Source: Bdellovibrionales bacterium (lineage in GTDB: Bacteria > Bdellovibrionota > UBA1018). Taken from it: a stretch of 64,000 bases of DNA. Of this stretch, positions 1 through 64,000 are shown in pieces. The notes under the pieces are model-generated. The model saw nothing but the letters and a program-made list of their open reading frames with translations, made no database searches and was not told where the DNA came from. Location: NCBI GenBank assembly GCA_016786465.1, contig JAEUWC010000008.1:1-64000 (forward strand), given 5' to 3'. Position 1 is the first letter of the stretch. Each line of letters starts with the position of its first letter. The position numbers and the translations under genes are program-made.

Positions 1-667
1 CTGCGATGGTTGCTTGAAGTCCGACTTCGTGGCCTGAATAACCAATGGGGCAGTCGAATTCCTTTTTCAATGTAGCGATCATTCGAAGATTCAGTTCTTC
101 GGGTTTGCAAGGATACGCGCTGGTCGCGTGAGCGATCAGAAGCTTGTCGGTTCCCAAGACTTCAACAGCCTTGTGGATTTCTTGCATCGTCGACATTCCT
201 GTTGAAATGATCACGGGGCGCTTTGTGTCGCGAATTCGGCGAAGCATTTCTAGGTCGGTGATGCTGGCGGATGCGACCTTGTAACAAGGTGGGTTGAACT
301 TTTCTAAGAAGTCGACCGAAACGGGGTCCCAGGGGCTAGCAAACCAAACCATCTTCTTGGATTTTGCATATAGGTCGATGGCTCGGTACTGTTCTTCGTT
401 AAATTCGACTTTGTAACGGTATTCTAGATAAGTCATTTCACCCCAGGGTGTTTCCCTGCGAATGTTTCGCTGTTCCGGAGGAACGCAAAGTTCTGGAGTT
501 CTTTTCTGAAACTTCACGGCGTTGCAACCAGCGATGGAAGCGACATCGATCAGTTTCTTAGCGATTTCGACATCGCCGTTATGATTCAGCCCAATTTCAC
601 CGATCACGAAGCATGGCTTGCCGTCGCCGATCTCGTGGCCACCGATCATCACTGTTCTTGAGCTCAT
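1..667 (-). CDS. neuB: NeuB-family nonulosonate synthase (partial, C-terminus outside window)
   Basis: Reading the reverse strand from an ATG at 667 gives 222 residues with no stop up to the window edge. Near the N-terminus is GEIGLNHNGD, followed by a segment containing AVKFQKR, and near residue 213 CPIGYSGHEVG. These are hallmarks of the NeuB/SpsE family, which condenses phosphoenolpyruvate with an N-acylmannosamine-type sugar to make sialic-acid-like nonulosonates in the cytoplasm. The start codon overlaps the stop of the upstream CMP-sugar synthetase by four bases (ATGA), so the two are probably translationally coupled. The substrate (ManNAc, its 6-phosphate, or a legionaminic/pseudaminic precursor) cannot be told from this fragment. 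The C-terminal SAF (antifreeze-like) domain expected in the family would lie outside the window. Confidence 0.9.
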   Translation of the reverse strand, partial: MSSRTVMIGGHEIGDGKPCFVIGEIGLNHNGDVEIAKKLIDVASIAGCNAVKFQKRTPELCVPPEQRNIRRETPWGEMTYLEYRYKVEFNEEQYRAIDLYAKSKKMVWFASPWDPVSVDFLEKFNPPCYKVASASITDLEMLRRIRDTKRPVIISTGMSTMQEIHKAVEVLGTDKLLIAHATSAYPCKPEELNLRMIATLKKEFDCPIGYSGHEVGLQATIA

Positions 668-1854
668 TTCTTTCTCCGTTTTGAATGCGCGATCAAAAGA
701 TCGCAGATTTCTCGAACGGCGCCCTGGCCGCCCAAATTTTTCAGCCAAATTCTTCCAAAAGGGACGACGTCTGGATGGCTGTCTTGAACGACCACGGGCA
801 GTCCGACGCGTTTCAGACAATCCAAATCATTGATGTCGTTTCCCACATAGACCATTTTTTCTAGGGCGGTCCCGTTTTCTTTTCCCCACGCGACCAGGGC
901 GCTTTCTTTTTCGTCGATGCCCTGCAGGCATTCGATTCCAAGTTTTTTGCAGCGCTGGGAAACGACCGGGTTCTTTTCTTTCGACAAGCAAAGAATCTTT
1001 AGTTCCGTATTTTTCCGAAGCAAAGTGATTCCCATCCCGTCGCCGCGAGAACAAATCACGGCTTCGCGGCCGTCTTCGTGGACCACCACGCTGTTGGGGG
1101 TCATGACGCCGTCAAAATCCAGAACCAAAGCTTCCGCATTTTCCAAAAGCCCGACGGTGGCTTCATCCTTTTTGGATTTTCGAACCAGGACTTCAGCGAC
1201 GTCTAAATCGATCGGGTCATCGATTTCAAAGCAGCTTTCTTTCGGAAGTTCGTGAGCGACGATCTTCCCAAAGAAACGCGATTTGGATTTCAAAAGCCCT
1301 TCGGTTTTCATCACATAAAAATTCCCAGATTCCAGAAATTCTTTGCCCAATCTTTCCTGGCGCATGGGTCGACGAGAAGTTTCGTGGCGGATGGGCGAGA
1401 ATTCAGCTTTGCCCGGGGTTTTGGGTTCCCACAAAAAATGCAGAAACGGAGCGACTGTCACCAGAGAATCGGCGGATTCCTTTTGGATGACATCCAATGC
1501 GCGGTCGATGTCGACGGATTTCGTTAAAGGCGACGTGCACTGCAAAAAGACCGTCCATTCAGGGCGACCCAGTTGTTCAAGAACATGGATCAAAGCCGAT
1601 TCAGAAGACGCCGTGTCGCCACTGATTTCCGCCGGACGCATGACCACTTCGGCTCCCCATTGACGGGCCACAGCTGCGATTTCCAGGTCATCCGTCGAAA
1701 CGATAACGCGCTGAATCTTCGATCCCTTGGCCGCAAGAATGGTGTGTGCGATCAGCGGAATTCCAGCGATCGGTCGCAGATTTTTTCGAGGGATGCCTTT
1801 CGAGCCGCCTCGAGCGGGGATGATTCCCCAAGCTTGGCCAAGGTTTGAAATCAT
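664..1854 (-). CDS. CMP-nonulosonate cytidylyltransferase fused to HAD phosphatase
   Basis: This is a two-domain protein of 396 residues. Residues 1-225 form an acylneuraminate cytidylyltransferase, with PARGGSKGIPRKN at 13-25, STDD near 53 and QCTSPL near 105; it would activate a nonulosonate with CTP. Residues 240-396 form a KdsC-type HAD phosphatase with the nucleophile motif LDFDGV (Asp246, Asp248) and GNDINDLD at 338-345. The catalytic aspartates are intact, so the phosphatase is probably active. Vertebrate CMP-sialate synthetase and some Bacteroides KDN pathways join or pair the same activities. The combination suggests the pathway passes through a 9-phosphate intermediate made by the adjacent NeuB (inference). 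The gene overlaps neuB by four bases and starts 36 bp from a divergent gene. Confidence 0.88.
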   Translation of the reverse strand: MISNLGQAWGIIPARGGSKGIPRKNLRPIAGIPLIAHTILAAKGSKIQRVIVSTDDLEIAAVARQWGAEVVMRPAEISGDTASSESALIHVLEQLGRPEWTVFLQCTSPLTKSVDIDRALDVIQKESADSLVTVAPFLHFLWEPKTPGKAEFSPIRHETSRRPMRQERLGKEFLESGNFYVMKTEGLLKSKSRFFGKIVAHELPKESCFEIDDPIDLDVAEVLVRKSKKDEATVGLLENAEALVLDFDGVMTPNSVVVHEDGREAVICSRGDGMGITLLRKNTELKILCLSKEKNPVVSQRCKKLGIECLQGIDEKESALVAWGKENGTALEKMVYVGNDINDLDCLKRVGLPVVVQDSHPDVVPFGRIWLKNLGGQGAVREICDLLIAHSKRRKK

Positions 1855-1890
1855 AATGGAATAGCTTTCGGTATAACGAAGTCACCTAGA
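1855..1890. promoter_or_regulatory. short divergent intergenic region
   Basis: Only 36 bp separate the two divergent starts. The plus strand contains TATAAC at 1872-1877, a good -10-like hexamer. The nearest -35-like box, TTGAAA at 1845-1850, is 21 bp upstream, which is longer than usual, and it lies inside the neighbouring gene. It is therefore a weak plus-strand promoter candidate only. Promoter elements for both directions would have to overlap the coding starts. Confidence 0.3.
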
Positions 1891-4230
1891 ATGAGCAATG
1901 GTTTTGGGGTAGCGTTTTGGCTCCGCATGCAGCTTGATTTCGCATCCTATGTTTCTGCGTCATTTTCCGTTTTGATCCCCATTGGCCTAGGTTTTTGGCT
2001 TTCGGGCGCGGGGTTTCTGAAGCCTTTTCCTGAAAGCGTCAAAAGTTCAAATACCCAAGAAACTTTTCAGCACTTTATCCTGGGCGTCGGTTTTTCAACC
2101 TTTCTTTTTCTTTTGTTGGAACTGAATCAGGTCCGCCTTGATTCCATCCGGTTTTTTCAAAAAGCAGTTTTCTTGGTCGGACTTCTAGGAGCGTTTTTCG
2201 CCGGGATTCGCATCCTTCGAAGCCGCAAACAGGACCCTTGGGGCATCGACCTTTTGATCCCCGTTTCCGTCTTTCTTTGGGTCCTGATCGATAAAGACGC
2301 GATCCACCAAAGCTTCCCCGTTTTGAATGTTTTTCAGTGGGGTCATCTGATGGAAGGCGCTACCCAGTTTGCCGAGCGCCAAGTCTTGAATCGATTCATC
2401 GGCGATTCGTATGTTCCGCTTTTTCAAGTCGGATATGGCCTAGTGAAGTCCCAGTTGGGATCCGACTTGCTTTCGATGTGGTGGATCTCGGGCTTTCTGC
2501 TGGCGATTGCCTTCGCAGTACTGGTTTTTCGGATCTCGCAATCGGTCTATGGTCCGGCAGGGCGGGGGCGAAACTATTTCGCGCTGTCTCAGGTGATCTT
2601 TTTTCCCATGGTCTTGGGCTTCAGCAACGGCGGGTTTTCGTCGTTGATCGCATTGTACAGCCTTTACGTTCTGTTTTCCCGACAAGACCAATGGATGAAT
2701 TCCAAGAATGCCAAGCGCACGGTCGGGACGTTTCTGTCCTTGATTCTTTTGACCGTCTTTCTTCGCGCTTTGCTGGGGCGTCCGTTTTCAATGAACAGTG
2801 CGCTAGTGGGACTTGCGGCCACGTCCGGCATGGCAATGACCCCATGGCTTCGAAAGCGCTGGAATTTGCCCTGGGTCTTGGATCTGGTTTTTCTGTCCGT
2901 TTTGGGGGTTTTGTTTCATCGTTCCCACCTTCTGGAAGGAGCCTTGATTTACCTTATTCCCGTAGCTTTTCACTGCGTCCAAAAGTTTTCAAAGCCGGTT
3001 CTTGGGCTTGCTGGAATCGCCTGGATCGCTGTTTCAACCTGGGCGGGGTACAGCAATTGGTTTGTTCGGGGGCCTTGGCGCGAATGGATCGGAACCATGA
3101 CGGGGAAACGAATCGATCCGTCCAATCTTCTGGATATCAGCGGCGGATTTAGGAACGCGATCTTTGAATGGATTCGAATTTGGCCGATTTTCGCGTCTTT
3201 GGTTTTTCTGGTGATTTACCTGTTTCGATTTTTTGGAACTTCAAAGAACGAGAAGCCTCGGGTGGAAGACGCGTTTTGTTTCGTTGGGCTATTTGCCGTC
3301 GGCGTTTCGCTTTTCGGCGTTCCTTATGCTTATCGGGTTTCATTTCTGGTTCAGTTCTTCTTTTTCTTCTTCTTGTTCCGATCCTTTGAGTCACTCGATT
3401 TTTCTGGCTTGCGTCGGCCATTGAAATACTTGGCAGGTGCTTCGATCCTGATTTCGGTATCGATTTATGCTTGGGCCGGATTGAACGATTACCTGCGCGT
3501 TTTCGCACTTCCTGCCATCGTCGCGGCCGTTGGTATAGGGGCGACGCTTTTGGGTTGGTCCTTGGATCGCGAAAAGAATCGATCGTACCTGTTTCTGATT
3601 TCGGCACTTCTTTCACTTCTGTATTTCGAGCAAAGGTGGATCGTGATCCGATTCTACGATTATTCCTACGGAAACTGGGTCCGGCCCGAAGGCAAGCCGC
3701 TGATTTCGCACTATTCCAAACGCGAGTACCAAGACCTGATGACGCTGGATCTTCCCGAGCGGGGGCCTGATGTTTTTCTTTCAGATCCAGTGACCTTGGT
3801 GCATTTGAAGGCGTTTCAGGGATTGCCTTCGCTTTACCTTTTTCCAAATCTTTCGGACCTATCATCACAGTTCGAGGCCAAGGTCGTTTCGCTTTTGGAA
3901 ACCCTTCGGGTCCAAGGCTCGCCTGAACAGGAAAGGCGATTGATCGAAAAGTTCATTCAAGACGCCCCTTTTTCCACGGTCACTCATGTCCTGGAGCGTT
4001 ATGCTTCGATGGATCCGGTAAGGGTCCACGTCCTATTCAATGCGCGAACGCTCCAGTGGCTGAAATGCAAAGGGGACGGCGGGGCGTGTTTTGACTACTT
4101 TGTGGACCCCAGTCGCCCTCGACCACCAGAAAGTTTGAAATGGGCGGGGGGTGCTCGCTGCGTCGGAAGTTCGTGTTTTCACATCTTTCGGACGATTTAC
4201 GTCCCTCGGTCGGCCTTTCGTTTGCCCTAG
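1891..4230 (+). CDS. Large polytopic membrane protein, possible GT-C-like or glycan-assembly protein
   Basis: This 779-residue protein has about 12 or more strongly hydrophobic segments over residues 1-600, then a soluble C-terminal part of about 170 residues that contains several cysteines near the end. The overall shape, many helices followed by a periplasmic-type tail, resembles GT-C glycosyltransferases and related glycan-assembly membrane proteins. I see no definite catalytic motif and do not recognise a family. It is the first gene of the plus-strand polysaccharide run and is followed after 22 bp by the phosphonate gene. ATG 1891 gives the longest reading; an ATG at 1927 would also give a sensible membrane protein, and neither has a clear ribosome binding site. 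Confidence 0.75.
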
Positions 4231-4252
4231 AAACTTGATACGTGTCCACCCT

Positions 4253-5569
4253 ATGTCCCAGAAAACTGTCTACGTCGGCATGAGCGCGGATCTTCTGCAT
4301 CCGGGCCACCTGAACATTCTTAAAGTGGCAAGCCAGCACGGCAAAGTGATGGTGGGACTGCTAACGGACCGGGCGATCGCCAGCTACAAGCGTTTGCCCT
4401 ACATGACTTTTGAACAAAGACGCGCGGTCGTCGAAAGCATCAAGGGCGTGGATCAAGTCGTTCCTCAGGAAACTTTGGATTACACTCCAAATCTAAAGAA
4501 GTTCAAACCCGACTACGTGGTTCACGGCGATGACTGGAAAACGGGCGTCCAAAAGTCAACCCGCCAAGCGGTGATCGATTGCCTGAAAGCTTGGGGCGGA
4601 GAATTGATCGAAGTGCCCTATACCGAAGGAATTTCGTCGACCCAGTTGAACAAAGTCCTGAAAGAAATCGGAACAACCCCCAGCGTCCGAATGGGACGCT
4701 TGAAGCGGCTGCTTGAAAACAAACCCATTGTCCGAGTGATGGAAGCCCATAGCGGCCTGACGGGCTTGATCGTCGAACATGCCAAGGCGAAATCCGAAAC
4801 GGCTGCAGCGACGGTACAGAAAGAATTCGACGCCATGTGGCTGAGCAGTCTGACCGATTCCACGGCGAAGGGTAAGCCAGACATCGAAGCGGTCGATTTG
4901 ACGTCTAGGCTTCAGACGATCAACGACATTCTGGAAGTGACCACAAAGCCCATCATCTATGATGGTGACACCGGTGGAATCACCGAACACTTTGTCTTTA
5001 CCGTGCGAACGCTGGAACGCCATGGGGTTTCTGCGGTCGTTATTGAAGACAAGGTCGGGTTAAAGAAAAATTCTCTTTTCGGAACGGATGTCGAACAGAC
5101 CCAGGATTCGATTGAAAACTTTTGTTACAAGATTCAGTCGGGTAAGCGCGCCCAGATCACTTCTGAATTCATGATCGTCGCGCGAATCGAAAGCTTGATT
5201 CTGGAAAAGGGGATGGATGACGCCGTCAAAAGGGCAAAAGCCTATATTGATGCGGGCGCCGACGGAATCCTGATTCACAGCCGCAAGAAAACGCCTGACG
5301 AAATTCTCGAGTTCTGCCGGCAGTATTCAAAGTTTGAAAAGCGTCCACCGCTTTTTGCAGTGCCAACCAGTTACAATTCGATTTCAGAAGACGACCTGGC
5401 CAAGGCGGGCGTCAACGTCGCCATTTACGCCAACCAACTTCTTCGAAGCGCGTACCCGGCCATGATGGAAACGGCTCAGTCGATTTTGCAGCACGGGCGT
5501 TCGGCAGAAGCAGATGCACGTTTGATGTCGATTCAAGAAGTGCTGACCTTAATTCCGGGTGGGAACTAA
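4253..5569 (+). CDS. Cytidylyltransferase-phosphoenolpyruvate mutase fusion (phosphonate biosynthesis)
   Basis: This 438-residue fusion starts at ATG 4253; the reading frame stays open upstream, but into the previous gene and without family similarity. Residues 1-135 resemble a TagD/ethanolamine-phosphate-type nucleotidyltransferase, with [10 protein letters not shown] at 14-23 and YTEGISSTQ near 123. Residues 148-438 are a PEP mutase of the isocitrate-lyase superfamily: YDGDTGG at 236-242 and the diagnostic [10 protein letters not shown] at 265-274 match the EDKxxxKxNS signature of PEP mutase. That enzyme makes phosphonopyruvate, the first C-P bond step. The cytidylyltransferase half would activate a phosphonate as a CMP derivative for transfer to a glycan (inference). 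No phosphonopyruvate decarboxylase or aminoethylphosphonate transaminase is visible in this window. Confidence 0.9.
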
Positions 5570-6964
5570 GTGGAAATGAACTTTGTCTTCACGGCGCTAG
5601 CGCAGAATCAGGTCGAATTCTTCATCGGTGTTGGGCAAAAGCTCAAAGCGGCGGGGCATGGCGTCTTCTTGATTTCCTTTCATGAACGTAGCTTCCCTTT
5701 AGTTCAGAAGTCGGGTCTTACGGGTTTCAATGTCTTTCAGGCTGTTCGAGAACTTCGGCCTAAGGCGTTTTCTGAAATCTGCACCGAGTACGGGGTTTCA
5801 AATCCGATGGATTTGGTGATTCACGAAATGTTCGGGTTTGAAGTTTCCGACATTCAGGGTCTAGAAAACAAGTTTTCGTCCTACGTCGGCGCCTTGGAAT
5901 CCATTTTCGATAAAATTTCGCAAGCGGTGAAAAGTAGCCCGTCCGGATCCGAAACGGTAGTGATTCAGGAAACCGGCGGATTTACTTCGTTACTTTCCAC
6001 TTTCTTGGTTTCAAAGAAGCGCGGATTTTCTCATTATTTTGTAGAACCCAGTTTTTTTCGGGGCACGGTTTTCTTCACGAAGAATTCGGTTTTTGCGCCC
6101 AAAGTTTCGGGACTTAGTCCGAATCCCGTGTCAGAAGCGGTGAACTTGTATTTGGATCAAACGTTAAAGTCCCGCGCGATTGTGATTCCAGCCAAGGATT
6201 CTTGGCAGTACGCCGGGGTTTTTGGAAAACTTTTGAAGATTCGAAACGCAGTCCGTCTTTTTCAGAAGCTGGCGGACAAATACCTTTTTGACCTTCGCGA
6301 AGAATTTTCTTACATCGGCGCCTACTTCATGCGCCACGCACGAATGATCGTGAACCGCATTGCATTCGCAGCGTCTTATACCGGAATACCAAAAGAACCG
6401 TTCATCTATTATCCGCTTCACGTTCCCATGGATGTTGCGCTTACGGTGCGTTCACCGGATTACTTAGACCAGTACGCGACCTTGGATTTTCTACTTCGAC
6501 ATCTTCCGTCGGGCTACGTGCTTGCGATCAAGGAACACCCGGCATTGGTGGGCGCAATTGATCGGGCGCGAATGAAGGACCTTTTGAAGCGTTACAAAAG
6601 GCTTCGCTTCTTGAATCCGTCCAACAACAATTTTGATGTTCTGGGGCGCGCTGAATTGGTCGTGACCGTGAATTCCAAAGCGGGGGCAGAAGCCGTTTTG
6701 ATGGGTAAGCCCGTGATTGTTCTTGGAGATGCATTTTATCGCGATTCGCCATGTGTGACTTTTGCACCTAGTTTGAAAGAGCTCAGCGCCCTTTTGCAAA
6801 AACGGGTTTGGAAAGTTTCACCCGAAAATGATCGCCGGAAGTACTTTCAGGCCGTCTGGGAAAACAGTCGGCCCGGAGAACTTTATTTGAACAATGATTC
6901 TAATTTCGGATCGTTTGCAGATTCGATTTTGGATGCCGTGGGCGTTACCCATGCAAAAAAGTAA
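5570..6964 (+). CDS. KpsS/KpsC-like capsule polysaccharide transferase
   Basis: This 464-residue cytoplasmic protein resembles the Capsule_synth (KpsS/KpsC) family. Diagnostic stretches are FIYYPLHVPMD, then IKEHPALVG, then VVTVNSKAGAEAVLMGKPVI followed by LGDAFY. Characterised members are Kdo transferases that use CMP-Kdo. That fits a locus whose neighbours make CMP-activated nonulosonate and perhaps CMP-phosphonate, so the donor may be one of those (inference). The frame can start at GTG 5570, immediately after the preceding stop, or at ATG 5576. The downstream gene starts within its last codons. A TagF/CDP-glycerol transferase-like role is a less likely alternative. Confidence 0.78.
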   Translation: MEMNFVFTALAQNQVEFFIGVGQKLKAAGHGVFLISFHERSFPLVQKSGLTGFNVFQAVRELRPKAFSEICTEYGVSNPMDLVIHEMFGFEVSDIQGLENKFSSYVGALESIFDKISQAVKSSPSGSETVVIQETGGFTSLLSTFLVSKKRGFSHYFVEPSFFRGTVFFTKNSVFAPKVSGLSPNPVSEAVNLYLDQTLKSRAIVIPAKDSWQYAGVFGKLLKIRNAVRLFQKLADKYLFDLREEFSYIGAYFMRHARMIVNRIAFAASYTGIPKEPFIYYPLHVPMDVALTVRSPDYLDQYATLDFLLRHLPSGYVLAIKEHPALVGAIDRARMKDLLKRYKRLRFLNPSNNNFDVLGRAELVVTVNSKAGAEAVLMGKPVIVLGDAFYRDSPCVTFAPSLKELSALLQKRVWKVSPENDRRKYFQAVWENSRPGELYLNNDSNFGSFADSILDAVGVTHAKK

Positions 6965-8207
6965 GGCCGACCTTTGGCCGATGGTCTATGTGCTTGGTTT
7001 TGTCCTGATCCTTTTGGTGCTGGGGGTGGACGGATTACTGACGCTCAAGTTGGGTCACTATGATGCCAGGCTCAGTTACTTGGGCGCGGCGATCATTGGG
7101 CTTGCGTCCCTTTTGGATCCCCGGTTTGGAATCAAAAAGCTTTGGAAGTTTCTAGAACAAAAGCCGCTTCGTCTTTGGATGGGGATGGTTCTGCCAGCGC
7201 TGATCGCTACGGTCTTTGTATCTGCCAACCCAAAACGAAGTACCGCCTTTACGATTTGGTCGATCGGGACACTGGTCGGTGTTCCTTGGATCGCTTACGT
7301 GGGTTGGACCCGGATTCCGAAACTTTTTTCACACGCAGTAGCGGCGGTGGTTGGATTTTATGGAATCATTGCGGGGCTCGATTTCTTGAGCTGCGTTCGC
7401 GGTGGAACCTTCTTCATTGCTCGCGTGTATCAAAATGAAGGGGTTTGTCGTCCACACGGTTGGTACCAGGAACCCAATTATCTGGGCGGTTTTCTTCTTT
7501 TGGCTTTTGCCGTCTTTCGCACCTTGGACCAGGGTACAAAGAATCGAGTCGATCAGATTTTTTTTCGATGGGCCTGGATCCTGGCCGCTGTGGGTGCTCT
7601 TGCTACGACGTCGCGACTGACGCTAGTGGCATTGCCCTTGATCTTCATCGTCCAGCAAGCCGCGTCCCTTCGAATCAGTCGGAAGGTTTTGCTTCGAGCC
7701 GGGGTTTCCGTTCTGGGTTTCGCGCTTTTAGTGTCGGGGCTTGCGTTTACTTACAAGGATTCGTCCTTTGTTCGCATGACGACCTTGGGCTATCGATTTG
7801 AAGACGCTCGTGCAGGTTTTTTGGTTTTTATGAAAAGCCCGGTTTGGGGTGTTGGACCGGGTTCGGCGGGAGCCTACTTGGTGCAGAAAATGCCGGACGA
7901 TCGATTTCTTAAGGGGGACAGAATTCGAAAGCCCGAAGATCTTGAATATTTGAAAAACGACCCCTTGAGCACCAACCTTTATACTGAACTTTTGTCCGAG
8001 TGGGGTTTGCTGGGATCCGTCTTGTTCTTTTTGGGACTAGGGTATTGGATTCATTGGGGTAATTCGTTTTCGTCCGCCGTTCCAACACTGACTTCATTGA
8101 TCTTCATTTATGGGACCAGCCAGACGCTTCCGCGCTTTGACCTGATCTTTCTTTTGGCATTCTTCGGCATAGGGATTAGGAATAAGGCAACCCATGAACT
8201 TACTTAG
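6951..8207 (+). CDS. O-antigen ligase/polymerase-like membrane protein
   Basis: This protein of about 418 residues has 10-12 hydrophobic segments and a larger hydrophilic loop toward the C-terminus. The loop is preceded by the WGVGPGSAGAY stretch typical of the Wzy_C/WaaL (O-antigen ligase) family. Such proteins polymerise undecaprenyl-linked repeats or ligate finished glycan to lipid A core in the periplasm. I choose ATG 6951, which overlaps the previous gene by 14 bp; the frame is open further upstream inside that gene, but that extension is not hydrophobic. It overlaps the next gene by 14 bp. Whether it acts as polymerase or ligase cannot be told from sequence alone. Confidence 0.8.
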   Translation: MQKSKADLWPMVYVLGFVLILLVLGVDGLLTLKLGHYDARLSYLGAAIIGLASLLDPRFGIKKLWKFLEQKPLRLWMGMVLPALIATVFVSANPKRSTAFTIWSIGTLVGVPWIAYVGWTRIPKLFSHAVAAVVGFYGIIAGLDFLSCVRGGTFFIARVYQNEGVCRPHGWYQEPNYLGGFLLLAFAVFRTLDQGTKNRVDQIFFRWAWILAAVGALATTSRLTLVALPLIFIVQQAASLRISRKVLLRAGVSVLGFALLVSGLAFTYKDSSFVRMTTLGYRFEDARAGFLVFMKSPVWGVGPGSAGAYLVQKMPDDRFLKGDRIRKPEDLEYLKNDPLSTNLYTELLSEWGLLGSVLFFLGLGYWIHWGNSFSSAVPTLTSLIFIYGTSQTLPRFDLIFLLAFFGIGIRNKATHELT

Positions 8208-10107
8208 GAAATACCGCCGCTTCATCGTATTTTTCTACGATTTAGGGATCATCGCGATCTCGTACTATCTTGCGTTTGCACTGCGTTTTGACTTTCGGAT
8301 TCCCGCCGATCAAATGGCGAACTTGATCAAGGGACTTCCTTGGATTTTGGCCATTCAGTCGGCCGTTTTTGTCAGTCAAAGTCTTTATCGGGGGATGTGG
8401 TCATACGCCAGTCTTCGGGACCTTGCGCTGATTGTTCGATCTGCGGTGATCGCTTCCAGCCTAAGTGTCGTGTTCTTCACGCTTTATGACCGATTCACGG
8501 GTTGGCCTAGGTCGGTCTTTGTTTTGGATGGATTTCTATTGGTCATGCTTTTGGGAAGTGGCCGATTCATTTATCGGTTCTTTCGTGAAAATGGCTGGGC
8601 TTTGGGTCGAACCGGTCGCAAGACATTGATCATCGGAGCAGGTTTAACCGGGGACTTTGTCGCTCGCGAAATTCAGCACCGCAAAGAAATTTCGGCGGAC
8701 GTGATCGGCTTCCTGGATGATGACGTGATGAAGAAAGGCAGTTCGCTTCACGGTGCCCAGGTTTTGGGAACCCTATCGGATATTCAAAAAGTCCTGAACA
8801 AGCGACCCATTGACGATGTCATCATCGCGATCCCCAGTCTTCCCGGCCAAAAGCTGAAACCGATTTTGGAAGCAGCCCAGGCAAAAAACGTCCAAGTTCG
8901 AATCGCGCCACCGATTCAAGACGTTTTAAATGGCAAAGTCAGCCTAAACCAAATGCGCGAAGTGCGTGTTGAAGACTTGCTACGTCGCGATGTTGTCGCG
9001 ATTGACGAAAATTCAATCCGTTCGTTTTTTGCCGGTAAGCGTGTTCTGGTCACCGGCGCCGGCGGCAGTATTGGGTCTGAACTTTGCCGGCAGATCATTC
9101 GCTCGGGCCCCAGTCACGTCATTTTGTTTGAAAGGACGGAATACAATCTTTTCCGCTTCATGAACGAAATCCAACGTGAACGCATGGCGGTTCAGGGAAC
9201 GCAAATCTGCCCGGTCATGGCCGACATTCTGGATACTCGACGCTTGGAACAAGTTTTTGCTGATTTTCGTCCGCAGATCGTCGTTCATGCGGCCGCGTAC
9301 AAACATGTCCCGCTTCTGGAAGAAAATCCCTACGAGGCCATCCAGAACAATGTGCTGGGATCCTACTTGGTCGCAAAAGCGGCTTCGCGTTTCGGCGTAG
9401 AAACCTTCCTTTTGGTTTCAACCGATAAGGCAGTTCGTCCAACCAATGTTTTGGGCGCTTCCAAGCGGATGGCTGAACGGGTGGTCAACGAAGTGGGCAA
9501 GGCTTCTCAAACGATGAAGACCGTTTCGGTTCGCTTTGGAAACGTGCTGGATTCAGAAGGTTCCGTGCTTCCGAAGTTTCGTGAACAGATTGCCAATGGG
9601 GGTCCCGTCACCATCACTGACCCAGAAGTCACGCGTTATTTCATGACCATCCCCGAAGCTTCTTCTTTGGTCCTTCAAGCCTGCGTCTTGGGAAAGGGAT
9701 CGGAAATCTTCCTTTTGGATATGGGTAAACCGGTGAAGATTTTGGAACTGGCCGAAGATTTGATTCGGCTTTCAGGATTGAAGCCCGGGCAGGATATCGA
9801 AATTCAGTTCACCGGATTGCGCCCAGGTGAAAAACTTTACGAAGAACTTTTGATCGATGAAAAGGGCCAGGAAAAGACCGCCCATCCGAAGATCTTTAAG
9901 GGATCGCGCGATCTGTCTGAAGCCTTGGATACTGACTGGGAAAAACGGGTCCTATCTTTTGCAGAAAGCGGCGAAATTCTGCCCTTATCGCAAATCAAGG
10001 AATGGATCTGCCAATGGGTCCCCGAATACGGGCCACCCGCTCATTCGGCTTCCGGTTCAGCTTCGGCTCAGACCATTGACGACGAAGAACGGGGATTTTT
10101 GCACTGA
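8194..10107 (+). CDS. Membrane-bound UDP-sugar 4,6-dehydratase (CapD/WbpM/PglF type)
   Basis: This is a 637-residue protein. The first 150 residues or so contain four hydrophobic helices, followed by a CoA-binding-like Rossmann segment (TLIIGAGLTGDFVA) and then a catalytic short-chain dehydrogenase domain from about residue 280 (RVLVTGAGGSIGSEL, then VSTDKAVRPTNVLGASK). This order is that of WbpM, PglF and CapD, which convert UDP-GlcNAc to the 4-keto-6-deoxy sugar used for bacillosamine, QuiNAc or FucNAc derivatives. It probably supplies the initiating sugar for the WecA/MraY-like transferase encoded next. It overlaps that gene by one base (TGATG). Confidence 0.92.
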   Translation: MNLLRKYRRFIVFFYDLGIIAISYYLAFALRFDFRIPADQMANLIKGLPWILAIQSAVFVSQSLYRGMWSYASLRDLALIVRSAVIASSLSVVFFTLYDRFTGWPRSVFVLDGFLLVMLLGSGRFIYRFFRENGWALGRTGRKTLIIGAGLTGDFVAREIQHRKEISADVIGFLDDDVMKKGSSLHGAQVLGTLSDIQKVLNKRPIDDVIIAIPSLPGQKLKPILEAAQAKNVQVRIAPPIQDVLNGKVSLNQMREVRVEDLLRRDVVAIDENSIRSFFAGKRVLVTGAGGSIGSELCRQIIRSGPSHVILFERTEYNLFRFMNEIQRERMAVQGTQICPVMADILDTRRLEQVFADFRPQIVVHAAAYKHVPLLEENPYEAIQNNVLGSYLVAKAASRFGVETFLLVSTDKAVRPTNVLGASKRMAERVVNEVGKASQTMKTVSVRFGNVLDSEGSVLPKFREQIANGGPVTITDPEVTRYFMTIPEASSLVLQACVLGKGSEIFLLDMGKPVKILELAEDLIRLSGLKPGQDIEIQFTGLRPGEKLYEELLIDEKGQEKTAHPKIFKGSRDLSEALDTDWEKRVLSFAESGEILPLSQIKEWICQWVPEYGPPAHSASGSASAQTIDDEERGFLH

Positions 10108-11078
10108 TGACCATCCTTGGGATTCTGGGATTCCCCGCGGTCCTGTTTCTTGCATCGGTTGCGCTGACCGTCTTGTTGATTCGCGTTTCGGGACGAATCG
10201 GGCTGATCGACCGACCCAATCACCGAAGCATGCACGAAAAGCCAACACCGCGCGCAGGCGGAATCGCAATCGTCGTGACTTGGACCGTGGCGATTCTGAT
10301 TGCGGTCCCGGCGCGTGGGGCACTTTTGTCTTTTTACTATCCACTTTTAGTTTCGGGCTTGATCATCGCAATCTTGGGCCTGCTGGATGACCGGTACGGG
10401 TTATCTGCGCGTTTACGTTTGATCGTTCAGATTGGAACAGCGGCCTTGGCCATCGGACTTCCAGTTGGGATCGGAATTTGGGTCGGCGAAGGAGGGTGGG
10501 GTGGCATTCGCGCTGATCCTGCATTTGGCCCCGGATTCTTTTTGAAAGCCATCGGGCTTCTGGCATTCGTAGCGATTTCCTTGGCGTGGATGACCAATCT
10601 TTACAATTTCATGGATGGGATCGACGGAATCGCAGCAACCCAAGCAGTGGTTTGTTGCTGGGTGTATGGAATCCTTTCTTATCAGGCAGGTCGGCCGGAT
10701 CTGGCCGCGGTTTTTCTGATGCTTTCGTGCAGTGTCGCTGGATTTCTGGTTTTGAATTGGCGTCCTGCCAAGATTTTCATGGGTGATGTGGGCAGTGGTT
10801 TTTTGGGTTACGTTCTTGGGTTTTTGGGCTTTGTGTCCGTGCTGCCATCGAACCGGATTTCTTTGGCCGCCTATCTGGCACCGCTCATGCCCTTTATTCT
10901 GGATACCGGCATCACCCTGGGCCGAAGGTTTCTAGCGGGAAAAAAACTGACCGAAGCCCATCGCGAGCACTTTTATCAGCGACTGGTTCAAAAGGGATTG
11001 TCCCACCAAAGGGTCACACTTTTGTATGCAATGATGGGCGTAATTTTTAGCCTGCCCTTCCTACTTTGGAAGGGGTAA
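10107..11078 (+). CDS. MraY/WecA-family undecaprenyl-phosphate sugar-1-phosphate transferase
   Basis: This 323-residue protein has about 10-11 membrane segments. Family motifs are DRPNHRSMHEKPTPRAGG near the N-terminus, LLDDRYGLSARLRL, the catalytic NLYNFMDGIDGIAA and FMGDVGSGFLGY, then a histidine-containing segment (EAHREHFYQRL) near the C-terminus. It would transfer a UDP-HexNAc-1-phosphate to undecaprenyl phosphate on the cytoplasmic face, initiating glycan assembly. The position directly after the UDP-sugar dehydratase suggests a WbpL/WecA-like role with a 6-deoxy-HexNAc donor rather than cell-wall MraY (inference). Confidence 0.92.
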   Translation: MTILGILGFPAVLFLASVALTVLLIRVSGRIGLIDRPNHRSMHEKPTPRAGGIAIVVTWTVAILIAVPARGALLSFYYPLLVSGLIIAILGLLDDRYGLSARLRLIVQIGTAALAIGLPVGIGIWVGEGGWGGIRADPAFGPGFFLKAIGLLAFVAISLAWMTNLYNFMDGIDGIAATQAVVCCWVYGILSYQAGRPDLAAVFLMLSCSVAGFLVLNWRPAKIFMGDVGSGFLGYVLGFLGFVSVLPSNRISLAAYLAPLMPFILDTGITLGRRFLAGKKLTEAHREHFYQRLVQKGLSHQRVTLLYAMMGVIFSLPFLLWKG

Positions 11079-11090
11079 ACTTCCCTTACT

Positions 11091-12386
11091 GTGAGCATTA
11101 AGAAGATCAGTTCCGGCCTTTTTTTGGTGAAGATGGTTCGCGCTCTGGGCTCGATCCTGCTTCTGGTCCTGATGGCGCGATTCTTCGGTTCGGACCTGAC
11201 TCGTGACGCCTATGTTCTGGCGCTGGGATGGGGAACGGTCCTGGGCATGATTTTGTATGGGCCCGTCAACGAAGTCGTGCGGGCCGAATTCGTTCACCAA
11301 AAAAACCGATTCGGAGAAATCCAGGCCTTAGCGAGCTTTCGAAGCTTAGTGGGATCCATGATCGGAATGGGAATCTTGGGCGGGGCCGTTCTACTGGTCT
11401 TGGTTCACACGCGCGTCTTGAATCTGGTTCCCGGTTACGACGCTGCGGCATTTGATGTCTTTTCGCAGATGATTCTGATCACTTTGCCGCTTTTTTTGCT
11501 CAACCAGCTGACTTCCGCCTGGAGTTCGCTTCTGAACGCGTACGGCTTTTACTATTACCCCGATTTTTTCGGAACTCTTTCAACGGTTCTTCAAATCGCC
11601 TTGATGATTCTTTTTCGGGATCGTCTTGGGGTCCTTTCGCTGGTTTTGGCAGCCTACTTGGCCAACATCGCTTTCGTGTTGGCGCTGGGTTATCGACTTT
11701 TGAAATCAACGCCCTACCGCCGCGCGAAGTTTCATCTATTGAATCCTCAGGCCTGGGTCTATTTTCGCCTGGGATTTCCGTTTTATGCTTCCTACGTCAT
11801 TGCTCAGGGAGCATCGGCCGTTGAAAGAATTCTTTTGACCCAAATTGGAATCGGCGCTGCTTCGAACCTGGATTATGCGCGGAAGTTTTCTGACTTTCCG
11901 ACCGGTGTTTTCATGGCGGTGATTGCTTCCGTTTTGGTGCCGCGTTTCGCCGAACTTCATTCTGCGGGTAAGAAGGCGGACCTTCGAAAACAGTTCATGA
12001 AGTTTTTTGTCTATTCCTTTTCATTGATGACGGGCTTAGCACTTTTCTTGTTCTTCTTCGCAGCCCCCATTTTGAAGATTCTTTTTGGGCAGGGGCGTTT
12101 GTCGCCGCAAGATCAAGAAATCGTGGCTCGAACCGTTGCAATCGGAGCCATCGGTTTACCTGGAATCTTGCTTTACACACTTTCTGGGCAATCTTGGGTC
12201 GCCATGCGCAGACCGGGGATCTTTGCCTGGGCCGGTTCGATTTCGGCGACCCTGGGGGTAGCGATCGCCTGGATGACTTATCAAAGCATGGGAGCCCCCG
12301 CGTTTCTATTAGGTTGGTCGGCGGCGCACTGGATGGGAGGCGTGGTTCTTTTCGTTTTGCTTTTGAAGGAATTGAACAAAAGGTAG
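11091..12386 (+). CDS. MurJ/MviN-like lipid-linked oligosaccharide flippase
   Basis: This 431-residue polytopic protein has about 12-14 hydrophobic segments. The N-terminal segment with MVRALGSILLLVLMARFFG and the internal FPTGVFMAVIASVLVPRFAEL are typical of MviN/MurJ in the MOP exporter superfamily. Within a polysaccharide cluster that has its own initiating transferase and a Wzy-like protein, it most likely flips the undecaprenyl-linked repeat unit, the Wzx role. A lipid II flippase role is possible but less likely from context. The start is GTG at 11091, 12 bp after the preceding gene. Confidence 0.82.
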   Translation: MSIKKISSGLFLVKMVRALGSILLLVLMARFFGSDLTRDAYVLALGWGTVLGMILYGPVNEVVRAEFVHQKNRFGEIQALASFRSLVGSMIGMGILGGAVLLVLVHTRVLNLVPGYDAAAFDVFSQMILITLPLFLLNQLTSAWSSLLNAYGFYYYPDFFGTLSTVLQIALMILFRDRLGVLSLVLAAYLANIAFVLALGYRLLKSTPYRRAKFHLLNPQAWVYFRLGFPFYASYVIAQGASAVERILLTQIGIGAASNLDYARKFSDFPTGVFMAVIASVLVPRFAELHSAGKKADLRKQFMKFFVYSFSLMTGLALFLFFFAAPILKILFGQGRLSPQDQEIVARTVAIGAIGLPGILLYTLSGQSWVAMRRPGIFAWAGSISATLGVAIAWMTYQSMGAPAFLLGWSAAHWMGGVVLFVLLLKELNKR

Positions 12387-12389
12387 ACC

Positions 12390-13508
12390 ATGAAAGGCAG
12401 AATCGTCACCTATTTCAAGTACCCCCTGATGAACGTTCACCTTCACAAGGACGTGGGTCAGGTCTTAAAGGCGCTATCCCAAGCGACGGGCCTTGACGCG
12501 GCTTTAGTCGGGTTTTGGTCCGAATCGATTCAGGATTTCCAAGGAATCACAGTTCATTTCTTGAAACGGACTTTTCCGTTCAGCATTCGGGGTATTTCGT
12601 GGTCGTTCATAAAGTACGTTTTGCGATTTCGATCCGAAATCGCGTTGCTGCAGCTTTATTTCATGTCTGCAGATTCGCTTTTTTACGCCTGGCTTTTTAA
12701 GAAGGTGAACCCCCAGGGAAAAGTCTATTTGAAGCTAGATGCGGGGCCAGACCAGGTTTTGGCGATGCCGTTGAACGGATTTTTTTCCAGAATTTTTCTA
12801 CGCTCGGTGGATTTGATTTCTGCGGAATCGCAAGAAACCCTTCAGGCCCTTTTTGAACGCGCACCGGGGTTATCCCAGAAGCTAGCCTATGTTCCCAATG
12901 GATTGGATCTGGAATCCCTGAAGGCTGCCCATCCCAAGTTTCTTCCCTTTGAACAAAAAGAAAATCGGATTCTGATATTGGCGCGGGTAGGGTTACCCGA
13001 AAAAAATCATGAATTTCTTTTGCGGCTGATTCCCAAGGTTGGTTTGAAAGACTGGAAATGGGTTTTTGTGGGCCCTGTGCAGCCGGGCTTTCAGGAAAAG
13101 ATCGATTCGTTTTTTACGGAGAATCCTAGCCTGAAAGATCAGGTTCTTTTTGTGGGAGAAATCCGAGATCGCGCGAAACTTTACGCGGAAATGGACCGTG
13201 CGAAGATCGCCGTGTCCACATCCCGACGCGAATCCTTCCAGATTGCGCTTTTAGAAAGTTTGGTCTTTGGGCACCAGATCTTGGTTTCCGATCAGGTCGG
13301 TTCGGCCAAGTACGTTTGCCGAGACGGAAAGTCGGGAACCTGCTTGTCCATAGACGATGAAACCGCCTGGGTGCGGGCGATTCAAAAGATGACTGGCGAC
13401 CAGGCGCTTCCTAGTCGATTTCGAGAAACTCAAGAATGGGCGCTTCAGAATCTTTCTTGGGAAAAAGCGCTCGAGCCGGTTTTGTCCAAGATTGCGGGTG
13501 AAAAATGA
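12390..13508 (+). CDS. Glycosyltransferase, GT4-like (GT-B fold)
   Basis: This 372-residue protein has no signal peptide. The C-terminal half has the GT4 pattern: ILILARVGLPEKNHEFLL (sugar-donor domain start), VLFVGEIRDRAKLYAEMDRA, then STSRRESFQIALLESLVFGH, where the glutamates correspond to the EX7E donor-binding motif. It is expected to add one sugar of the repeat unit on the cytoplasmic face. It starts three bases after the flippase gene and overlaps the next gene by four bases, so it belongs to the same transcript. The sugar specificity cannot be inferred. Confidence 0.85.
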   Translation: MKGRIVTYFKYPLMNVHLHKDVGQVLKALSQATGLDAALVGFWSESIQDFQGITVHFLKRTFPFSIRGISWSFIKYVLRFRSEIALLQLYFMSADSLFYAWLFKKVNPQGKVYLKLDAGPDQVLAMPLNGFFSRIFLRSVDLISAESQETLQALFERAPGLSQKLAYVPNGLDLESLKAAHPKFLPFEQKENRILILARVGLPEKNHEFLLRLIPKVGLKDWKWVFVGPVQPGFQEKIDSFFTENPSLKDQVLFVGEIRDRAKLYAEMDRAKIAVSTSRRESFQIALLESLVFGHQILVSDQVGSAKYVCRDGKSGTCLSIDDETAWVRAIQKMTGDQALPSRFRETQEWALQNLSWEKALEPVLSKIAGEK

Positions 13509-14419
13509 AGACTAGCGAACCTGCAAGCCTGGGAATCTTTGATCTGGTCGTTGCTTACCGTGTGTATCCGGGAATTTCAAAAAAGCCCGCCGTCTTTTCT
13601 AAAGACAAGCTGGCGATGACGGAACTGAGCATCCTTTCTTTTAAGAAGTCTTGCGGGGACCTCAAGCTTCGAATCATCGCCCTTTTGGATGGGTGCCCGC
13701 CCGAATACGAACGGGTTTTTCGGGACGTTTTCAAAAGCGACGCACTTGAGATCCGAAACCTTTCCAAGGTGGGAAATCAAGGTACTTTTGAAATTCAGGT
13801 GCGAGATTTGGCGAATGTTGCTTCTTCCGATTTTGTCTATTTTGCCGAAGACGATTATTTTTACCGCGAAGGGGCAATGCAAAAGATGGTCCGTTGGGCG
13901 CAGTCCCAGCCCGACGTCGAATACGTCACGCCGTACGATCACCCCGATCTTTACAGCTTAAGTCTTCATCGGAACCCAAGCTTTGTGCGCAGTTCGGGGA
14001 AGCATTCTGGGCCGGCCCTTGGATTCGTTTGGAAAACGGTTGCCACGACTTGCCTGACTTTTTTGGCGCGAACATCGGCCCTAAAAAGGGATCAAGAATC
14101 ATTTCTGACCTACTGCAGGGGCAATCCCGATGCGGGGATGTGGCTAGTGATCACCCACGTAGGGGTCTTTCGTTTTCTTCGCATTTTGAAGTTTTTGTTC
14201 ACGCAGTGGGATTTCTTTACGTTCTACGCGCGCGCGTGGCAGATGGGCTGGAAGCGATTTCTTTCGCGATCAGGCGCAAAACTTTGGTCGCCCGTACCTA
14301 CCGTAGCGACGCATCTTGAATCCACGGGGCTTGCTCCCGGTGCAATGGGCGGGGATTGGCGAAAGGAAATCGCCGATTTTATTTCAAAGCACCCGCTTCA
14401 GTCGCCGGGAATTCTTTAA
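13505..14419 (+). CDS. Putative GT-A-type glycosyltransferase
   Basis: This is a 304-residue protein. The N-terminal half resembles a nucleotide-diphosphosugar transferase fold, with alternating hydrophobic segments and FVYFAEDDYFY near residue 115, where the acidic pair may be the metal-binding DXD equivalent. The start overlaps the upstream GT4-like gene by four bases. The end overlaps the convergent methyltransferase by 41 bases. The family assignment is by pattern only; it is less typical than the other transferases in the cluster. Confidence 0.65.
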   Translation: MKTSEPASLGIFDLVVAYRVYPGISKKPAVFSKDKLAMTELSILSFKKSCGDLKLRIIALLDGCPPEYERVFRDVFKSDALEIRNLSKVGNQGTFEIQVRDLANVASSDFVYFAEDDYFYREGAMQKMVRWAQSQPDVEYVTPYDHPDLYSLSLHRNPSFVRSSGKHSGPALGFVWKTVATTCLTFLARTSALKRDQESFLTYCRGNPDAGMWLVITHVGVFRFLRILKFLFTQWDFFTFYARAWQMGWKRFLSRSGAKLWSPVPTVATHLESTGLAPGAMGGDWRKEIADFISKHPLQSPGIL

Positions 14420-15023
14420 TCGCTAAAAGCTGAAACGCGGTTTTTGGAAAAACCTGTGCAAAAGGTTGCGTCAGCCACGAAACCAACGTCCAGAATTTTT
14501 TAGGTTTGAATCGAATGTCTGCGTATTCACCCCGAAAGGGTTTTAGGCCATGAACGCCCAAGACCCGGTAGCCCATTTTTTTCAATTCCGACACGTCAAA
14601 GCCGCAGCGGTGAAGCTGAAACTGATTTTGGTCATAGACCCCTTGTTTCAAAAAGCCATGGGGCGTGAAAAGAACGACTTTCTTTTTCGCGATTTTTTCA
14701 AGTTTTTGAATCAACGCGATGGCTTCCGGTTTTTCAAAATGCTCGATGACGTCTAACGCGATGACGGCATCGAAAGACTTTTCCTGGAAGTAGTTTTCTA
14801 AGTTTCTAAAGTCGACCTGAACGTACTTTTGGTGAATGCCCTGAGCCTGGCTTTTTTCGATCGATGGCAAGAAGCCGTCTGCACCTACGGTCAGGGGAAT
14901 TTTTTTTGAAAAAGACCGAATCGGGGAAGACGATCCGCAGCCCACGTCCAAGACCGAATCAAGGCCCGCAGCGACCAGTTCTTTTTCAAGCAGTCGGGGG
15001 TACTGGTTTCGAAACGCATTCAT
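14379..15023 (-). CDS. Class I SAM-dependent methyltransferase
   Basis: Starting at ATG 15023 gives 214 residues. The SAM-binding motif DVLDVGCGSSSP equivalent (VLDVGCGSS) is at the N-terminus, VGADGFL is motif II, and DAVIALDVIEHFEKPEAI is the UbiE-like motif IV region. The frame is open upstream to 15224, but that stretch overlaps the divergent glycosyltransferase and is not methyltransferase-like. It probably methylates a sugar or caps the glycan (inference from position). It is a single minus-strand gene inserted between two plus-strand runs, and its 3' end overlaps the convergent glycosyltransferase gene by 41 bp. Confidence 0.85.
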   Translation of the reverse strand: MNAFRNQYPRLLEKELVAAGLDSVLDVGCGSSSPIRSFSKKIPLTVGADGFLPSIEKSQAQGIHQKYVQVDFRNLENYFQEKSFDAVIALDVIEHFEKPEAIALIQKLEKIAKKKVVLFTPHGFLKQGVYDQNQFQLHRCGFDVSELKKMGYRVLGVHGLKPFRGEYADIRFKPKKFWTLVSWLTQPFAQVFPKTAFQLLAIKEFPATEAGALK

Positions 15024-15046
15024 ATCGGATACAGTACTTCTAGACG

Positions 15047-15997
15047 ATGAAGGTCGCCATCCTGATCTTAAATTGGAACGGTAAGTCAGACACCTTGCGA
15101 TGCTTGGAAAGTCTATCCACGTCCACCCACCCGGGGTTTCAGGTCTATGTCCTGGATAACGGTTCGAAGGTTTCGGAAATTGAAGAAATCGAAAAACATT
15201 GGCGTCAGTTGGGCGCGGTTCCACCTGGGCGCTTCACCCGGTCGCCGGTGAACCTAGGGTTTGCAGGCGGGATGAATGCGCTGGCCCAGCAGGCGCTTTC
15301 AGACCCTCAGTTTAAACCCGACTTGATCCTACTTTTGAACAACGACACTTTGCCGGATTCGCGGTTTTTAGAACCCTTGATTCAGGCCGCTACCCGATTT
15401 CCGTCTTATGGCGTATTTGGGTCGGTCGTCGTCACACCTGATCGTCCGGGTGAAGAAACCCATGAACCGATTTCAACGGGGTGGTTGAATCTTTGGACCG
15501 GTTCAACGCCCTTTACCCATGAAGTTTCGGACCAGGATCTAGCGCCTTGCGAATTTGTTCACGGTTGCAGTTTCTGCGTTCGCGCCGATCTTTGGAAAAG
15601 CCTAGGGGGTCTAGATGAAGACTATTTTGCCTATTACGAAGAATCTGACTTTTGCCGGCGGGCTTATGTTGCCGGTTCAGGCATCGCTGTTGTCCGGGCA
15701 TCCCAGATTCTTCACGAAGGAAGTGTTTCTGTGAATCGGTTCAGCGGCCTTCAGGAATTCTTTATGATGAGAAACCGAATTCTTTTTATCCGAAAAAATT
15801 CGGCTTGGTTTCAAAAGCTGATCGCATTTCCCTATTCGGTATTTGTATACGGTCTAAAGCGTTCGGCACGAGCCATTTTGTATCGGCAGTTTTCGGCTTT
15901 AAAAGGGGTTCTTTTGGGTCTTTGGTTTGGGTTCCTGGGTCGCAAGGTGGATGGGGTTTTGGTTTCCGGACTTTTTTCAAAAAGGCGGGCTGCGTGA
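15047..15997 (+). CDS. GT2-family glycosyltransferase (rhamnosyltransferase-like)
   Basis: This 316-residue protein begins VAILILNWNGKSDTLRCLES, the classic GT2 start. It continues with VYVLDNGS, NLGFAGGMN and LLLNNDTLPD, where the last carries the DXD-like metal site, and later EESDFCRRA. These features are shared with the WbbL/RfbF-type rhamnosyltransferases, which fits the dTDP-rhamnose genes a few kilobases away. A C-terminal hydrophobic segment suggests membrane association. Its start lies 24 bp from the divergent methyltransferase start, and its stop overlaps the GTG start of the next gene. Confidence 0.88.
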   Translation: MKVAILILNWNGKSDTLRCLESLSTSTHPGFQVYVLDNGSKVSEIEEIEKHWRQLGAVPPGRFTRSPVNLGFAGGMNALAQQALSDPQFKPDLILLLNNDTLPDSRFLEPLIQAATRFPSYGVFGSVVVTPDRPGEETHEPISTGWLNLWTGSTPFTHEVSDQDLAPCEFVHGCSFCVRADLWKSLGGLDEDYFAYYEESDFCRRAYVAGSGIAVVRASQILHEGSVSVNRFSGLQEFFMMRNRILFIRKNSAWFQKLIAFPYSVFVYGLKRSARAILYRQFSALKGVLLGLWFGFLGRKVDGVLVSGLFSKRRAA

Positions 15998-17100
15998 ATC
16001 TTCTTTGGATTTGCCCGGAAGAAAAGGGTGGAATTCGAACCTATTCAGACGGCCTTTGGCCTTACATTCAAAAAGAAGCCGTTTCGCGTGGGCATCATGC
16101 GGTTGCTTTGAACGAAACCCCGACCGTTCAGGCGGTTTCGGCAGCTCGGCCGGATTGGATCCACATTCAGCACGAATTTGGCCTTTTTGGATCCAAGATT
16201 CCCTGGTTTTACCGATTTCCAAAAACCATTCAGACGATTCGCCAAGCGGCGCCCCAGGCACGAATCTGCGTGACGGCACATTCTGTTCTTTCGCCTGACT
16301 ACCGTTATCCTGTATTTGGGCGCGGCTGGCTGCAACGCATCCTTCGAAAGCTTGTGAATCTTTTTTTGATTCCTTCGTGGGTCAAACTTTGGACAAAAGG
16401 AACTTGGGGGATCGTGGACGGGGCGCTGGTGCATTCCGAATCCCAGATTCAAATCTTGGATCGGTCCGGTTGCTTAAGAACGGCCGTCATCCCTCACTAT
16501 TGTTACGAACCCAGGAAGGTTTTTGGGACAAAGAAAGTTCCGGGAGAATCCCCGATTTTGTTGTTGTTTGGTTATTTTACTCCGGAAAAAGGGCAAGAAC
16601 TTCTGCTTCAAGCGCTAGAAAGAATCATCACCCCTGTGCACGTCGTTTTTGCAGGTGGGGTCAGGCGCAAAGAAGATCAGGCGTATTTCGACCGTTGCCA
16701 AGCTTTGATGGAAAAGCTTCGTGCGCGCCATCGCATCACGGTGACGGGATTTGTGCCGGAAGCAGAAATTGACGACTGGTTTGCCAAGGCGTCCTTGGTG
16801 ATTGCCCCATTTTTGGAAACTTCGGGATCAGGATCAATCACGCAGGCTTTTTCCAGGGGCGCTGCCGTGGTTGCATCCGACCTTCCACTGAATCTGGATC
16901 TATTGAATCGCCAAAAAGGGCTTTTTGCGCCTTTCAAAACCGGCGATGCCGAAAGTCTAGAAACCGTGATCCGAAGGCTGCTTTCGGATCCAAATGAAAT
17001 CCAGTCCCTGTCTTTGGCGGCTTTGGCCTATGCCGCGCAAACGACGCCCGCGGAAACCGCTAAGCGCCACTTTGATTTTTACCAGCGGATCTTAAGCTGA
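15994..17100 (+). CDS. GT4-family glycosyltransferase
   Basis: I take GTG 15994 (GTGA overlap with the previous stop), giving 368 residues. The upstream open frame merely shadows the GT2 gene. The protein starts VNLLWICPEEKGGIRTYSDG, the glycine-rich acceptor loop of GT4 enzymes. It then has HIQHEFGLFG, ILLLFGYFTPEKGQELLL, and VIAPFLETSGSGSITQAFSR with the donor-site acidic residue. It is a cytoplasmic GT-B enzyme for glycan assembly. The 3' end overlaps the convergent rfbC gene by 22 bp. Confidence 0.87.
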   Translation: MNLLWICPEEKGGIRTYSDGLWPYIQKEAVSRGHHAVALNETPTVQAVSAARPDWIHIQHEFGLFGSKIPWFYRFPKTIQTIRQAAPQARICVTAHSVLSPDYRYPVFGRGWLQRILRKLVNLFLIPSWVKLWTKGTWGIVDGALVHSESQIQILDRSGCLRTAVIPHYCYEPRKVFGTKKVPGESPILLLFGYFTPEKGQELLLQALERIITPVHVVFAGGVRRKEDQAYFDRCQALMEKLRARHRITVTGFVPEAEIDDWFAKASLVIAPFLETSGSGSITQAFSRGAAVVASDLPLNLDLLNRQKGLFAPFKTGDAESLETVIRRLLSDPNEIQSLSLAALAYAAQTTPAETAKRHFDFYQRILS

Positions 17101-17627
17101 AGAAGTTCGCGAAGGCTGGGTAAGTTCTGATCCTTTTTTGAAAGGATCGGGTTTTTGATCGGCCACTGAATTCCCAAGTCCGGGTCGTCATAGCGGACCC
17201 CGATGTCGGAATCGGGCATAAAGGGTTGGTCAATTTTATACAGGACATCGGCGGGTTCATCGCCGATCACGCAAAAGCCGTGCGCAAAGCCCGGCGGAAT
17301 CCAAAACAAGTGTTTTTCGTCCAGTTCGACGGCCACGTGACGCCCGTGAGTTTTTGAATCGGTACGAAGATCAACGGCAACATCAAAGATTCGTCCACGG
17401 ATGACGCCAACCAGTTTTCCTTGCGAAAAAGGTGGCTTTTGCAAATGAAGGCCGCGAACGACCTTAGGTAAAGAACGCGACTGATTGTCTTGAATAAACT
17501 TGGAAGGAAGACCCAAGCGTTCAAAGGTCTTTTCCTGAAAGCGTTCGGTAAAGGTTCCGCGTTCATCAGGAAAGGTTTTCAGTTCAATCAGTTTGGGGCC
17601 TTCGATATCAAAGGTCTGGATTTTCAC
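17079..17627 (-). CDS. rfbC: dTDP-4-dehydrorhamnose 3,5-epimerase
   Basis: This RmlC-family cupin has about 182 residues from GTG 17627, or 187 from ATG 17642; the GTG fits the family N-terminus ([15 protein letters not shown]) and has GAGG upstream. It contains DERGTFTERF, VVRGLHLQKPP with the catalytic histidine, FDVAVDLRTDSKT, and WIPPGFAHGFCVI. It epimerises dTDP-4-keto-6-deoxyglucose at C3 and C5. It is last in the rfbB-A-D-C order on the minus strand and overlaps rfbD at its start and the convergent GT4 gene at its end. Confidence 0.93.
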   Translation of the reverse strand: MKIQTFDIEGPKLIELKTFPDERGTFTERFQEKTFERLGLPSKFIQDNQSRSLPKVVRGLHLQKPPFSQGKLVGVIRGRIFDVAVDLRTDSKTHGRHVAVELDEKHLFWIPPGFAHGFCVIGDEPADVLYKIDQPFMPDSDIGVRYDDPDLGIQWPIKNPILSKKDQNLPSLRELLQLKIRW

Positions 17628-18513
17628 GGATGCATTCCTCAAGCCCTTTTTTCCAATCGGGCATTTCTATTCCAAAGGTTGCTTTCAGCTTCCCGCAATC
17701 CAAGCGACTATTCAATGGGCGCTTGGCGGGGGTGGGATACTGGCTGGATGGGATCGCTTCTAGATCGACCTGCAACTGGGTTTGACGAAAGATTTCGGCT
17801 GCAAATTCAAACCAGCTGCACGCACCTGCGTGACAAAGATGGAAGATTTCGGGGGCGCTACCGCGGAATTCTTCAAGCGCACGAAGCGAAGCAGCTGCCA
17901 CATCCTTTGCAAAACTGGGGGCGCCGATCTGATCGTTGACGACGCGGATCTTTTGACCAGGCTTGGCCTGCGCATGACGGCCAAGTTTGGTCATGGTCCG
18001 AAGAAAGTTCCTTCCGTGGCCGTCAAAGATCCAGGATGTTCGCAAAATCAAAGCGCGCGCCCCGGTAGCCAAAATCGCCTTTTCACCTGCAAGCTTCGTT
18101 TCCCCGTAAAAGTTTAAGGGCCCAGTCGGATCGGTTTCCACCCAAGGCTTCGTTCCCGTTCCAGAAAAAACATAGTCAGTCGAATAGTGAACCAGGGGCA
18201 CATTGTGCTGATGGGCAAGCTTGGCCAAAGTTCCAGGAAGTTCTGCGTTCAAGACTTGTGCGATATTGCGCTCTTTTTCAGCTAAATCAACTTGGGTGTA
18301 GGCCGCCGCATTCACAATGGCTTGAATGGGTTTTGACGAATGGGCCAGAAGGTAAGTCCGAAGCGAATCTAGATCCGTTAGATCCAGCTGCGCGCGCGTG
18401 GGGGCAAGCACCGAAATTCCGCGTGCTTTCAAAAGTTGGATCCAGCGCGTTCCGATCTGGCCGGCTGCGCCCAATACCCAGACGGCGCCGCCCTTGGGAT
18501 CTAAGTGGCCCAT
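17608..18513 (-). CDS. rfbD: dTDP-4-dehydrorhamnose reductase
   Basis: This 301-residue Rossmann enzyme of the RmlD family has a nucleotide-binding loop [13 protein letters not shown] near residue 12. Further motifs are [13 protein letters not shown], the YGETK catalytic Tyr-Lys pair near residue 135, and [17 protein letters not shown]. It performs the final NAD(P)H-dependent reduction to dTDP-L-rhamnose. It overlaps rfbA upstream (13 bp) and rfbC downstream, consistent with translational coupling in one dTDP-rhamnose operon. Confidence 0.95.
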
Positions 18514-19394
18514 GGATTTAGATTTTTCCGGTCTTCCAGCACCCGAAGCAGGTAAGCGCCGTACGCACTTTTGGCGTGCGCGTCGATCTGCTTTTTCAAT
18601 CCCGCTTCGTCAATGAACCCTTTGTTAAAAGCGATTTCCTCAAGGCAGGCTACTTTCAAGCCTTGGCGCTGTTCCAGGGTTTGGACAAACTGGGAAGCGG
18701 TCAAAAGGGAATCATAAGTTCCGCTATCCAGCCAAGCGACACCCCGGCCGATCATTTCAACCGATAGTGATCCTTCGTTCAGATACGCACGATTCAGATC
18801 CGTGATTTCTAGTTCGCCACGTGCGGAAGGCTTCAAGGCGCGAGCCTTTTGAACGACGGAACCGTCATAGAAGTAAAGCCCAACGACTGCCCACTTGGAT
18901 TTAGGAACTTTCGGCTTTTCTTCGATGCTGATGGCTTTACCGGAAGCGTCGAATTCAACGACGCCGTAACGTTCGGGATCATTCACATGGTAGGCAAATA
19001 CGCGGCCGCCTGACTTCTGAGTCGCCGCTTTTTCAAGCTTCTTGGTCAGGTCGGATCCGTAAAAAATATTGTCACCCAAGATTAAGCAAACGGGATCCTT
19101 GCCAATAAAATCGGCCCCAATTAAAAATGCCTGCGCGATTCCTTCGGGCTTGGCTTGCTCGGCATATTGCAAACGAATTCCAAGCCCCGACCCGTCCCCC
19201 AAAAGATCGCGAATCATGGGAAGGTCCCTAGGCGTGCTGATGATCAAGATTTCCTTAATCCCTGCCAGCATCAAAGTGGAAAGCGGGTAATAGATGGTCG
19301 GCTTGTCGTAAACGGGCAGCAGTTGCTTACTGATGCATTTGGTCAGTGGATACAACCGTGTTCCGCTTCCGCCGGCTAAGATAATCCCTTTCAT
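18501..19394 (-). CDS. rfbA: Glucose-1-phosphate thymidylyltransferase
   Basis: This 297-residue RmlA begins [19 protein letters not shown], with the nucleotidyltransferase signature, then [17 protein letters not shown] and [10 protein letters not shown] with the metal-binding aspartate, VVEFD, and EEKPKVPKS. Its length is typical of the family. It makes dTDP-glucose from dTTP and glucose-1-phosphate, committing to rhamnose synthesis. It overlaps rfbB by four bases. Confidence 0.96.
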
Positions 19395-20437
19395 CCGACT
19401 TTTCCTTTCTGAGCTTTGCTTTTCAAAACCGCTTCACGCCAGGCGCCGTGATTCAGGTACCAAAGAACAGTGTCTTCCAGGCCCGATTCAAACTGAAAAT
19501 TTCTACGAAACCCCAGTTCCTTCATGGCGCGGCTGTCATCAATCGCGTAGCGGCGGTCATGACCTGGCCGATCGGTGACAAACTGAATGGAATCAGAATG
19601 TTTTTTTCCGTTCTTCTTGGGTGCGTGCCGATCCAGAATTTCACAAATGGCGCGCACCACTTTCAAGTTGTCGCGTTCGGCGTCGCCGCCAAAGCAGTAA
19701 GTTTCGCCGGGCTTTCCTTTTTCAAGGGCAAGTAGAATCCCTTGGCAATGGTCTTTCACGTGAATCCAATCGCGAACGTTTGCGCCGTCGCCGTAAACGG
19801 GCAAGGGGCGATCGGTCAATGCGCAATGGATCATGTGTGGAATCAGCTTTTCAGGAAACTGCCTAGGCCCATAGTTGTTAGAACAATTGGTCGTGATTGT
19901 CGGTAGTCCATAGGTGTGAAACCACGCGCGAGTCAAAAGATCACCCGATGCTTTAGACGCCGAATAGGGCGAATTCGGCGCCATCGGCGTGGTTTCGCTA
20001 AACTTTCCGGTGGGACCCAAGGAACCGTAGACTTCATCGGTCGATACTTGCAAATAGCGAAATTTTTTCTGCGCCGATTCATCCAGGCTTTTCCAATAAT
20101 CCAGGCTTGAGCGAAGCAAATTGAAGACACCTAAAATATTGGTTTCGATGAAGGCAGATGGCCCAGTGATCGACCGATCAACGTGGCTTTCTGCTGCAAG
20201 ATTCAAGACTGCATCAAATTTTCCGTCCTGGATGATTTGGGCGACCCGAGCGGCGTCGCGAAGATCGGCTTCAATCAGGTTCCATCTTCCGGGGGACTGA
20301 GGGATGGATTCCAGGTTTTCCACGTGTCCGGCATAGGTCAGGGCATCCAGCACCGTGACGTCCCAGCCTTGAGCCACGGTCATTTCCACTAAAGAACTTC
20401 CGATAAAGCCTGCGCCGCCGGTCAAAAGGATCTTCAT
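19391..20437 (-). CDS. rfbB: dTDP-glucose 4,6-dehydratase
   Basis: This 348-residue extended short-chain dehydrogenase starts [18 protein letters not shown], followed by [27 protein letters not shown] and the catalytic [18 protein letters not shown] and the [14 protein letters not shown] stretch are specific to RmlB. It converts dTDP-glucose to dTDP-4-keto-6-deoxyglucose. The gene overlaps the upstream methyltransferase gene by four bases and heads the rfbB-rfbA-rfbD-rfbC set. Confidence 0.96.
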
Positions 20438-21183
20438 TTTTTCACCCGGTAGATTCCAATAGCCGAAGATCCGTAAAGAAACCCTGGCAAAAGGCGGGAT
20501 TCAAGAACCAAGATCCGCGCAATCACAGAATGCAACCATCGAACCGCGGGGCTTGGCGCGCGAATCAGGACATCGCGTTTTTTCTGCACCTTCAGCAAGA
20601 TTCTAGCCGCTAGGTACAGAATCCGAAAAAGGTAGCCCGAAGATTTTTCGACAAAACCGGCAGCTTCGGCATTTTGCTTCAATAGGGCCAAGTCGTATCG
20701 GCGAAAGTGTCCGTAGTGTTCGTCATGGTTGGACCAGATTTCACTTCGTGCCGGAACCATCAGAATCAGGTTTAGAAGGTCCGGAAATGCGTGGCGAACC
20801 TTTTCCAAAAAACCGGGTGCGTCTTGAATATGTTCAATCACATCCAAAAGCAGAACCGTTTGAATTCCAGCACGGCGGTCGGCAGGTAATTCGAAAACAT
20901 CCTGACTTGAAACGGCGAAAGCCGCGACTTCGGGAAGAATCGGCGCGGGGGCCAGTTCCGATCCCGTGCAATCCAGGCCATGGTCACGAAGGTATTGAAT
21001 ATTGAAACCGCGGCCGCAGCCGATTTCAAAAATCCTTCCGGGGCCGCCCGGAATTTCTCCAAGGACTTGGACCAAAATCTGATTTCGGGCCTGCTGCCAG
21101 TAATGAAACTGAATTCCGTCGGGATATCCTTCGGCGTAGTTTTCAATTGAATACAGGTTTGAACCGCTCATGATTTCTTCCAT
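20434..21183 (-). CDS. Class I SAM-dependent methyltransferase
   Basis: This is a 249-residue protein. IFEIGCGRGFNIQYLRDHG is SAM motif I; LLLDVIEHIQDAPGFLEKV is the motif IV region; PARSEIWSNHDEHYGHFRRY is typical of glycan-cluster methyltransferases of the Methyltransf_11/23 group. The C-terminal part has hydrophobic segments suggesting membrane proximity. The start ATG shares a base with the stop of the upstream polyprenyl-phosphate glycosyltransferase. Its substrate, probably a sugar or lipid-linked sugar, is unknown. Confidence 0.8.
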   Translation of the reverse strand: MEEIMSGSNLYSIENYAEGYPDGIQFHYWQQARNQILVQVLGEIPGGPGRIFEIGCGRGFNIQYLRDHGLDCTGSELAPAPILPEVAAFAVSSQDVFELPADRRAGIQTVLLLDVIEHIQDAPGFLEKVRHAFPDLLNLILMVPARSEIWSNHDEHYGHFRRYDLALLKQNAEAAGFVEKSSGYLFRILYLAARILLKVQKKRDVLIRAPSPAVRWLHSVIARILVLESRLLPGFLYGSSAIGIYRVKK

Positions 21184-22115
21184 CAGCTACGCCTTAAGAT
21201 GTAACGAGGACGCCCGCGAACTTCTGAAAAAATTCGCCCGACGTAAACCCCGATCACTCCGACCAAAACCAAAGTGATAGATTGGCCCGCCAGGTATCCC
21301 AAAAGCAAAGATGTCCAACCGGGAATCGCGCGACCGTCAAAGTATGCAAAAGCGGCCCAAGCACCGATTCCTAAAACGAAGATCAAGCCCAAGAATCCCA
21401 CATAAAGCGCCATGCGAAGCGGTAGCGAACTAAAGCTAACTAACGCCAAAAGCGCAAACTTCAGCATCTTCTTAAAAGGGTACTTGGTTTCGCCGTACTT
21501 TCGACCTTCCCGAACATAGGGAAAGGCTTCTTGGCGAAATCCAACCCAAGCAACCAGCCCGCGAAGAAAAGGGTCCTGTTCTTGGCACCGTAAAAGTGCA
21601 TCGCGAACTTCCTGGGTCATCACGCGGAAGTCGCCCGTGTCTTTGGGAATGGACCCGCCGGCCAATGAATTCAAAAGTCGGTAGAAAGCCCAGGCGGTGA
21701 ATTTCTTGAACCAAGATTCTTTTTCGCGGGAAATTCTTTTTCCGTACACGACGTCAAAGCCCGCGCCGATTCGCGCCAGCATCTGCGGGATTAATTCGGG
21801 CGGGTCTTGCAGGTCCGCATCGATGATCGAAATCAAATCGCCTTTGCAGGCTTCCAGTCCGGCAAGAACCGCTGCCGAGTGTCCAAAGTTCTTCGAAAAT
21901 TCCAGAACACGAACTTCCGTGTGGGGTAGCTTTTCAGACTTCAGCTTCGACAAGACTTTCGCGCTGGAATCGCGCGAACAATCATTCACATAGATGATTT
22001 CGATCGGACGAAACGAAGCCAGTTCCGCCGATTCAGTCAGTCGCGTCAATCGTTGGTGCGTGTGGGGAAGGGTTTCTTCCTCGTTGAACACCGGAATCAC
22101 AATCGATAGACTCAT
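21183..22115 (-). CDS. GT2-family polyprenyl-phosphate glycosyltransferase (GtrB/ArnC/DPM1-like)
   Basis: From ATG 22115 the protein has 310 residues. It begins MSLSIVIPVFNEEETLP, has YVNDCSRDSS, FSKNFGHSAAVLAG and the metal site IIDADLQDPPELIP. It then has GDFRVMTQEV with a QDPFLRG-type loop, and ends with two membrane helices. This architecture matches GtrB, ArnC and dolichol-phosphate-mannose-synthase-like enzymes that load a sugar onto undecaprenyl phosphate. The GT-C-like gene starting 23 bp away in the opposite direction is a natural partner that would use the lipid-linked sugar in the periplasm (inference). Confidence 0.9.
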   Translation of the reverse strand: MSLSIVIPVFNEEETLPHTHQRLTRLTESAELASFRPIEIIYVNDCSRDSSAKVLSKLKSEKLPHTEVRVLEFSKNFGHSAAVLAGLEACKGDLISIIDADLQDPPELIPQMLARIGAGFDVVYGKRISREKESWFKKFTAWAFYRLLNSLAGGSIPKDTGDFRVMTQEVRDALLRCQEQDPFLRGLVAWVGFRQEAFPYVREGRKYGETKYPFKKMLKFALLALVSFSSLPLRMALYVGFLGLIFVLGIGAWAAFAYFDGRAIPGWTSLLLGYLAGQSITLVLVGVIGVYVGRIFSEVRGRPRYILRRS

Positions 22116-22138
22116 GGCATGTACGGTAGGCGACCCGA

Positions 22139-24082
22139 TTGAAGAAGCCAAGGAAGACTTTTCAAGCAGTTACGGGGGCTTTACTCGGGTTTGTTGCGCT
22201 GCATTTAGTTCGTCAGTACCTTTGCCCGCCCGTTGGTTTGGATAATCCGCACGGTTCGTGGATCTTTTTGGGATCATTTGTGACCGCGCTGGGTTGGGTC
22301 GCTTCGGGCTGGGGTTTTAAGGCCGTTTTCAAAAGGCTGGGTTCAGTTGACGATTTCGCCGAAAGCTTGGCCTGGGTTTTCGCAATCCTTTTTGGATTTG
22401 GATTCTTACGAACGCACTTGGGAGGGATCGGTTCCCCCTTTTTCTGGATGGACCAGATTTTCTGGTGCGTGGGTCTTGGGCTTTTGGGTTGGAACTGGGA
22501 CGAAATTCCCAAGTCGAAATCTTTGAAAAAGCCCGCTGTCTTTTGGGCGCTTGGAATTTTGGGACTGGGATTTGGGCTTCGCGCCTTGGGTGCCTTGGTC
22601 CTCAGTCCGCACGGGGATCCCCTTTACTATCACCTTTTGGCGCCCCTTCGTTCCTTTCGGGCCGGCCAGTTCGGCGCCACTTCGTATTATCCCTATGATC
22701 TTCAGGCTGGGCCTTTGGAATACGTTTTTGGATTGGCGATGCAGGTTCTTTTGTCCAGCGACCCCAACACAGGCCTGATTGAATCGCACTTGGCGTCCCA
22801 AGTTCTTCACGTTTTTTTGGGTTACTTGCCCGTGATGGCGCTTCTTTTCGGGTTTGCGCGCCAGTTTTTTCCAAAGTCAGAAATCGCGGCGGCGCTAGCG
22901 GCATTTGTCGGGACTTCTGCGCCGGAAGTGATCGCATTTTCTAGTTTGGCCAAGAATGATTGGACGGCGATTTTCCTGTCGCTTCTTTCTTGGACTCTTC
23001 TTCGGAAAGGTTTTGCCAAGCGCGCCTTCTTTTTTGCGGGCCTGGCTTTTTCGGTGAAACTGACATCGCTTTTTTTCATTTTTCCGTTTTTTGCCTACGA
23101 ACTTTTTGTGCTGGGAAAAAAGAAGGCCATCCGAACGGTCTGGCCCGCAGTCTGTTTTGCTGTGTTGGCTTGGGCGCCCGTCGCGATTCGAAACGCTTGG
23201 CTTTCAGGAAACCCATTTTTCCCGGCTTTGCTTTCAATTTTTCCAAGCACCTGGGCGTCGCCCACGCTTTTGGAAGTGCAATCGGGGTACGAAAGCCTGC
23301 GTTTAAGCGTTCTGCAACCGCAGTTTTGGTCGGGATTTGCCAATTGGGTTCGACCAGCACTTCATTTTTTTCCAGCCTTCTTGGGCTACCTGTTCTTTGC
23401 CACTTACTTTACCCGAGGCGGTTTAAAGAAAAGCGACCGCGAACTTCTGATCTGGGCTTTGATCTGCTTAGGAATGCTTTTTTTGATTCGACTGAAATCG
23501 CAGGGGATTCAGCTTCGGCTAGCGGGTGCAATTTTAGTGACTTTGGCTTTCATCAGCGGAATTGGATTAGTGAAGTTCATTTCCCAGTTAAACCTTCGAG
23601 GCAAGAACGATTGGGTTGCGGGTCTTTTGGTCATCGCCATCAGCAGTCCGCCTTTGTATTTGGTCAGCCAGTGGCTTCGCGGCAAACACAGTGACGTGAA
23701 CGCGAAGGTACTGGACATGGCATACGGGCGAACCAAACGATGGCTACGGCAAGATTTCAAAGGGCTTAAAGGCGGACGCTACCGCTTGGGAATGGTCGGA
23801 GAGTCCGGAAACTACTACCTTTCCATGATGGCGCCCGTTCACCTTTTGGATAGCCCAGAACTGTCTGAAGCCCTTCAGGTCTTAGGAAAGTCGCGTGACC
23901 CGCAGGAAGTCTGTAAGGGTCTACGAAGTCGAGACATCAGGCAGGTTTTCTTGAACCTGCCGATTGAAGTCATTCAGCAATCGGAAGTTTTTAGGCCGCT
24001 TCTAGACCCAAAGATCGTCAGCGTCGTTTTCAATGAAGAAAGCTCGCCGGTCGTCGAACTAGATCCACGTTGTGGGGATTAG
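22139..24082 (+). CDS. GT-C-like polytopic glycosyltransferase candidate
   Basis: This is a 647-residue membrane protein with a TTG start at 22139, about 12 hydrophobic segments over residues 1-500 and a soluble C-terminal part. The periplasmic loop after an early helix contains HGDPLYYHLL, and a later loop has SLAKNDWTAIF. Acidic residues in first-loop positions of this kind are catalytic in ArnT/PMT-like GT-C enzymes. I would therefore class it as a putative lipid-phosphosugar-dependent transferase, without knowing donor or acceptor. Its start is 23 bp from the divergent GtrB-like gene, and its stop overlaps the convergent regulator gene by four bases. Confidence 0.72.
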   Translation: MKKPRKTFQAVTGALLGFVALHLVRQYLCPPVGLDNPHGSWIFLGSFVTALGWVASGWGFKAVFKRLGSVDDFAESLAWVFAILFGFGFLRTHLGGIGSPFFWMDQIFWCVGLGLLGWNWDEIPKSKSLKKPAVFWALGILGLGFGLRALGALVLSPHGDPLYYHLLAPLRSFRAGQFGATSYYPYDLQAGPLEYVFGLAMQVLLSSDPNTGLIESHLASQVLHVFLGYLPVMALLFGFARQFFPKSEIAAALAAFVGTSAPEVIAFSSLAKNDWTAIFLSLLSWTLLRKGFAKRAFFFAGLAFSVKLTSLFFIFPFFAYELFVLGKKKAIRTVWPAVCFAVLAWAPVAIRNAWLSGNPFFPALLSIFPSTWASPTLLEVQSGYESLRLSVLQPQFWSGFANWVRPALHFFPAFLGYLFFATYFTRGGLKKSDRELLIWALICLGMLFLIRLKSQGIQLRLAGAILVTLAFISGIGLVKFISQLNLRGKNDWVAGLLVIAISSPPLYLVSQWLRGKHSDVNAKVLDMAYGRTKRWLRQDFKGLKGGRYRLGMVGESGNYYLSMMAPVHLLDSPELSEALQVLGKSRDPQEVCKGLRSRDIRQVFLNLPIEVIQQSEVFRPLLDPKIVSVVFNEESSPVVELDPRCGD

Positions 24083-24555
24083 TTTTCAAGCATCTTTAGC
24101 GCTGCTTTGACGAACTTCTTTCGGTTCGCAAGCGTCGCCGATTGATAGGCAGCGATCAGGCTGCGAAGCTGAGCATCCGAAGCCGTAGCTGCAAAGGCCT
24201 GAGCGGCATCGCTTGCGCCTAAAAGAACAGATGGAGCCGCCAGGCGCTTTCCTGACTTTTTTCCGGTCTTTCCAGCTAGCGCAAAACTTTTGAAATCCGA
24301 GCGAACGGCAAGATTCGCGGCTTGGACTTCTTCAACAGTCAGGCCCAAAAACTGAGCCAATCCCGAAACCTTGTCCCAGGGAAGCGGCGCACGTCCGTGC
24401 TCGATGTTTGAAATGAATTGAACCGAGCAATCGCAAGCTTGAGCGACGTCAAGCAGTCCGAGCTGCTTTTCAAGTCTGGATTTACGGATCAGGTCCCCGA
24501 GCGGACCAAACGAACGACTGTCGCGACTGCGACCTTTTGGACGACCACGTTTCAT
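24079..24555 (-). CDS. XRE-family helix-turn-helix transcription regulator
   Basis: From ATG 24555 the protein is 158 residues and begins MKRGRPKGRSRDSRS, a basic arm. An HTH_XRE domain follows at about residues 20-75 (LGDLIRKSRLEKQLGLLDVA, then CSVQFISNIEHGRAPLP, the recognition helix region). The C-terminal 60 residues are alanine-rich and helical. It likely binds DNA as a dimer. The divergent spacer toward the HNH gene carries a perfect palindrome, a plausible operator for autoregulation (inference). A weak promoter, TTGAAC and TATCTC 17 bp apart, reads toward this gene at 24568-24596. Confidence 0.82.
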   Translation of the reverse strand: MKRGRPKGRSRDSRSFGPLGDLIRKSRLEKQLGLLDVAQACDCSVQFISNIEHGRAPLPWDKVSGLAQFLGLTVEEVQAANLAVRSDFKSFALAGKTGKKSGKRLAAPSVLLGASDAAQAFAATASDAQLRSLIAAYQSATLANRKKFVKAALKMLEN

Positions 24556-24619
24556 AATGTGAAACTCGAGATAGTCGTGTGGTTCCCTTTGTTCAAGCGG
24601 ATTTCGGGTCGAGCAAAAC

Positions 24620-24632
24620 AATTCTCAGAATT
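24620..24632. promoter_or_regulatory. perfect palindrome, candidate operator
   Basis: The sequence is AATTCT-C-AGAATT, two perfect 6-bp arms around one base. It lies between the divergent starts of the XRE regulator (24555) and the HNH gene (24659). Size and position suit an operator for a dimeric HTH protein. No binding evidence exists in the sequence itself, and the motif was noticed only once. Confidence 0.4.
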
Positions 24633-24658
24633 TGAAATTTATGCGATGAAATCAGCTG

Positions 24659-24994
24659 ATGGCCAAAGATGATTCCTATCACGTGCTGGATCCAGCTCAC
24701 ACGGATCCTGCGCGAATCAAAAAAGAACGAGATCAAGCGCGCAAGTTGAAGAAAACTCAATGGTGGCTGGATCTTCTGAATCGAGGCATTTGTCACCACT
24801 GCCAAAACAAGTTTAAGGCTTCCGAATTGACGATGGATCATCTGATTCCGTTGGCTCGTGGGGGCAAATCGAACCGGGGCAACATTGTTCCTTCCTGCCG
24901 TCCGTGCAATCAAGCAAAACACCTGGAATCCCCTGTGGACGCGGCTTTCCGGCAGTTAGAAGCAGAAAAATCCGGTTCCCAAAACGAAGATTAG
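24659..24994 (+). CDS. HNH endonuclease
   Basis: This is a 111-residue protein. CHHCQNKFKASELTMDHLIP followed by a glycine/serine loop and NIVPSCRPCNQAKH gives the full HNH fold: two CxxC-type zinc pairs, the catalytic histidine in MDHLIP, and the asparagine and final histidine of the ββα-metal site. The N-terminal 45 residues are charged and helical. Small HNH proteins of this kind nick or cut DNA, but stand-alone chromosomal copies mostly have unknown roles. It is divergent from the XRE regulator and is followed 62 bp later by srkA. Confidence 0.85.
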   Translation: MAKDDSYHVLDPAHTDPARIKKERDQARKLKKTQWWLDLLNRGICHHCQNKFKASELTMDHLIPLARGGKSNRGNIVPSCRPCNQAKHLESPVDAAFRQLEAEKSGSQNED

Positions 24995-25056
24995 TCCGTC
25001 TGGTTTGCAGCCAACTGGAACGGGTGTTAGTCTCGGATCTTAAAAGGAAATTCTGT

Positions 25057-26190
25057 TTGGGAACCGCAAAGTCAGCAGACACTGAATACTTTTACGCGCT
25101 TACCCCTGACCGGGTGATGGACCAGGTCGAGTCCGTCATGCGTTCGGATGCGGATTGGCGGGCAACGGGTCGTTGCTTTGCCTTAAACAGCTTTGAGAAC
25201 CGCGTTTATGAAGTGGAATTGGAAGACCACGACGGAAATCGCCAGACTTTAGTTGCCAAGTTCTATCGTCCCGGGCGTTGGAATCGCGAACAGATCGACG
25301 AAGAACATCAGTTTTTGAAGGATTTGGTTGCCACGGATCTGCCGGCAATTGCCGCACTGGGACCTGTGACGGATGTGGACGGAATCGCGTGCGCTGTTTT
25401 CCCAAAGGTTGGGGGAAGAGCACCCGAAGAACTGAATGACGATCAATTGATTCAAGTCGGAAGGCTTTTGGCGCGAATTCACGGCGTGGGAAAAACGCGT
25501 CAGGCCAAGCACCGGATTCGTTTAGATCCCAAGACCTATGGCACTGACGACCTGAAGTATCTTTTGGAAAGTGGTCGGATCCCAGCTGAACTTCGTTCGC
25601 GGTACGAAGACCTTTGTCGGGAAATGATTTCGACTTTTGAACCTTGGTTTTCAGTCGCAGGCTACCAGCGAATTCACGGCGATTGTCATCTTCAGAATCT
25701 TCTGGCGCAGGCACAAGTGACCCAAGCAGCAGCGTCGCCGGCGACTCGGCACCTGAACGCCTTGAAGTCGCCCTTTGTTTTTTTGGACTTTGACGACATG
25801 GTTCAAGGTCCGGTCGTTCAAGACCTTTGGTTGCTTTTGCCGGGGCGAGGCCGAAGAAGGCAGTTTTCCGACGAATTCGCCGGCAATTTGCCTGAAGGAA
25901 CCGAAGCCGATCTATTGGCCATCAGCCCCGAAATGGAAAGCCTTTTGGAAGGTTACCAGGAATTCGCCGACTTTCCGCGATCCCAGCTTCGCTTGATCGA
26001 ACCGCTTCGCGTGCTTCGGATGATTCATTATTCGGCGTGGCTTTCCAGACGCTGGGAAGATCCTGCATTCCCTCGCGCATTTCCACAGTTTGAAAGCCCT
26101 CGCTACTGGCAAGACGAACTTCAGGCGCTCGAACTGGAACACCAGCTGATTTCATGGCTGAAGGTTCGAGACGGGGGGATGGCGTCGTGA
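25057..26190 (+). CDS. srkA: SrkA/YihE-like serine/threonine kinase
   Basis: This 377-residue protein starts at TTG 25057, chosen because AAGGA sits eight bases upstream and the protein then aligns with E. coli SrkA from its first residues. It shows ALNSFENRVYEV, VAKFYRPGRWNREQI and EEHQFLKDL, the catalytic RIHGDCHLQNL, FLDFDDMVQGP, QDLWLLLPG and IEPLRVLRMIHYSAWLSRRW. SrkA is a cytoplasmic kinase linked to envelope (Cpx) and oxidative stress survival. An insertion of about 20 residues, rich in alanine and glutamine, separates the HGDCH loop from DFDD. The stop overlaps the GTG start of the murein endopeptidase gene. Confidence 0.9.
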   Translation: MGTAKSADTEYFYALTPDRVMDQVESVMRSDADWRATGRCFALNSFENRVYEVELEDHDGNRQTLVAKFYRPGRWNREQIDEEHQFLKDLVATDLPAIAALGPVTDVDGIACAVFPKVGGRAPEELNDDQLIQVGRLLARIHGVGKTRQAKHRIRLDPKTYGTDDLKYLLESGRIPAELRSRYEDLCREMISTFEPWFSVAGYQRIHGDCHLQNLLAQAQVTQAAASPATRHLNALKSPFVFLDFDDMVQGPVVQDLWLLLPGRGRRRQFSDEFAGNLPEGTEADLLAISPEMESLLEGYQEFADFPRSQLRLIEPLRVLRMIHYSAWLSRRWEDPAFPRAFPQFESPRYWQDELQALELEHQLISWLKVRDGGMAS

Positions 26191-27182
26191 TCCCGGTGCG
26201 GTTTCTTATTTCATTGGTTTTTGCGACTTCTAGCTATGCCGCCGACTTAAGCTGCGAACCCGAGACCCCGTTTCTTTTGGACCAAATTGGAAACGAACAG
26301 TTCAACGCCACCGCCCCGGTCATGGATTTTTGCCGGCGTTGGAATCCCGAATATGGGCTTCGAAAGTATTTCTGTTGTCCGAATCGAAAGCTGACGAAGA
26401 AAGAAAAGAAGTGTCCGCCTAGGCGGGCCAAGACCATCTTTTGCGACGAAATGTCGGACGAACAAAGACGCTACATCGCGGACGTGGAATCTGGAAAAAT
26501 CGATGTCCTGAAAGTGATTTCAACCAAGCGCGCGGATCAGGCGCATTGTTCAGTGAATGATGGCTTTCTGGCATCGGGTCGGCGTTTAGTTCCAACTGAC
26601 CGAAATCGAATTCGCATTCGCAATCCGCACCGCTGCGTGGACTTTGGAACGGATTCCATGGTGGGAATGCTGGAATACGTGGGCCGAAAGGTTCACGAAA
26701 AGCTGGGAAACGACCCCGCATTTGCGAAGACCCATCTTTTGGTGGGGGACATGGCCGCACCGCGTGGCGGATGCCTTTCGGGGCGCCGGGGCAAGCGTGG
26801 GCATCTTTCGCACACCAATGGTTTGGATGTTGATCTAGGTTACCTGATTGCAAGACCCAAGCGTGCATCCCCCCCGAACTTCGAAAGAACCTTCGACGCT
26901 CCGTTAAACTGGTGGCTTTTGAAGCAGGTTTTCAGCAACCCCTATGCTTGCGTCCGGGCGGTTTTCTTGGATCGCAAGTGGATTGCGAAGCTTGCCCAAG
27001 CAGCAAAGGGCGATTCGGACTGGCTGATCTTTCGAAAATACATCAAGCACCAGCGCAACCACCGAAATCATTTTCACATTCGCGTCGGTCCCCAGCCAGG
27101 AGAACCCGGATGTCTGAATCTGCCGGATCCGTCGGACCTATTGGGTGAAGAAGAAGAACCCGGTCCTGATGAACAGCAGTGA
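26187..27182 (+). CDS. mepA: MepA-like penicillin-insensitive murein endopeptidase
   Basis: I take GTG 26187, overlapping the srkA stop as GTGA, so the protein (331 residues) starts with a short signal peptide ending near SSYAADLSC. Zinc-ligand motifs of peptidase family M74 are present: HLSHTNGLDVDLGY supplies the HxxH and the downstream aspartate, and NHRNHFHIRVG supplies the C-terminal histidines. MepA cleaves D-Ala-mDAP cross-links in periplasmic peptidoglycan without beta-lactam sensitivity. Several cysteines suggest disulfides. The C-terminal tail is acidic. Coupling to a stress kinase gene suggests a shared response (inference). Confidence 0.9.
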   Translation: MIPVRFLISLVFATSSYAADLSCEPETPFLLDQIGNEQFNATAPVMDFCRRWNPEYGLRKYFCCPNRKLTKKEKKCPPRRAKTIFCDEMSDEQRRYIADVESGKIDVLKVISTKRADQAHCSVNDGFLASGRRLVPTDRNRIRIRNPHRCVDFGTDSMVGMLEYVGRKVHEKLGNDPAFAKTHLLVGDMAAPRGGCLSGRRGKRGHLSHTNGLDVDLGYLIARPKRASPPNFERTFDAPLNWWLLKQVFSNPYACVRAVFLDRKWIAKLAQAAKGDSDWLIFRKYIKHQRNHRNHFHIRVGPQPGEPGCLNLPDPSDLLGEEEEPGPDEQQ

Positions 27183-27240
27183 CGACTTGGGGCAAAATGG
27201 TGCGACGCGTTGAATAGGTAAACGTGGTAAGTTCCCACGG

Positions 27241-29088
27241 ATGAGCTCCCCGAAACGCACCGTCCGTTCCCATACTTGCGGAGAAATCCGAAAAACAAAT
27301 CTTGGTGAAACCGTCACACTTTGTGGCTGGGTTTCGAAGCGCCGTGACCACGGTGGCTTGGTCTTTGCCGATCTTCGCGATCGTTATGGCATGACTCAGA
27401 TCGTTTTTGACCCTGCGCTGGCAGGCGGCGCGGATGCTCACCAGACGGCAGGTCGGATTCGCAGCGAATTTGTGCTTTGGGTGAAGGGCAAAGTTCGGGC
27501 CCGTCCGGCTGGGATGACCAACCCCAATATGACCACCGGAGAAATCGAAGTCGCTTGTACGGAAATTGAGATTCTTTCGGAAGCCAAGACGCCTCCGTTT
27601 CCGATCGAAGACGAAATCGATGTCGCTGAAACCACGCGCCTAAAATACCGCTACCTGGATCTTCGTCGTCCATCGCTTCAGAAGAATCTTTTGATCCGCC
27701 ACCGGATGCTTTCAATCGTGCGCAACCACCTGGACCAAGCTCAGTTTGTCGAAGTCGAAACGCCGATTCTTTACAAGTCGACTCCAGAAGGTGCGCGTGA
27801 CTTCATCGTTCCTTCGCGTCTGAACTTAGGAACTTTCTACGCGCTTCCCCAGTCGCCTCAGACTTTGAAGCAGCTTTTAATGATCAGCGGGATGGATCGC
27901 TATTATCAGATCGCGCGATGTTTCCGCGATGAAGACCTTCGCGCCGACCGCCAGCCTGAATTTTCTCAGATCGATATTGAAACATCGTTTTTGGACGAAG
28001 AAGCGCTTTTCCCGATCATGGAATCCATGGTCGCGAAACTTTGGAAAGAAATTCTGGGCGTCGAAGTGAAAACGCCGTTTCCAAGAATGCCATTTCACGA
28101 AGCCATGTCCCGCTTCGGATCCGACAAGCCCGACGTGCGCTTTGGCCTTGAACTTCAGGATCTGACTTCGGTTTTTGAAAAAAGTGCGTTTCAGGTTTTT
28201 TCGGGTGCCTTGAAACCCAATGCTCGCGGAATCCGCGGATCGATTCGGGCGATCAAGATCGAAGGCCAGGCCGAAAAGTTTTCAAGAAAAGATCTGGACG
28301 ATTTGACGGCAGTGGCCGCTTCGTACGGATCCAAAGGTCTGCTTTGGATCAAGGTTCAAGCCGGCGGAGAACTTCAGTCTCCGGCCGCCAAATTCTTTTC
28401 AGACGAAGAAAAGGCGCAACTGGCTTCGAAGCTTTCGCTAAAGCCAGGTGATCTGATCCTGATCGTCGCCGACGCCAAGAACAAAGTCGTATTTGATTCC
28501 CTGGGCGCGATTCGCCTGAACTTGGGAAATCGCTTGGGCTTGGTTCCGCCACTGGGGCAGGGGGCACCCGCCTTCCTTTGGGTGGTGAACTTCCCATTGA
28601 TGGAATTTGACGACAAAGAAGGTCGCTATTTTGCGACTCACCATCCTTTCACATCTCCGCGTCCGGAATTTTTTGAAGATTTCGTCGCGGGTCGGAACTT
28701 GGACCGAATCGAAGCCGCCGCATACGATATGGTCCTAAACGGCGTTGAAGTCGGCGGGGGATCCTTGCGAATCTATCGCCCCGACGTGCAAGCCGCGATG
28801 TTCAAGCTATTGGGACTTTCGATGGAAGAAGCGCGCGAAAAGTTCGGCTTCTTCATGGAAGCTTTGTCTTTCGGAACGCCTCCGCACGGCGGGATTGCCT
28901 TTGGTGTGGATCGCTTGGCAGCACTTCTTTGTGGCGTTGGCCCGATTCGAGACGTCATGGCTTTTCCAAAAACGCAAAAGGGCCATTGCTTGATGTCAGA
29001 AACGCCATCGAACGTGACACCGGAACAGCTGACTGAACTTGGAATTGCGGTCAGTATTCCCAAGCACAAAGCAGAAGAAGCCAAGTAA
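27241..29088 (+). CDS. aspS: Aspartyl-tRNA synthetase, predicted non-discriminating
   Basis: This 615-residue bacterial-type AspRS has an N-terminal anticodon OB domain (LCGWVSKRRDHGGLVFADLR), class II motif 2 (YYQIARCFRDEDLRADRQPE), a GAD insertion, and motif 3 (GGIAFGVDRLAALL). His37 and Gly91 fall at the positions equivalent to His31 and Gly82 of Pseudomonas aeruginosa AspRS. There these residues allow charging of tRNA-Asn as well; E. coli has Leu and Lys. That predicts transamidation by GatCAB for Asn-tRNA (inference). It lies 58 bp after the murein endopeptidase gene. Confidence 0.96.
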   Translation: MSSPKRTVRSHTCGEIRKTNLGETVTLCGWVSKRRDHGGLVFADLRDRYGMTQIVFDPALAGGADAHQTAGRIRSEFVLWVKGKVRARPAGMTNPNMTTGEIEVACTEIEILSEAKTPPFPIEDEIDVAETTRLKYRYLDLRRPSLQKNLLIRHRMLSIVRNHLDQAQFVEVETPILYKSTPEGARDFIVPSRLNLGTFYALPQSPQTLKQLLMISGMDRYYQIARCFRDEDLRADRQPEFSQIDIETSFLDEEALFPIMESMVAKLWKEILGVEVKTPFPRMPFHEAMSRFGSDKPDVRFGLELQDLTSVFEKSAFQVFSGALKPNARGIRGSIRAIKIEGQAEKFSRKDLDDLTAVAASYGSKGLLWIKVQAGGELQSPAAKFFSDEEKAQLASKLSLKPGDLILIVADAKNKVVFDSLGAIRLNLGNRLGLVPPLGQGAPAFLWVVNFPLMEFDDKEGRYFATHHPFTSPRPEFFEDFVAGRNLDRIEAAAYDMVLNGVEVGGGSLRIYRPDVQAAMFKLLGLSMEEAREKFGFFMEALSFGTPPHGGIAFGVDRLAALLCGVGPIRDVMAFPKTQKGHCLMSETPSNVTPEQLTELGIAVSIPKHKAEEAK

Positions 29089-29099
29089 TTTAGGGCACC

Positions 29100-30806
29100 A
29101 TGGCAGATTTTTCCTTCCGCACACGCGAAACGAATCTGAAGCGGTTCCGTGAAGAAACCTTTGATCTTCTGGTCATTGGCGGAGGAATCACGGGCGCGGC
29201 TGTCGCGCGCGATGCCGCTTCACGTGGGCTTCGCGTGGCGCTGGTTGAAAAAAGCGATTTTGCCCAGGGGACATCGTCGCGCTCGACCAAACTGATTCAT
29301 GGTGGTTTGCGATATCTGGAAAACTTCGAATTCAAACTGGTCTTTGAAGCACTTTCCGAACGATCGCATTTGATGAAGACGATGCCGCATTTGGTTCGTC
29401 CGCTTCCTTTTTACTTTCCGGTTTTTGAAGGTGATCGAAATTCAAAAACCAAGGTCGGTCTGGGGATGTGGTTTTATGATCTTCTGGCCCTTTTTCGAAC
29501 GCCTGGATTTCATAAGAATCTTTCACGCGAAGGATTTTTGAAGGATGTGCCATTTTTGAAGGCCGACGGGTTGGTCGGGGGATATCGCTACTTTGATGCG
29601 TCCATGTGGGATGATGTCATGGTGGTTGAAGTCTTGCGATCTGCGCAAGTTTTAGGTGCTGCGATTGCCAATTACACAGAAGCCATTGCGCCGATTTGGA
29701 AAGGCGATCAAGTTGTCGGCTACCGGGTTCGGGATCGTGAACTTCGGATGGGACAAGCCAAACAGAAACCTGAATTTGATTTGAAAGCCAAAAGGACCGT
29801 CATTTGTGGCGGCCCATGGACGGATCAGCTGGGTTTGAAAATGGATCCCAATTGGCGCGCATGGATCAAGCCGTCTAAGGGTGTGCATCTGGTCTTTGAT
29901 TGGAAAAAAATTCCAATCCCAGGCGCGCTGGTCATGTCCCATCCCAGCGATGGTCGGATTTCATTTGTGATTCCTAGACCTGATTTGGGTGCTGGCGTGG
30001 TGATTGTGGGAACAACCGATGGTCCGACACCGACCAACCCTGAAGACGCCAAAGTGGATGAAGGCGATATCGAATACCTTCTGAAGTTGGTGCAGTCTTA
30101 CTTTCCGTCGCTTGCAATCACCCGCGACGATATCCTAAGCACCTATGTCGGCGTCCGTCCCTTGATGGACCCAGACTACGGAAAGAAAGCAGGCGCGGGC
30201 GGAAAGTCCCTTCAGAAGGTTTCGCGCGAACACCACATCGAAAAGATCCCCGGCGGAATCGTGGTCGTTGCCGGCGGCAAGTACACGACCCATCGAACGA
30301 TGGCTCAGGAAATTGTGGATGAAGTGCTGTCATCCTGGCGCCAAGACGCGAGGGCCGGAAAATGTGATCCATTGCCGAGAATCGAATCGCCCCACACGCG
30401 ATCACCGGTTAATCCCAAAGCGATTTCGCGTGAACGAACAGCGTCTGAAGTTTGGGCTAAGGAAAAAGCGATCCAGATCCCTGAAGCCATCTGGGATCGG
30501 TACGGAGCCGAAGCCATTGATCTTCATGAAATCGCTCACCGAAACATTTCAAAATCAGCCGAAGCCAAAGACGGTCGCGACCCGGATGGATTCCCTTGGC
30601 TAGATGCCCAGCTTCGCTTTGCCGTCCGCAATGGAATGGTGATGCACTTAGATGACTTCTTTCGGCGTCGAACCCCACTTTACCTTTCTAGGAAGGACCA
30701 TGGATACCCTTGGGCCAAGCGTTTGGTTCGTGTCTTCATGGACGAAATGGAGCCCGGAACGGTCGATGCCGAGGCTGAACTGGCGCGGCTGAATCTACAT
30801 TCCTAA
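29100..30806 (+). CDS. glpD: Glycerol-3-phosphate dehydrogenase (FAD, aerobic type)
   Basis: This is a 568-residue flavoprotein. FDLLVIGGGITGAAVARDAA is the FAD-binding Rossmann loop, followed by FAQGTSSRSTKLIHGGLRYL, the GlpD signature. Further on are GVRPLMDP and a GGKYTTHRTMAQ segment. It oxidises sn-glycerol-3-phosphate to dihydroxyacetone phosphate at the inner membrane and passes electrons to quinone. It follows aspS after 11 bp. No glpK or glpF lies beside it, so it may serve phospholipid-derived glycerol-3-phosphate (inference). Confidence 0.95.
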   Translation: MADFSFRTRETNLKRFREETFDLLVIGGGITGAAVARDAASRGLRVALVEKSDFAQGTSSRSTKLIHGGLRYLENFEFKLVFEALSERSHLMKTMPHLVRPLPFYFPVFEGDRNSKTKVGLGMWFYDLLALFRTPGFHKNLSREGFLKDVPFLKADGLVGGYRYFDASMWDDVMVVEVLRSAQVLGAAIANYTEAIAPIWKGDQVVGYRVRDRELRMGQAKQKPEFDLKAKRTVICGGPWTDQLGLKMDPNWRAWIKPSKGVHLVFDWKKIPIPGALVMSHPSDGRISFVIPRPDLGAGVVIVGTTDGPTPTNPEDAKVDEGDIEYLLKLVQSYFPSLAITRDDILSTYVGVRPLMDPDYGKKAGAGGKSLQKVSREHHIEKIPGGIVVVAGGKYTTHRTMAQEIVDEVLSSWRQDARAGKCDPLPRIESPHTRSPVNPKAISRERTASEVWAKEKAIQIPEAIWDRYGAEAIDLHEIAHRNISKSAEAKDGRDPDGFPWLDAQLRFAVRNGMVMHLDDFFRRRTPLYLSRKDHGYPWAKRLVRVFMDEMEPGTVDAEAELARLNLHS

Positions 30807-30871
30807 CCGTATAAAATCATTAGTGAAAGTCGGTAGCTGAATCCCACGGCGCAACGTGCTAAGTCAGTGCC

Positions 30872-33196
30872 ATGTCAATCCAGATTGGGCGAAGTCAGGT
30901 TCTGTTCATCGGCGCAGTAGCGGTCTTGTTAGGGACGGCGGCTTGTGGGGGCGGCAAAGATCAAGGTTTAGGTTCTTCAGGCGGAATCACTCAGAATTAC
31001 GATGAATTTGTTGTTCCTTCGCGCGACGGATTAAAGCCTGCGTTTAACGAAGCGGAAATCGGCCAGCACACGCAGAATCTGGTCGATTCGGTTGCTTCAG
31101 CACTAGAAACTGCAAAAAAATCACTGCCAACTGGCCAACAGCTTTCACCACAAGATCGCGCAAATTTGATAGCGACCACGGCACGCAAGCAACCCGAAGT
31201 CATTTCGGCTACGGTCAGCCCCGAAGGCACGGTGGGGATTTTGTTCAGCGATGGGACCCCCTTTTTCTATTTGAATGAACGCCCCAATCCGATCGCGGTT
31301 GAACCGGATTTTCCACCGGAACAGACCATTCCTAACCCGCAGGGATCGCCACTACCTGACCCGGATCAATCGGATATCCCGATGCCGTTTCCGTCTGGAT
31401 TTCCTTCTGACTTTCCAACGAACTTTCCTTCGGGATTTCCTTCAGGTTTTCCGTCCGGGTTTCCTTCGGTTATTCCAACGCTTCCTACTTTGCTTTGGCC
31501 TGATGTTCGTCCAAACGAAGCGGTAAAGGCGGCAGGTTCCCAGTACTTGCTTTCAGACAAACCTAAAGCTTTGGAAGTCGACGTCGAAGGAATGGGCAAC
31601 GTCAACACCCAGCTTCTGGCCGGAATGCTTTCAAAGAAGGGCTACAATCCCCAGATTTCGTCGGGAACTTCCAGTGACCTACGCCGGCTGGTCAATGGGC
31701 TCAATTTCTTTTGGATGTCTTCGCATTCGTCGGCGGCCATCTTGGAAAAAGACGGGAAAAAATTTCAATTTGCCATGATTCAAATTGGCGACCCGGGAAA
31801 CACGGCTGTCGGTGTTTGTGCCACTGGAATCAGCGGAAATACTTGTAGAGCCATCCAGGCACAGAACCGGTCAGACGAACAGAAGTACTATTTGGTTCGG
31901 GCCGCCGTCGACAATGCGGGCAGGGTCACCAAGTGGTTTATGACCCGAGGTTTTGTTCTGCAGTACTGGAACTTTGTTCCTGAAAGCTTGGTGCTGATGG
32001 ACATTTGCAGTACCGGTTCAAATGACCCAGAAATGATCGGGCTTCGTTCGAACCTGCACGCCAAGAACGCGCATTCGATCTTGGGTTGGGACCAGACCGT
32101 AGCCGTGATCGGCGCCTTGCGCGTCATTCGAATTTTTGTCGATCGCGTCTTGGGAATCAACGATGTGAACAAAGTGATGCCGAATCCGAACCGTCCTTTT
32201 TCGGCAACCGAAGTTCTTCAGTACATGAAAGAACAAGGCTATCAGACGGCGTCCATCGGACAGGCGGCAAGCATCGACCTTTTCCAAAAAACTTCTGAAC
32301 AAGTGATCTTGGTTCCGTCGATCAAACAGATCGAAGTCGACGAACACAAAGACAAGATTTTGGTCAAAGGTGAATTTGGAAAGAAACAAAAAGAACTGAA
32401 GATCGCTAACCAATCCCTGAACATCACCAGCTGGTCGACGCGAAGGATTGAAGCGGATTTACCCAAGTCAGGTGCAGGAAGTTACGGCTTAACCCAGGTT
32501 GTGGCGGATGGACGCGAAAGCAATGAAGTCCCGCTGACTCAGTGGATTGGGTCAGTGAAGACCAAAATGCAAGTCGATATGTATGGTGCTCCAGGACCGT
32601 GGACCGAGTCCGGTTGTTCAAGGGTCAAGTTTCGTGGGGATATTCACAAGTTTCGCGATTTGCCCGGTCGCGAACTTTTCAAGGGCCGCGAAGGGTTGAA
32701 GGTTGCATTTTTTCCTGAAGCATCCAAAGGCGACCACCAGTGCAATTATAAAGTGGGTGGTGAAGCCAAGGCCCACGACTGTCGATTTGTGTATGTAGAC
32801 AAGTCGGGAAGCTTGCCCTGGTCTCCGAATCTTCCCGAAGACATTGGATTGGATCCTTACACTTCGGATTATTTCCTATTCGTGGGCAATATCGACATTG
32901 AAACCAAGAAACTGACTTACCTGCCGGATGGAAACTACAAGTTCAAGTTCCAGACCTATTGCAAGAATTCAAGTGGCGCCGAAGTTTTGATGAGCGATGT
33001 GGACATGTTTGACCTGTTTAACGCAAACGGAACGATGACCAATTGGTCCCAGCTTCATCCGCACATCGCGGACGACCAGTGGAACTTTCCAAAAATTCAG
33101 AAATCGATTCCGGATCTTCAGGGAATGCCGAATCGAAGGCAGATCGAGCACGAATTCAACGCAACCGAGATTCCGAACGAAAAGACCCCGGGCTAA
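30872..33196 (+). CDS. Large lipoprotein with FPSG repeats and a possible caspase-fold domain
   Basis: This is a 774-residue protein. The signal peptide ends in the lipobox GTAAC (Cys25), so it is exported and lipidated. Residues 150-206 are proline-rich, including eight tetrapeptides of the FPSG type at 173-204. Residues 220-470 look like a clan CD (caspase/CHAT-like) fold: LNFFWMSSHSSA places His285 and SLVLMDICSTGSND places Cys379, followed by a HSILGWDQTVAVIGALRV stretch as in CHAT/gingipain-type proteins. Residues 480-560 resemble an IPT/TIG-type beta domain (inference). No family is confidently recognised; the peptidase idea rests on pattern only. Confidence 0.7.
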   Translation: MSIQIGRSQVLFIGAVAVLLGTAACGGGKDQGLGSSGGITQNYDEFVVPSRDGLKPAFNEAEIGQHTQNLVDSVASALETAKKSLPTGQQLSPQDRANLIATTARKQPEVISATVSPEGTVGILFSDGTPFFYLNERPNPIAVEPDFPPEQTIPNPQGSPLPDPDQSDIPMPFPSGFPSDFPTNFPSGFPSGFPSGFPSVIPTLPTLLWPDVRPNEAVKAAGSQYLLSDKPKALEVDVEGMGNVNTQLLAGMLSKKGYNPQISSGTSSDLRRLVNGLNFFWMSSHSSAAILEKDGKKFQFAMIQIGDPGNTAVGVCATGISGNTCRAIQAQNRSDEQKYYLVRAAVDNAGRVTKWFMTRGFVLQYWNFVPESLVLMDICSTGSNDPEMIGLRSNLHAKNAHSILGWDQTVAVIGALRVIRIFVDRVLGINDVNKVMPNPNRPFSATEVLQYMKEQGYQTASIGQAASIDLFQKTSEQVILVPSIKQIEVDEHKDKILVKGEFGKKQKELKIANQSLNITSWSTRRIEADLPKSGAGSYGLTQVVADGRESNEVPLTQWIGSVKTKMQVDMYGAPGPWTESGCSRVKFRGDIHKFRDLPGRELFKGREGLKVAFFPEASKGDHQCNYKVGGEAKAHDCRFVYVDKSGSLPWSPNLPEDIGLDPYTSDYFLFVGNIDIETKKLTYLPDGNYKFKFQTYCKNSSGAEVLMSDVDMFDLFNANGTMTNWSQLHPHIADDQWNFPKIQKSIPDLQGMPNRRQIEHEFNATEIPNEKTPG
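31388..31483 (+). repeat. 12-bp coding tandem repeat (FPSG-type)
   Basis: Eight in-frame 12-bp units encode FPSG, FPSD, FPTN, FPSG, FPSG, FPSG, FPSV and IPTL. Third codon positions vary, so the array is old or selected at the protein level rather than freshly slipped. It forms part of the proline-rich linker of the surrounding lipoprotein gene. Confidence 0.85.
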
Positions 33197-33208
33197 CTGG
33201 CACTAGGA

Positions 33209-34075
33209 TCAGAAGAACTGAACTCGGATTCCTTCTTTTTGCATGAATTCGCGGATATTCTTGGAATCCAACGGTTCTAAGCGCCAAAGCAGATCATAAA
33301 GAAGGCGCAAAGTTTTTTCGCCTTCTGGGGTGTTCACTTTGCCGGTGATTTTCTTCACATCCGAAGTCACTGCAATCAGGTTTTCCACCAGCTTGGAAAG
33401 ATCGGTCTTAAAGATTTTGCTTTTATCGACCCAGTCCAAGGTCTTGTTCAGGTTTCCAGAAAGCTTGTAAAGAAGTTCGATCGACTTGGTGATGTCGCCT
33501 TTGTTTTCGTCGACGATTTCTTTGATTTTTCCAGCTAGGTCGAAACTTTGAGAAATCAGCTGGTCAATGCGCGGCGGATCGACGCCGGCCAAGGTGTCAC
33601 CAGATTTGACCATGGGGGACTTGCGGGTTCCCGGGGTTACTTCGATGTATCGTTCACCGATGATTCCAGCCAGGTTGATGTAAAAGCGCGAATCTTTGCG
33701 AACACCCTGTGCCGCTTCTTTCGAAATCGAAAGCTTTAAGCGAAGCGGGGTCAGGACTTTTTCATTTTCGTCTTCAGGGATCGCTTTACCCAGTCTTGAA
33801 TCGGCGCTGCCGGGTTCTTTTTTTGAAATCCCGTCTTCGGCCTGGTCCATTTCAGCCGGGACGAAGAAGTCGATTTTGGAAACTTTGCCCACTTTGATTC
33901 CGGCAACACGCACCGGGGATCCGACTTCGATGCCTCCGGCAAAATGATAGGTGACATAGAAATCAACGGTCTTGTGAAAAGGATTCTGAATCCCGATCAC
34001 CCAGGCAAAAACCACGGCCAAGACCAGGGTCGTAACGACCAGCGCTCCGACTTTTGCTTCGTTCGTCAGTTTCAT
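33209..34075 (-). CDS. MCE-domain (MlaD-like) lipid transport protein
   Basis: This 288-residue protein starts MKLTNEAKVGALVVTTLVLAV-type, with an N-terminal membrane anchor at about residues 9-30. The MCE domain follows (YHFAGGIEVGSPVRVAGIKVG). It contains an acidic insertion of about 35 residues within the MCE domain around residues 80-115 (starting PAEMDQAEDG). The C-terminal part is helical and probably forms the hexamer bundle. It should sit in the inner membrane facing the periplasm and shuttle lipid between the permeases and periplasmic partners. It is the last gene of the minus-strand row, 27 bp after the permease. Confidence 0.9.
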   Translation of the reverse strand: MKLTNEAKVGALVVTTLVLAVVFAWVIGIQNPFHKTVDFYVTYHFAGGIEVGSPVRVAGIKVGKVSKIDFFVPAEMDQAEDGISKKEPGSADSRLGKAIPEDENEKVLTPLRLKLSISKEAAQGVRKDSRFYINLAGIIGERYIEVTPGTRKSPMVKSGDTLAGVDPPRIDQLISQSFDLAGKIKEIVDENKGDITKSIELLYKLSGNLNKTLDWVDKSKIFKTDLSKLVENLIAVTSDVKKITGKVNTPEGEKTLRLLYDLLWRLEPLDSKNIREFMQKEGIRVQFF

Positions 34076-34102
34076 TTCCTTCAGATTCTACTGGTTAGTG
34101 CG

Positions 34103-34909
34103 TCACAGAAGAAGCGAGAAAACATAGGTCCAGATGAAATCAACCAAGATCACGGCCACGGTTGCGGTGACCACAGCGTTGGTCGTCGTTGAACCCACGC
34201 CCTTGGCGCCACCCTGACAACGAAACGCATAGCCGCAGGCAATCATCGGGATCAAGATTCCAAAGGAAATGCCCTTGCAAAGGGCGCAAGCCAGATCGCC
34301 GACCCCCACAAAAGGTCGCAGCGCGTTAATGAATTCAAAGGTTCCAAAGTTGAATTTTGCGACCGCAACAAAGATCGCAAAGATCAAAGTAAATCCGATC
34401 GCAATCAGGGTCAGCGCGGTGATGGAAATGATTGCGGCAATCAAGCGGGGAAACACTAAGTATCCCACCGGATCGATTCCCAAAAGCTTCAAGGCATCGA
34501 TTTGCTCGGTGACTTTCATGGTGCCGATTTCAGCGGTGGTCGACGCGCCCACTTTTGCGACCAAGATCATCGCAGGAACTGCGATCCCCAGTTCGCGAAC
34601 GATGAACTGACCGCTGACCCCGGGGATCATCGATATGGACGAAAGTGCTTCGTTCATGTGCCACGCTAGTTCGTTGGTGACGACCATGCCTGCAAAGGCC
34701 GTTGAAATCAGAACCACCGGAAGGCTTCCGATTCCCATCTGAACGACGGAATGAAAGATTTCATCCCAGCGCCAAGGTCTTTTGAAAAACCACCCCAGCG
34801 TCGCTTTGAAAAGCAGCGCAATGTCTTGGATCGTGTCGACTTGTTCTTGAAACGCTTGGCCGACTTGATGAAGGTTGGATTGAAGGTTTTTTGCGGGCGC
34901 AGTTTTCAT
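34103..34909 (-). CDS. MlaE-family ABC permease (first of two)
   Basis: This 268-residue protein has 5-6 membrane helices. VVTNELAWHMNEALSS, the VRELGIAVPAMILVAKVGAS and IGTMKVTEQIDALKLLGIDP stretches are diagnostic of the MlaE/YrbE permease family that handles phospholipid. The N-terminal 40 residues contain an amphipathic segment as in MlaE elbow helices. It overlaps the second permease gene by four bases. It differs clearly from the second copy, suggesting a heterodimer rather than a recent duplication (inference). Confidence 0.92.
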   Translation of the reverse strand: MKTAPAKNLQSNLHQVGQAFQEQVDTIQDIALLFKATLGWFFKRPWRWDEIFHSVVQMGIGSLPVVLISTAFAGMVVTNELAWHMNEALSSISMIPGVSGQFIVRELGIAVPAMILVAKVGASTTAEIGTMKVTEQIDALKLLGIDPVGYLVFPRLIAAIISITALTLIAIGFTLIFAIFVAVAKFNFGTFEFINALRPFVGVGDLACALCKGISFGILIPMIACGYAFRCQGGAKGVGSTTTNAVVTATVAVILVDFIWTYVFSLLL

Positions 34910-35685
34910 CCGGCGTTTCCTTTCGAAAGCGCGGAAAGAACATCTAAGAACTGTCCGGTCAGGAAGTTGGCAATCACGATATAAAGATTGGTCAGAATCG
35001 CGGCCTGGGTTACGGCGCGCCCCACGCCGCGCGCGCCGCCGCTAGCTGTGTAGCCTTTGTAACAGGCGACGCCGGCGACGATGATTCCGTAAACCGCAGA
35101 CTTGAACATCCCAGCCGCCAGCGTTCCGAAACTGACAAAGCGGGGGATGCTGCCCAGAAACTGTTCGGGGTAAATTCCATAAGTCACGCTGGCGACCATC
35201 ATGGACCCCAAGATGGAAATCATCAGGCTCATCATCAAAAGAATCAAACTGGATGCCACGATCCCGATGAAACGGGGCAAAATCAGATACTGAATCGGAT
35301 TGGTTCCCAGGCATTCGATGGCGTCGATTTGTTCGGTGACCCGCATGGTTCCTAATTCAGCAGCTGTGAAAGCTCCAACCTTACCCGCCAAAAGAAACGA
35401 AATGATCAAGGGTCCAACTTCGCGAACCACTGCGGACGTGTTCAAGCCGCCTAGAAAAGTCTGGGCGTCGTACTTGGCCAGGATTAGGCTGAATTGCAAA
35501 ACCAGAATGGCGCCCACAAAGACCCCGGCGAATGCAACGGTCGTAAAGCTGCGGGTCGTGACATCGACGATCTGATCCAAAATCGGCTTCACATTTTTTT
35601 CAGTTCGAAAACCCGTTTGAAAGACGTCCTTGACGAAAAGAGCAAGCCCACCCACGTCATTTAAGATGGCGGATACAACTTTCAT
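34906..35685 (-). CDS. MlaE-family ABC permease (second of two)
   Basis: This 259-residue permease contains FLLAGKVGAFTAAELGTMRV and TEQIDAIECLGTNPIQYLI, matching the MlaE signature. About five hydrophobic segments are visible. The N-terminal region (FVKDVFQTGFRT) resembles the interfacial helix of the family. It overlaps the MlaF-like ATPase gene by four bases and the other permease by four, indicating translational coupling. Its likely role is as one half of a heterodimeric lipid ABC permease. Confidence 0.92.
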   Translation of the reverse strand: MKVVSAILNDVGGLALFVKDVFQTGFRTEKNVKPILDQIVDVTTRSFTTVAFAGVFVGAILVLQFSLILAKYDAQTFLGGLNTSAVVREVGPLIISFLLAGKVGAFTAAELGTMRVTEQIDAIECLGTNPIQYLILPRFIGIVASSLILLMMSLMISILGSMMVASVTYGIYPEQFLGSIPRFVSFGTLAAGMFKSAVYGIIVAGVACYKGYTASGGARGVGRAVTQAAILTNLYIVIANFLTGQFLDVLSALSKGNAG

Positions 35686-36476
35686 CGCGAACCCCCGGGT
35701 TTAGACTGATTGGCCAAGGTTTCTTCCAAGAATTCTTGAATCAAAGTTTCCTTCGACGCGATCGCTTCCTTGGGCGTGCCCAAGAAAAGAATTTTTGCTT
35801 GATCCAGTACCAGAATTCGATCGGCAATCGAAAGCGCGCAGCCCATGTCGTGGGAAACGACCACGGAAGTCACTTTCAGCTTTCTAGAAAGTTCTTGAAT
35901 TTGATCGTTCACGGCTGTTGTCGTGATGGGATCCAGTCCCGTGGTGGGTTCATCGAATAAAAGAAATTTAGGTTCCGGGGCCAGGGTTCTGGCCATGGAT
36001 ACCCGTTTCTGCATTCCGTAAGAAATTTCCGGCGGACTTAAGTCCAGGATTTCATCTTTCAGGTGTACCAGGCTGATCTTTTCACGAACCACCTGACGGA
36101 TTTCTGCTTCGCTCAAGGGGCGCGGCCTTCCGCGATTGAACTGCGGGGTCCTTAGGCCAAAGGAAACGTTATCGTAGACCGAAAGCGAATCCAAAAGCGC
36201 GGGGTGCTGAAAAACCATCCCGCAGCTTCGGCGCATTTCGGAAAGCCCGTCGGCGTCTAGGTCGGCGACGTTTTTTCCGTCGACAAAAACCCGACCCGAA
36301 TCGGGCTTCATGACGCCAACAATATGTTTAAGTGTGACGGACTTTCCCATCCCGCTTTTCCCTAGGATGAAAAGGATTTCGCCTTCGGCGACTTCAAAGG
36401 AAACGTCCTTCAGAATCGTCTTTCGTGCTTCGGGTGGACCAAAGGACTTGGAAACTTTTTCGAAGCGAATGCTCAC
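35682..36476 (-). CDS. MlaF-like ABC transporter ATPase
   Basis: This 264-residue ATPase has Walker A LGKSGMGKSVTLK, signature region SYGMQKRVSMARTL (the usual SGG reads SYG), Walker B KFLLFDEPTTGLDP and an H-loop VVSHDMG. It resembles MlaF in length and in the DEPTTGLDPITT stretch. A cytoplasmic ATPase of the lipid transporter is the likely role. It overlaps both the permease and the second ATPase genes by four bases. Confidence 0.93.
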   Translation of the reverse strand: MSIRFEKVSKSFGPPEARKTILKDVSFEVAEGEILFILGKSGMGKSVTLKHIVGVMKPDSGRVFVDGKNVADLDADGLSEMRRSCGMVFQHPALLDSLSVYDNVSFGLRTPQFNRGRPRPLSEAEIRQVVREKISLVHLKDEILDLSPPEISYGMQKRVSMARTLAPEPKFLLFDEPTTGLDPITTTAVNDQIQELSRKLKVTSVVVSHDMGCALSIADRILVLDQAKILFLGTPKEAIASKETLIQEFLEETLANQSKPGGSR

Positions 36477-37198
36477 TCGGGGCCTCCGCTTTCAACCGTC
36501 GCTTCGGTCAGAGGGCCCTGCTTCAAACCTAAAATGAACTGCCGGATTTCCGGGATTTCGGTTTTTTGGGTCTGTTCAGGCGATAATCCACCCAAAAGCC
36601 TTCCTTGGGACAATAGAAAAATTCGGTCACCCAGTTGATAGGCGCGGTGAACGTCATTGGTGACCGTCACGCTGGTCAGTTTCTTTTTCGCTTTCAAGGA
36701 ACGAATTAGATCCGCAATTTTCTTTGAAGTAATGGGATCCAGACCCGCCGTGGGTTCATCAAAGATCAGGATTTCGGGGTCGACGATCAATGCTCGAGCA
36801 ATTCCCAGGCGCTTTTGCATCCCGCCTGATATTTCGTCGGGGTAAAGATTTTCAGAACCCGACAGCCCAACGGCGCTAAGCATTTCTTTTGAAAGGGCTT
36901 CCGCTTTTTCGCCGCGAATGCCCAATCGTTCACGTAATGGAAATGTCAGATTTTCACGAACGGTCAGTGAATCAAAAAGGGCATTCTTTTGAAAAAGCAT
37001 CCCCAGATGATGGGCGGGGACCTGAATCTGTCCTTCGTCGCAGGGAAGAAGTCCTGCGATCATTTTCAAAAGCACGCTTTTGCCCTGGCCTGAAGGTCCG
37101 ATGATGACCACCGATTCGCCGTCGGCAACTGAAAGATTCAGCGACCGAAAGATCCATCGGTCGAACTTTTTTCCTACCCCGCTGAGGGTGATACCCAT
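36473..37198 (-). CDS. MlaF-like ABC transporter ATPase (second copy)
   Basis: This 241-residue ATPase has Walker A IGPSGQGKSVLLK, signature ISGGMQKRLGIARAL and Walker B EILIFDEPTAGLDP. The H-loop position reads VTNDVH, so the canonical His may be shifted or replaced. The other ATPase instead has a weaker signature (SYGMQ) with a normal His. Such complementary deviations are typical of asymmetric ABC heterodimers with one catalytic and one degenerate site (inference). It overlaps holB by 25 bp. Confidence 0.92.
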   Translation of the reverse strand: MGITLSGVGKKFDRWIFRSLNLSVADGESVVIIGPSGQGKSVLLKMIAGLLPCDEGQIQVPAHHLGMLFQKNALFDSLTVRENLTFPLRERLGIRGEKAEALSKEMLSAVGLSGSENLYPDEISGGMQKRLGIARALIVDPEILIFDEPTAGLDPITSKKIADLIRSLKAKKKLTSVTVTNDVHRAYQLGDRIFLLSQGRLLGGLSPEQTQKTEIPEIRQFILGLKQGPLTEATVESGGPE

Positions 37199-38190
37199 GG
37201 CAATAGGATATCTTGAATCAGGATTTTTCGGTTAACTGGGCTTAAAGATTCCTGCCGGGCCTTCGAAATTCGAATCACAGACGAAATCCAGAACTGACGC
37301 AGGCGGTCGTCTTTGCTTGCGTAGATCTTGTCCACGCAAATGGATTCCAATTGATTCAATAGGAATTGAAACTGCGTCGGGTCGGCGGCCGCCCAATCGG
37401 TCAGCGCGGAATATTCCGCCTGCGGATTTTCCACAAATCGAAGTATTCCCTGACGCGTTTCCCAGAATTCGGGAAGCGATAGTGAAAGCGCCAGACCTAA
37501 GCTGCCGTGCGACTGTGCCACGACGGGGGACACTTTTTCGATGGCGACATCTTTTTCCAAAAGAATTTTCTTCAGTACTTCGTCCGGTAGCGGGCGCATT
37601 CGCAAAATCTGGCAACGTGAAACCAGGGTCGGAAGAACAAGACTGGGGTCAGATGCGGTCAAAACGAAGATCCATCCGGGTGGGGGTTCTTCCAGCATCT
37701 TTAAAAGGCTATTTGCGGCTTGTGGCGTCAGACGTTCGGCTTCACGAATCAAGACTACCCGGTAACGTCCGCTAAACGCGCCCATTCCTAATGAATCTTT
37801 GACCTGCCGCAGGGCTTCGATTTTGATTTGTGACGATTCACCGGTTCCCGAATCGGCTTCGGAAGCGATTTCAACCAAATCCAAATACGATTGCGAAAGC
37901 GCGCGTTTGCAAGAAGCGCATTCTTGGCAGCCCCGAAGCCCGCCCGTGGTTCCAGAATTGAAAACGGAATTTTCGCACATCCACCACTGAGCCAGATGGT
38001 GTGCAAAGGTTCTTTTGCCAATGCCCCTGGGTCCTGTCATCAAAAGTGAATGGGAAACTTCTTTTCGATTCAGCCAGTGATTCAGCGTGTGAATCAGGCC
38101 CGTTTCGTGGAAGTCGATCAGATCTGCGTCCGCTGGAAGGACGGTTTCGACTTCCTTTACCTTTTTTGCTTTTGGACTTTTTGCAGCCAT
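37174..38190 (-). CDS. holB: DNA polymerase III subunit delta prime
   Basis: This 338-residue AAA+ clamp-loader protein has P-loop GPRGIGKRTFAHHLA, a zinc module CQECASCKRA, and DAxR-type sensor regions (VVLIREAERLTPQAANSLLK, then LEEPPPGWIFVLTAS and TLVSRCQILRM). It helps load the beta sliding clamp at replication forks. It directly follows tmk, with a 34-bp overlap, an arrangement common in bacteria. It precedes the MCE transporter ATPase with a 25-bp overlap. Confidence 0.93.
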   Translation of the reverse strand: MAAKSPKAKKVKEVETVLPADADLIDFHETGLIHTLNHWLNRKEVSHSLLMTGPRGIGKRTFAHHLAQWWMCENSVFNSGTTGGLRGCQECASCKRALSQSYLDLVEIASEADSGTGESSQIKIEALRQVKDSLGMGAFSGRYRVVLIREAERLTPQAANSLLKMLEEPPPGWIFVLTASDPSLVLPTLVSRCQILRMRPLPDEVLKKILLEKDVAIEKVSPVVAQSHGSLGLALSLSLPEFWETRQGILRFVENPQAEYSALTDWAAADPTQFQFLLNQLESICVDKIYASKDDRLRQFWISSVIRISKARQESLSPVNRKILIQDILLPWVSPSAG

Positions 38191-38783
38191 TGAAAAATTT
38201 CCTGGGCCATGACTTCTGGACTCGCTTTTTTGGCCTTCATGACCAGGAAGCGTTTCTTTTCTTTTTTGATCAGCTTTAAGAATCCTTGCCTGACCTTTTT
38301 CTGAAAAGCTACCCCTTCGGCTTCAAATCGATTGGGATCCACGGCGGATTTCAGCCCTGCGGCAGGATCGATATCCAAAAACACGGTTAAATCAGGTTTC
38401 AACCCGTCTGTGGCTAGGCGATTCGCCAGGTCGATTTCTTTGACAGGAATTCCACGCGCTGTGCCTTGGTACGCATGGGTTGAATCCGTGTAACGGTCAC
38501 AAAGGACCCACTGGCCCTGCGCCAGGGCCGGGCGGATTTTTTCAGCCAAGTGTTCGGCGCGAGAAGCTTCGTACAAAAGAAGTTCGGTCTTGGGGTCCAT
38601 TTTTTCGTGAAGAATGATTTGTCGGATCTTTTCAGCTACCGCGCTTCCGCCAGGCTCGCGCGTCACCACGACCGGAATCCCGTGCGAACGAAGCAGGACG
38701 GCCAGCTGCTGAATCAAGGTCGACTTGCCGGAACCTTCCGTTCCCTCAAAGGTGATGAAGCGCGGTTTTTTTGAAAACTTCAA
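38157..38783 (-). CDS. tmk: Thymidylate kinase
   Basis: This 208-residue kinase starts with a P-loop FITFEGTEGSGKSTLIQQLA, then VVTREPGGSAVAEKIRQIIL, the DRYTDSTHAYQGTARG substrate segment and FLDIDPAAGL. It phosphorylates dTMP to dTDP in the cytoplasm. It overlaps the GYF-type gene upstream by four bases and holB downstream by 34 bases, so it should be co-transcribed with DNA replication and envelope genes. Confidence 0.96.
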   Translation of the reverse strand: MKFSKKPRFITFEGTEGSGKSTLIQQLAVLLRSHGIPVVVTREPGGSAVAEKIRQIILHEKMDPKTELLLYEASRAEHLAEKIRPALAQGQWVLCDRYTDSTHAYQGTARGIPVKEIDLANRLATDGLKPDLTVFLDIDPAAGLKSAVDPNRFEAEGVAFQKKVRQGFLKLIKKEKKRFLVMKAKKASPEVMAQEIFQWLQKVQKQKR

Positions 38784-40006
38784 TTGTCTTTCCTATTGGG
38801 GTCCTGACGAACGCCGTCCAGATTCAGATCGGGTGCCGGCGCGGCCTGATTATCGTGATCGGCATTTGCAGGCTGAGCACCGTCATTCGACGGTTTGTCC
38901 GAATCGCTTGCGGAATTGACCGGCGCTTCGTGCATCGGCTGCATGAGTTCGCGTTCGCGTTGTTCTTTTTCTCGAATTTCGCGTTCGCGTTCAATTTCGC
39001 GTTCACGCTGTTCTCGTTCTCGGTACTCGCGTTCACGATGATCGTACTGCGATCCCGAATGGGCCGGCGCCGCATTCGACGTGGGGTGCGCAGGCTGCAT
39101 GGCCCCGCGATGAGCAGGCGCATTTCCCGGATCGACGCGAAGATTGCGAAAACGATCCCCCCCGGCGGGTGGGTTATTCACGACATCACGTTTTGGGGCC
39201 ACGGCTGCTGGCGGCGTTTCGGTCGTGGTTTCGGGTTTGGTTGGGGTTGAACTGCTTCCCATCAGTTTGACCACGATGATCAAAAGAAATACGCCGCCCG
39301 CGATCGCAAGTCCCATGTTCAAAACGGGCTTGGGGATGGCTTGAACCGTTTTCCAAAGCGACGCCGCATTTTCTTCTTCTTCCGTAACCGCTAGCGGCGG
39401 GGGTACCGCGGTGGCCGAAGCCCCGCGCTTGTACTTGAGCGCTTGGATGATTTCAAAAAGGCGAATCGCGGGGTCTTCGTCAGTCGATGGAATTGAAGTT
39501 CCCAAACTAGGTTCTGAATTGGATTGGGTCAATTCACCAGGGCGACTGGGCAAGGAAAGTGGGCTTAAGCTCGTAGGTGCCGGCTTGGGTGCGGATGTGG
39601 GTTGGGGCTCGGGCGTTGCGACAACTGGGGTCGGCGCGGGCGGTGAAATCATCGGCTCGGGCGCCGTCGTTGCAGATGTGGGGGGTGACGGTGCCGGCGC
39701 AGGTGCTGGTGCAAAAACGGGTTCCGAAACGGTGGGGTTGGGTTGCGCTTGAACCGATGTTGCGGCAGCACTCGAAGCGGGTGCCACACTGGGCTCAGGG
39801 CTTCCGTAAGCAGCCTTGTATCCTGCGACCAAGTCCGAAGCTGAAATCCATTCACCGGCAAGCCATTCGGCGGTCACACGGTCGGTGTTTTTTATTTTTC
39901 CGGTTTGAACCCACTCGACGATTTTTTCGGCGGAATAGGGACCTTCAGTCGCGCCGGAATTGGCGGAATTTTCGATAAACCATTCCACGGGACTTCGTGA
40001 GCTCAT
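38780..40006 (-). CDS. GYF_2-like membrane protein with proline-rich and charged low-complexity regions
   Basis: This is a 408-residue protein. Residues 1-65 resemble a GYF_2 (DUF4339) domain: WFIENSANSGATEGPYSAEK followed by VQTGKIKNTDRVTAEWLAGEW. Residues 70-215 are a proline/alanine/serine-rich linker. A hydrophobic helix (LAIAGGVFLLIIVVKLMG) lies near residue 240. The C-terminal third contains a run of EREREIREKEQRE-like charged repeats and an acidic tail. A membrane-anchored scaffold with the GYF-like domain on the cytoplasmic side is likely. It starts 9 bp after the lipoprotein gene. Its function is unknown. Confidence 0.75.
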   Translation of the reverse strand: MSSRSPVEWFIENSANSGATEGPYSAEKIVEWVQTGKIKNTDRVTAEWLAGEWISASDLVAGYKAAYGSPEPSVAPASSAAATSVQAQPNPTVSEPVFAPAPAPAPSPPTSATTAPEPMISPPAPTPVVATPEPQPTSAPKPAPTSLSPLSLPSRPGELTQSNSEPSLGTSIPSTDEDPAIRLFEIIQALKYKRGASATAVPPPLAVTEEEENAASLWKTVQAIPKPVLNMGLAIAGGVFLLIIVVKLMGSSSTPTKPETTTETPPAAVAPKRDVVNNPPAGGDRFRNLRVDPGNAPAHRGAMQPAHPTSNAAPAHSGSQYDHREREYREREQREREIEREREIREKEQRERELMQPMHEAPVNSASDSDKPSNDGAQPANADHDNQAAPAPDLNLDGVRQDPNRKDN

Positions 40007-40015
40007 GCGCCAATT

Positions 40016-40777
40016 TTACCTATAAAATCGAAGGCTCACAAAGGGCAAAAACGTTTGGTCGTAGATGACGATCTCAAAAGACTTCGGGTCAGGGCTTGTG
40101 GGGTCCAAGATTTCAGAAGCCGAAACCTGAATTTGAAAATGAAGTCTTCCGTCCGGGTCTGAAGTTTTGGACAAAGACGTCTGCATTTTGCCGGTGGAAA
40201 GATCGGACCCTCCGGCAAAAGACTTCCAAAGGTAGGTGTCGCCAATCAGTTCATAGGCCTTGGGCGAAAACGGAAGAAAAAGTTCCAAGTTCAAGCTTTG
40301 GTCAACCGCTAGTGGCACGATTCCCAGCCAGATCGCGGCTTGGAAAACCATCGTCGATTGTTGGTAATCCAAAGTGGCTTTCTGGTTTTCGATCAGCTTT
40401 CCCGCCGCGTCCTGAAGCTTCCAGTTCAGTTGGCCTTCGCCGAAGGTAAAAAGCCTTTGGGGGTAACCGCCTTCAAATTCGCCTTCGTCGTCGCGTTGGG
40501 GCGCTGCTTGACTGGCCACTGGGGTGCCATGAACCCCGCGACCACACCCGCTTTCAAGCAGCCCAAAAGCCAAGAAAGTCAGAGCGATTCCTGACCAGGG
40601 CAGGTGAAACCGGCCCGAGATCCCTGACCAGGGCAGGTGAAACCGGCCCGAGATCCCTGACCAAGGCAGGTGAAACCGGCCCGAGACCCCTGACCAGGGC
40701 AGGTGAAACCGGCCCGAGACCCCTGACCAGGGCAGGTGAAACCGGCCCGAGATCCTAAAGACCGGCGGTAAGCGCAT
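40016..40777 (-). CDS. Predicted lipoprotein with a 33-bp repeat array in its leader
   Basis: This 253-residue reading from ATG 40777 starts MRLPPVFRI, followed by five copies of an 11-residue unit SGRFHLPWSG(V/I), then IALTFLAFGLLESGC, a lipoprotein signal core with lipobox LESGC. With one repeat copy, the N-terminus would be an ordinary signal peptide, so four extra units appear to have expanded inside its n-region. The mature part is a soluble beta-rich domain of about 170 residues without a recognised family. The start overlaps the end of the acyl-CoA dehydrogenase gene by 23 bp. A later start inside the array is possible. Confidence 0.65.
   Translation of the reverse strand: MRLPPVFRISGRFHLPWSGVSGRFHLPWSGVSGRFHLPWSGISGRFHLPWSGISGRFHLPWSGIALTFLAFGLLESGCGRGVHGTPVASQAAPQRDDEGEFEGGYPQRLFTFGEGQLNWKLQDAAGKLIENQKATLDYQQSTMVFQAAIWLGIVPLAVDQSLNLELFLPFSPKAYELIGDTYLWKSFAGGSDLSTGKMQTSLSKTSDPDGRLHFQIQVSASEILDPTSPDPKSFEIVIYDQTFLPFVSLRFYR
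40588..40752. repeat. 33-bp minisatellite, five units
   Basis: Five adjacent units of exactly 33 bp lie at 40588-40620, 40621-40653, 40654-40686, 40687-40719 and 40720-40752, nearly identical; only a few substitutions differ. The array ends two bases before the stop codon of the acyl-CoA dehydrogenase. Each unit contains an imperfect palindrome CCTGACCAGGGCAGG. Because 33 is a multiple of three, copy-number change keeps the minus-strand lipoprotein frame. Confidence 0.95.
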
Positions 40778-41930
40778 CCGCGACCTCGGTTCCCAACATC
40801 TGCCTTGCGATGATCAAACGCATGATTTCGTTGGTTCCAGCGCCGATTTCGATCAGCTTGGCGTCGCGCATCATTCTTTCGACCGGGAATTCGCGGGTGT
40901 AACCGTATCCGCCCAAAATTTGAATCGCATCCAGCGCGACTTGTGTCGCCATTTGGGCAGCCTGAAGTTTTGCCTGAGCGGCCAGCATGGATCGTTCCTT
41001 GCCGGCTGCCAGTCCTAGGTCCCAAAGTTTAGCTGCGTTGTAAGTCAGCGCACGCGACCCTTCGTACCAGGCCGATGCTTCGGCCAGGCGTTCTTGAATC
41101 TGCTGAAACGCGCCGATCGGAGTGTTGAATTGCTTTCTTTCTTTTGCGTATCGGGTCGCGGCTTCGATTGCTCCGCGAGCAATCCCCAACGAAATACCTG
41201 CAATCGTGATCCTTTCTAGATCCAGGTTTTTCATCATCATTCGAAGGCTTGAATTTTCTTCACCCACGCGTTGATCCGTGCCGACTTTGACTTTTTCAAA
41301 AACCAATTCGCCGGTAGGGGATGCGCGCATTCCCATTTTTGAAAACTTTTTACCTGTTGAAAACCCAGGCATTCCGCGTTCGATGATGAAGGTAGAAACA
41401 TCGCGACGGCCTTCGCCGGTTTTTGCATAAACATAGAAGACGTCGCCGTTTGGGCCGTTGGTAATCCACGTCTTGGTTCCGTCGATCACGTAACCTGCGC
41501 CGGATTTCACAGCGCGCGTTTTCATACCAAGCGCATCAGATCCGGCTTCGGGTTCCGACATTCCCATTCCGCCCAAGTGCGCGCCGCTGATTAGCTTGGG
41601 AAGGTATTTTCTTTTTTGTTCGGGGGATGCGTTGGATCCCAATTGGTTCACACAAAGAATCGAATGAGCCAGATACGATAGGGTGGTTGACGCGTCGACT
41701 GCGCCCATTTCTTCCATGGCGATGGTCGCTGAAACGGCGCCCAAGCCCGCCCCGCCGTCGTCTTCGGAAACCGTGATTCCCAAAAGCCCCAATTCGCCCA
41801 TCTTGTGAAAGGCCTGACGATTGAAACCTTCTTCGTGGTCTAAGGCCTCGATCTTTGGGGCAAGTTCGGCATTTGCGAACTGGCGGACGGTGTCTTGAAG
41901 CATTTTTTCTTCATCAGAAAAGAACCACAT
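40755..41930 (-). CDS. Isovaleryl-CoA-dehydrogenase-like acyl-CoA dehydrogenase
   Basis: This 391-residue flavoprotein has LLGITVSEDDGGAGLGAV, MGMSEPEAGSDALGMKT, then TKTWITNGPNGDVF and, near the end, YGYTREFPVERMMRDAKL with EIGAGTNEIMRLIIAR. The usual C-terminal catalytic glutamate (YEGT) is replaced by IGAGT, as in isovaleryl-CoA dehydrogenase. The alternative glutamate is present in LDLERITIAG, matching the LDLER of that enzyme. It likely acts in branched-chain acyl-CoA (leucine) oxidation. AAGGA precedes the ATG by six bases. It heads a long minus-strand gene row. Confidence 0.92.
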   Translation of the reverse strand: MWFFSDEEKMLQDTVRQFANAELAPKIEALDHEEGFNRQAFHKMGELGLLGITVSEDDGGAGLGAVSATIAMEEMGAVDASTTLSYLAHSILCVNQLGSNASPEQKRKYLPKLISGAHLGGMGMSEPEAGSDALGMKTRAVKSGAGYVIDGTKTWITNGPNGDVFYVYAKTGEGRRDVSTFIIERGMPGFSTGKKFSKMGMRASPTGELVFEKVKVGTDQRVGEENSSLRMMMKNLDLERITIAGISLGIARGAIEAATRYAKERKQFNTPIGAFQQIQERLAEASAWYEGSRALTYNAAKLWDLGLAAGKERSMLAAQAKLQAAQMATQVALDAIQILGGYGYTREFPVERMMRDAKLIEIGAGTNEIMRLIIARQMLGTEVADALTAGL

Positions 41931-41998
41931 AGGGAATCCTTATGATTTTGGGGCGTTCGATGGGCGGCAAAATTCTGGCGCTGACTTCGAACTTTGAA

Positions 41999-42025
41999 CC
42001 GGTTTTTGAACAGTTTTTAAACCGG
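41999..42025. promoter_or_regulatory. inverted repeat in divergent promoter region
   Basis: CCGGTTT at 41999-42005 and AAACCGG at 42019-42025 form perfect 7-bp arms around 13 bases, mostly T and A. It lies in the 133-bp space between the divergent acyl-CoA dehydrogenase and GH42-like genes, three bases upstream of a candidate -35 box. It could be an operator. A transcribed hairpin is less likely, since both genes point away. Confidence 0.4.
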
Positions 42026-42028
42026 CAT

Positions 42029-42056
42029 TTTACATTCGTTTGGGTTCTGTCATACT
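42029..42056 (+). promoter_or_regulatory. candidate sigma-70-type promoter for the GH42-like gene
   Basis: TTTACA (42029-42034, five of six consensus bases) is followed after 16 bp by CATACT (42051-42056, four of six). Transcription would begin about seven bases later, close to ATG 42064, implying a very short or absent 5' leader. No Shine-Dalgarno sequence is visible before that ATG, which agrees with this reading. Confidence 0.4.
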
Positions 42057-42063
42057 TCATACG

Positions 42064-44211
42064 ATGCTGTCGGGCGATCAAAATAACTCCGTGTTTCCCT
42101 TCTCGATTCAGGTCTTGGTGAATTACTGGGAAATTCGGCAAGCCATCCTTTCCGAGCGAATTAACTCGCTGTGTCGTAACGGGGTTTCACACCTTTGTTC
42201 CTTCCTGCCTTGGCAGGCGGTTGAATCCGATATTTCCCATTCGTTGACCCGCTTTTTGCAGGCGTGCGCGCAGAAGAAATTGAACGTTACTTTGATTTTA
42301 AGCCCAGAAGTCGGCGTCCATTACGCCAATTCGGGGTTCCCAAAAGATCTTTTCAATAAGGTCGATTTGCTGGCTCGGTCGCAGAAATCCGAAACGATGC
42401 AATCGCCGCTTCCGCCCAACGTTTTTTCGCTTCCGTCGCTTTTGCATCCTGAATTTCAAAAGCGCTACCACAACTACCTGACGCGAATGGATTCGTACTT
42501 TGCGGATGTGGATCGTTTGCATCCCGGTGTTTTGGATCGCGTCCGTGTCGTCTTGACCGGAAGTCTTTGGAAGTACTACCGGCTTCCTAAGCTTTCTGCG
42601 CTTCATTCTTTTGAAGGTTCGTCGGGGGATTATTCGCCCGCCGCGATTTCGACTTTTCGACAGAAACTGGATGCGCACTATTCACAGCGTGAATTCGGCG
42701 AAGCAGGCGTGGCGTCGAATCAACGGTGGAAAACCCGCGCGATGGAAGAAACGAATCGTCGCTGGTTTTTCCAGTCGGCTGAAGATCAGTTTCGGTTTCG
42801 ATCAGCGCAGTTTCTGAAGAAACGTTCTGTATCGTTGAAAGTTTCGCAGGTCGAACTTTACACGCCTGAAGCGGATCCGGCGTTTGCGTATTCAAATTTC
42901 CTTCAATTGGTCAGCGGAGCATCCGGTGATTTTCAGCGGCTTTCCAGTTTCTTAGACGAAGCAGCGATGCGTGGGTCTTCAGTTGCTTCCGGAAGCCAGG
43001 GCGCAGTAGCACCGAACTTTGTTCATTGGACCGGTCTTGGCGGCTTTCGAACCCTTTCAGATTCCGAAAAACAGTTTCTGATTTTGAAGTCGCTTCTTTT
43101 GATGGGCTCGCAAAAAGGTGGGGTCATCATCGACGAAGAAGAATGGTTTGGACTTTCCCATTCTTTTCGAAATCGGGTGGAAATTCTGGCGGCCGCCGTT
43201 TCGGCGGGAGAATTCGAACTTCAGAACCGCGCTTTCTATTTAGTCCCGCATCTTTGGTCCAATCCAGATCCGCTTTGGAATCAGGTCTACACGCGCGTGG
43301 GTCATCAGGCGCGCTTGGTGGCTTCGATTGATCGCGTTTTGGCCGACCCGGACGCGCGCCTGCTTTTTGTGGATCCGTCTTATGGATTCACCCAGACCCA
43401 GATTGCACAGCTTTTGGAATGGGCGCGGTCAGGGCGAATGCTGGTCATTCCCAAGTCGCGTTTGTATTCAGATGCGGCAGAAAACCTGGTCAAGGATGCG
43501 ATTGAAGAATCAGCGGGCCGTAATTCGATGGAAATCGACCTAGGAGTCCCTTTTCATCTTCATCAAGTCGGCCCTGGCAAAGGCCGTTTGGTCGTTTACG
43601 ATGGATCCAAGTCCAAGGAAGATTCTTCGCACTTCATTTCGTCGATCTTGTCGGTGGCGGGTGTGCAAAACATCTGCGCACTTTCGGATATTCGATTGCG
43701 CACGATTCCGCTATCGCGACCCGGAAGTGCCGCAGCCGTGTTTGTGATGAATTCGACTTCGCGCCCTGTGGGTGCGGATCTTTTCTTTTCAGCGCCGGTT
43801 TCAGTTTCGGATCTGGCTTTAGAAATGCGCCAGGGAAAACGTGCTGTGGGTGGAAACCCGATCCAACAGGGGCTTGCCGCCTTGGCAGAAGACATCGCGC
43901 ATCGAAATCCGATTCGCGTGAATACGGAAGCTTCACCTAAGCGCGGACAAAGGTTTTCTTTGGATGTGCCATCTTGCGGAATCATGCCGATTTCGGTCGA
44001 TGGTCTGGATTTGAAATCCTTCGAAGAATCGGCACAGGAAAGTTTGGCAGCAGCCCTTGTCAGCCAGGGCGAAAAACCGGGCGACGTGGCATCTCGGTCA
44101 GCTCATTCTGAACTACCTGGTTTCAGTGATTCAGTTAGTTTCGGTAGCGTTGCAGATGGATCTGCAACTGAAGAAAAGATTAAGGAAGATCATGGTCGAC
44201 CTGAGTTGTGA
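42064..44211 (+). CDS. GH42-like TIM-barrel protein (putative glycoside hydrolase)
   Basis: This 715-residue protein has no signal peptide. The N-terminus (SIQVLVNYWEIR, then NGVSHLCSFLPWQAVESD and LNVTLILSPEVGVHYANSG) follows the barrel pattern of GH42/GH35-like enzymes. Residues about 400-550 resemble the glutamine-amidotransferase-like trimerisation domain found in GH42 (RLLFVDPSYGFTQTQIAQLL, then GRMLVIPKSRLYSDA). A beta-rich C-terminal domain follows. I could not place the two catalytic glutamates with confidence, so activity is uncertain. It overlaps the next gene by 20 bp. A TTG-initiated longer form from 42040 is possible. Confidence 0.6.
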   Translation: MLSGDQNNSVFPFSIQVLVNYWEIRQAILSERINSLCRNGVSHLCSFLPWQAVESDISHSLTRFLQACAQKKLNVTLILSPEVGVHYANSGFPKDLFNKVDLLARSQKSETMQSPLPPNVFSLPSLLHPEFQKRYHNYLTRMDSYFADVDRLHPGVLDRVRVVLTGSLWKYYRLPKLSALHSFEGSSGDYSPAAISTFRQKLDAHYSQREFGEAGVASNQRWKTRAMEETNRRWFFQSAEDQFRFRSAQFLKKRSVSLKVSQVELYTPEADPAFAYSNFLQLVSGASGDFQRLSSFLDEAAMRGSSVASGSQGAVAPNFVHWTGLGGFRTLSDSEKQFLILKSLLLMGSQKGGVIIDEEEWFGLSHSFRNRVEILAAAVSAGEFELQNRAFYLVPHLWSNPDPLWNQVYTRVGHQARLVASIDRVLADPDARLLFVDPSYGFTQTQIAQLLEWARSGRMLVIPKSRLYSDAAENLVKDAIEESAGRNSMEIDLGVPFHLHQVGPGKGRLVVYDGSKSKEDSSHFISSILSVAGVQNICALSDIRLRTIPLSRPGSAAAVFVMNSTSRPVGADLFFSAPVSVSDLALEMRQGKRAVGGNPIQQGLAALAEDIAHRNPIRVNTEASPKRGQRFSLDVPSCGIMPISVDGLDLKSFEESAQESLAAALVSQGEKPGDVASRSAHSELPGFSDSVSFGSVADGSATEEKIKEDHGRPEL

Positions 44212-44983
44212 TTGGAAACTTTTCCAGAATTTCTTTCAGCCAAAATCCGGCACGGGCGTACCCGTTCACGCCGAACGCGGAACTTCAAAGCCTATTTATG
44301 TCGTTTTTGACGGGACCGAACAGGTCGTATTGACCGCTTTCACCGAAGGTGAAGACCTGTCGGAATGGATGGGCCGACCGATTCAAGAACTTCGTTCGCA
44401 CTGGCTTGCGCGCGATATTGTGGCTTTTGATCGCAACGAAGTCGACGAAATGATTCAGTCGGCGACTTCATCGACGCGCTTTTACGATCAGATTGAAGAA
44501 ATGCGATCCAGAAGTCGATCGGTCCTTCGCGCTGGCGATTCTCGCGCGGCTTTTGTCCTGGGGAATGCCCGGGTGAATCGCAAACATTTTCTGCTTCGTT
44601 CGATCGAAGGCTGGTGGTCGCGCGTGTTACCGGACCAGTTTGGCCTTTTGCTTCGTTTGACGGGCCACCATGCAGGCGAATCGCAGGACTTTTTCCTGGT
44701 CGTTCGTCGCGGAAAGTTTGATTGCTTTCACGAACCCGATCTTTCAGGGATGAGCTTGGAACGCCGTCGCGATTGCGCGCAGGTCGCCAAGTTTTTAGAA
44801 GACCGATATTTGGTCAAAGTGCAGACTGTTTCGGTCCCTTCCAGCGAATGGAAGGAATGGGCACGCGATGCAGATCCTTGGGAAAGGGTGCTTCAGTCCG
44901 TGAAGTCTAAGCGCACCCGCTTGTATCCGGACGTCATGGGTGTTCGTAGCTTGATTCGCCTAAAGGCGATTTTGCCCGTTTAA
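44192..44983 (+). CDS. Hypothetical protein coupled to the GH42-like gene
   Basis: I choose ATG 44192 because AAGGA lies six bases upstream; the product is 263 residues. The frame is open further upstream inside the previous gene. The protein is soluble with no signal peptide. It contains KPIYVVFDGTEQVVLTAFTE, a beta-rich N-terminal part, a serine/arginine-rich segment (EEMRSRSRSVLRAGDSR), and an aromatic/basic C-terminal half. I do not recognise a family. The 20-bp overlap with the GH42-like gene implies translational coupling, so the two products probably work together. Confidence 0.75.
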   Translation: MVDLSCDWKLFQNFFQPKSGTGVPVHAERGTSKPIYVVFDGTEQVVLTAFTEGEDLSEWMGRPIQELRSHWLARDIVAFDRNEVDEMIQSATSSTRFYDQIEEMRSRSRSVLRAGDSRAAFVLGNARVNRKHFLLRSIEGWWSRVLPDQFGLLLRLTGHHAGESQDFFLVVRRGKFDCFHEPDLSGMSLERRRDCAQVAKFLEDRYLVKVQTVSVPSSEWKEWARDADPWERVLQSVKSKRTRLYPDVMGVRSLIRLKAILPV

Positions 44984-44990
44984 TCCCAGG

Positions 44991-45962
44991 CTACTTTTGG
45001 TCCAAAAAATCCAAAACGTCTTCCATCAGACCTTCACGAATGGCTTGCCTTTCATTGTGGATTTCGTGTCTTGCGCCGTCGTACGTGTGAACCAAAAAGT
45101 GGGGAGCGATTTCTTTTAGGACTTCTCGCGTTCTAGGTGAATCCACGTAGCTATCGTCTGATCCCAAGAAGACCAAGCCGCGGACTTTTGGGTCCATCTT
45201 CTTTCTGGAAACCAGTTGGGCTGTGCCCAGAAGGTTAGCTGCGAACGAAGGAACCAGAACGGGGCTTTTGGGTGAAATCGGGTCAAAGTGCGGATCTGGA
45301 TTTCCAGGGCCATAGGTGTCGGATGTTAAACTTTCCAATGTGATTTCATTCGGGGGCCAGCTTCCCAGGCCTTCACCCACGATCGCGTTAGGTACCAGGC
45401 CTGGAGCAATCAAGACCATTCGGTCGGCTAAACCGTGCAGTCCAAGCGCGTAGGCGGCTAGACCGCCTGTGGACCATCCAATCACCGTGCGGGTAGGAAC
45501 CTGATCCAATTTCGTCGCGAACTTTTCCCACACCTTTTGGCTTAGGGTTCTAATGTTTTTGATTCGCGTATTGTTCATCGATCCAGTCGATCGACCCTGT
45601 CCCATGTAGTCAAACGCGATGACTCGGTATCCGCGCTGGGTTAGCTTCTTGAAGAACGAATGGTGATTCATCATCGAATCCGCCAGTCCTTCTAAATAAA
45701 TAATGTTTCCCTGGAAGGGGACTTTCGGATTTTCTTCCATGTACCCTGCGCGAATCTTGACTTCGTCTTGAAGCATCAAGGGTACGGGGATCAGCGGAGC
45801 GAGCACCGGTGAAGGCACCGGAATGAATTGCCGAAATTCGATGGTCATCGGCATCTTTTCGCAGGTCCATGGACTTGGACAATCTGGGGTGCCCGCGTTT
45901 CGTGCAGCAGCGGTTTGAATTGAAGCGATGGCCAAGGTCAGGGAAATGAACGCTGAAGTCAT
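44991..45962 (-). CDS. Exported alpha/beta hydrolase (monoacylglycerol-lipase-like)
   Basis: This 323-residue protein has a signal peptide at residues 1-20 (cleavage near TAAA). The fold is serine hydrolase: FDYMGQGRSTGS precedes the nucleophile GWSTGG (Ser164). GSDDSYVDS supplies the acid region near 275 and DGARHEIHNE the catalytic histidine. This resembles monoacylglycerol/lysophospholipase-type hydrolases. A periplasmic or secreted location is expected. It converges on the plus-strand pair, with only seven bases between stops. Confidence 0.85.
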   Translation of the reverse strand: MTSAFISLTLAIASIQTAAARNAGTPDCPSPWTCEKMPMTIEFRQFIPVPSPVLAPLIPVPLMLQDEVKIRAGYMEENPKVPFQGNIIYLEGLADSMMNHHSFFKKLTQRGYRVIAFDYMGQGRSTGSMNNTRIKNIRTLSQKVWEKFATKLDQVPTRTVIGWSTGGLAAYALGLHGLADRMVLIAPGLVPNAIVGEGLGSWPPNEITLESLTSDTYGPGNPDPHFDPISPKSPVLVPSFAANLLGTAQLVSRKKMDPKVRGLVFLGSDDSYVDSPRTREVLKEIAPHFLVHTYDGARHEIHNERQAIREGLMEDVLDFLDQK

Positions 45963-46075
45963 GCGCCTAAAAAAGCAAGATTTTGGCCAGGATTTTTTGG
46001 ATTTAAGGTCGTTCTAGTGAATTTGGGGCATTCACGGTGTCCAAAGCTTCGACACTCAGAAAAGGTCTGAACGCC

Positions 46076-46600
46076 CTAACGAAATTCTTGTTCCTGCTGG
46101 TCTTGTAGCCGTAACAAGTAATCGTTGATGTGGGCCGGGGACGCAGATCCTTTCCACACCGATGTTTGATACCCAAAGTGACGGACTTTTTCCGATGAAA
46201 CTTCGGTGTCCAAGATTCCGTTATAATCCATTTCTGCGGCCTGATAGGCCAGACGAAGAATCGTTTCATCGCGATCAGGACAGGCTTCGACAGTGAACTT
46301 CAATTTGGATCGTCCAGTTCCCTTGGCCAGCGGAATTCCTTTGCGTTGGGTTTTGTAGAACACATTCACGTTCTTCGCTTTTTCAAGGTTTTCTAGATAC
46401 TTTTCGTAAGCCGGCTGAACTGTTTCATCGAAACAAAAGCGGCAGTATTTTTGGTGAGAAAGTTTGCTAGGGATCTTGGGCATCAGCTGAAATGCTCCCG
46501 GTTCGGGATTCAAAACGCAGTCCGAGCAAAGGGCCTTTTGGCACGCTTCGCAGTTCTCGGTCACTTCAGGGCTTCGGCAAGATTCACACGCGGAATTCAT
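46076..46600 (-). CDS. Cysteine-rich putative zinc-binding protein
   Basis: This is a 174-residue protein. Within the first 57 residues are paired cysteines (ACESCRSPE, ENCEACQKALCSDC, KYCRFC), spaced like a B-box or treble-clef zinc module. The remaining 115 residues are charged and partly helical without a recognised family. There is no signal peptide, so it should be cytoplasmic. It lies divergent from rlmN across an AT-rich spacer of 155 bp and 113 bp upstream of the alpha/beta hydrolase on the same strand. A role in protein or nucleic-acid binding is only a guess. Confidence 0.7.
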   Translation of the reverse strand: MNSACESCRSPEVTENCEACQKALCSDCVLNPEPGAFQLMPKIPSKLSHQKYCRFCFDETVQPAYEKYLENLEKAKNVNVFYKTQRKGIPLAKGTGRSKLKFTVEACPDRDETILRLAYQAAEMDYNGILDTEVSSEKVRHFGYQTSVWKGSASPAHINDYLLRLQDQQEQEFR

Positions 46601-46755
46601 GGATCGATTCCGACCCTACCATAGAACGGCTAATTTTGACGCTATGCATATTAATTTGTTAATTTACTTAATGATTTCAAGGATTTGAGGCCATAAAAAC
46701 AGCCTTTGGAAATCTGCCGCAATGCAGTAAAAGAATCTGGGGTAAATCCGTCCGC
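46601..46755. promoter_or_regulatory. AT-rich divergent promoter region
   Basis: This is the longest gene-free stretch in the window. The part from about 46630 to 46680 is much richer in A and T than its surroundings and contains direct repeats (TTAATTTG, TTAATTTA). TTGACG at 46636-46641 matches a -35 box toward rlmN, but the -10 position 17 bp on (TTAATT) is poor. It probably drives both divergent genes. I see no hairpin or riboswitch-like structure that I would defend. Confidence 0.4.
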
Positions 46756-48051
46756 ATGATTGTTTTTCAAAGCTTAACCAAAGCCGAACTCGCTGAACTT
46801 TTGCTGCCTCTGAGCCGCATTCGTTCTTCACGTCATCCGGAAGCGGATGATCCAGAAGCTGCGGCAAAATTAGAAAAGAAAGAGCGCAAGCAGGCCGCGT
46901 ATCGCGCCCAACAAATCTTTCACTGGGTCTACCAACGCTTTGTCACCGATTGGGACCAGATGACGGATCTTTCCAAGGACCTGCGCAATTGGTTGAAAGA
47001 AAACGTCACGATCTTTCGTCTGACCGAAAAAGTCTCGCAACAAGCCTTAGACGGTACCCATAAGTTTCTTTGGACCCTTCACGACCAAAAGACGATTGAA
47101 AGCGTGATTATTCCAGCGGCGCTTCAGGAAAAGGACGAAGTCGGATCTGACGCGCCAACCGAATCCGAACTGATGGGGCAGGGTAAGCGCTTTTCAGGTC
47201 GTGAAACCAAGACTGCAATTGATTCCCAGAAGTGGGGACGCTTAACCGTCTGCATTTCCAGCCAAGTGGGCTGCGCGATGGCCTGTAAGTTCTGCCTGAC
47301 CGGTGTTCAAGGTTTAGATCGCCATCTTCAAACCCACGAAATTGTCACCCAAGTTTTAGAAACGCGGATGCGCGCTCCGATCACGAACATCGTATTCATG
47401 GGAATGGGCGAACCGCTGCACAATTTAGATAACGTCGCAAAAGCCTGCCAGATTATTTTGGATCAAGATGGAATGGGCTTTTCTAAGCGCAAGGTCACAG
47501 TGTCGACCAGCGGCTTGGTCCCTGCGATTGACGAACTTGGAAAACGCGTCGATGTGTCACTTGCGATTTCTTTGAATTCCACGACTGATGAACAGCGTTC
47601 TGCGATCATGCCCGTGAATAAGAAATGGAACATCAAAGCCCTTCTGGATGCGTGCCGCCGCTATCCTTTGGGACCGCATCGCCGCATTACCTTCGAATAT
47701 GTGATGCTGAAGGATTTCAACGATTCCATGGAAGATGCTGCGAGGCTGGTGGCGCTGACCAAGGGCATTCCTTCGAAAATCAATTTGATTCCGTTTAATG
47801 AGCACAGTGGTGCTGAATTCAAGCGTCCTTCGGACGAAGTCGTGAAGAAGTTTCAGCGCTACCTAGGCGATCGAAACATCACGGCAACCGTTCGCATTTC
47901 GCGCGGGCGCGATATCTTGGCCGCTTGCGGCCAGCTTCGCAGCATTTTCGGAACCGCACGTGGAACCGAAAAGCATAAAGACTGGGCAGGGCTGAAAGTC
48001 CAGGCTGTGACTGAAAGCGCGCAGGCAACTGAAGATCAATCGTTGGGGTAA
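46756..48051 (+). CDS. rlmN: 23S rRNA (adenine-2503-C2)-methyltransferase with two insertions
   Basis: This 431-residue radical SAM enzyme carries CAMACKFC (Cys173, 177, 180) for the 4Fe-4S cluster, the MGMGEPLHNLDNV motif and VTVSTSGLVPAIDEL. The methyl-carrying cysteine region lies near the C-terminus (DILAACGQLR). RlmN dimethylates A2503 of 23S rRNA and A37 of some tRNAs. E. coli RlmN has 384 residues. The extra length falls in two hydrophilic insertions, about residues 20-50 and 121-160. The start ATG is preceded by the AT-rich promoter region. Confidence 0.96.
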   Translation: MIVFQSLTKAELAELLLPLSRIRSSRHPEADDPEAAAKLEKKERKQAAYRAQQIFHWVYQRFVTDWDQMTDLSKDLRNWLKENVTIFRLTEKVSQQALDGTHKFLWTLHDQKTIESVIIPAALQEKDEVGSDAPTESELMGQGKRFSGRETKTAIDSQKWGRLTVCISSQVGCAMACKFCLTGVQGLDRHLQTHEIVTQVLETRMRAPITNIVFMGMGEPLHNLDNVAKACQIILDQDGMGFSKRKVTVSTSGLVPAIDELGKRVDVSLAISLNSTTDEQRSAIMPVNKKWNIKALLDACRRYPLGPHRRITFEYVMLKDFNDSMEDAARLVALTKGIPSKINLIPFNEHSGAEFKRPSDEVVKKFQRYLGDRNITATVRISRGRDILAACGQLRSIFGTARGTEKHKDWAGLKVQAVTESAQATEDQSLG

Positions 48052-48055
48052 TTTT

Positions 48056-49162
48056 ATGAAATGTTTTGACAAAGGAATTGCTTGGGTAGGCCATGCACTT
48101 TTAGTTTGTGTTTTGGCCACCGCCTGCGAAACGCCGGTGTCAGTGCTTCAAGAAACGATTCCTTTCGGATCTTCGGAATGCCGATATGGCGGCACGCGGG
48201 TGACGACCGTCGACGCGGACGATAGAAAGACCAGCTACGTTTCTTGTTCGGCGTTTTCGTGTCCCACTTTTGATCCCTTCGTCTTGGATTCGGAAGCGTG
48301 CTGGGCTTCAACTCATGCTTATTTGACTTCGGCCTGGGCGCCTTCACTTGCGTCAGCTTTTGCGATTCTTGAAGGGTCAGGCGATGTTTTGGTTTGGGAC
48401 AACAAAATCATTCGCAAAGTATCGGCTTCTTCAGGGGCGACGACTGAATTTTGGAGGATCGAAGATATTTTCCCTGGGGTTCATAATCACATCGGTGCCG
48501 TCTTACCTTTGGGTGACAGAATCTACGTTCGTACGGCTCTTGATACCGCGATTAGCGCGAATTCGACTCAGCGTTTTGGCTACTTGGATCCTTCCGGCGG
48601 ATACCATTCCATCGTTGTCGCCGGAGTCCCCGAGTTCGGCTACGGCGAATCATACATGACGGCTTTGGATGCAAACACCATTTACATGCGTAAAGGCGGC
48701 GGAACCGGCGTGATGAAGGTGACGCCTTCGGGTGAACGCGTAGACATTTCGCTCAATGGCGATTCGGTTTTGGGTCCGATCAAAGTCGATCGGTTGCGTC
48801 GGCGCTTGTACTATTCCGACGGAACGCGCCAGATTCGCTATGTGAAGCTGGATTCAGCGGGCTTGCCGGTTTCTCCCGTCGTGCCGCTGACGCGGTTTTC
48901 ATATCCGATCATGAACGGCAGTGGACAGCTGGGTGGATCTATCGAGATCAACGAGAAAACCGGTGATGTTTATATGATTTGCGTGCGTGGGGGGCCTTTG
49001 CCTTGCCATGAAGGGTCAGTTTTCCGTTTCAAAGACGGAAGCTTGTTTCCAGTTCTGGACGCTTCGATCACGGCACGGGCCATTTCGTTGGCGGGCGGCG
49101 GCGACACGCTATACGTGATTGATTCGGCGGGCGCGGTCAGAAAGCTTTTCGTTTCGCCTTAA
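48056..49162 (+). CDS. Predicted lipoprotein, possibly beta-propeller
   Basis: This 368-residue protein has a signal peptide ending in lipobox LATAC near residue 24. The mature part is beta-rich, with repeated short strands of the type VWDNKIIRKVSASSG, RIYVRTALDTA, RRLYYSDGTRQIRYVKLD and GDTLYVIDSAGAVRKL, reminiscent of NHL/YWTD-like propeller blades. No catalytic motif is visible. The N-terminal mature region contains several cysteines that may form disulfides. It starts four bases after rlmN stops. Confidence 0.7.
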   Translation: MKCFDKGIAWVGHALLVCVLATACETPVSVLQETIPFGSSECRYGGTRVTTVDADDRKTSYVSCSAFSCPTFDPFVLDSEACWASTHAYLTSAWAPSLASAFAILEGSGDVLVWDNKIIRKVSASSGATTEFWRIEDIFPGVHNHIGAVLPLGDRIYVRTALDTAISANSTQRFGYLDPSGGYHSIVVAGVPEFGYGESYMTALDANTIYMRKGGGTGVMKVTPSGERVDISLNGDSVLGPIKVDRLRRRLYYSDGTRQIRYVKLDSAGLPVSPVVPLTRFSYPIMNGSGQLGGSIEINEKTGDVYMICVRGGPLPCHEGSVFRFKDGSLFPVLDASITARAISLAGGGDTLYVIDSAGAVRKLFVSP

Positions 49163-49175
49163 ACGCTTTGTCCGT

Positions 49176-51827
49176 TTACGCCGCGTCTTCCAACGTCACG
49201 TTGATCTGAACGGGTTCCGATGATTCGACCGCGGCGACAGGTGCCGGTGTTCCGCCAGCTTGGGCGAATAGGGCGTCGACGGCATTCTGCCGGGTCTGTG
49301 GCGCAGCTTTTTTCTGACCGCCGGCTTGCTTTGCGCCGATCGCAACTACGTCTGCCACTGGATCATCAGTGATCGGTGCAATATTGCGCTCGTCCTTCAA
49401 GGCTTCAGTCAGTTGCTTAACCATGATCGAAGTATCCACTTCGGCAACGATGTCATTTGCAGTAGGCAATTCGTGATTCACCGGCCCTGGCGCTGCTCCG
49501 CGAGGAACCGGAGCCGGTGCAGGGGTTGCCCCCAGCGACGAAAGCGTTGCACTTGGGATGGCAAGTTCCAGATCGGCCGGTGTGTACGTGGCTAACACTG
49601 GAGCCGCTTGGACCGGTGCCGGCGCGGGTGCCGCTTTTTGAACCGGCGCCTGAGCAGTAGCCTGCACGGGGGCCGAAGCTGCGACCGGCTTTGCAGCCGG
49701 CATGTCGGTGATGCGTTCCACCTGAATTGAAGATTTCGAATTGAAAGCTACGGGTGCTGCCGCAGGTAGGTGATCAAAAGACGGAACGGCTAGTTCTTCG
49801 GTTTCACCACCAGCTGTGGGCGAAAAAGATGCCGGTTGTTCCGTCGCAGTCGAAGCAAACGAAGGAACCACCAATTCGGCAACTTCCATCGCAGCCGGTT
49901 CTGCCGCAGCAGCGGGCGCGGCTTTTGGTGCGGATTTCTTTTCTTCTTTCTTGGAAACTTTTCTTTCTTCCTTTTTGGCGGCAGCAGGTTGCAGGGCTAT
50001 TGCTGGAAGGGGCGGAGGTGTCGGAGCATTGCGATTCACAAAACCCGTTTCGCCCGTGGTTCCGGTTTCTGGCGGAATAAATTCGTAGCCAGGGCGGAAG
50101 CCGATGACTTCATAAACGGCAACTTCTTCGTTCTTGCCCTTCACCTTGGTGCTACCGCGAGGCATGCAGTGAATATGTTCTTTGATTTCGTTGTAAGTTT
50201 CGCCGCTGATCAAGATATCCGTTTTGAATTCCTTAGTCAGCGATTCCATACGCGAGGTCAAGTTCACGGCGTCACCTAGGATGGTGTATTCCATCCTTTC
50301 AGGAGATCCGATGTTTCCTGCGACGACGTCGCCGGTGTTCATCCCCATCCCAATTGCGATTGCGGGCTTTCCCTTGGACATCTGGTCGGCGTTGAAGCGC
50401 ACCATTTCAGCACGCATTCGGATGGCAGCAGCAACAGCGCGTAGGCTGTCGTTTCCATATACGACTGGGGTTCCGTAGACGGCCATGATGGCGTCACCGA
50501 CGTATTTGTCGACGACTCCGCCGTGGGCGAAAATAATGCGAACCATTCGGGTCATGTAAGCGTTAACCAATTCGACGACTTGTTCTGGCTGAAGCTTTTC
50601 AGACAAAGTAGTGAATGAACGAATATCAGAAAAGAAGATCGTCACGCGCTTGCGTTCTCCGACCAGGTTCAGTTCACCCGAAAGAATTTTATCGGCAACG
50701 TCCTTCGAGTGGAATTTAGAGAATGCGTTTTTAATCTTTTCACGTTCAGCTAGACCCGTGGCCATTTCGTTAAATGAAACGGTCAAGTCGCCAATTTCGT
50801 CGTTCGCGCCCTTTTTCAAGGTGACATCGTATTCGCCACGGGAAATCTTTGCGGTGGCGTCGACTAGCCGAACCAGAGGGGTCGTCAGTGACAAGCTAAA
50901 GAAATAGATCAGCGCAAACGCCACGACTCCGACAATTCCGGTGACCAAGATCGAAATTTTTCGGACCCGATTGGCAGCTTCCAGGGCCTTTGCTTCTTCG
51001 ACCTGAGAAACGACGCCAATGCCCCCGAATCCAACCGTTTTGAAGGCGCCCAACAGAACCTTCTGGGTATCGGGGTCCGTGAAACGGGTTTGACCGTTGT
51101 TGGATTTTCCCGAAAGAAGCTGTTTCACGATTTCTAGGTTTGAAAGGTTTTCTTTCTTCAAAACCCGGCTTTGGTCCGGGTGAGCAAGCAATGATCCGGT
51201 AGAATCGACCAGGTAACTTAAAATGAAGCTGTCGTTTGAAACGGCCTTCAAGAAGCGATCTTGTTTCACGGTCGCTACGACCGCGTGAGTGATCGCACCT
51301 TTATCATCTTGGATCAAAGGCAAGGTGACCAGTAGCAGCGGAATCTTTCCCTTGATGTCAAAGCTTTGAATGGTTTCTTTGGGCGAGAACGCCAGGGCCG
51401 GATCCACTTTGTCTTGGATCTGGTTGATTTCGTCACGGGTCAGATCCAAAGCCTTGATGACGGCGTCGTTAGCCGCGTTTGCCACCTGGGTCACGACCTT
51501 GGCTTCCGTTTGGGTCAAAACCGAAGCTGAAATGAATTCTTTGTCGTTTTCAAAGAAGGGCTTTTGAAGCGATTCCATTTGCGCTGCCGGAAGCGGCTGC
51601 ATCATGGTGACGCCGACCAGTCGCAATTTTTCAGTCAAGTTCTTGACGTCGTTTTGAACTTCCTGGGCAAGAAGGCGCGCCGATTCCAGGTTCGCTTCTT
51701 GGATTCGAGCAATATTGTCTTTTGAAAACAAGTCGGTGGACGAAATGACGATCGCTCCTGCAGCGCCCAAAAGGACGGCATTGATCATGCCCACTAGTTT
51801 TGTCCGAATGCTGAGACGGACCTTCAT
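49176..51827 (-). CDS. Sensor adenylate/guanylate cyclase (Cache-HAMP-cyclase) with long Pro/Ala-rich tail
   Basis: From ATG 51827 this is 883 residues. It has an N-terminal membrane helix, a periplasmic Cache-like sensor at about 40-290, a second helix (IVGVVAFALIYFFSLSL), HAMP, then a class III cyclase domain at about 390-570. In that domain, FFSDIRSFTTLSE and KYVGDAIMAVYGTP carry the metal aspartates, and GDAVNLTSRMESLT follows. The last 280 residues are disordered, alanine/proline-rich, with three similar motifs (ELVVPSF, ELAVPSF, ELAIPSA) and a C-terminal AVDALFAQAGG. It likely makes cAMP in response to a periplasmic signal. It is divergent from the FecR/Fn3 gene. Confidence 0.9.
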   Translation of the reverse strand: MKVRLSIRTKLVGMINAVLLGAAGAIVISSTDLFSKDNIARIQEANLESARLLAQEVQNDVKNLTEKLRLVGVTMMQPLPAAQMESLQKPFFENDKEFISASVLTQTEAKVVTQVANAANDAVIKALDLTRDEINQIQDKVDPALAFSPKETIQSFDIKGKIPLLLVTLPLIQDDKGAITHAVVATVKQDRFLKAVSNDSFILSYLVDSTGSLLAHPDQSRVLKKENLSNLEIVKQLLSGKSNNGQTRFTDPDTQKVLLGAFKTVGFGGIGVVSQVEEAKALEAANRVRKISILVTGIVGVVAFALIYFFSLSLTTPLVRLVDATAKISRGEYDVTLKKGANDEIGDLTVSFNEMATGLAEREKIKNAFSKFHSKDVADKILSGELNLVGERKRVTIFFSDIRSFTTLSEKLQPEQVVELVNAYMTRMVRIIFAHGGVVDKYVGDAIMAVYGTPVVYGNDSLRAVAAAIRMRAEMVRFNADQMSKGKPAIAIGMGMNTGDVVAGNIGSPERMEYTILGDAVNLTSRMESLTKEFKTDILISGETYNEIKEHIHCMPRGSTKVKGKNEEVAVYEVIGFRPGYEFIPPETGTTGETGFVNRNAPTPPPLPAIALQPAAAKKEERKVSKKEEKKSAPKAAPAAAAEPAAMEVAELVVPSFASTATEQPASFSPTAGGETEELAVPSFDHLPAAAPVAFNSKSSIQVERITDMPAAKPVAASAPVQATAQAPVQKAAPAPAPVQAAPVLATYTPADLELAIPSATLSSLGATPAPAPVPRGAAPGPVNHELPTANDIVAEVDTSIMVKQLTEALKDERNIAPITDDPVADVVAIGAKQAGGQKKAAPQTRQNAVDALFAQAGGTPAPVAAVESSEPVQINVTLEDAA

Positions 51828-51928
51828 AGTCTTTCGTATCGGTGGCGATACCCAATCCGTTAACAATTTTATTCTTGGCCTTTTTTCTTACATTGCGCAC
51901 TCGTTCATCCGAAGAGGAAGAGACGGGA

Positions 51929-54523
51929 GTGTCTCTAGTGGAACTAGTCAAGTCTGCAAAATCCGAATCGCTGCTAGTCGTCGCGTTCTGCGCGTTGAGC
52001 CTTTTTGTATTGGGCAAGATGATCAACGACGAACTGGTGCGCAAGCGTGCTGCAGACGGATCGCGTGCGGTTGTCGCGAAGCTTTCGTTAACCGAAAAAA
52101 CGGTTCAGCGAAAACTGGATCGCGAAGTGCTTTGGGATGACATGGCGGTTGACGAACTTCTGTACCAAAAAGACGCAGTTCGAACCAGCGAGCAAAGCCG
52201 CGCAAAAATTACATTTGATGATGGGACGATTCTGGAATTGGCTGAAAATTCTTTGGTCGTTTTGGATCGAAGCGATGACAAGCTGAATGTCGAATTCGTC
52301 AAGGGATCGATTTCGGCTGCAGGCGGCGGCCAAGCAGGACACGGAATCGCCATTCAGACCCAGAACGGAAAAGTCGAACTGGGCGACGGCGCAGGTGGAA
52401 AAGGTGCGCTGAACCTGACTTCAGGAAGCGCAGGTCTGGAATTGACAGTTTTGGAAGGTGCCGCAAAAGTGAAAACGGCATCGGGTGAAGCGCAGATCGG
52501 TAAAGACGAAAAAGGAAAGCTGGGTGCAGGTGGTGGTCTTCAAAAGCAGAAGGTCACGATCAAGCCCGAGCTTCCGATGCCGGCTTCGCGATTCATTGCT
52601 GAAAGTAAGACCATCAAGGTTCCGTTTTCTTGGCAACTGGCAGCTGACGCAGTCGCTGGGGCCAAGGTCCGTCTTCAGATTTCGCAAGACACCGAATTTA
52701 CAAAAGGGGTGACTGGCCGTTTGCCGGCTCCTGGTGCAAAGCAAATCGAGCTAGAAATGGCCGAAGGGACTTACTACTGGCGCGCTCAGATCATTGATGC
52801 TGACGGAAAAGCCCTGGAACAAACCGAACCCCGTCTTTTCCGTGTTCAGAAGCATTCACTTGCGCAGCTGGATGCGCCGGCTGCATCCGACGAAATATCC
52901 TTCTTTAAGGATCGACCCGTGGTTCAGTTTTCCTGGAGAACGGGTTCAGCCGAAGGCGGAATCGAACGCGTCGAGGTTTCAGACAATAAAGACTTTTCAA
53001 AGCCCTTGGTGCTGAAGCCGACACGGGGATTGGCTGAAAAAACGGGCTTGATGCAAAAAGTTCGTGAAGCGAAGTGGGACCAGTTCGTTCCGGGCAAGTA
53101 CTTCTGGCGAGTCGTGACCCGCTATGAAGGAACCGGCGCCGAAGCCAAGAATCCGATCGAACTGATGTCAGAAACGCGGACCTTTTCTGTGGCTCAGCTA
53201 GCGAAGCTTCCTGTGCCGACACTTTTGGAACCCAAGGCCGGAACATCTTTCGGAATGCAACAGGACGGAGCAAAGATCGCTTTCCGTTGGAAGAGAATTG
53301 CCGAAGCCAAGTCGTATCGTTTGACCTTGGCGTCGGATGAAAAGTTTAAGAATGCGATTAGGACGCAAACCGTAACCACGCCAGAATGGGACACGGTCTT
53401 GGATCAACCCGGAAAATTGTTTTGGAAAGTCGAAGCGATCGCGGACGACCAATCCAGCGAAGCAACGAACGGCCGAGTTTTCCAAATCGTTCGCGCGGGC
53501 GGCTTTAAGACTCTTGCGCCTAAGAAACAAGAAACCTTCAGCTTCCTAGGCAAGAAACCCAAGATTCAATTCAAGTGGGAAGCCCAAACCGGCGCAGAAA
53601 AGTATGAAGTTCAGTTTTCGCGCAATACCGCATTCAAAGACGTGATCTTTGATGATCGCGTGAAGGTTTCGGATCCAAAGCAAAGAGAATTCGCGTTTGA
53701 AACCGACGAAATTCCAGCCGGGGAAGTCTTTTGGCGCGTTCGCGCGCTGTCGCCAAACGGTGACGTACTGGCGCTGAGCGAAACGGCAAACTTTGCCATG
53801 AAGGAATCACCAGTCCTTGCTGCGCCAGAAAAGGTGAATCCGGCGGGCGCGGCTGTGATCCCAGCCGATCCAACACCGAAGGTGAAGTTTGAATGGAAAA
53901 CTGTTGCCGGAGCCAAGGCGTATCAATTCGAGCTTTGGAAGAAAGAAAGTTCGGGCAAACTTGAAAAGGATTGGAACAAGGAAATCGACGCAGCTTTTGT
54001 CGAAAAGAAGCTAGACGCCGGTAGCTATCAGTGGACGGTCCGAAGCATCGATCAAGCGGGACGTGTCGGCGCTGCAAGTCCGGCACGCGTCTTGGTCGTC
54101 AAATTTGGCGATCGCTTGGCGGCTCCGAAAGTTCTATTCCCAGCCGCCAACCAAAAGATCGAAAAGCCGGAACCCGAGACCATCAAGCTGAAGTGGGAAA
54201 GCGTGGATGGTGCGAAAGCTTACGAAGTGATTGTTGAAAAAACGGGCGCCGACGGGAAGACCGAAACGGTCGTTCGCGAAAAGACGACGGATCGTTCATT
54301 TGTTCTGCCCGAGTCCACCGGAAGCGGAAGCTACAGTTGGAAGGTGGTTCCAGTGGGGATTCCTCCGCACCTGAAAGACGACCCAAAACTTGGCGTAGAA
54401 AAGCCGGGTGAAGCTGCAAGTGGCCGCTTTGAAGTGAAATGGACTTCGGTCCTAGCTGCGCCATCTAAAGTGAAGATTCGTCTAGAAGCCGACCGAGTCC
54501 CAGCCGGAGGTGCGACGAAATGA
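51929..54523 (+). CDS. FecR-domain protein with six Fn3-like repeats
   Basis: From GTG 51929, which has AGAGGA upstream, the protein is 864 residues; GTG 51842 is the longest alternative. A single helix (LLVVAFCALSLFVLGKM) anchors it in the inner membrane. A FecR-like domain follows (LLYQKDAVRTSEQSRAKITF, then DDGTILELAENSLVVL and VEFVKGSIS), then a lysine-rich linker. Six beta repeats have the Fn3-like core pattern of FxWxxxxGAxxYxxxxS followed by YxWRVxxxD. It is not next to a sigma factor or TonB receptor, so it is not a classic FecR regulator. It overlaps the beta-barrel gene by four bases. Confidence 0.85.
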   Translation: MSLVELVKSAKSESLLVVAFCALSLFVLGKMINDELVRKRAADGSRAVVAKLSLTEKTVQRKLDREVLWDDMAVDELLYQKDAVRTSEQSRAKITFDDGTILELAENSLVVLDRSDDKLNVEFVKGSISAAGGGQAGHGIAIQTQNGKVELGDGAGGKGALNLTSGSAGLELTVLEGAAKVKTASGEAQIGKDEKGKLGAGGGLQKQKVTIKPELPMPASRFIAESKTIKVPFSWQLAADAVAGAKVRLQISQDTEFTKGVTGRLPAPGAKQIELEMAEGTYYWRAQIIDADGKALEQTEPRLFRVQKHSLAQLDAPAASDEISFFKDRPVVQFSWRTGSAEGGIERVEVSDNKDFSKPLVLKPTRGLAEKTGLMQKVREAKWDQFVPGKYFWRVVTRYEGTGAEAKNPIELMSETRTFSVAQLAKLPVPTLLEPKAGTSFGMQQDGAKIAFRWKRIAEAKSYRLTLASDEKFKNAIRTQTVTTPEWDTVLDQPGKLFWKVEAIADDQSSEATNGRVFQIVRAGGFKTLAPKKQETFSFLGKKPKIQFKWEAQTGAEKYEVQFSRNTAFKDVIFDDRVKVSDPKQREFAFETDEIPAGEVFWRVRALSPNGDVLALSETANFAMKESPVLAAPEKVNPAGAAVIPADPTPKVKFEWKTVAGAKAYQFELWKKESSGKLEKDWNKEIDAAFVEKKLDAGSYQWTVRSIDQAGRVGAASPARVLVVKFGDRLAAPKVLFPAANQKIEKPEPETIKLKWESVDGAKAYEVIVEKTGADGKTETVVREKTTDRSFVLPESTGSGSYSWKVVPVGIPPHLKDDPKLGVEKPGEAASGRFEVKWTSVLAAPSKVKIRLEADRVPAGGATK

Positions 54524-56904
54524 CGTTGAGCCGCCCTTGGCGCAGAATGATTCTGATCAGTGCGATCGTGGCTACGATTGCGGGTCAAGCTGCGTGGGCC
54601 GGTGACGAAATGCTTCGCGCGCTGCGCGTGGATTGGGAACCGATTGAAGGCGCCGTCAAGTACGAGCTTCATCGGTTTTCAGACGCCGGTTGCAAGGAAT
54701 CCGTAGATAAAGTCGAAGTGAAGACAAACTTCTGGGAAAGTCGACTGGACGCCGGCCAGTACTGCGTCCGCATTCGCGGCGTCAGTTCAGACGGTGTAAA
54801 GGGCCAGTGGTCTGAAGCCCAGAAGATTGAAGTACGGCCCAAGCCACCCAAAGAACTGGTTCGCGACGGCACGGAACTTAAATGGGACGAGACCCCAAAA
54901 GCATCGAAATACATGGTTTCGGTGAAAGACCCTCAGGGTAAAGTCGTTTGGTCCCAAGAAGTGAAAAAGCCAAAAGTCGAAATTCCTGCAAGCTTGGCTG
55001 AAAAGGCTGGGGAAGCGGCAACCCAGTGGACGGTAGGTGTTCAAGCCGTTGTTCCCGGCGTTTCGCCATCGGTTGCCACCGAGGGCACCGCTTTTGATCC
55101 ATCACAGATTCCATCGCTTCAACTTTCGGATGGTTCAGCTGTGACGTACCAGGTTCCAAAGGCGGCAACGCCAGAAGCGGGAAATTATTTCGTCCCAACC
55201 AAACAAGCACCGCTTGCGCGCCAAATTGGCGGAAGCAACCAGGAAGCTGCAAGCGCCGCAGTTGAACGCTTAAAGATCTATGCTCCAAGTTTCCCCAAAG
55301 CCCCAAAAGTAGCGATGGCGCTTCCCCCAGAAGAAGCCGTGAAGCGCTACCAGTCTTTGGGCGAAAAGCCGGTTCCACCCAGCCAAGAAGAATGGAAGCA
55401 GGCGCAAACACCCGATGAAAAAGAAAGCTTAAAGCGACGAACAGTCGCAAGTCAGCGGATTGAACTTTTAGATCGCATTGACCGGTCCAAGGCACCCGAT
55501 TTGACTTTCACCGGTCAGATTCAGTCAGGTGGGATGGATTTTGATTCTGATGTCCCAGGTCGCACAAATGCCAACAGCAGCGATAGTCGCATGGGGTATT
55601 CGCTGGGTGTGGATTACAATCGCAACCGCCCATGGGGTGCCTATGCGCGTTGGTCTCGAATTCCTTTAGCAGTGGACGGTATTTCGACGGCAGCCCAGTG
55701 GTTCTCAGTGGGCGGAGAATACCACTTGATGCTGGATTCGATCGGAGAATCGCTTCTGACCTTGGGTGTGGGTTTGGGTTATGCGCGCTTTCCACTGATT
55801 TTGGATTTTTCTACGACGGGCGGGTCTCAGGCTCGGTTTTCGTACCCGATTGCACTTTGGGGACTTGACGCCAAAATCGAATACGAATTTCGATTCACGA
55901 CCAAGTTCAGCGCACTGGCGGGCTTGCATATGTTCTTTGCGCACACGCAGGGCAACTTAAGCGACGTTCTTCCCACCGCAAACGGCACGGTGACCCAATT
56001 TCAAATTGCCGGTCAATACGCCTTGAACAAGCAAGTGGATCTTGGACTTGGCTTTATGTCCAACGGCGCAAGTGCGCAAACAACCAGTTTTGGCCTAAGC
56101 AGCCGCTATCAGCAAAGCAGCGTTCAAGCCTATGCTTCTTTCCGGTTGAATCCGCGCGAACTTCGCGGACCAGCTTCAATCGATGAAAGCGGGCGATTCA
56201 AACTTCTTTTCAGTCTGCCCGTGGGCGGACGTACATCGGTGATTCGTTCAAATCCAACCGGTGCGAATGATCTGGGCGTTTCTGATCCAAGGACTTTGCA
56301 GCCGTACAATACGTCGAACTTTGTTGCGGGATTTGATCTTGGCCTTCAATACCTTCCTTCGCCAGAATCCCCTTTGTGGGTGGACGGTACATTTCAAATG
56401 CAGAATGTGACCACTTCCAGTGCAGCTGTGGTGGAAACCGACGTGCGCGTGAAAGCGGGGCTCGACAGTCCGTTTTTAGGAAGCCGTAGCACGCGTCTTA
56501 GGTACGGCGGGGGCGTGTTCACGCGATCCGTCGGCGATCGTAACCAGGACATTCAGACCGGAATTCGCTCGACAGGTCTTTTGGGAACTGCAGAACTTTC
56601 GCGAATCTGGCCAAAAGGCTGGGATTCTAAGCTAGCCATGCAGTTCGGGATGCCGCTTTTGATGAGCGCAACCAGCGGTCCAATGTCTCAAGATTCAGCA
56701 ACCACGTCGGACGGCGCCAATTTCTTTTGGAGCGCATCTTTCGGGGGTTCCTACCAGATTTCAAGATCCTGGTCCTTACTTGGGATCGTGACCTACGAAC
56801 AGCTTCGCATGGGGCTGGTCGGTTCACGCGTCAACGTAGAACGCAGCCAAGCGATCGACTTTGAAGAAACTCGCTTCCGTTTGGGCCTTCAGTTCCGCTG
56901 GTAA
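54520..56904 (+). CDS. Outer-membrane beta-barrel protein with N-terminal Fn3-like domains
   Basis: This 794-residue protein has a signal peptide (cleavage near AAWAGD, residue 28). Two Fn3-like domains follow (RVDWEPIEGAVKYELHRFSD and LKWDETPKASKYMVSVKDP types). A linker rich in proline and lysine leads to a beta-barrel region from about residue 320. The barrel shows alternating strands with glycine/aromatic edges (YSLGVDYNRNRPWGAYARWS, then LLTLGVGLGYARF) and a terminal strand FRLGLQFRW. It should sit in the outer membrane with the Fn3 part in the periplasm, where it could meet the Fn3 repeats of its partner. It overlaps the convergent lipoprotein gene by 16 bp. Confidence 0.8.
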   Translation: MTLSRPWRRMILISAIVATIAGQAAWAGDEMLRALRVDWEPIEGAVKYELHRFSDAGCKESVDKVEVKTNFWESRLDAGQYCVRIRGVSSDGVKGQWSEAQKIEVRPKPPKELVRDGTELKWDETPKASKYMVSVKDPQGKVVWSQEVKKPKVEIPASLAEKAGEAATQWTVGVQAVVPGVSPSVATEGTAFDPSQIPSLQLSDGSAVTYQVPKAATPEAGNYFVPTKQAPLARQIGGSNQEAASAAVERLKIYAPSFPKAPKVAMALPPEEAVKRYQSLGEKPVPPSQEEWKQAQTPDEKESLKRRTVASQRIELLDRIDRSKAPDLTFTGQIQSGGMDFDSDVPGRTNANSSDSRMGYSLGVDYNRNRPWGAYARWSRIPLAVDGISTAAQWFSVGGEYHLMLDSIGESLLTLGVGLGYARFPLILDFSTTGGSQARFSYPIALWGLDAKIEYEFRFTTKFSALAGLHMFFAHTQGNLSDVLPTANGTVTQFQIAGQYALNKQVDLGLGFMSNGASAQTTSFGLSSRYQQSSVQAYASFRLNPRELRGPASIDESGRFKLLFSLPVGGRTSVIRSNPTGANDLGVSDPRTLQPYNTSNFVAGFDLGLQYLPSPESPLWVDGTFQMQNVTTSSAAVVETDVRVKAGLDSPFLGSRSTRLRYGGGVFTRSVGDRNQDIQTGIRSTGLLGTAELSRIWPKGWDSKLAMQFGMPLLMSATSGPMSQDSATTSDGANFFWSASFGGSYQISRSWSLLGIVTYEQLRMGLVGSRVNVERSQAIDFEETRFRLGLQFRW

Positions 56905-57236
56905 CGTTTTTTCGAGCGGTGCTTGGGCTTCACAGTGGTTCGTGATGTCTGGTTGGCGTCTTTGGCGGATTCACGAATCGGGGCAGCCTGAGTCGTTTTT
57001 GCAGCGGAACGCATGGCCAAGACCGTGTTTCCCATCTGCGTAGTCAGGCGCTGCAGTTCGGTGATTTCGGTGCGGGCTTCCTGAAGCTTGCCTTCGACCT
57101 GGTAAAGTTCGGTTCGCAGTTCAGCTTGCTTGGCTTTCATTTCGTCAAGCTGTGCCTGAAGAACGCGGCTTTGAGTGCAACCGGTCAGGGTCACGGCCGA
57201 CCCAAGAACAAAGGAAAGGGAGAGTAGGGATTTCAT
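56889..57236 (-). CDS. Small coiled-coil lipoprotein at the end of the elongasome operon
   Basis: This 115-residue protein has a signal peptide with lipobox LTGC (Cys20). Residues 25-85 form a heptad-rich coiled coil (LQAQLDEMKAKQAELRTEL, then VEGKLQEARTEITELQRL). The last 20 residues are strongly basic (VKPKHRSKKRYQRN). The size and layout resemble Lpp-type or other periplasmic coiled-coil lipoproteins, but it is not a recognisable family. It starts 25 bp after rodA ends, on the same strand, so it is probably co-transcribed with the cell-shape genes. Confidence 0.75.
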   Translation of the reverse strand: MKSLLSLSFVLGSAVTLTGCTQSRVLQAQLDEMKAKQAELRTELYQVEGKLQEARTEITELQRLTTQMGNTVLAMRSAAKTTQAAPIRESAKDANQTSRTTVKPKHRSKKRYQRN

Positions 57237-57261
57237 GAACGATTCCTTTCGTGAATCACTT

Positions 57262-58422
57262 TTAGAACATGAACTTCTTGTTCGCGATATTGGTCAGGAT
57301 TCCGACTCCGAGCATGGCCGTGATCAATGCCGATCCTCCATAACTGAGGAACGGAAGTGGTACACCCACGATCGGAAGAAGGCCCATGACCATGCCCATA
57401 TTCACGACGATGTGCCAGAAAAAAATCATGAGAATCCCAAGCGAAAGCAGCATCCCGAACTTGTCGTGAGACTGGTAGGCGATTTGGACTCCGTTGGACA
57501 AAAAGAAAAGGTACGCAATCAGAAGTGCCGCGCAACCCAGGAATCCCCAGTCTTCACTAAAAACAGAAAAAATAAAGTCGGTGTGGTGTTCGGGCAGAAA
57601 GTTCAATTGGCTTTGAGTGCCTTTTTTCCACCCTTTCCCAGTGAGCTGGCCACTGCCGACAGCGATCATGGATTGGATCGAGTTGTAACCGGATCCCCTG
57701 GGGTCAGCCATTGGATTGATAAATGAGATCACTCGCTGCTTTTGGTAGGGCTTTAGCGCAAAACGGTAGGCCAGCGGTAAAGCCGTGGCCACCGTGACGG
57801 CGATGATCAAAAGAGTTCTGGTTTCGATTTTTAAAAAAAGCATCATGCTTCCGAATACCAAAAGCAAAATCATAGCGGTTCCCAGATCGGGTTGCGCCAT
57901 GATCAAAAGTGCCGGAACACCGACCAGTAGCGCCGGCAGTGCCATTTCCCTGAGCGTGTAACCGCTGGTCGTTCGATCGGTTTCAAAAAATTTCGCAAGC
58001 CCGATCACCATGGAAAGTTTCATGAACTCGGATGGTTGAAACCGCACGGGACCAAAACCGATCCAGCGCTGAGCTCCCAGGCTGGACTTACCGACGAAGA
58101 AGACGGCAACCAAAAGCAGAAGGTTCAAAAAGTAGATCAGGTAAGCCACCCGAGACAGAAATGAATAATGAAAAAGGAAAATCAGAATGGCGGTCAAAAC
58201 CAAGCCCACGCCAAAGTACGCCAACTGAGTTTTGAACAGGCCCTGCGACTTGTCTTCAACGGCGGTCGCCGAAACCAGGTTGACGATTCCGATGAAAAAA
58301 AGAAACAGCTCGATGCTGATCATCGTCCAGTTGTAACGAGAAAGCTCGTCATCGCCCGTACTATTGGACAGCGAAAACCGAGGCTGATCCTGAGGGGTTT
58401 CCATGGTGGAATGGGTACTCAT
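57262..58422 (-). CDS. rodA: RodA, SEDS-family peptidoglycan glycosyltransferase
   Basis: This 386-residue protein has about 10 membrane helices. Typical SEDS sequences are present: [57 protein letters not shown] and [16 protein letters not shown]. RodA polymerises lipid II during lateral wall growth together with PBP2. The N-terminal cytoplasmic tail is about 30 residues. It overlaps mrdA by four bases. Confidence 0.96.
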
Positions 58423-60506
58423 TCGTCGTCTCCCTCTGAGTTTTCTGATTCCTGCGGCATCACTGCATCCGGATGAGGCGGAGCAGGTGGTGCAGGAACA
58501 GGTTCCGTACGAACGGTGGAATCCGCGTTCACCGTCACACCTTCTTCTTCAACTTGTTTGATCTTTGCAGGAAGACCGCGTTCTTTGCCTTCAGCCTTGA
58601 TCCGTGCTGCAAGGACTTTTTCTCCGTACAGATCAGGATAGTATTTTTCTAGGTACTTTTTGATCACGGCACGTCCGATGGGTGCGGCACCGCCCGATCC
58701 CGAGCAAACGTGTTCGCCGATGACGGAAACGGCGATGACCGGATCTTTCACCGGAGCAAAGCCTGCAAACATTCCATGGTGGCGGTCCTTGTACTTCATG
58801 TTTTGGCACTTCTGATAAATCTTGTCGGCTGCGATTCGCATGACCTGAACGGTGCCGGTTTTGCCGGCGAAATCCATTCCGGGCAGCCGTTGTGCTGCCG
58901 CGGTTCCATTGGGTCGATTGATCACGCCCCAAAGTCCCTGCTTGATCAGTTCGTAAGTTCGTGGCGAAAGCTGATGGCGGTCAATGGATTCAGGCTTGAA
59001 GTGTTGAAGAATCTGTCCTTCGTACGATTCGATTTCTTTGACCAGGAAGGGGCGATACAAAATGCCACCATTTGCGATTGAAGCATAAAGGTTGGCCAGC
59101 TGAAGTCCGGTGGTCAAAACAAAGCTTTGGCCGATGGCGACCGAAAGCGATTCACCGCCGTTCCAAACTTGGTTAAATCGCTTTTTCTTCCATTCTTCTG
59201 TCGGGATCAATCCGGCCGTTTCACGCGCCAGTTGAATACCGGTCTTTTTGCCCAAGCCCAAATGAAACGCCCATTTCGCGATATCGTCGACACTTTTTAG
59301 TTTCTGGGCCACCCGATAAAAAAAGACGTCGCAAGAAAGGGTGATCGCATCGACCACGTTGACGTTGCCATGCCCGTTTTTCTTATGGCAGTGGTACGCC
59401 CGATTCCCCATCCAGATCACACCCGGGCAATTGAACTTGGTGTTTTCGTCGATGACCTTTTCTTCTAGTCCCGCAATCGCCGTCACAATCTTAAAGGTTG
59501 ACCCGGGCGGATAGTGATCCTGAATGGTCTTGTCGCCTAGGGGACGGTTTTCGTTATTCAGAAGGCTTTGCCAAAGCTGAGGAGGAATCCCGCGTGAAAA
59601 TTCGGTTGGATCAAAAGAAGGGCGTGAAATCATGGCCAGGATTTCGCCGCTGCGAGGATCAATCGCGACGAGCGATCCGGATTTATCACCAAAGGCTTTG
59701 GCAGCTTCTAACTGCAAATCTTGGTCAATCGTCAGAACCAGGTTTTTTCCAGGGACACTGGCGCGTTCCAAAGTGGGATCGACCAAGCGGTTCTTCGTGC
59801 GGGTCAGCTTGATTCGTCCCATGGCGTCGACTTCGACCAGGCGTTCGCCGTCGATTCCGCGAAGGATGTCTTCAAGTTGTTGTTCCAACCCGAATTTTCC
59901 GATCGAATCGCCCAGTTTATATTTCAGCGCCTTTTTGTTCAGTCGTGGAAGTTCGACGGTGTTGACTTCGCCGATGTAGCCCAGAAGGTGGGCAGCGACG
60001 TCGCCAAAAAGATTGGTGCGCTTGATTTCTTCCTGGATCTGAACGCCGGGCATGTCGATCTTCCAGACTTCGACTTGCGCGACTTCGTCGCGAGTCAGGT
60101 CGTTCTTGATCTTGACCGGAAGAAAAGACGCCTGACTTTTGGATTTATCCAAAATTTCTTGGATTTCCTTTTCAGGCATCTTGATGATCTTGGAAAGTTT
60201 CGCAATGACTGCTTCCGTTTTTTTGGATTCGCGCAGGTACTGGGGAATGATTTCCAGATCGAAAGCGGGGCGGTTATCGATTAAAAGGCGGCGGTTGCGG
60301 TCGAAAATCATTCCGCGGGGTGCAGCAACCTTCACGCGCTTGATTCGATTTTCTTCCGAAAACATTCGCATGCGATCCCCTTGCAAAAGTTGCAAGTGAA
60401 CCATTCGGCCCAGCAAAATTCCCAAGCCCAGGAACATGGCCGCGTACAAGAACTTGAAACGGTCTTGAAGTTCTCGGATCTGTTCTTCTTGGCCTAAGAA
60501 TGCCAT
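58419..60506 (-). CDS. mrdA: Penicillin-binding protein 2 (elongation transpeptidase)
   Basis: This 695-residue class B PBP has one N-terminal membrane helix ([20 protein letters not shown]), a pedestal domain, and transpeptidase motifs STFK (Ser336-Lys339), SCD (391-393) and KTG (549-551). The C-terminal 60 residues are acidic and proline-rich, an unusual tail ([12 protein letters not shown]). It cross-links new peptidoglycan made by RodA. It starts two bases after mreD and overlaps rodA by four. Confidence 0.96.
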
Positions 60507-60508
60507 GG

Positions 60509-61075
60509 CTAGTACGATCCTCCGTCCCAGATGATTTCATCATCTAATAGGTGGAAAGCACGGTGTGATTTGTAAGTCTTTCGATCAAACCATTCCAGCC
60601 AGGGAAGCAGGAACCATGCTGAAGCCCCCGTCGCAAGGGCGCTTGGGATTAGATTGATAAAGAAATGGTGAAGCGGGGCAGTCCCAAGTCCTAAGTACCC
60701 CAGCAAAGCTAAGTTCAAAATTTTCCAGGCGGCAACTGATCCCATGCAAAGAAGCACCAGCGAACTTCGATTTGGAAGAACTAAGGCGTGCGCTGCGATC
60801 CGAATCAGGAAAAAAACCAGAATGTAAGTCAGCAAGAAGGTCCCCTGAGGGGCTGCCGAATGAATTTCCATCAGGTACGCAAAAATCAGGGTCAGAATTC
60901 CGCCTTCGTAAAACGACCGTTCCAGGCCGCACCAAACCACAGCCAACAAAACCCAGTCAGGCTGAAGCGTCTTCATCAAAGGAAGCTGAAATAAAGACGT
61001 CTGGAGCGCGACCACCAGGATCACACTTAAAACAAAGAGCCACGGATTCAGGATTCGTAAAACAATCCGGGTCAT
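60509..61075 (-). CDS. mreD: Rod shape-determining protein MreD
   Basis: This 188-residue integral membrane protein has 5-6 helices. Its position between mreC and mrdA, its length and stretches such as PDWVLLAVVWCGLERSFYEG and the acidic loop with EIHSAAPQGTFLLTYIL support the assignment. MreD links MreC and the wall synthases at the inner membrane. It shares an ATGA overlap with mreC. Confidence 0.9.
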   Translation of the reverse strand: MTRIVLRILNPWLFVLSVILVVALQTSLFQLPLMKTLQPDWVLLAVVWCGLERSFYEGGILTLIFAYLMEIHSAAPQGTFLLTYILVFFLIRIAAHALVLPNRSSLVLLCMGSVAAWKILNLALLGYLGLGTAPLHHFFINLIPSALATGASAWFLLPWLEWFDRKTYKSHRAFHLLDDEIIWDGGSY

Positions 61076-61923
61076 AGATCCTTGACTCCGTCCTTTCCTG
61101 GACTGGCCAGGCTATCCATAACAATCATGACTTCTTCTAGGCGTGAAAAGTCGACGCTAGGTTTCACTTCAACTTCTTGTGAAATTCCGAACGCCTTTCG
61201 ATCAACCCGAGTGACGGTGCCGACCAGAACGTTCTTCGGAAAAATTCCCCCCAGTCCGCTTGAAATCAGAACGTCGCCCGGCTGAATGTCGTCGGTCCGA
61301 AGCGCAAAGCGAAGTTGGCAAAGGTCGTCCGTTTTTCCTTCGACGATTCCACGTGCCCGGGACCTTTCGACAATGGCGTCGACAGCAGAATAAAGATCCA
61401 CAATGGTCACGATGTCGGAATGGTTATTGGCGGTTCGCAAAACCCGCCCGACAATTCCTTCGTGGGTCAGAACCGCCATATTCTTCATCACGCCGTCTTT
61501 TTCTCCGCGATCGATTCGAATCGCGCGGAAATCACTGGATACGTCTTTTCCGATCACGCGTGCGGCAATCGTCTTGAGCTTCTGTTTGTCTTTGAAACTT
61601 AAAAGTTTTCTAAGTCGCGCGTTTTCTAGTTCCGCTTCTTTCAATTCGGCAATCGCGTTTTGTAGTTTGCGGTTTTCTTCAACCCACTGTTGGTTGTCGT
61701 CTCGAACGTCCCAAAGGAAAAAGGTGTTTTGAACCGCCGAAACCGCGGTATCCAAAACCACCGTGATCAAAGTTTGGATCGGCGATGTAATCGTCAGAAT
61801 CGCGCGGTCGTAAAACCGATAGTCGCGGGGATTTCGATTCGTCGTGTCAATCTGAACGATCGGAATCAGCAGGAAGATGAAAAGCGCAATATAGAATCGG
61901 TACTGCTGAATGTATCTTAACAT
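61072..61923 (-). CDS. mreC: Rod shape-determining protein MreC
   Basis: This 283-residue protein has an N-terminal helix (FYIALFIFLLIPIVQI), then a coiled coil at about 75-105 (NRKLQNAIAELKEAELENARL), then the beta-domain with FRAIRIDRGEKDGVMKNMAV and VGRVLRTANNHSDIVTIVDL, typical of MreC. It scaffolds the elongasome in the periplasm. It is the first gene of the minus-strand cluster. mreB, usually directly upstream, is not here; a divergent gene starts 65 bp away. Confidence 0.94.
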   Translation of the reverse strand: MLRYIQQYRFYIALFIFLLIPIVQIDTTNRNPRDYRFYDRAILTITSPIQTLITVVLDTAVSAVQNTFFLWDVRDDNQQWVEENRKLQNAIAELKEAELENARLRKLLSFKDKQKLKTIAARVIGKDVSSDFRAIRIDRGEKDGVMKNMAVLTHEGIVGRVLRTANNHSDIVTIVDLYSAVDAIVERSRARGIVEGKTDDLCQLRFALRTDDIQPGDVLISSGLGGIFPKNVLVGTVTRVDRKAFGISQEVEVKPSVDFSRLEEVMIVMDSLASPGKDGVKDL

Positions 61924-61949
61924 CTATGTGGGCATCTCAATTTTGGCAT

Positions 61950-61978
61950 TTGATGTTCGCCGCAGCCGGCATTAGGAT
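61950..61978 (+). promoter_or_regulatory. candidate promoter for the PpiD-like gene
   Basis: TTGATG (61950-61955) and TAGGAT (61973-61978) are separated by 17 bp, each matching four of six consensus bases. A start about seven bases downstream would fall at or beside ATG 61988, giving almost no leader. The match is modest and uncertain. Confidence 0.3.
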
Positions 61979-61987
61979 CGTACGCCT

Positions 61988-63211
61988 ATGACACCATGGA
62001 TTCGAGAAAAATTCACATCAATTGTCACTGTAGTGATCATCGGCGGATTGGCCCTGGTCTTCATCATTTCGGGGATGTTTACCCCCAGTCGGACACGCGG
62101 AATGTCGGACGCGGCCGTTGCCGCCGTCGTGAACGGTGACCCAATCAATTTGCCGGAATTTAGCCGCGCCGTGAATCAGCGCTTGGAAATGTACCGCTCG
62201 ATGATGGGTGGCAAGATTACCGAAGCTCAGCTGAAGCAAATGCGAATTCGAGAAGGCGTCATCGAAGGAATGATTTCAGAAAAGTTGGCCAAGCAGGCCG
62301 CCGAAAAAGCGGGCCTAGCGGGCAGTGACGAAGAAGTTCGGGAAACCATCCGAAAGTATCCGGCTTTTCAGAAAGACGGGCGCTTTGACGCGGCCACCTA
62401 TAAATTGGTTCTTCAACAAAACCAGCTGACTCCGGGCGGTTTTGAAAAAATGGTTCGTGACGGCGCGTCGGCTCAAAGCTGGCAACGCTATTTTGCGCAC
62501 CGAGTCCGGACTTCTGAAAAGGAAGTCGAAAATGAATTCCTGATCAGCAATGACAAACGCAATATCAAGTACGTCCTGTTGACCACGGAAAACGGCCGCA
62601 AAGGTGTTCAAGTTCCGACTGCTGAAATCGAAAAGTTCCTGAAGGACCCTTCCAAGCTTTCGATTGCAAAATCGCAGTTTGAATTCAAAAAGACGCAAGA
62701 ATTCAAAGGAAAGACCTTTGATCAAGTGAAGGAAGAAATCGCAAGATCGACGATCGCTTCCGAAAAGTTAGACGACATCAAGAAGGCCATCGAAGCTGCC
62801 GCGGCTGAAGCCGTTTCGAAGCTTCAGGTCGCAAAGTCTGCCGACGCAGCTTTGAATGCAGCCCTAAAGCGCTATGGCGCCGAAGTGAAAGAAACGGGAC
62901 TGGTCAGCCGACTGAATCCTTATCTTCCTGGAATCGGTGAAGCGAAGGATCTGTTGGCAGACGCGTTTGCCGCTGATTCTCCGATTAACGGAAAAGCAAA
63001 AAAGTATGTTTCCGGTGCATGGACACTGGTTGCGGTTTTGATCGACACCAAGAAACCGGATTTGTCGCAGCTTTCAAAAGAACGTGAAAAGATTTTGAAG
63101 CAGTTAAGCTTCCGAAAAGAACGCGAGCTTTATGAAGCGTGGATGAAGAAATTTCGTGAGAAGTCCAGCATCGACCTGAACACGGCGGTGATCAGCGGGA
63201 GCGAAACCTAA
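61988..63211 (+). CDS. PpiD/SurA-N-like periplasmic chaperone candidate without a parvulin domain
   Basis: This 407-residue protein starts like PpiD: a short cytoplasmic part, a membrane helix (IVTVVIIGGLALVFIISGMF), then a SurA_N-like segment (VAAVVNGDPINLPEFSRAVN and ISEKLAKQAAEKAGL). PpiD in E. coli has 623 residues with a central parvulin domain. Here I find no parvulin motif, and the C-terminal half is helical and lysine-rich. It probably acts as a membrane-anchored folding helper for exported proteins rather than a prolyl isomerase (inference). Confidence 0.78.
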   Translation: MTPWIREKFTSIVTVVIIGGLALVFIISGMFTPSRTRGMSDAAVAAVVNGDPINLPEFSRAVNQRLEMYRSMMGGKITEAQLKQMRIREGVIEGMISEKLAKQAAEKAGLAGSDEEVRETIRKYPAFQKDGRFDAATYKLVLQQNQLTPGGFEKMVRDGASAQSWQRYFAHRVRTSEKEVENEFLISNDKRNIKYVLLTTENGRKGVQVPTAEIEKFLKDPSKLSIAKSQFEFKKTQEFKGKTFDQVKEEIARSTIASEKLDDIKKAIEAAAAEAVSKLQVAKSADAALNAALKRYGAEVKETGLVSRLNPYLPGIGEAKDLLADAFAADSPINGKAKKYVSGAWTLVAVLIDTKKPDLSQLSKEREKILKQLSFRKERELYEAWMKKFREKSSIDLNTAVISGSET

Positions 63212-63934
63212 TTGAAAAAACTGATCTGGATCTTGGGAATGATTGCTGTGGCTGCTTTAGGACTAGCGGCCTGCATTTTCCAGGATCGGGTACCGGCCAA
63301 TCAGGGGCGTCGGTACCAGGGCCTTGAAGTTGAAAAGACCACAGAAAGGTTTTTGGAAGAAAACGGGATGGATTTTTCCACCTACGTTCCCAGCATGCGT
63401 TCGCTGGAAGAATGCCCGGAAAGCTATTCTCGGATGTTGGACACCTACCTGACTTCGGGTCGGCCTGACGAAGTTTTTCAAAAGTTCATCCAGCTTTCCC
63501 CGCTGAAAGCCTGGAATGGGTTTGCTCAGTTCGATCTTCTTTACGATCGTAAGACGGCCAGGGCCTATGACCGAAATACAGTTCAGTTTCCTGAAATGTC
63601 GACGGGACAGATTTATATTTTGAAACTGAAGATTGCCCCTGGGTTGAATATTCCCGTGGCTTTTGAATTTGTACAGGTCGATCCCAAGAAGCTTCAACTG
63701 TCGTTCAGTTATCTGACGACGAACAAATCACGTGGAATTCAGCAAATCACTTTTTTGGAAGATGGTCTCGAAGCCGGCAAAGTCAAAGGCGTTCGCGTAA
63801 ATCACATCAGTTGCTATTCGTCCGGATCAGATTTTCGCGATCAGCGTCTTTATCCGCGCTTTCATAGAAAGATGCTGGATAACTTTTACGAAAACGCTTT
63901 CGCAAATATCCAGGGAAAGCCCGTCGGGAACTAA
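63212..63934 (+). CDS. Hypothetical lipoprotein
   Basis: This 240-residue protein starts at TTG 63212, immediately after the preceding stop. The signal peptide (MKKLIWILGMIAVAALG) ends in lipobox GLAAC, Cys21. The mature part is a compact globular domain without a recognised family and with a conserved-looking YSFL-type beta content. It is in an operon with the PpiD-like gene, sharing zero spacing, so the two are likely translationally coupled. Its stop overlaps the final minus-strand gene by four bases. Confidence 0.75.
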   Translation: MKKLIWILGMIAVAALGLAACIFQDRVPANQGRRYQGLEVEKTTERFLEENGMDFSTYVPSMRSLEECPESYSRMLDTYLTSGRPDEVFQKFIQLSPLKAWNGFAQFDLLYDRKTARAYDRNTVQFPEMSTGQIYILKLKIAPGLNIPVAFEFVQVDPKKLQLSFSYLTTNKSRGIQQITFLEDGLEAGKVKGVRVNHISCYSSGSDFRDQRLYPRFHRKMLDNFYENAFANIQGKPVGN

Positions 63935-64000
63935 AGCCGCGGTCCAAGTTCTTGAATCAGCCGGTCTGCCCAGTCTTCGGCAGCCTGAATCGTCACTGGG
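63931..64000 (-). CDS. 3' end of a further minus-strand gene (partial)
   Basis: Reading the reverse strand from the window edge to TAG at 63931-63933 gives an open frame ending VTIQAAEDWADRLIQELGPR followed by one leucine. The amphipathic helix-like sequence and the tight convergent placement fit a real C-terminus. Only about 23 residues are visible, so no family can be named. Confidence 0.4.
   Translation of the reverse strand, partial: PVTIQAAEDWADRLIQELGPRL

Follow-up and report, generated by a model that had tools for sequence, protein, structure and literature searches.

A predicted trans-envelope receptor module linking a dCache-HAMP adenylate cyclase to a FecR-Fn3 protein and a candidate outer-membrane barrel in Bdellovibrionota and Spirochaetota

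The cyclase, FecR-Fn3 and Fn3/beta-barrel genes in the window (the whole 64,000-nucleotide stretch of DNA analysed) likely encode a single trans-envelope receptor, for which we infer the protein contacts, the orientation across the wall, the direction of the signal and the ligand. Frame translation placed the three-gene locus where the initial annotation had put it and, together with the coordinates, bore out that the cyclase gene is divergent from a two-gene FecR/barrel unit (Table 1).

The three proteins and their surroundings

The cyclase gene probably starts at ATG 51827, as set by alignment with its ortholog in a relative, genome G001 (MKVRFNIRTKL). CHASE2 was absent from the protein, and Pfam gives dCache and HAMP instead. 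Class III adenylate cyclases employ a metal-binding Asp pair, an adenine-selecting Lys and transition-state Asn and Arg residues. D414, D458, K454, T528, N535 and R539 of the cyclase are invariant among 15 relatives; we take D414 and D458 to be the metal Asp pair, K454 the adenine-selecting Lys and N535 and R539 the transition-state residues, while T528 is at the class IIIb position, forming with K454 the substrate-selecting positions. The solved structures nearest to the catalytic domain are the bacterial adenylate cyclases 2w01 and CyaB (3r5g). Because the catalytic residues are invariant, Lys454 and Thr528 are in place and the nearest relatives are CyaB and 2w01, the protein is predicted to be a class IIIb adenylate cyclase. 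A Pro/Ala/Lys-rich C-terminal tail of roughly 300 residues (49179-50090, minus strand) is missing in the closest ortholog, that of G001, which ends at about residue 631. The source genome encodes eight cNMP-binding proteins, which are available as cAMP readers, and in it another class III cyclase gene (C13:87533-88795) is immediately followed on its strand by a cNMP-binding domain.

Table 1. Coordinates of the three-gene locus in the window and the evidence for each feature
Feature	Position	Strand	Evidence or remark
dCache-HAMP class III adenylate cyclase (predicted), 883 aa	49176..51827	-	domains and alignment with the G001 ortholog
Cyclase catalytic domain	50121..50651	-	Pfam Guanylate_cyc E 4e-30
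HAMP linker	50751..50903	-	Pfam HAMP E 6.3e-12
Periplasmic dCache sensor region	50961..51707	-	Pfam dCache_1 E 1.9e-5 (below Pfam's cut-off), Cache_3-Cache_2 E 0.039
Divergent intergenic region, 101 bp	51828..51928	.	between cyclase ATG 51827 and FecR GTG 51929
FecR-Fn3 protein, 864 aa, inner-membrane anchored (predicted)	51929..54523	+	Pfam, model, comparison of starts
N-terminal transmembrane helix core	51968..52024	+	no clear signal-peptidase site
FecR domain PF04773	52172..52465	+	E 2.7e-10, over cut-off
Fn3-like repeat 1	52562..52852	+	repeat HMM E 6.8e-15 and AlphaFold2 model
Fn3-like repeat 2	52862..53197	+	repeat HMM E 2e-12
Fn3-like repeat 3	53213..53494	+	repeat HMM E 7.3e-22
Fn3-like repeat 4	53507..53806	+	repeat HMM E 1.9e-20
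Fn3-like repeat 5	53822..54106	+	repeat HMM E 3.7e-19
Fn3-like repeat 6	54122..54379	+	repeat HMM E 1.8e-14
ATGA overlap, FecR stop and barrel start	54520..54523	+	
Fn3/beta-barrel protein, 794 aa	54520..56904	+	
Signal peptide, AxA type, ending AWA	54520..54600	+	
Two Fn3-like domains, residues ~29-193	54604..55098	+	repeat HMM E 4e-14 and 6.5e-4; model strands
Predicted outer-membrane beta-barrel, ~19 strands, two halves	55498..56898	+	AlphaFold2, Foldseek, weak Pfam OMP_b-brl

The start of the FecR protein is probably GTG 51929; the helix then comes after 13 residues, as in the G001 ortholog, and the divergent genes therefore stand 101 bp apart. A scan of this region found no sigma-70-like promoter match, nothing exceeding the shuffles. 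The initial annotation had placed six Fn3-like repeats on a FecR protein of the inner membrane, and PF04773, one N-terminal helix and exactly six repeats were indeed found, the repeat HMM having been seeded with the protein's own six repeats and then extended on relatives. In the AlphaFold2 model (mean pLDDT 85), a transmembrane helix and the FecR domain are followed by several beta-sandwiches in a row, and the model resembles tandem Ig/Fn3 ectodomains (Foldseek, E 1e-17). LysM had no match in the protein, nor among the families listed for 105 FecR N-terminal regions. Throughout the FecR family, aromatic and Asp residues are conserved directly after the N-terminal helix, with no clear signal-peptidase site, whereas the third (barrel) proteins carry ordinary signal peptides. 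A crude signal-peptide count under a loose rule did not separate the FecR and third proteins, so the anchoring rests on the helix model and the conserved residues behind the helix.

A FecR domain and an inner-membrane helix also both belong to a Fec-type pathway, in which the FecR protein would be the anti-sigma factor of an ECF sigma factor encoded elsewhere, and the cyclase would be unrelated. However, the helix is preceded by about 13 residues, compared with 73 in the FecR-like anti-sigma factor LIC_12756 (PMC12155086), and this N-terminal stretch matches no Pfam domain and no anti-sigma domain. In addition, the immediate neighbours examined (rlmN, a lipoprotein-like gene, rodA, mrdA and mreD) include neither a sigma factor nor a TonB receptor, in keeping with the earlier statement that the usual partners of a FecR gene are absent beside it, and the partner conserved over two phyla is the sensor. 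A canonical FecI/FecR system is ruled out by the lack of an anti-sigma part and of a sigma factor among these neighbours, and the Fec-type reading as a whole is largely refuted and can be given hardly any credence.

The lipoprotein-like gene (48056-49162, plus strand; 368 aa, with a lipoprotein-like N-terminus) lies between rlmN and the cyclase gene, 13 bp from the cyclase stop, and its product has no match in Pfam or NCBIfam. Behind the barrel gene and convergent with it are the elongasome genes rodA and mrdA (PBP2) and a weak mreD match (57262-61075, minus strand); ORFs with sizes matching these genes occupy the same position in G001.

As to the third protein, which had been annotated as an outer-membrane barrel with two Fn3 domains, exactly two Fn3 domains were borne out and a signal peptide was found, while the barrel is a low-confidence prediction. 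In the AlphaFold2 model (mean pLDDT 65), the two Fn3 domains are followed by a helical linker and then by about 19 strands, with confidence low in the second half especially. The strands resemble FadL/OmpG-type outer-membrane barrels (Foldseek E 4e-8, with low TM-scores), and the C-terminal residue is Trp. The barrel (within 54520-56904) appears doubled, with 10 + 9 strands, in comparison with the shorter barrels of relatives.

Linkage in two phyla and exchange of the output domain

When 58 genomes of relatives were searched with the cyclase/sensor alone as the query, a FecR gene was found close by at 31 of 32 sensor loci (adjacent at 30, 4.2 kb away at one), and the remaining locus was interrupted by a contig end. 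Full-length cyclase relatives (E<1e-100) accounted for 15 loci, all with FecR at the locus and 14 with FecR adjacent; at the 17 loci with non-cyclase sensors, which match the Cache-HAMP half only, FecR was adjacent in 16, the last being the contig end. The 4.2 kb gap is that of G001, where a MoxR-ATPase/unknown/TgpA-transglutaminase operon (L060:4148-8190) lies between cyclase and FecR. Neighbours were called with an HMM built from the FecR part alone, Fn3 segments excluded, and FecR was independently confirmed by Pfam in 84 of 105 of them. Five FecR genes occur in the 3.6 Mb of the source genome, so that a chance FecR neighbour is expected in well under 1% of cases; three of the five adjoin Cache-HAMP sensors, and the other two cyclases of this genome are on contigs with no FecR match.

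A scan of GTDB species was performed with the cyclase alignment as the query, and the best 80 loci were assessed. Among the matches listed, most, and of the best 80 nearly all, are from Spirochaetota (Treponema, Leptospiraceae, Turneriella, Alkalispirochaeta and others) and Bdellovibrionota, and FecR is at the locus in 72 of the best 80. The eight loci with no FecR comprise six from other or unnamed lineages (Wallbacteria, Rokubacteriota, Desulfuromonadales, Myxococcales, an uncultured delta proteobacterium and an unnamed bacterium), one at a contig end (L147) and one true exception, a sensor in Bdellovibrionia without FecR nearby (L112). In spirochaetes, FecR is usually downstream of the cyclase gene, co-directional and overlapping it, and a signal-peptide/Fn3/barrel gene often comes after FecR, which gives the order cyclase-FecR-barrel in one direction. 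In one genome of the relatives (G030), no sensor adjoins the FecR/barrel pair, and an NHL-repeat protein is encoded beside the pair in its place. The two linkage counts rule out chance adjacency of sensor and FecR. The initial annotation had predicted co-occurrence in relatives and had taken its absence to speak against the proposal; the searches did not refute it, and co-occurrence held far beyond the expected range, into a second phylum.

The output of the Cache-HAMP sensors was a cyclase at 84 loci, a histidine kinase at 14 and a SpoIIE phosphatase at 5, and paralogous modules retain the sensor and FecR while differing in this output. The source genome holds one of each, namely the cyclase of the window, a histidine kinase module on contig C4 (L057) and a SpoIIE module on contig C11 (L056). 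In L057 and L074, the two histidine kinase modules with neighbours scanned, a REC-HK gene and a REC-REC-TPR gene come after the sensor. Behind the FecR-barrel gene of L057, a glycine-rich protein of 518 aa (L057:7878-9434) is encoded, which has no Pfam match.

Sensor and FecR distances were found to be correlated (Mantel test, r 0.82, n=91; r 0.87 for 34 modules of relatives), and when FecR partners were shuffled within a genome, the mean r was 0.28 and the maximum 0.74, with 0 of 2000 shuffles reaching the observed r of 0.87. Since linked genes co-inherit without touching, the Mantel test does not distinguish contact from linkage, and the correlation shows one unit rather than contact. Moreover, the sensor tree (support 1.0) and the FecR tree (0.99) both nest the SpoIIE modules L087 and L092 with one set of four cyclase modules, and therefore the output domain was exchanged without separating sensor and FecR. 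A signalling interface between FecR and Cache would lead one to expect such an exchange, and linkage alone would also suffice, so that it is support for this interface and not proof.

Fused forms and a proposed path of a signal across the envelope

Some relatives of the FecR protein carry additional C-terminal tails. The FecR protein of the SpoIIE module in the source genome (L056, 1092 aa) begins with the helix and the FecR domain, continues with six Fn3 repeats and ends in a tail of 264 residues, for which hhalign gives an alignment with the separate barrel family (80%, E 1.4e-5). The FecR proteins of the histidine kinase type have tails of ~170-360 residues with alternating strands, and an aromatic C-terminal residue (F/W/Y) is present in 6 of 9 complete tails of this type, or in 7 of 11 when the SpoIIE fusions are included. 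These histidine kinase-type tails are termed barrel-like from their length, strand pattern and C-terminal aromatics, the statistical barrel match being that of L056 only. Pfam found almost nothing in the fused C-terminal tails, with one weak OMP_b-brl_2 match, and hhalign did not significantly align the two kinds of tail with each other (5.9%). By a Rosetta-stone argument, the fused forms support the separate FecR-Fn3 and barrel proteins belonging to one assembly. It is also conceivable, at a little under an even chance, that the fused paralogs (the 1092-aa protein on C11 and those of the histidine kinase modules) are a covalent tie between inner and outer membrane that drives interchangeable outputs, and that the window holds the same machine split in two.

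The proposal that both membranes are bridged is thus supported in one part, as relatives have FecR, Fn3 and barrel in one polypeptide, and not in another, as some modules have a FecR protein with a single Fn3 repeat, so that strict bridging by the Fn3 rod does not hold throughout. One Fn3 domain measures about 3-4 nm, and six Fn3 domains plus FecR would reach ~25 nm, close to a typical periplasm. According to the repeat HMM, the number of Fn3 repeats per FecR protein ranges from 0 to 14, so that in several modules Fn3 by itself would be too short to cross the periplasm; the same variation rules out a 'ruler' of fixed Fn3 length. The longest rods are in FecR proteins with 14 (L170:2137-7080) and 11 (L122:5952-10043) repeats.

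In the proposed mechanism, the barrel protein would sit in the outer membrane with its Fn3 domains facing the periplasm and would contact the Fn3 rod of the FecR protein, which would be held by a single inner-membrane helix and have no anti-sigma part. A surface ligand, or strain on the bridge or its occupancy, may alter the FecR domain near the inner membrane, and this domain may act on the periplasmic dCache domain of the cyclase; HAMP would then relay the change to the catalytic dimer, resulting in more or less cAMP, to which the cNMP-binding proteins would respond. The initial annotation had the cyclase reading a related signal, and it more probably reads the FecR/barrel complex itself.

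Relation to known systems and possible ties to spirochaete adhesins

The functional precedent for the barrel-cyclase combination is NsrA of Sinorhizobium meliloti, a large outer-membrane protein with a beta-barrel portion at aa 600-1200, which is required by the inner-membrane CHASE2 cyclases CyaK, CyaD1 and CyaD2 for the response to an outside protein signal (PMC7529298, PMC13001267). Both systems pair an outer-membrane barrel partner, here predicted, with an inner-membrane class III cyclase; ours differs in that the sensor is dCache-HAMP and not CHASE2, and in that a FecR-Fn3 protein of its own, anchored in the inner membrane, makes up the periplasmic part. CHASE2 sensors with FecR partners have been described in Burkholderia (PMC5192318) and Campylobacterota (PMC9239204). 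The FecR/CHASE2 cyclase system of the latter (PMC9239204) likewise combines a sensor cyclase with a genetically linked envelope protein of the FecR type, but with a CHASE2 sensor, other partners, no Fn3 rod reported and in another phylum. In the Burkholderia BiofilmReg operon, a LysM-FecR protein is encoded beside a CHASE2 histidine kinase (PMC5192318), and in magnetotactic bacteria MtxA, an Ig/Fn3-fold protein, is encoded beside a CHASE2 cyclase (PMC4439547). These resemble our locus in having a periplasmic FecR or Ig/Fn3-fold protein beside a kinase or cyclase sensor, whereas the present module is without LysM and CHASE2, and no barrel partner is reported for either of them. The Pfam family MtxA_IG-like had weak matches in 7 of 53 third genes. 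Ferric citrate signalling by FecA-FecR-FecI resembles the proposed module in that an outer-membrane receptor acts via a periplasmic FecR domain anchored in the inner membrane, but here the anti-sigma part is missing, no ECF sigma factor or TonB receptor was found among the neighbours examined, and the output is a cyclase, phosphatase or kinase. The module thus differs from the FecR/CHASE2, NsrA-CyaK and FecA-FecR systems in its own sensor family (dCache), Fn3 rod, split genes and lack of an anti-sigma part, and no account of a dCache/FecR-Fn3 module came up when the open literature was searched.

Generally, dCache domains bind small ligands themselves, which counts against the receptor reading and speaks for another, in which the barrel/FecR-Fn3 pair serves as an adhesin or strut of the surface or envelope, while the cyclase reads its own small ligand via dCache and controls expression of the pair, with no protein-to-protein signal. 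The spirochaete loci also point this way, since the LIC11435_fam model (NCBIfam NF047756) matches third genes at loci from Leptospiraceae and Treponema putidum (E 8e-45, 1e-31 and 5e-15); its scores are 153 and 110 bits for the Leptospiraceae third genes and 15.3 for the window's barrel protein, all below the curated cut-off of 380 bits. We take Tp0485 to be a cyclase, and judged by locus number, Tp0483-0485 and LIC11435-11437 appear to be possible parts of the module. Besides the third-gene matches, the likeness to the LIC11435 family and Tp0483-Tp0484 is drawn from Tp0484, which is annotated as FecR (PMC5951579), the link being by locus number. Tp0483, numbered next to it, binds fibronectin and laminin (PMC10118025), and LIC11436, numbered next to LIC11435, is a confirmed fibronectin binder that raises binding when expressed in a saprophyte (PMC11350617). 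Against an adhesin or strut with an independent cyclase stand the exchange of the output while sensor and FecR are kept, the overlap of sensor and FecR genes in spirochaetes and the NsrA-CyaK precedent, all of which favour signal transfer; we regard this reading as unlikely, at perhaps one chance in a handful.

The fibronectin binding reported for LIC11436, probably the FecR member by its locus number, would also suit a surface-exposed Fn3 rod, threaded through or docked on the barrel, which responds to contact with, for example, prey, host matrix or a neighbour. This is quite improbable, as the uncleaved inner-membrane helix with the FecR domain straight after it places the base of the rod at the inner membrane, a rod of 5-7 repeats just barely covers the periplasm, and LIC11436 was assigned by locus number and not by sequence.

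Read as one trans-envelope receptor, the locus would represent a module common to two diderm phyla, which turns an outside event into cAMP, phosphatase or kinase signalling and thereby addresses a poorly understood step, the transfer of a signal across two membranes and the wall. The one-gene fused versions allow physical bridging to be examined directly. Moreover, Tp0483 and LIC11436, which have been studied solely as fibronectin-binding adhesins, would gain a second reading, as components of a signalling receptor, if the locus assignment holds.
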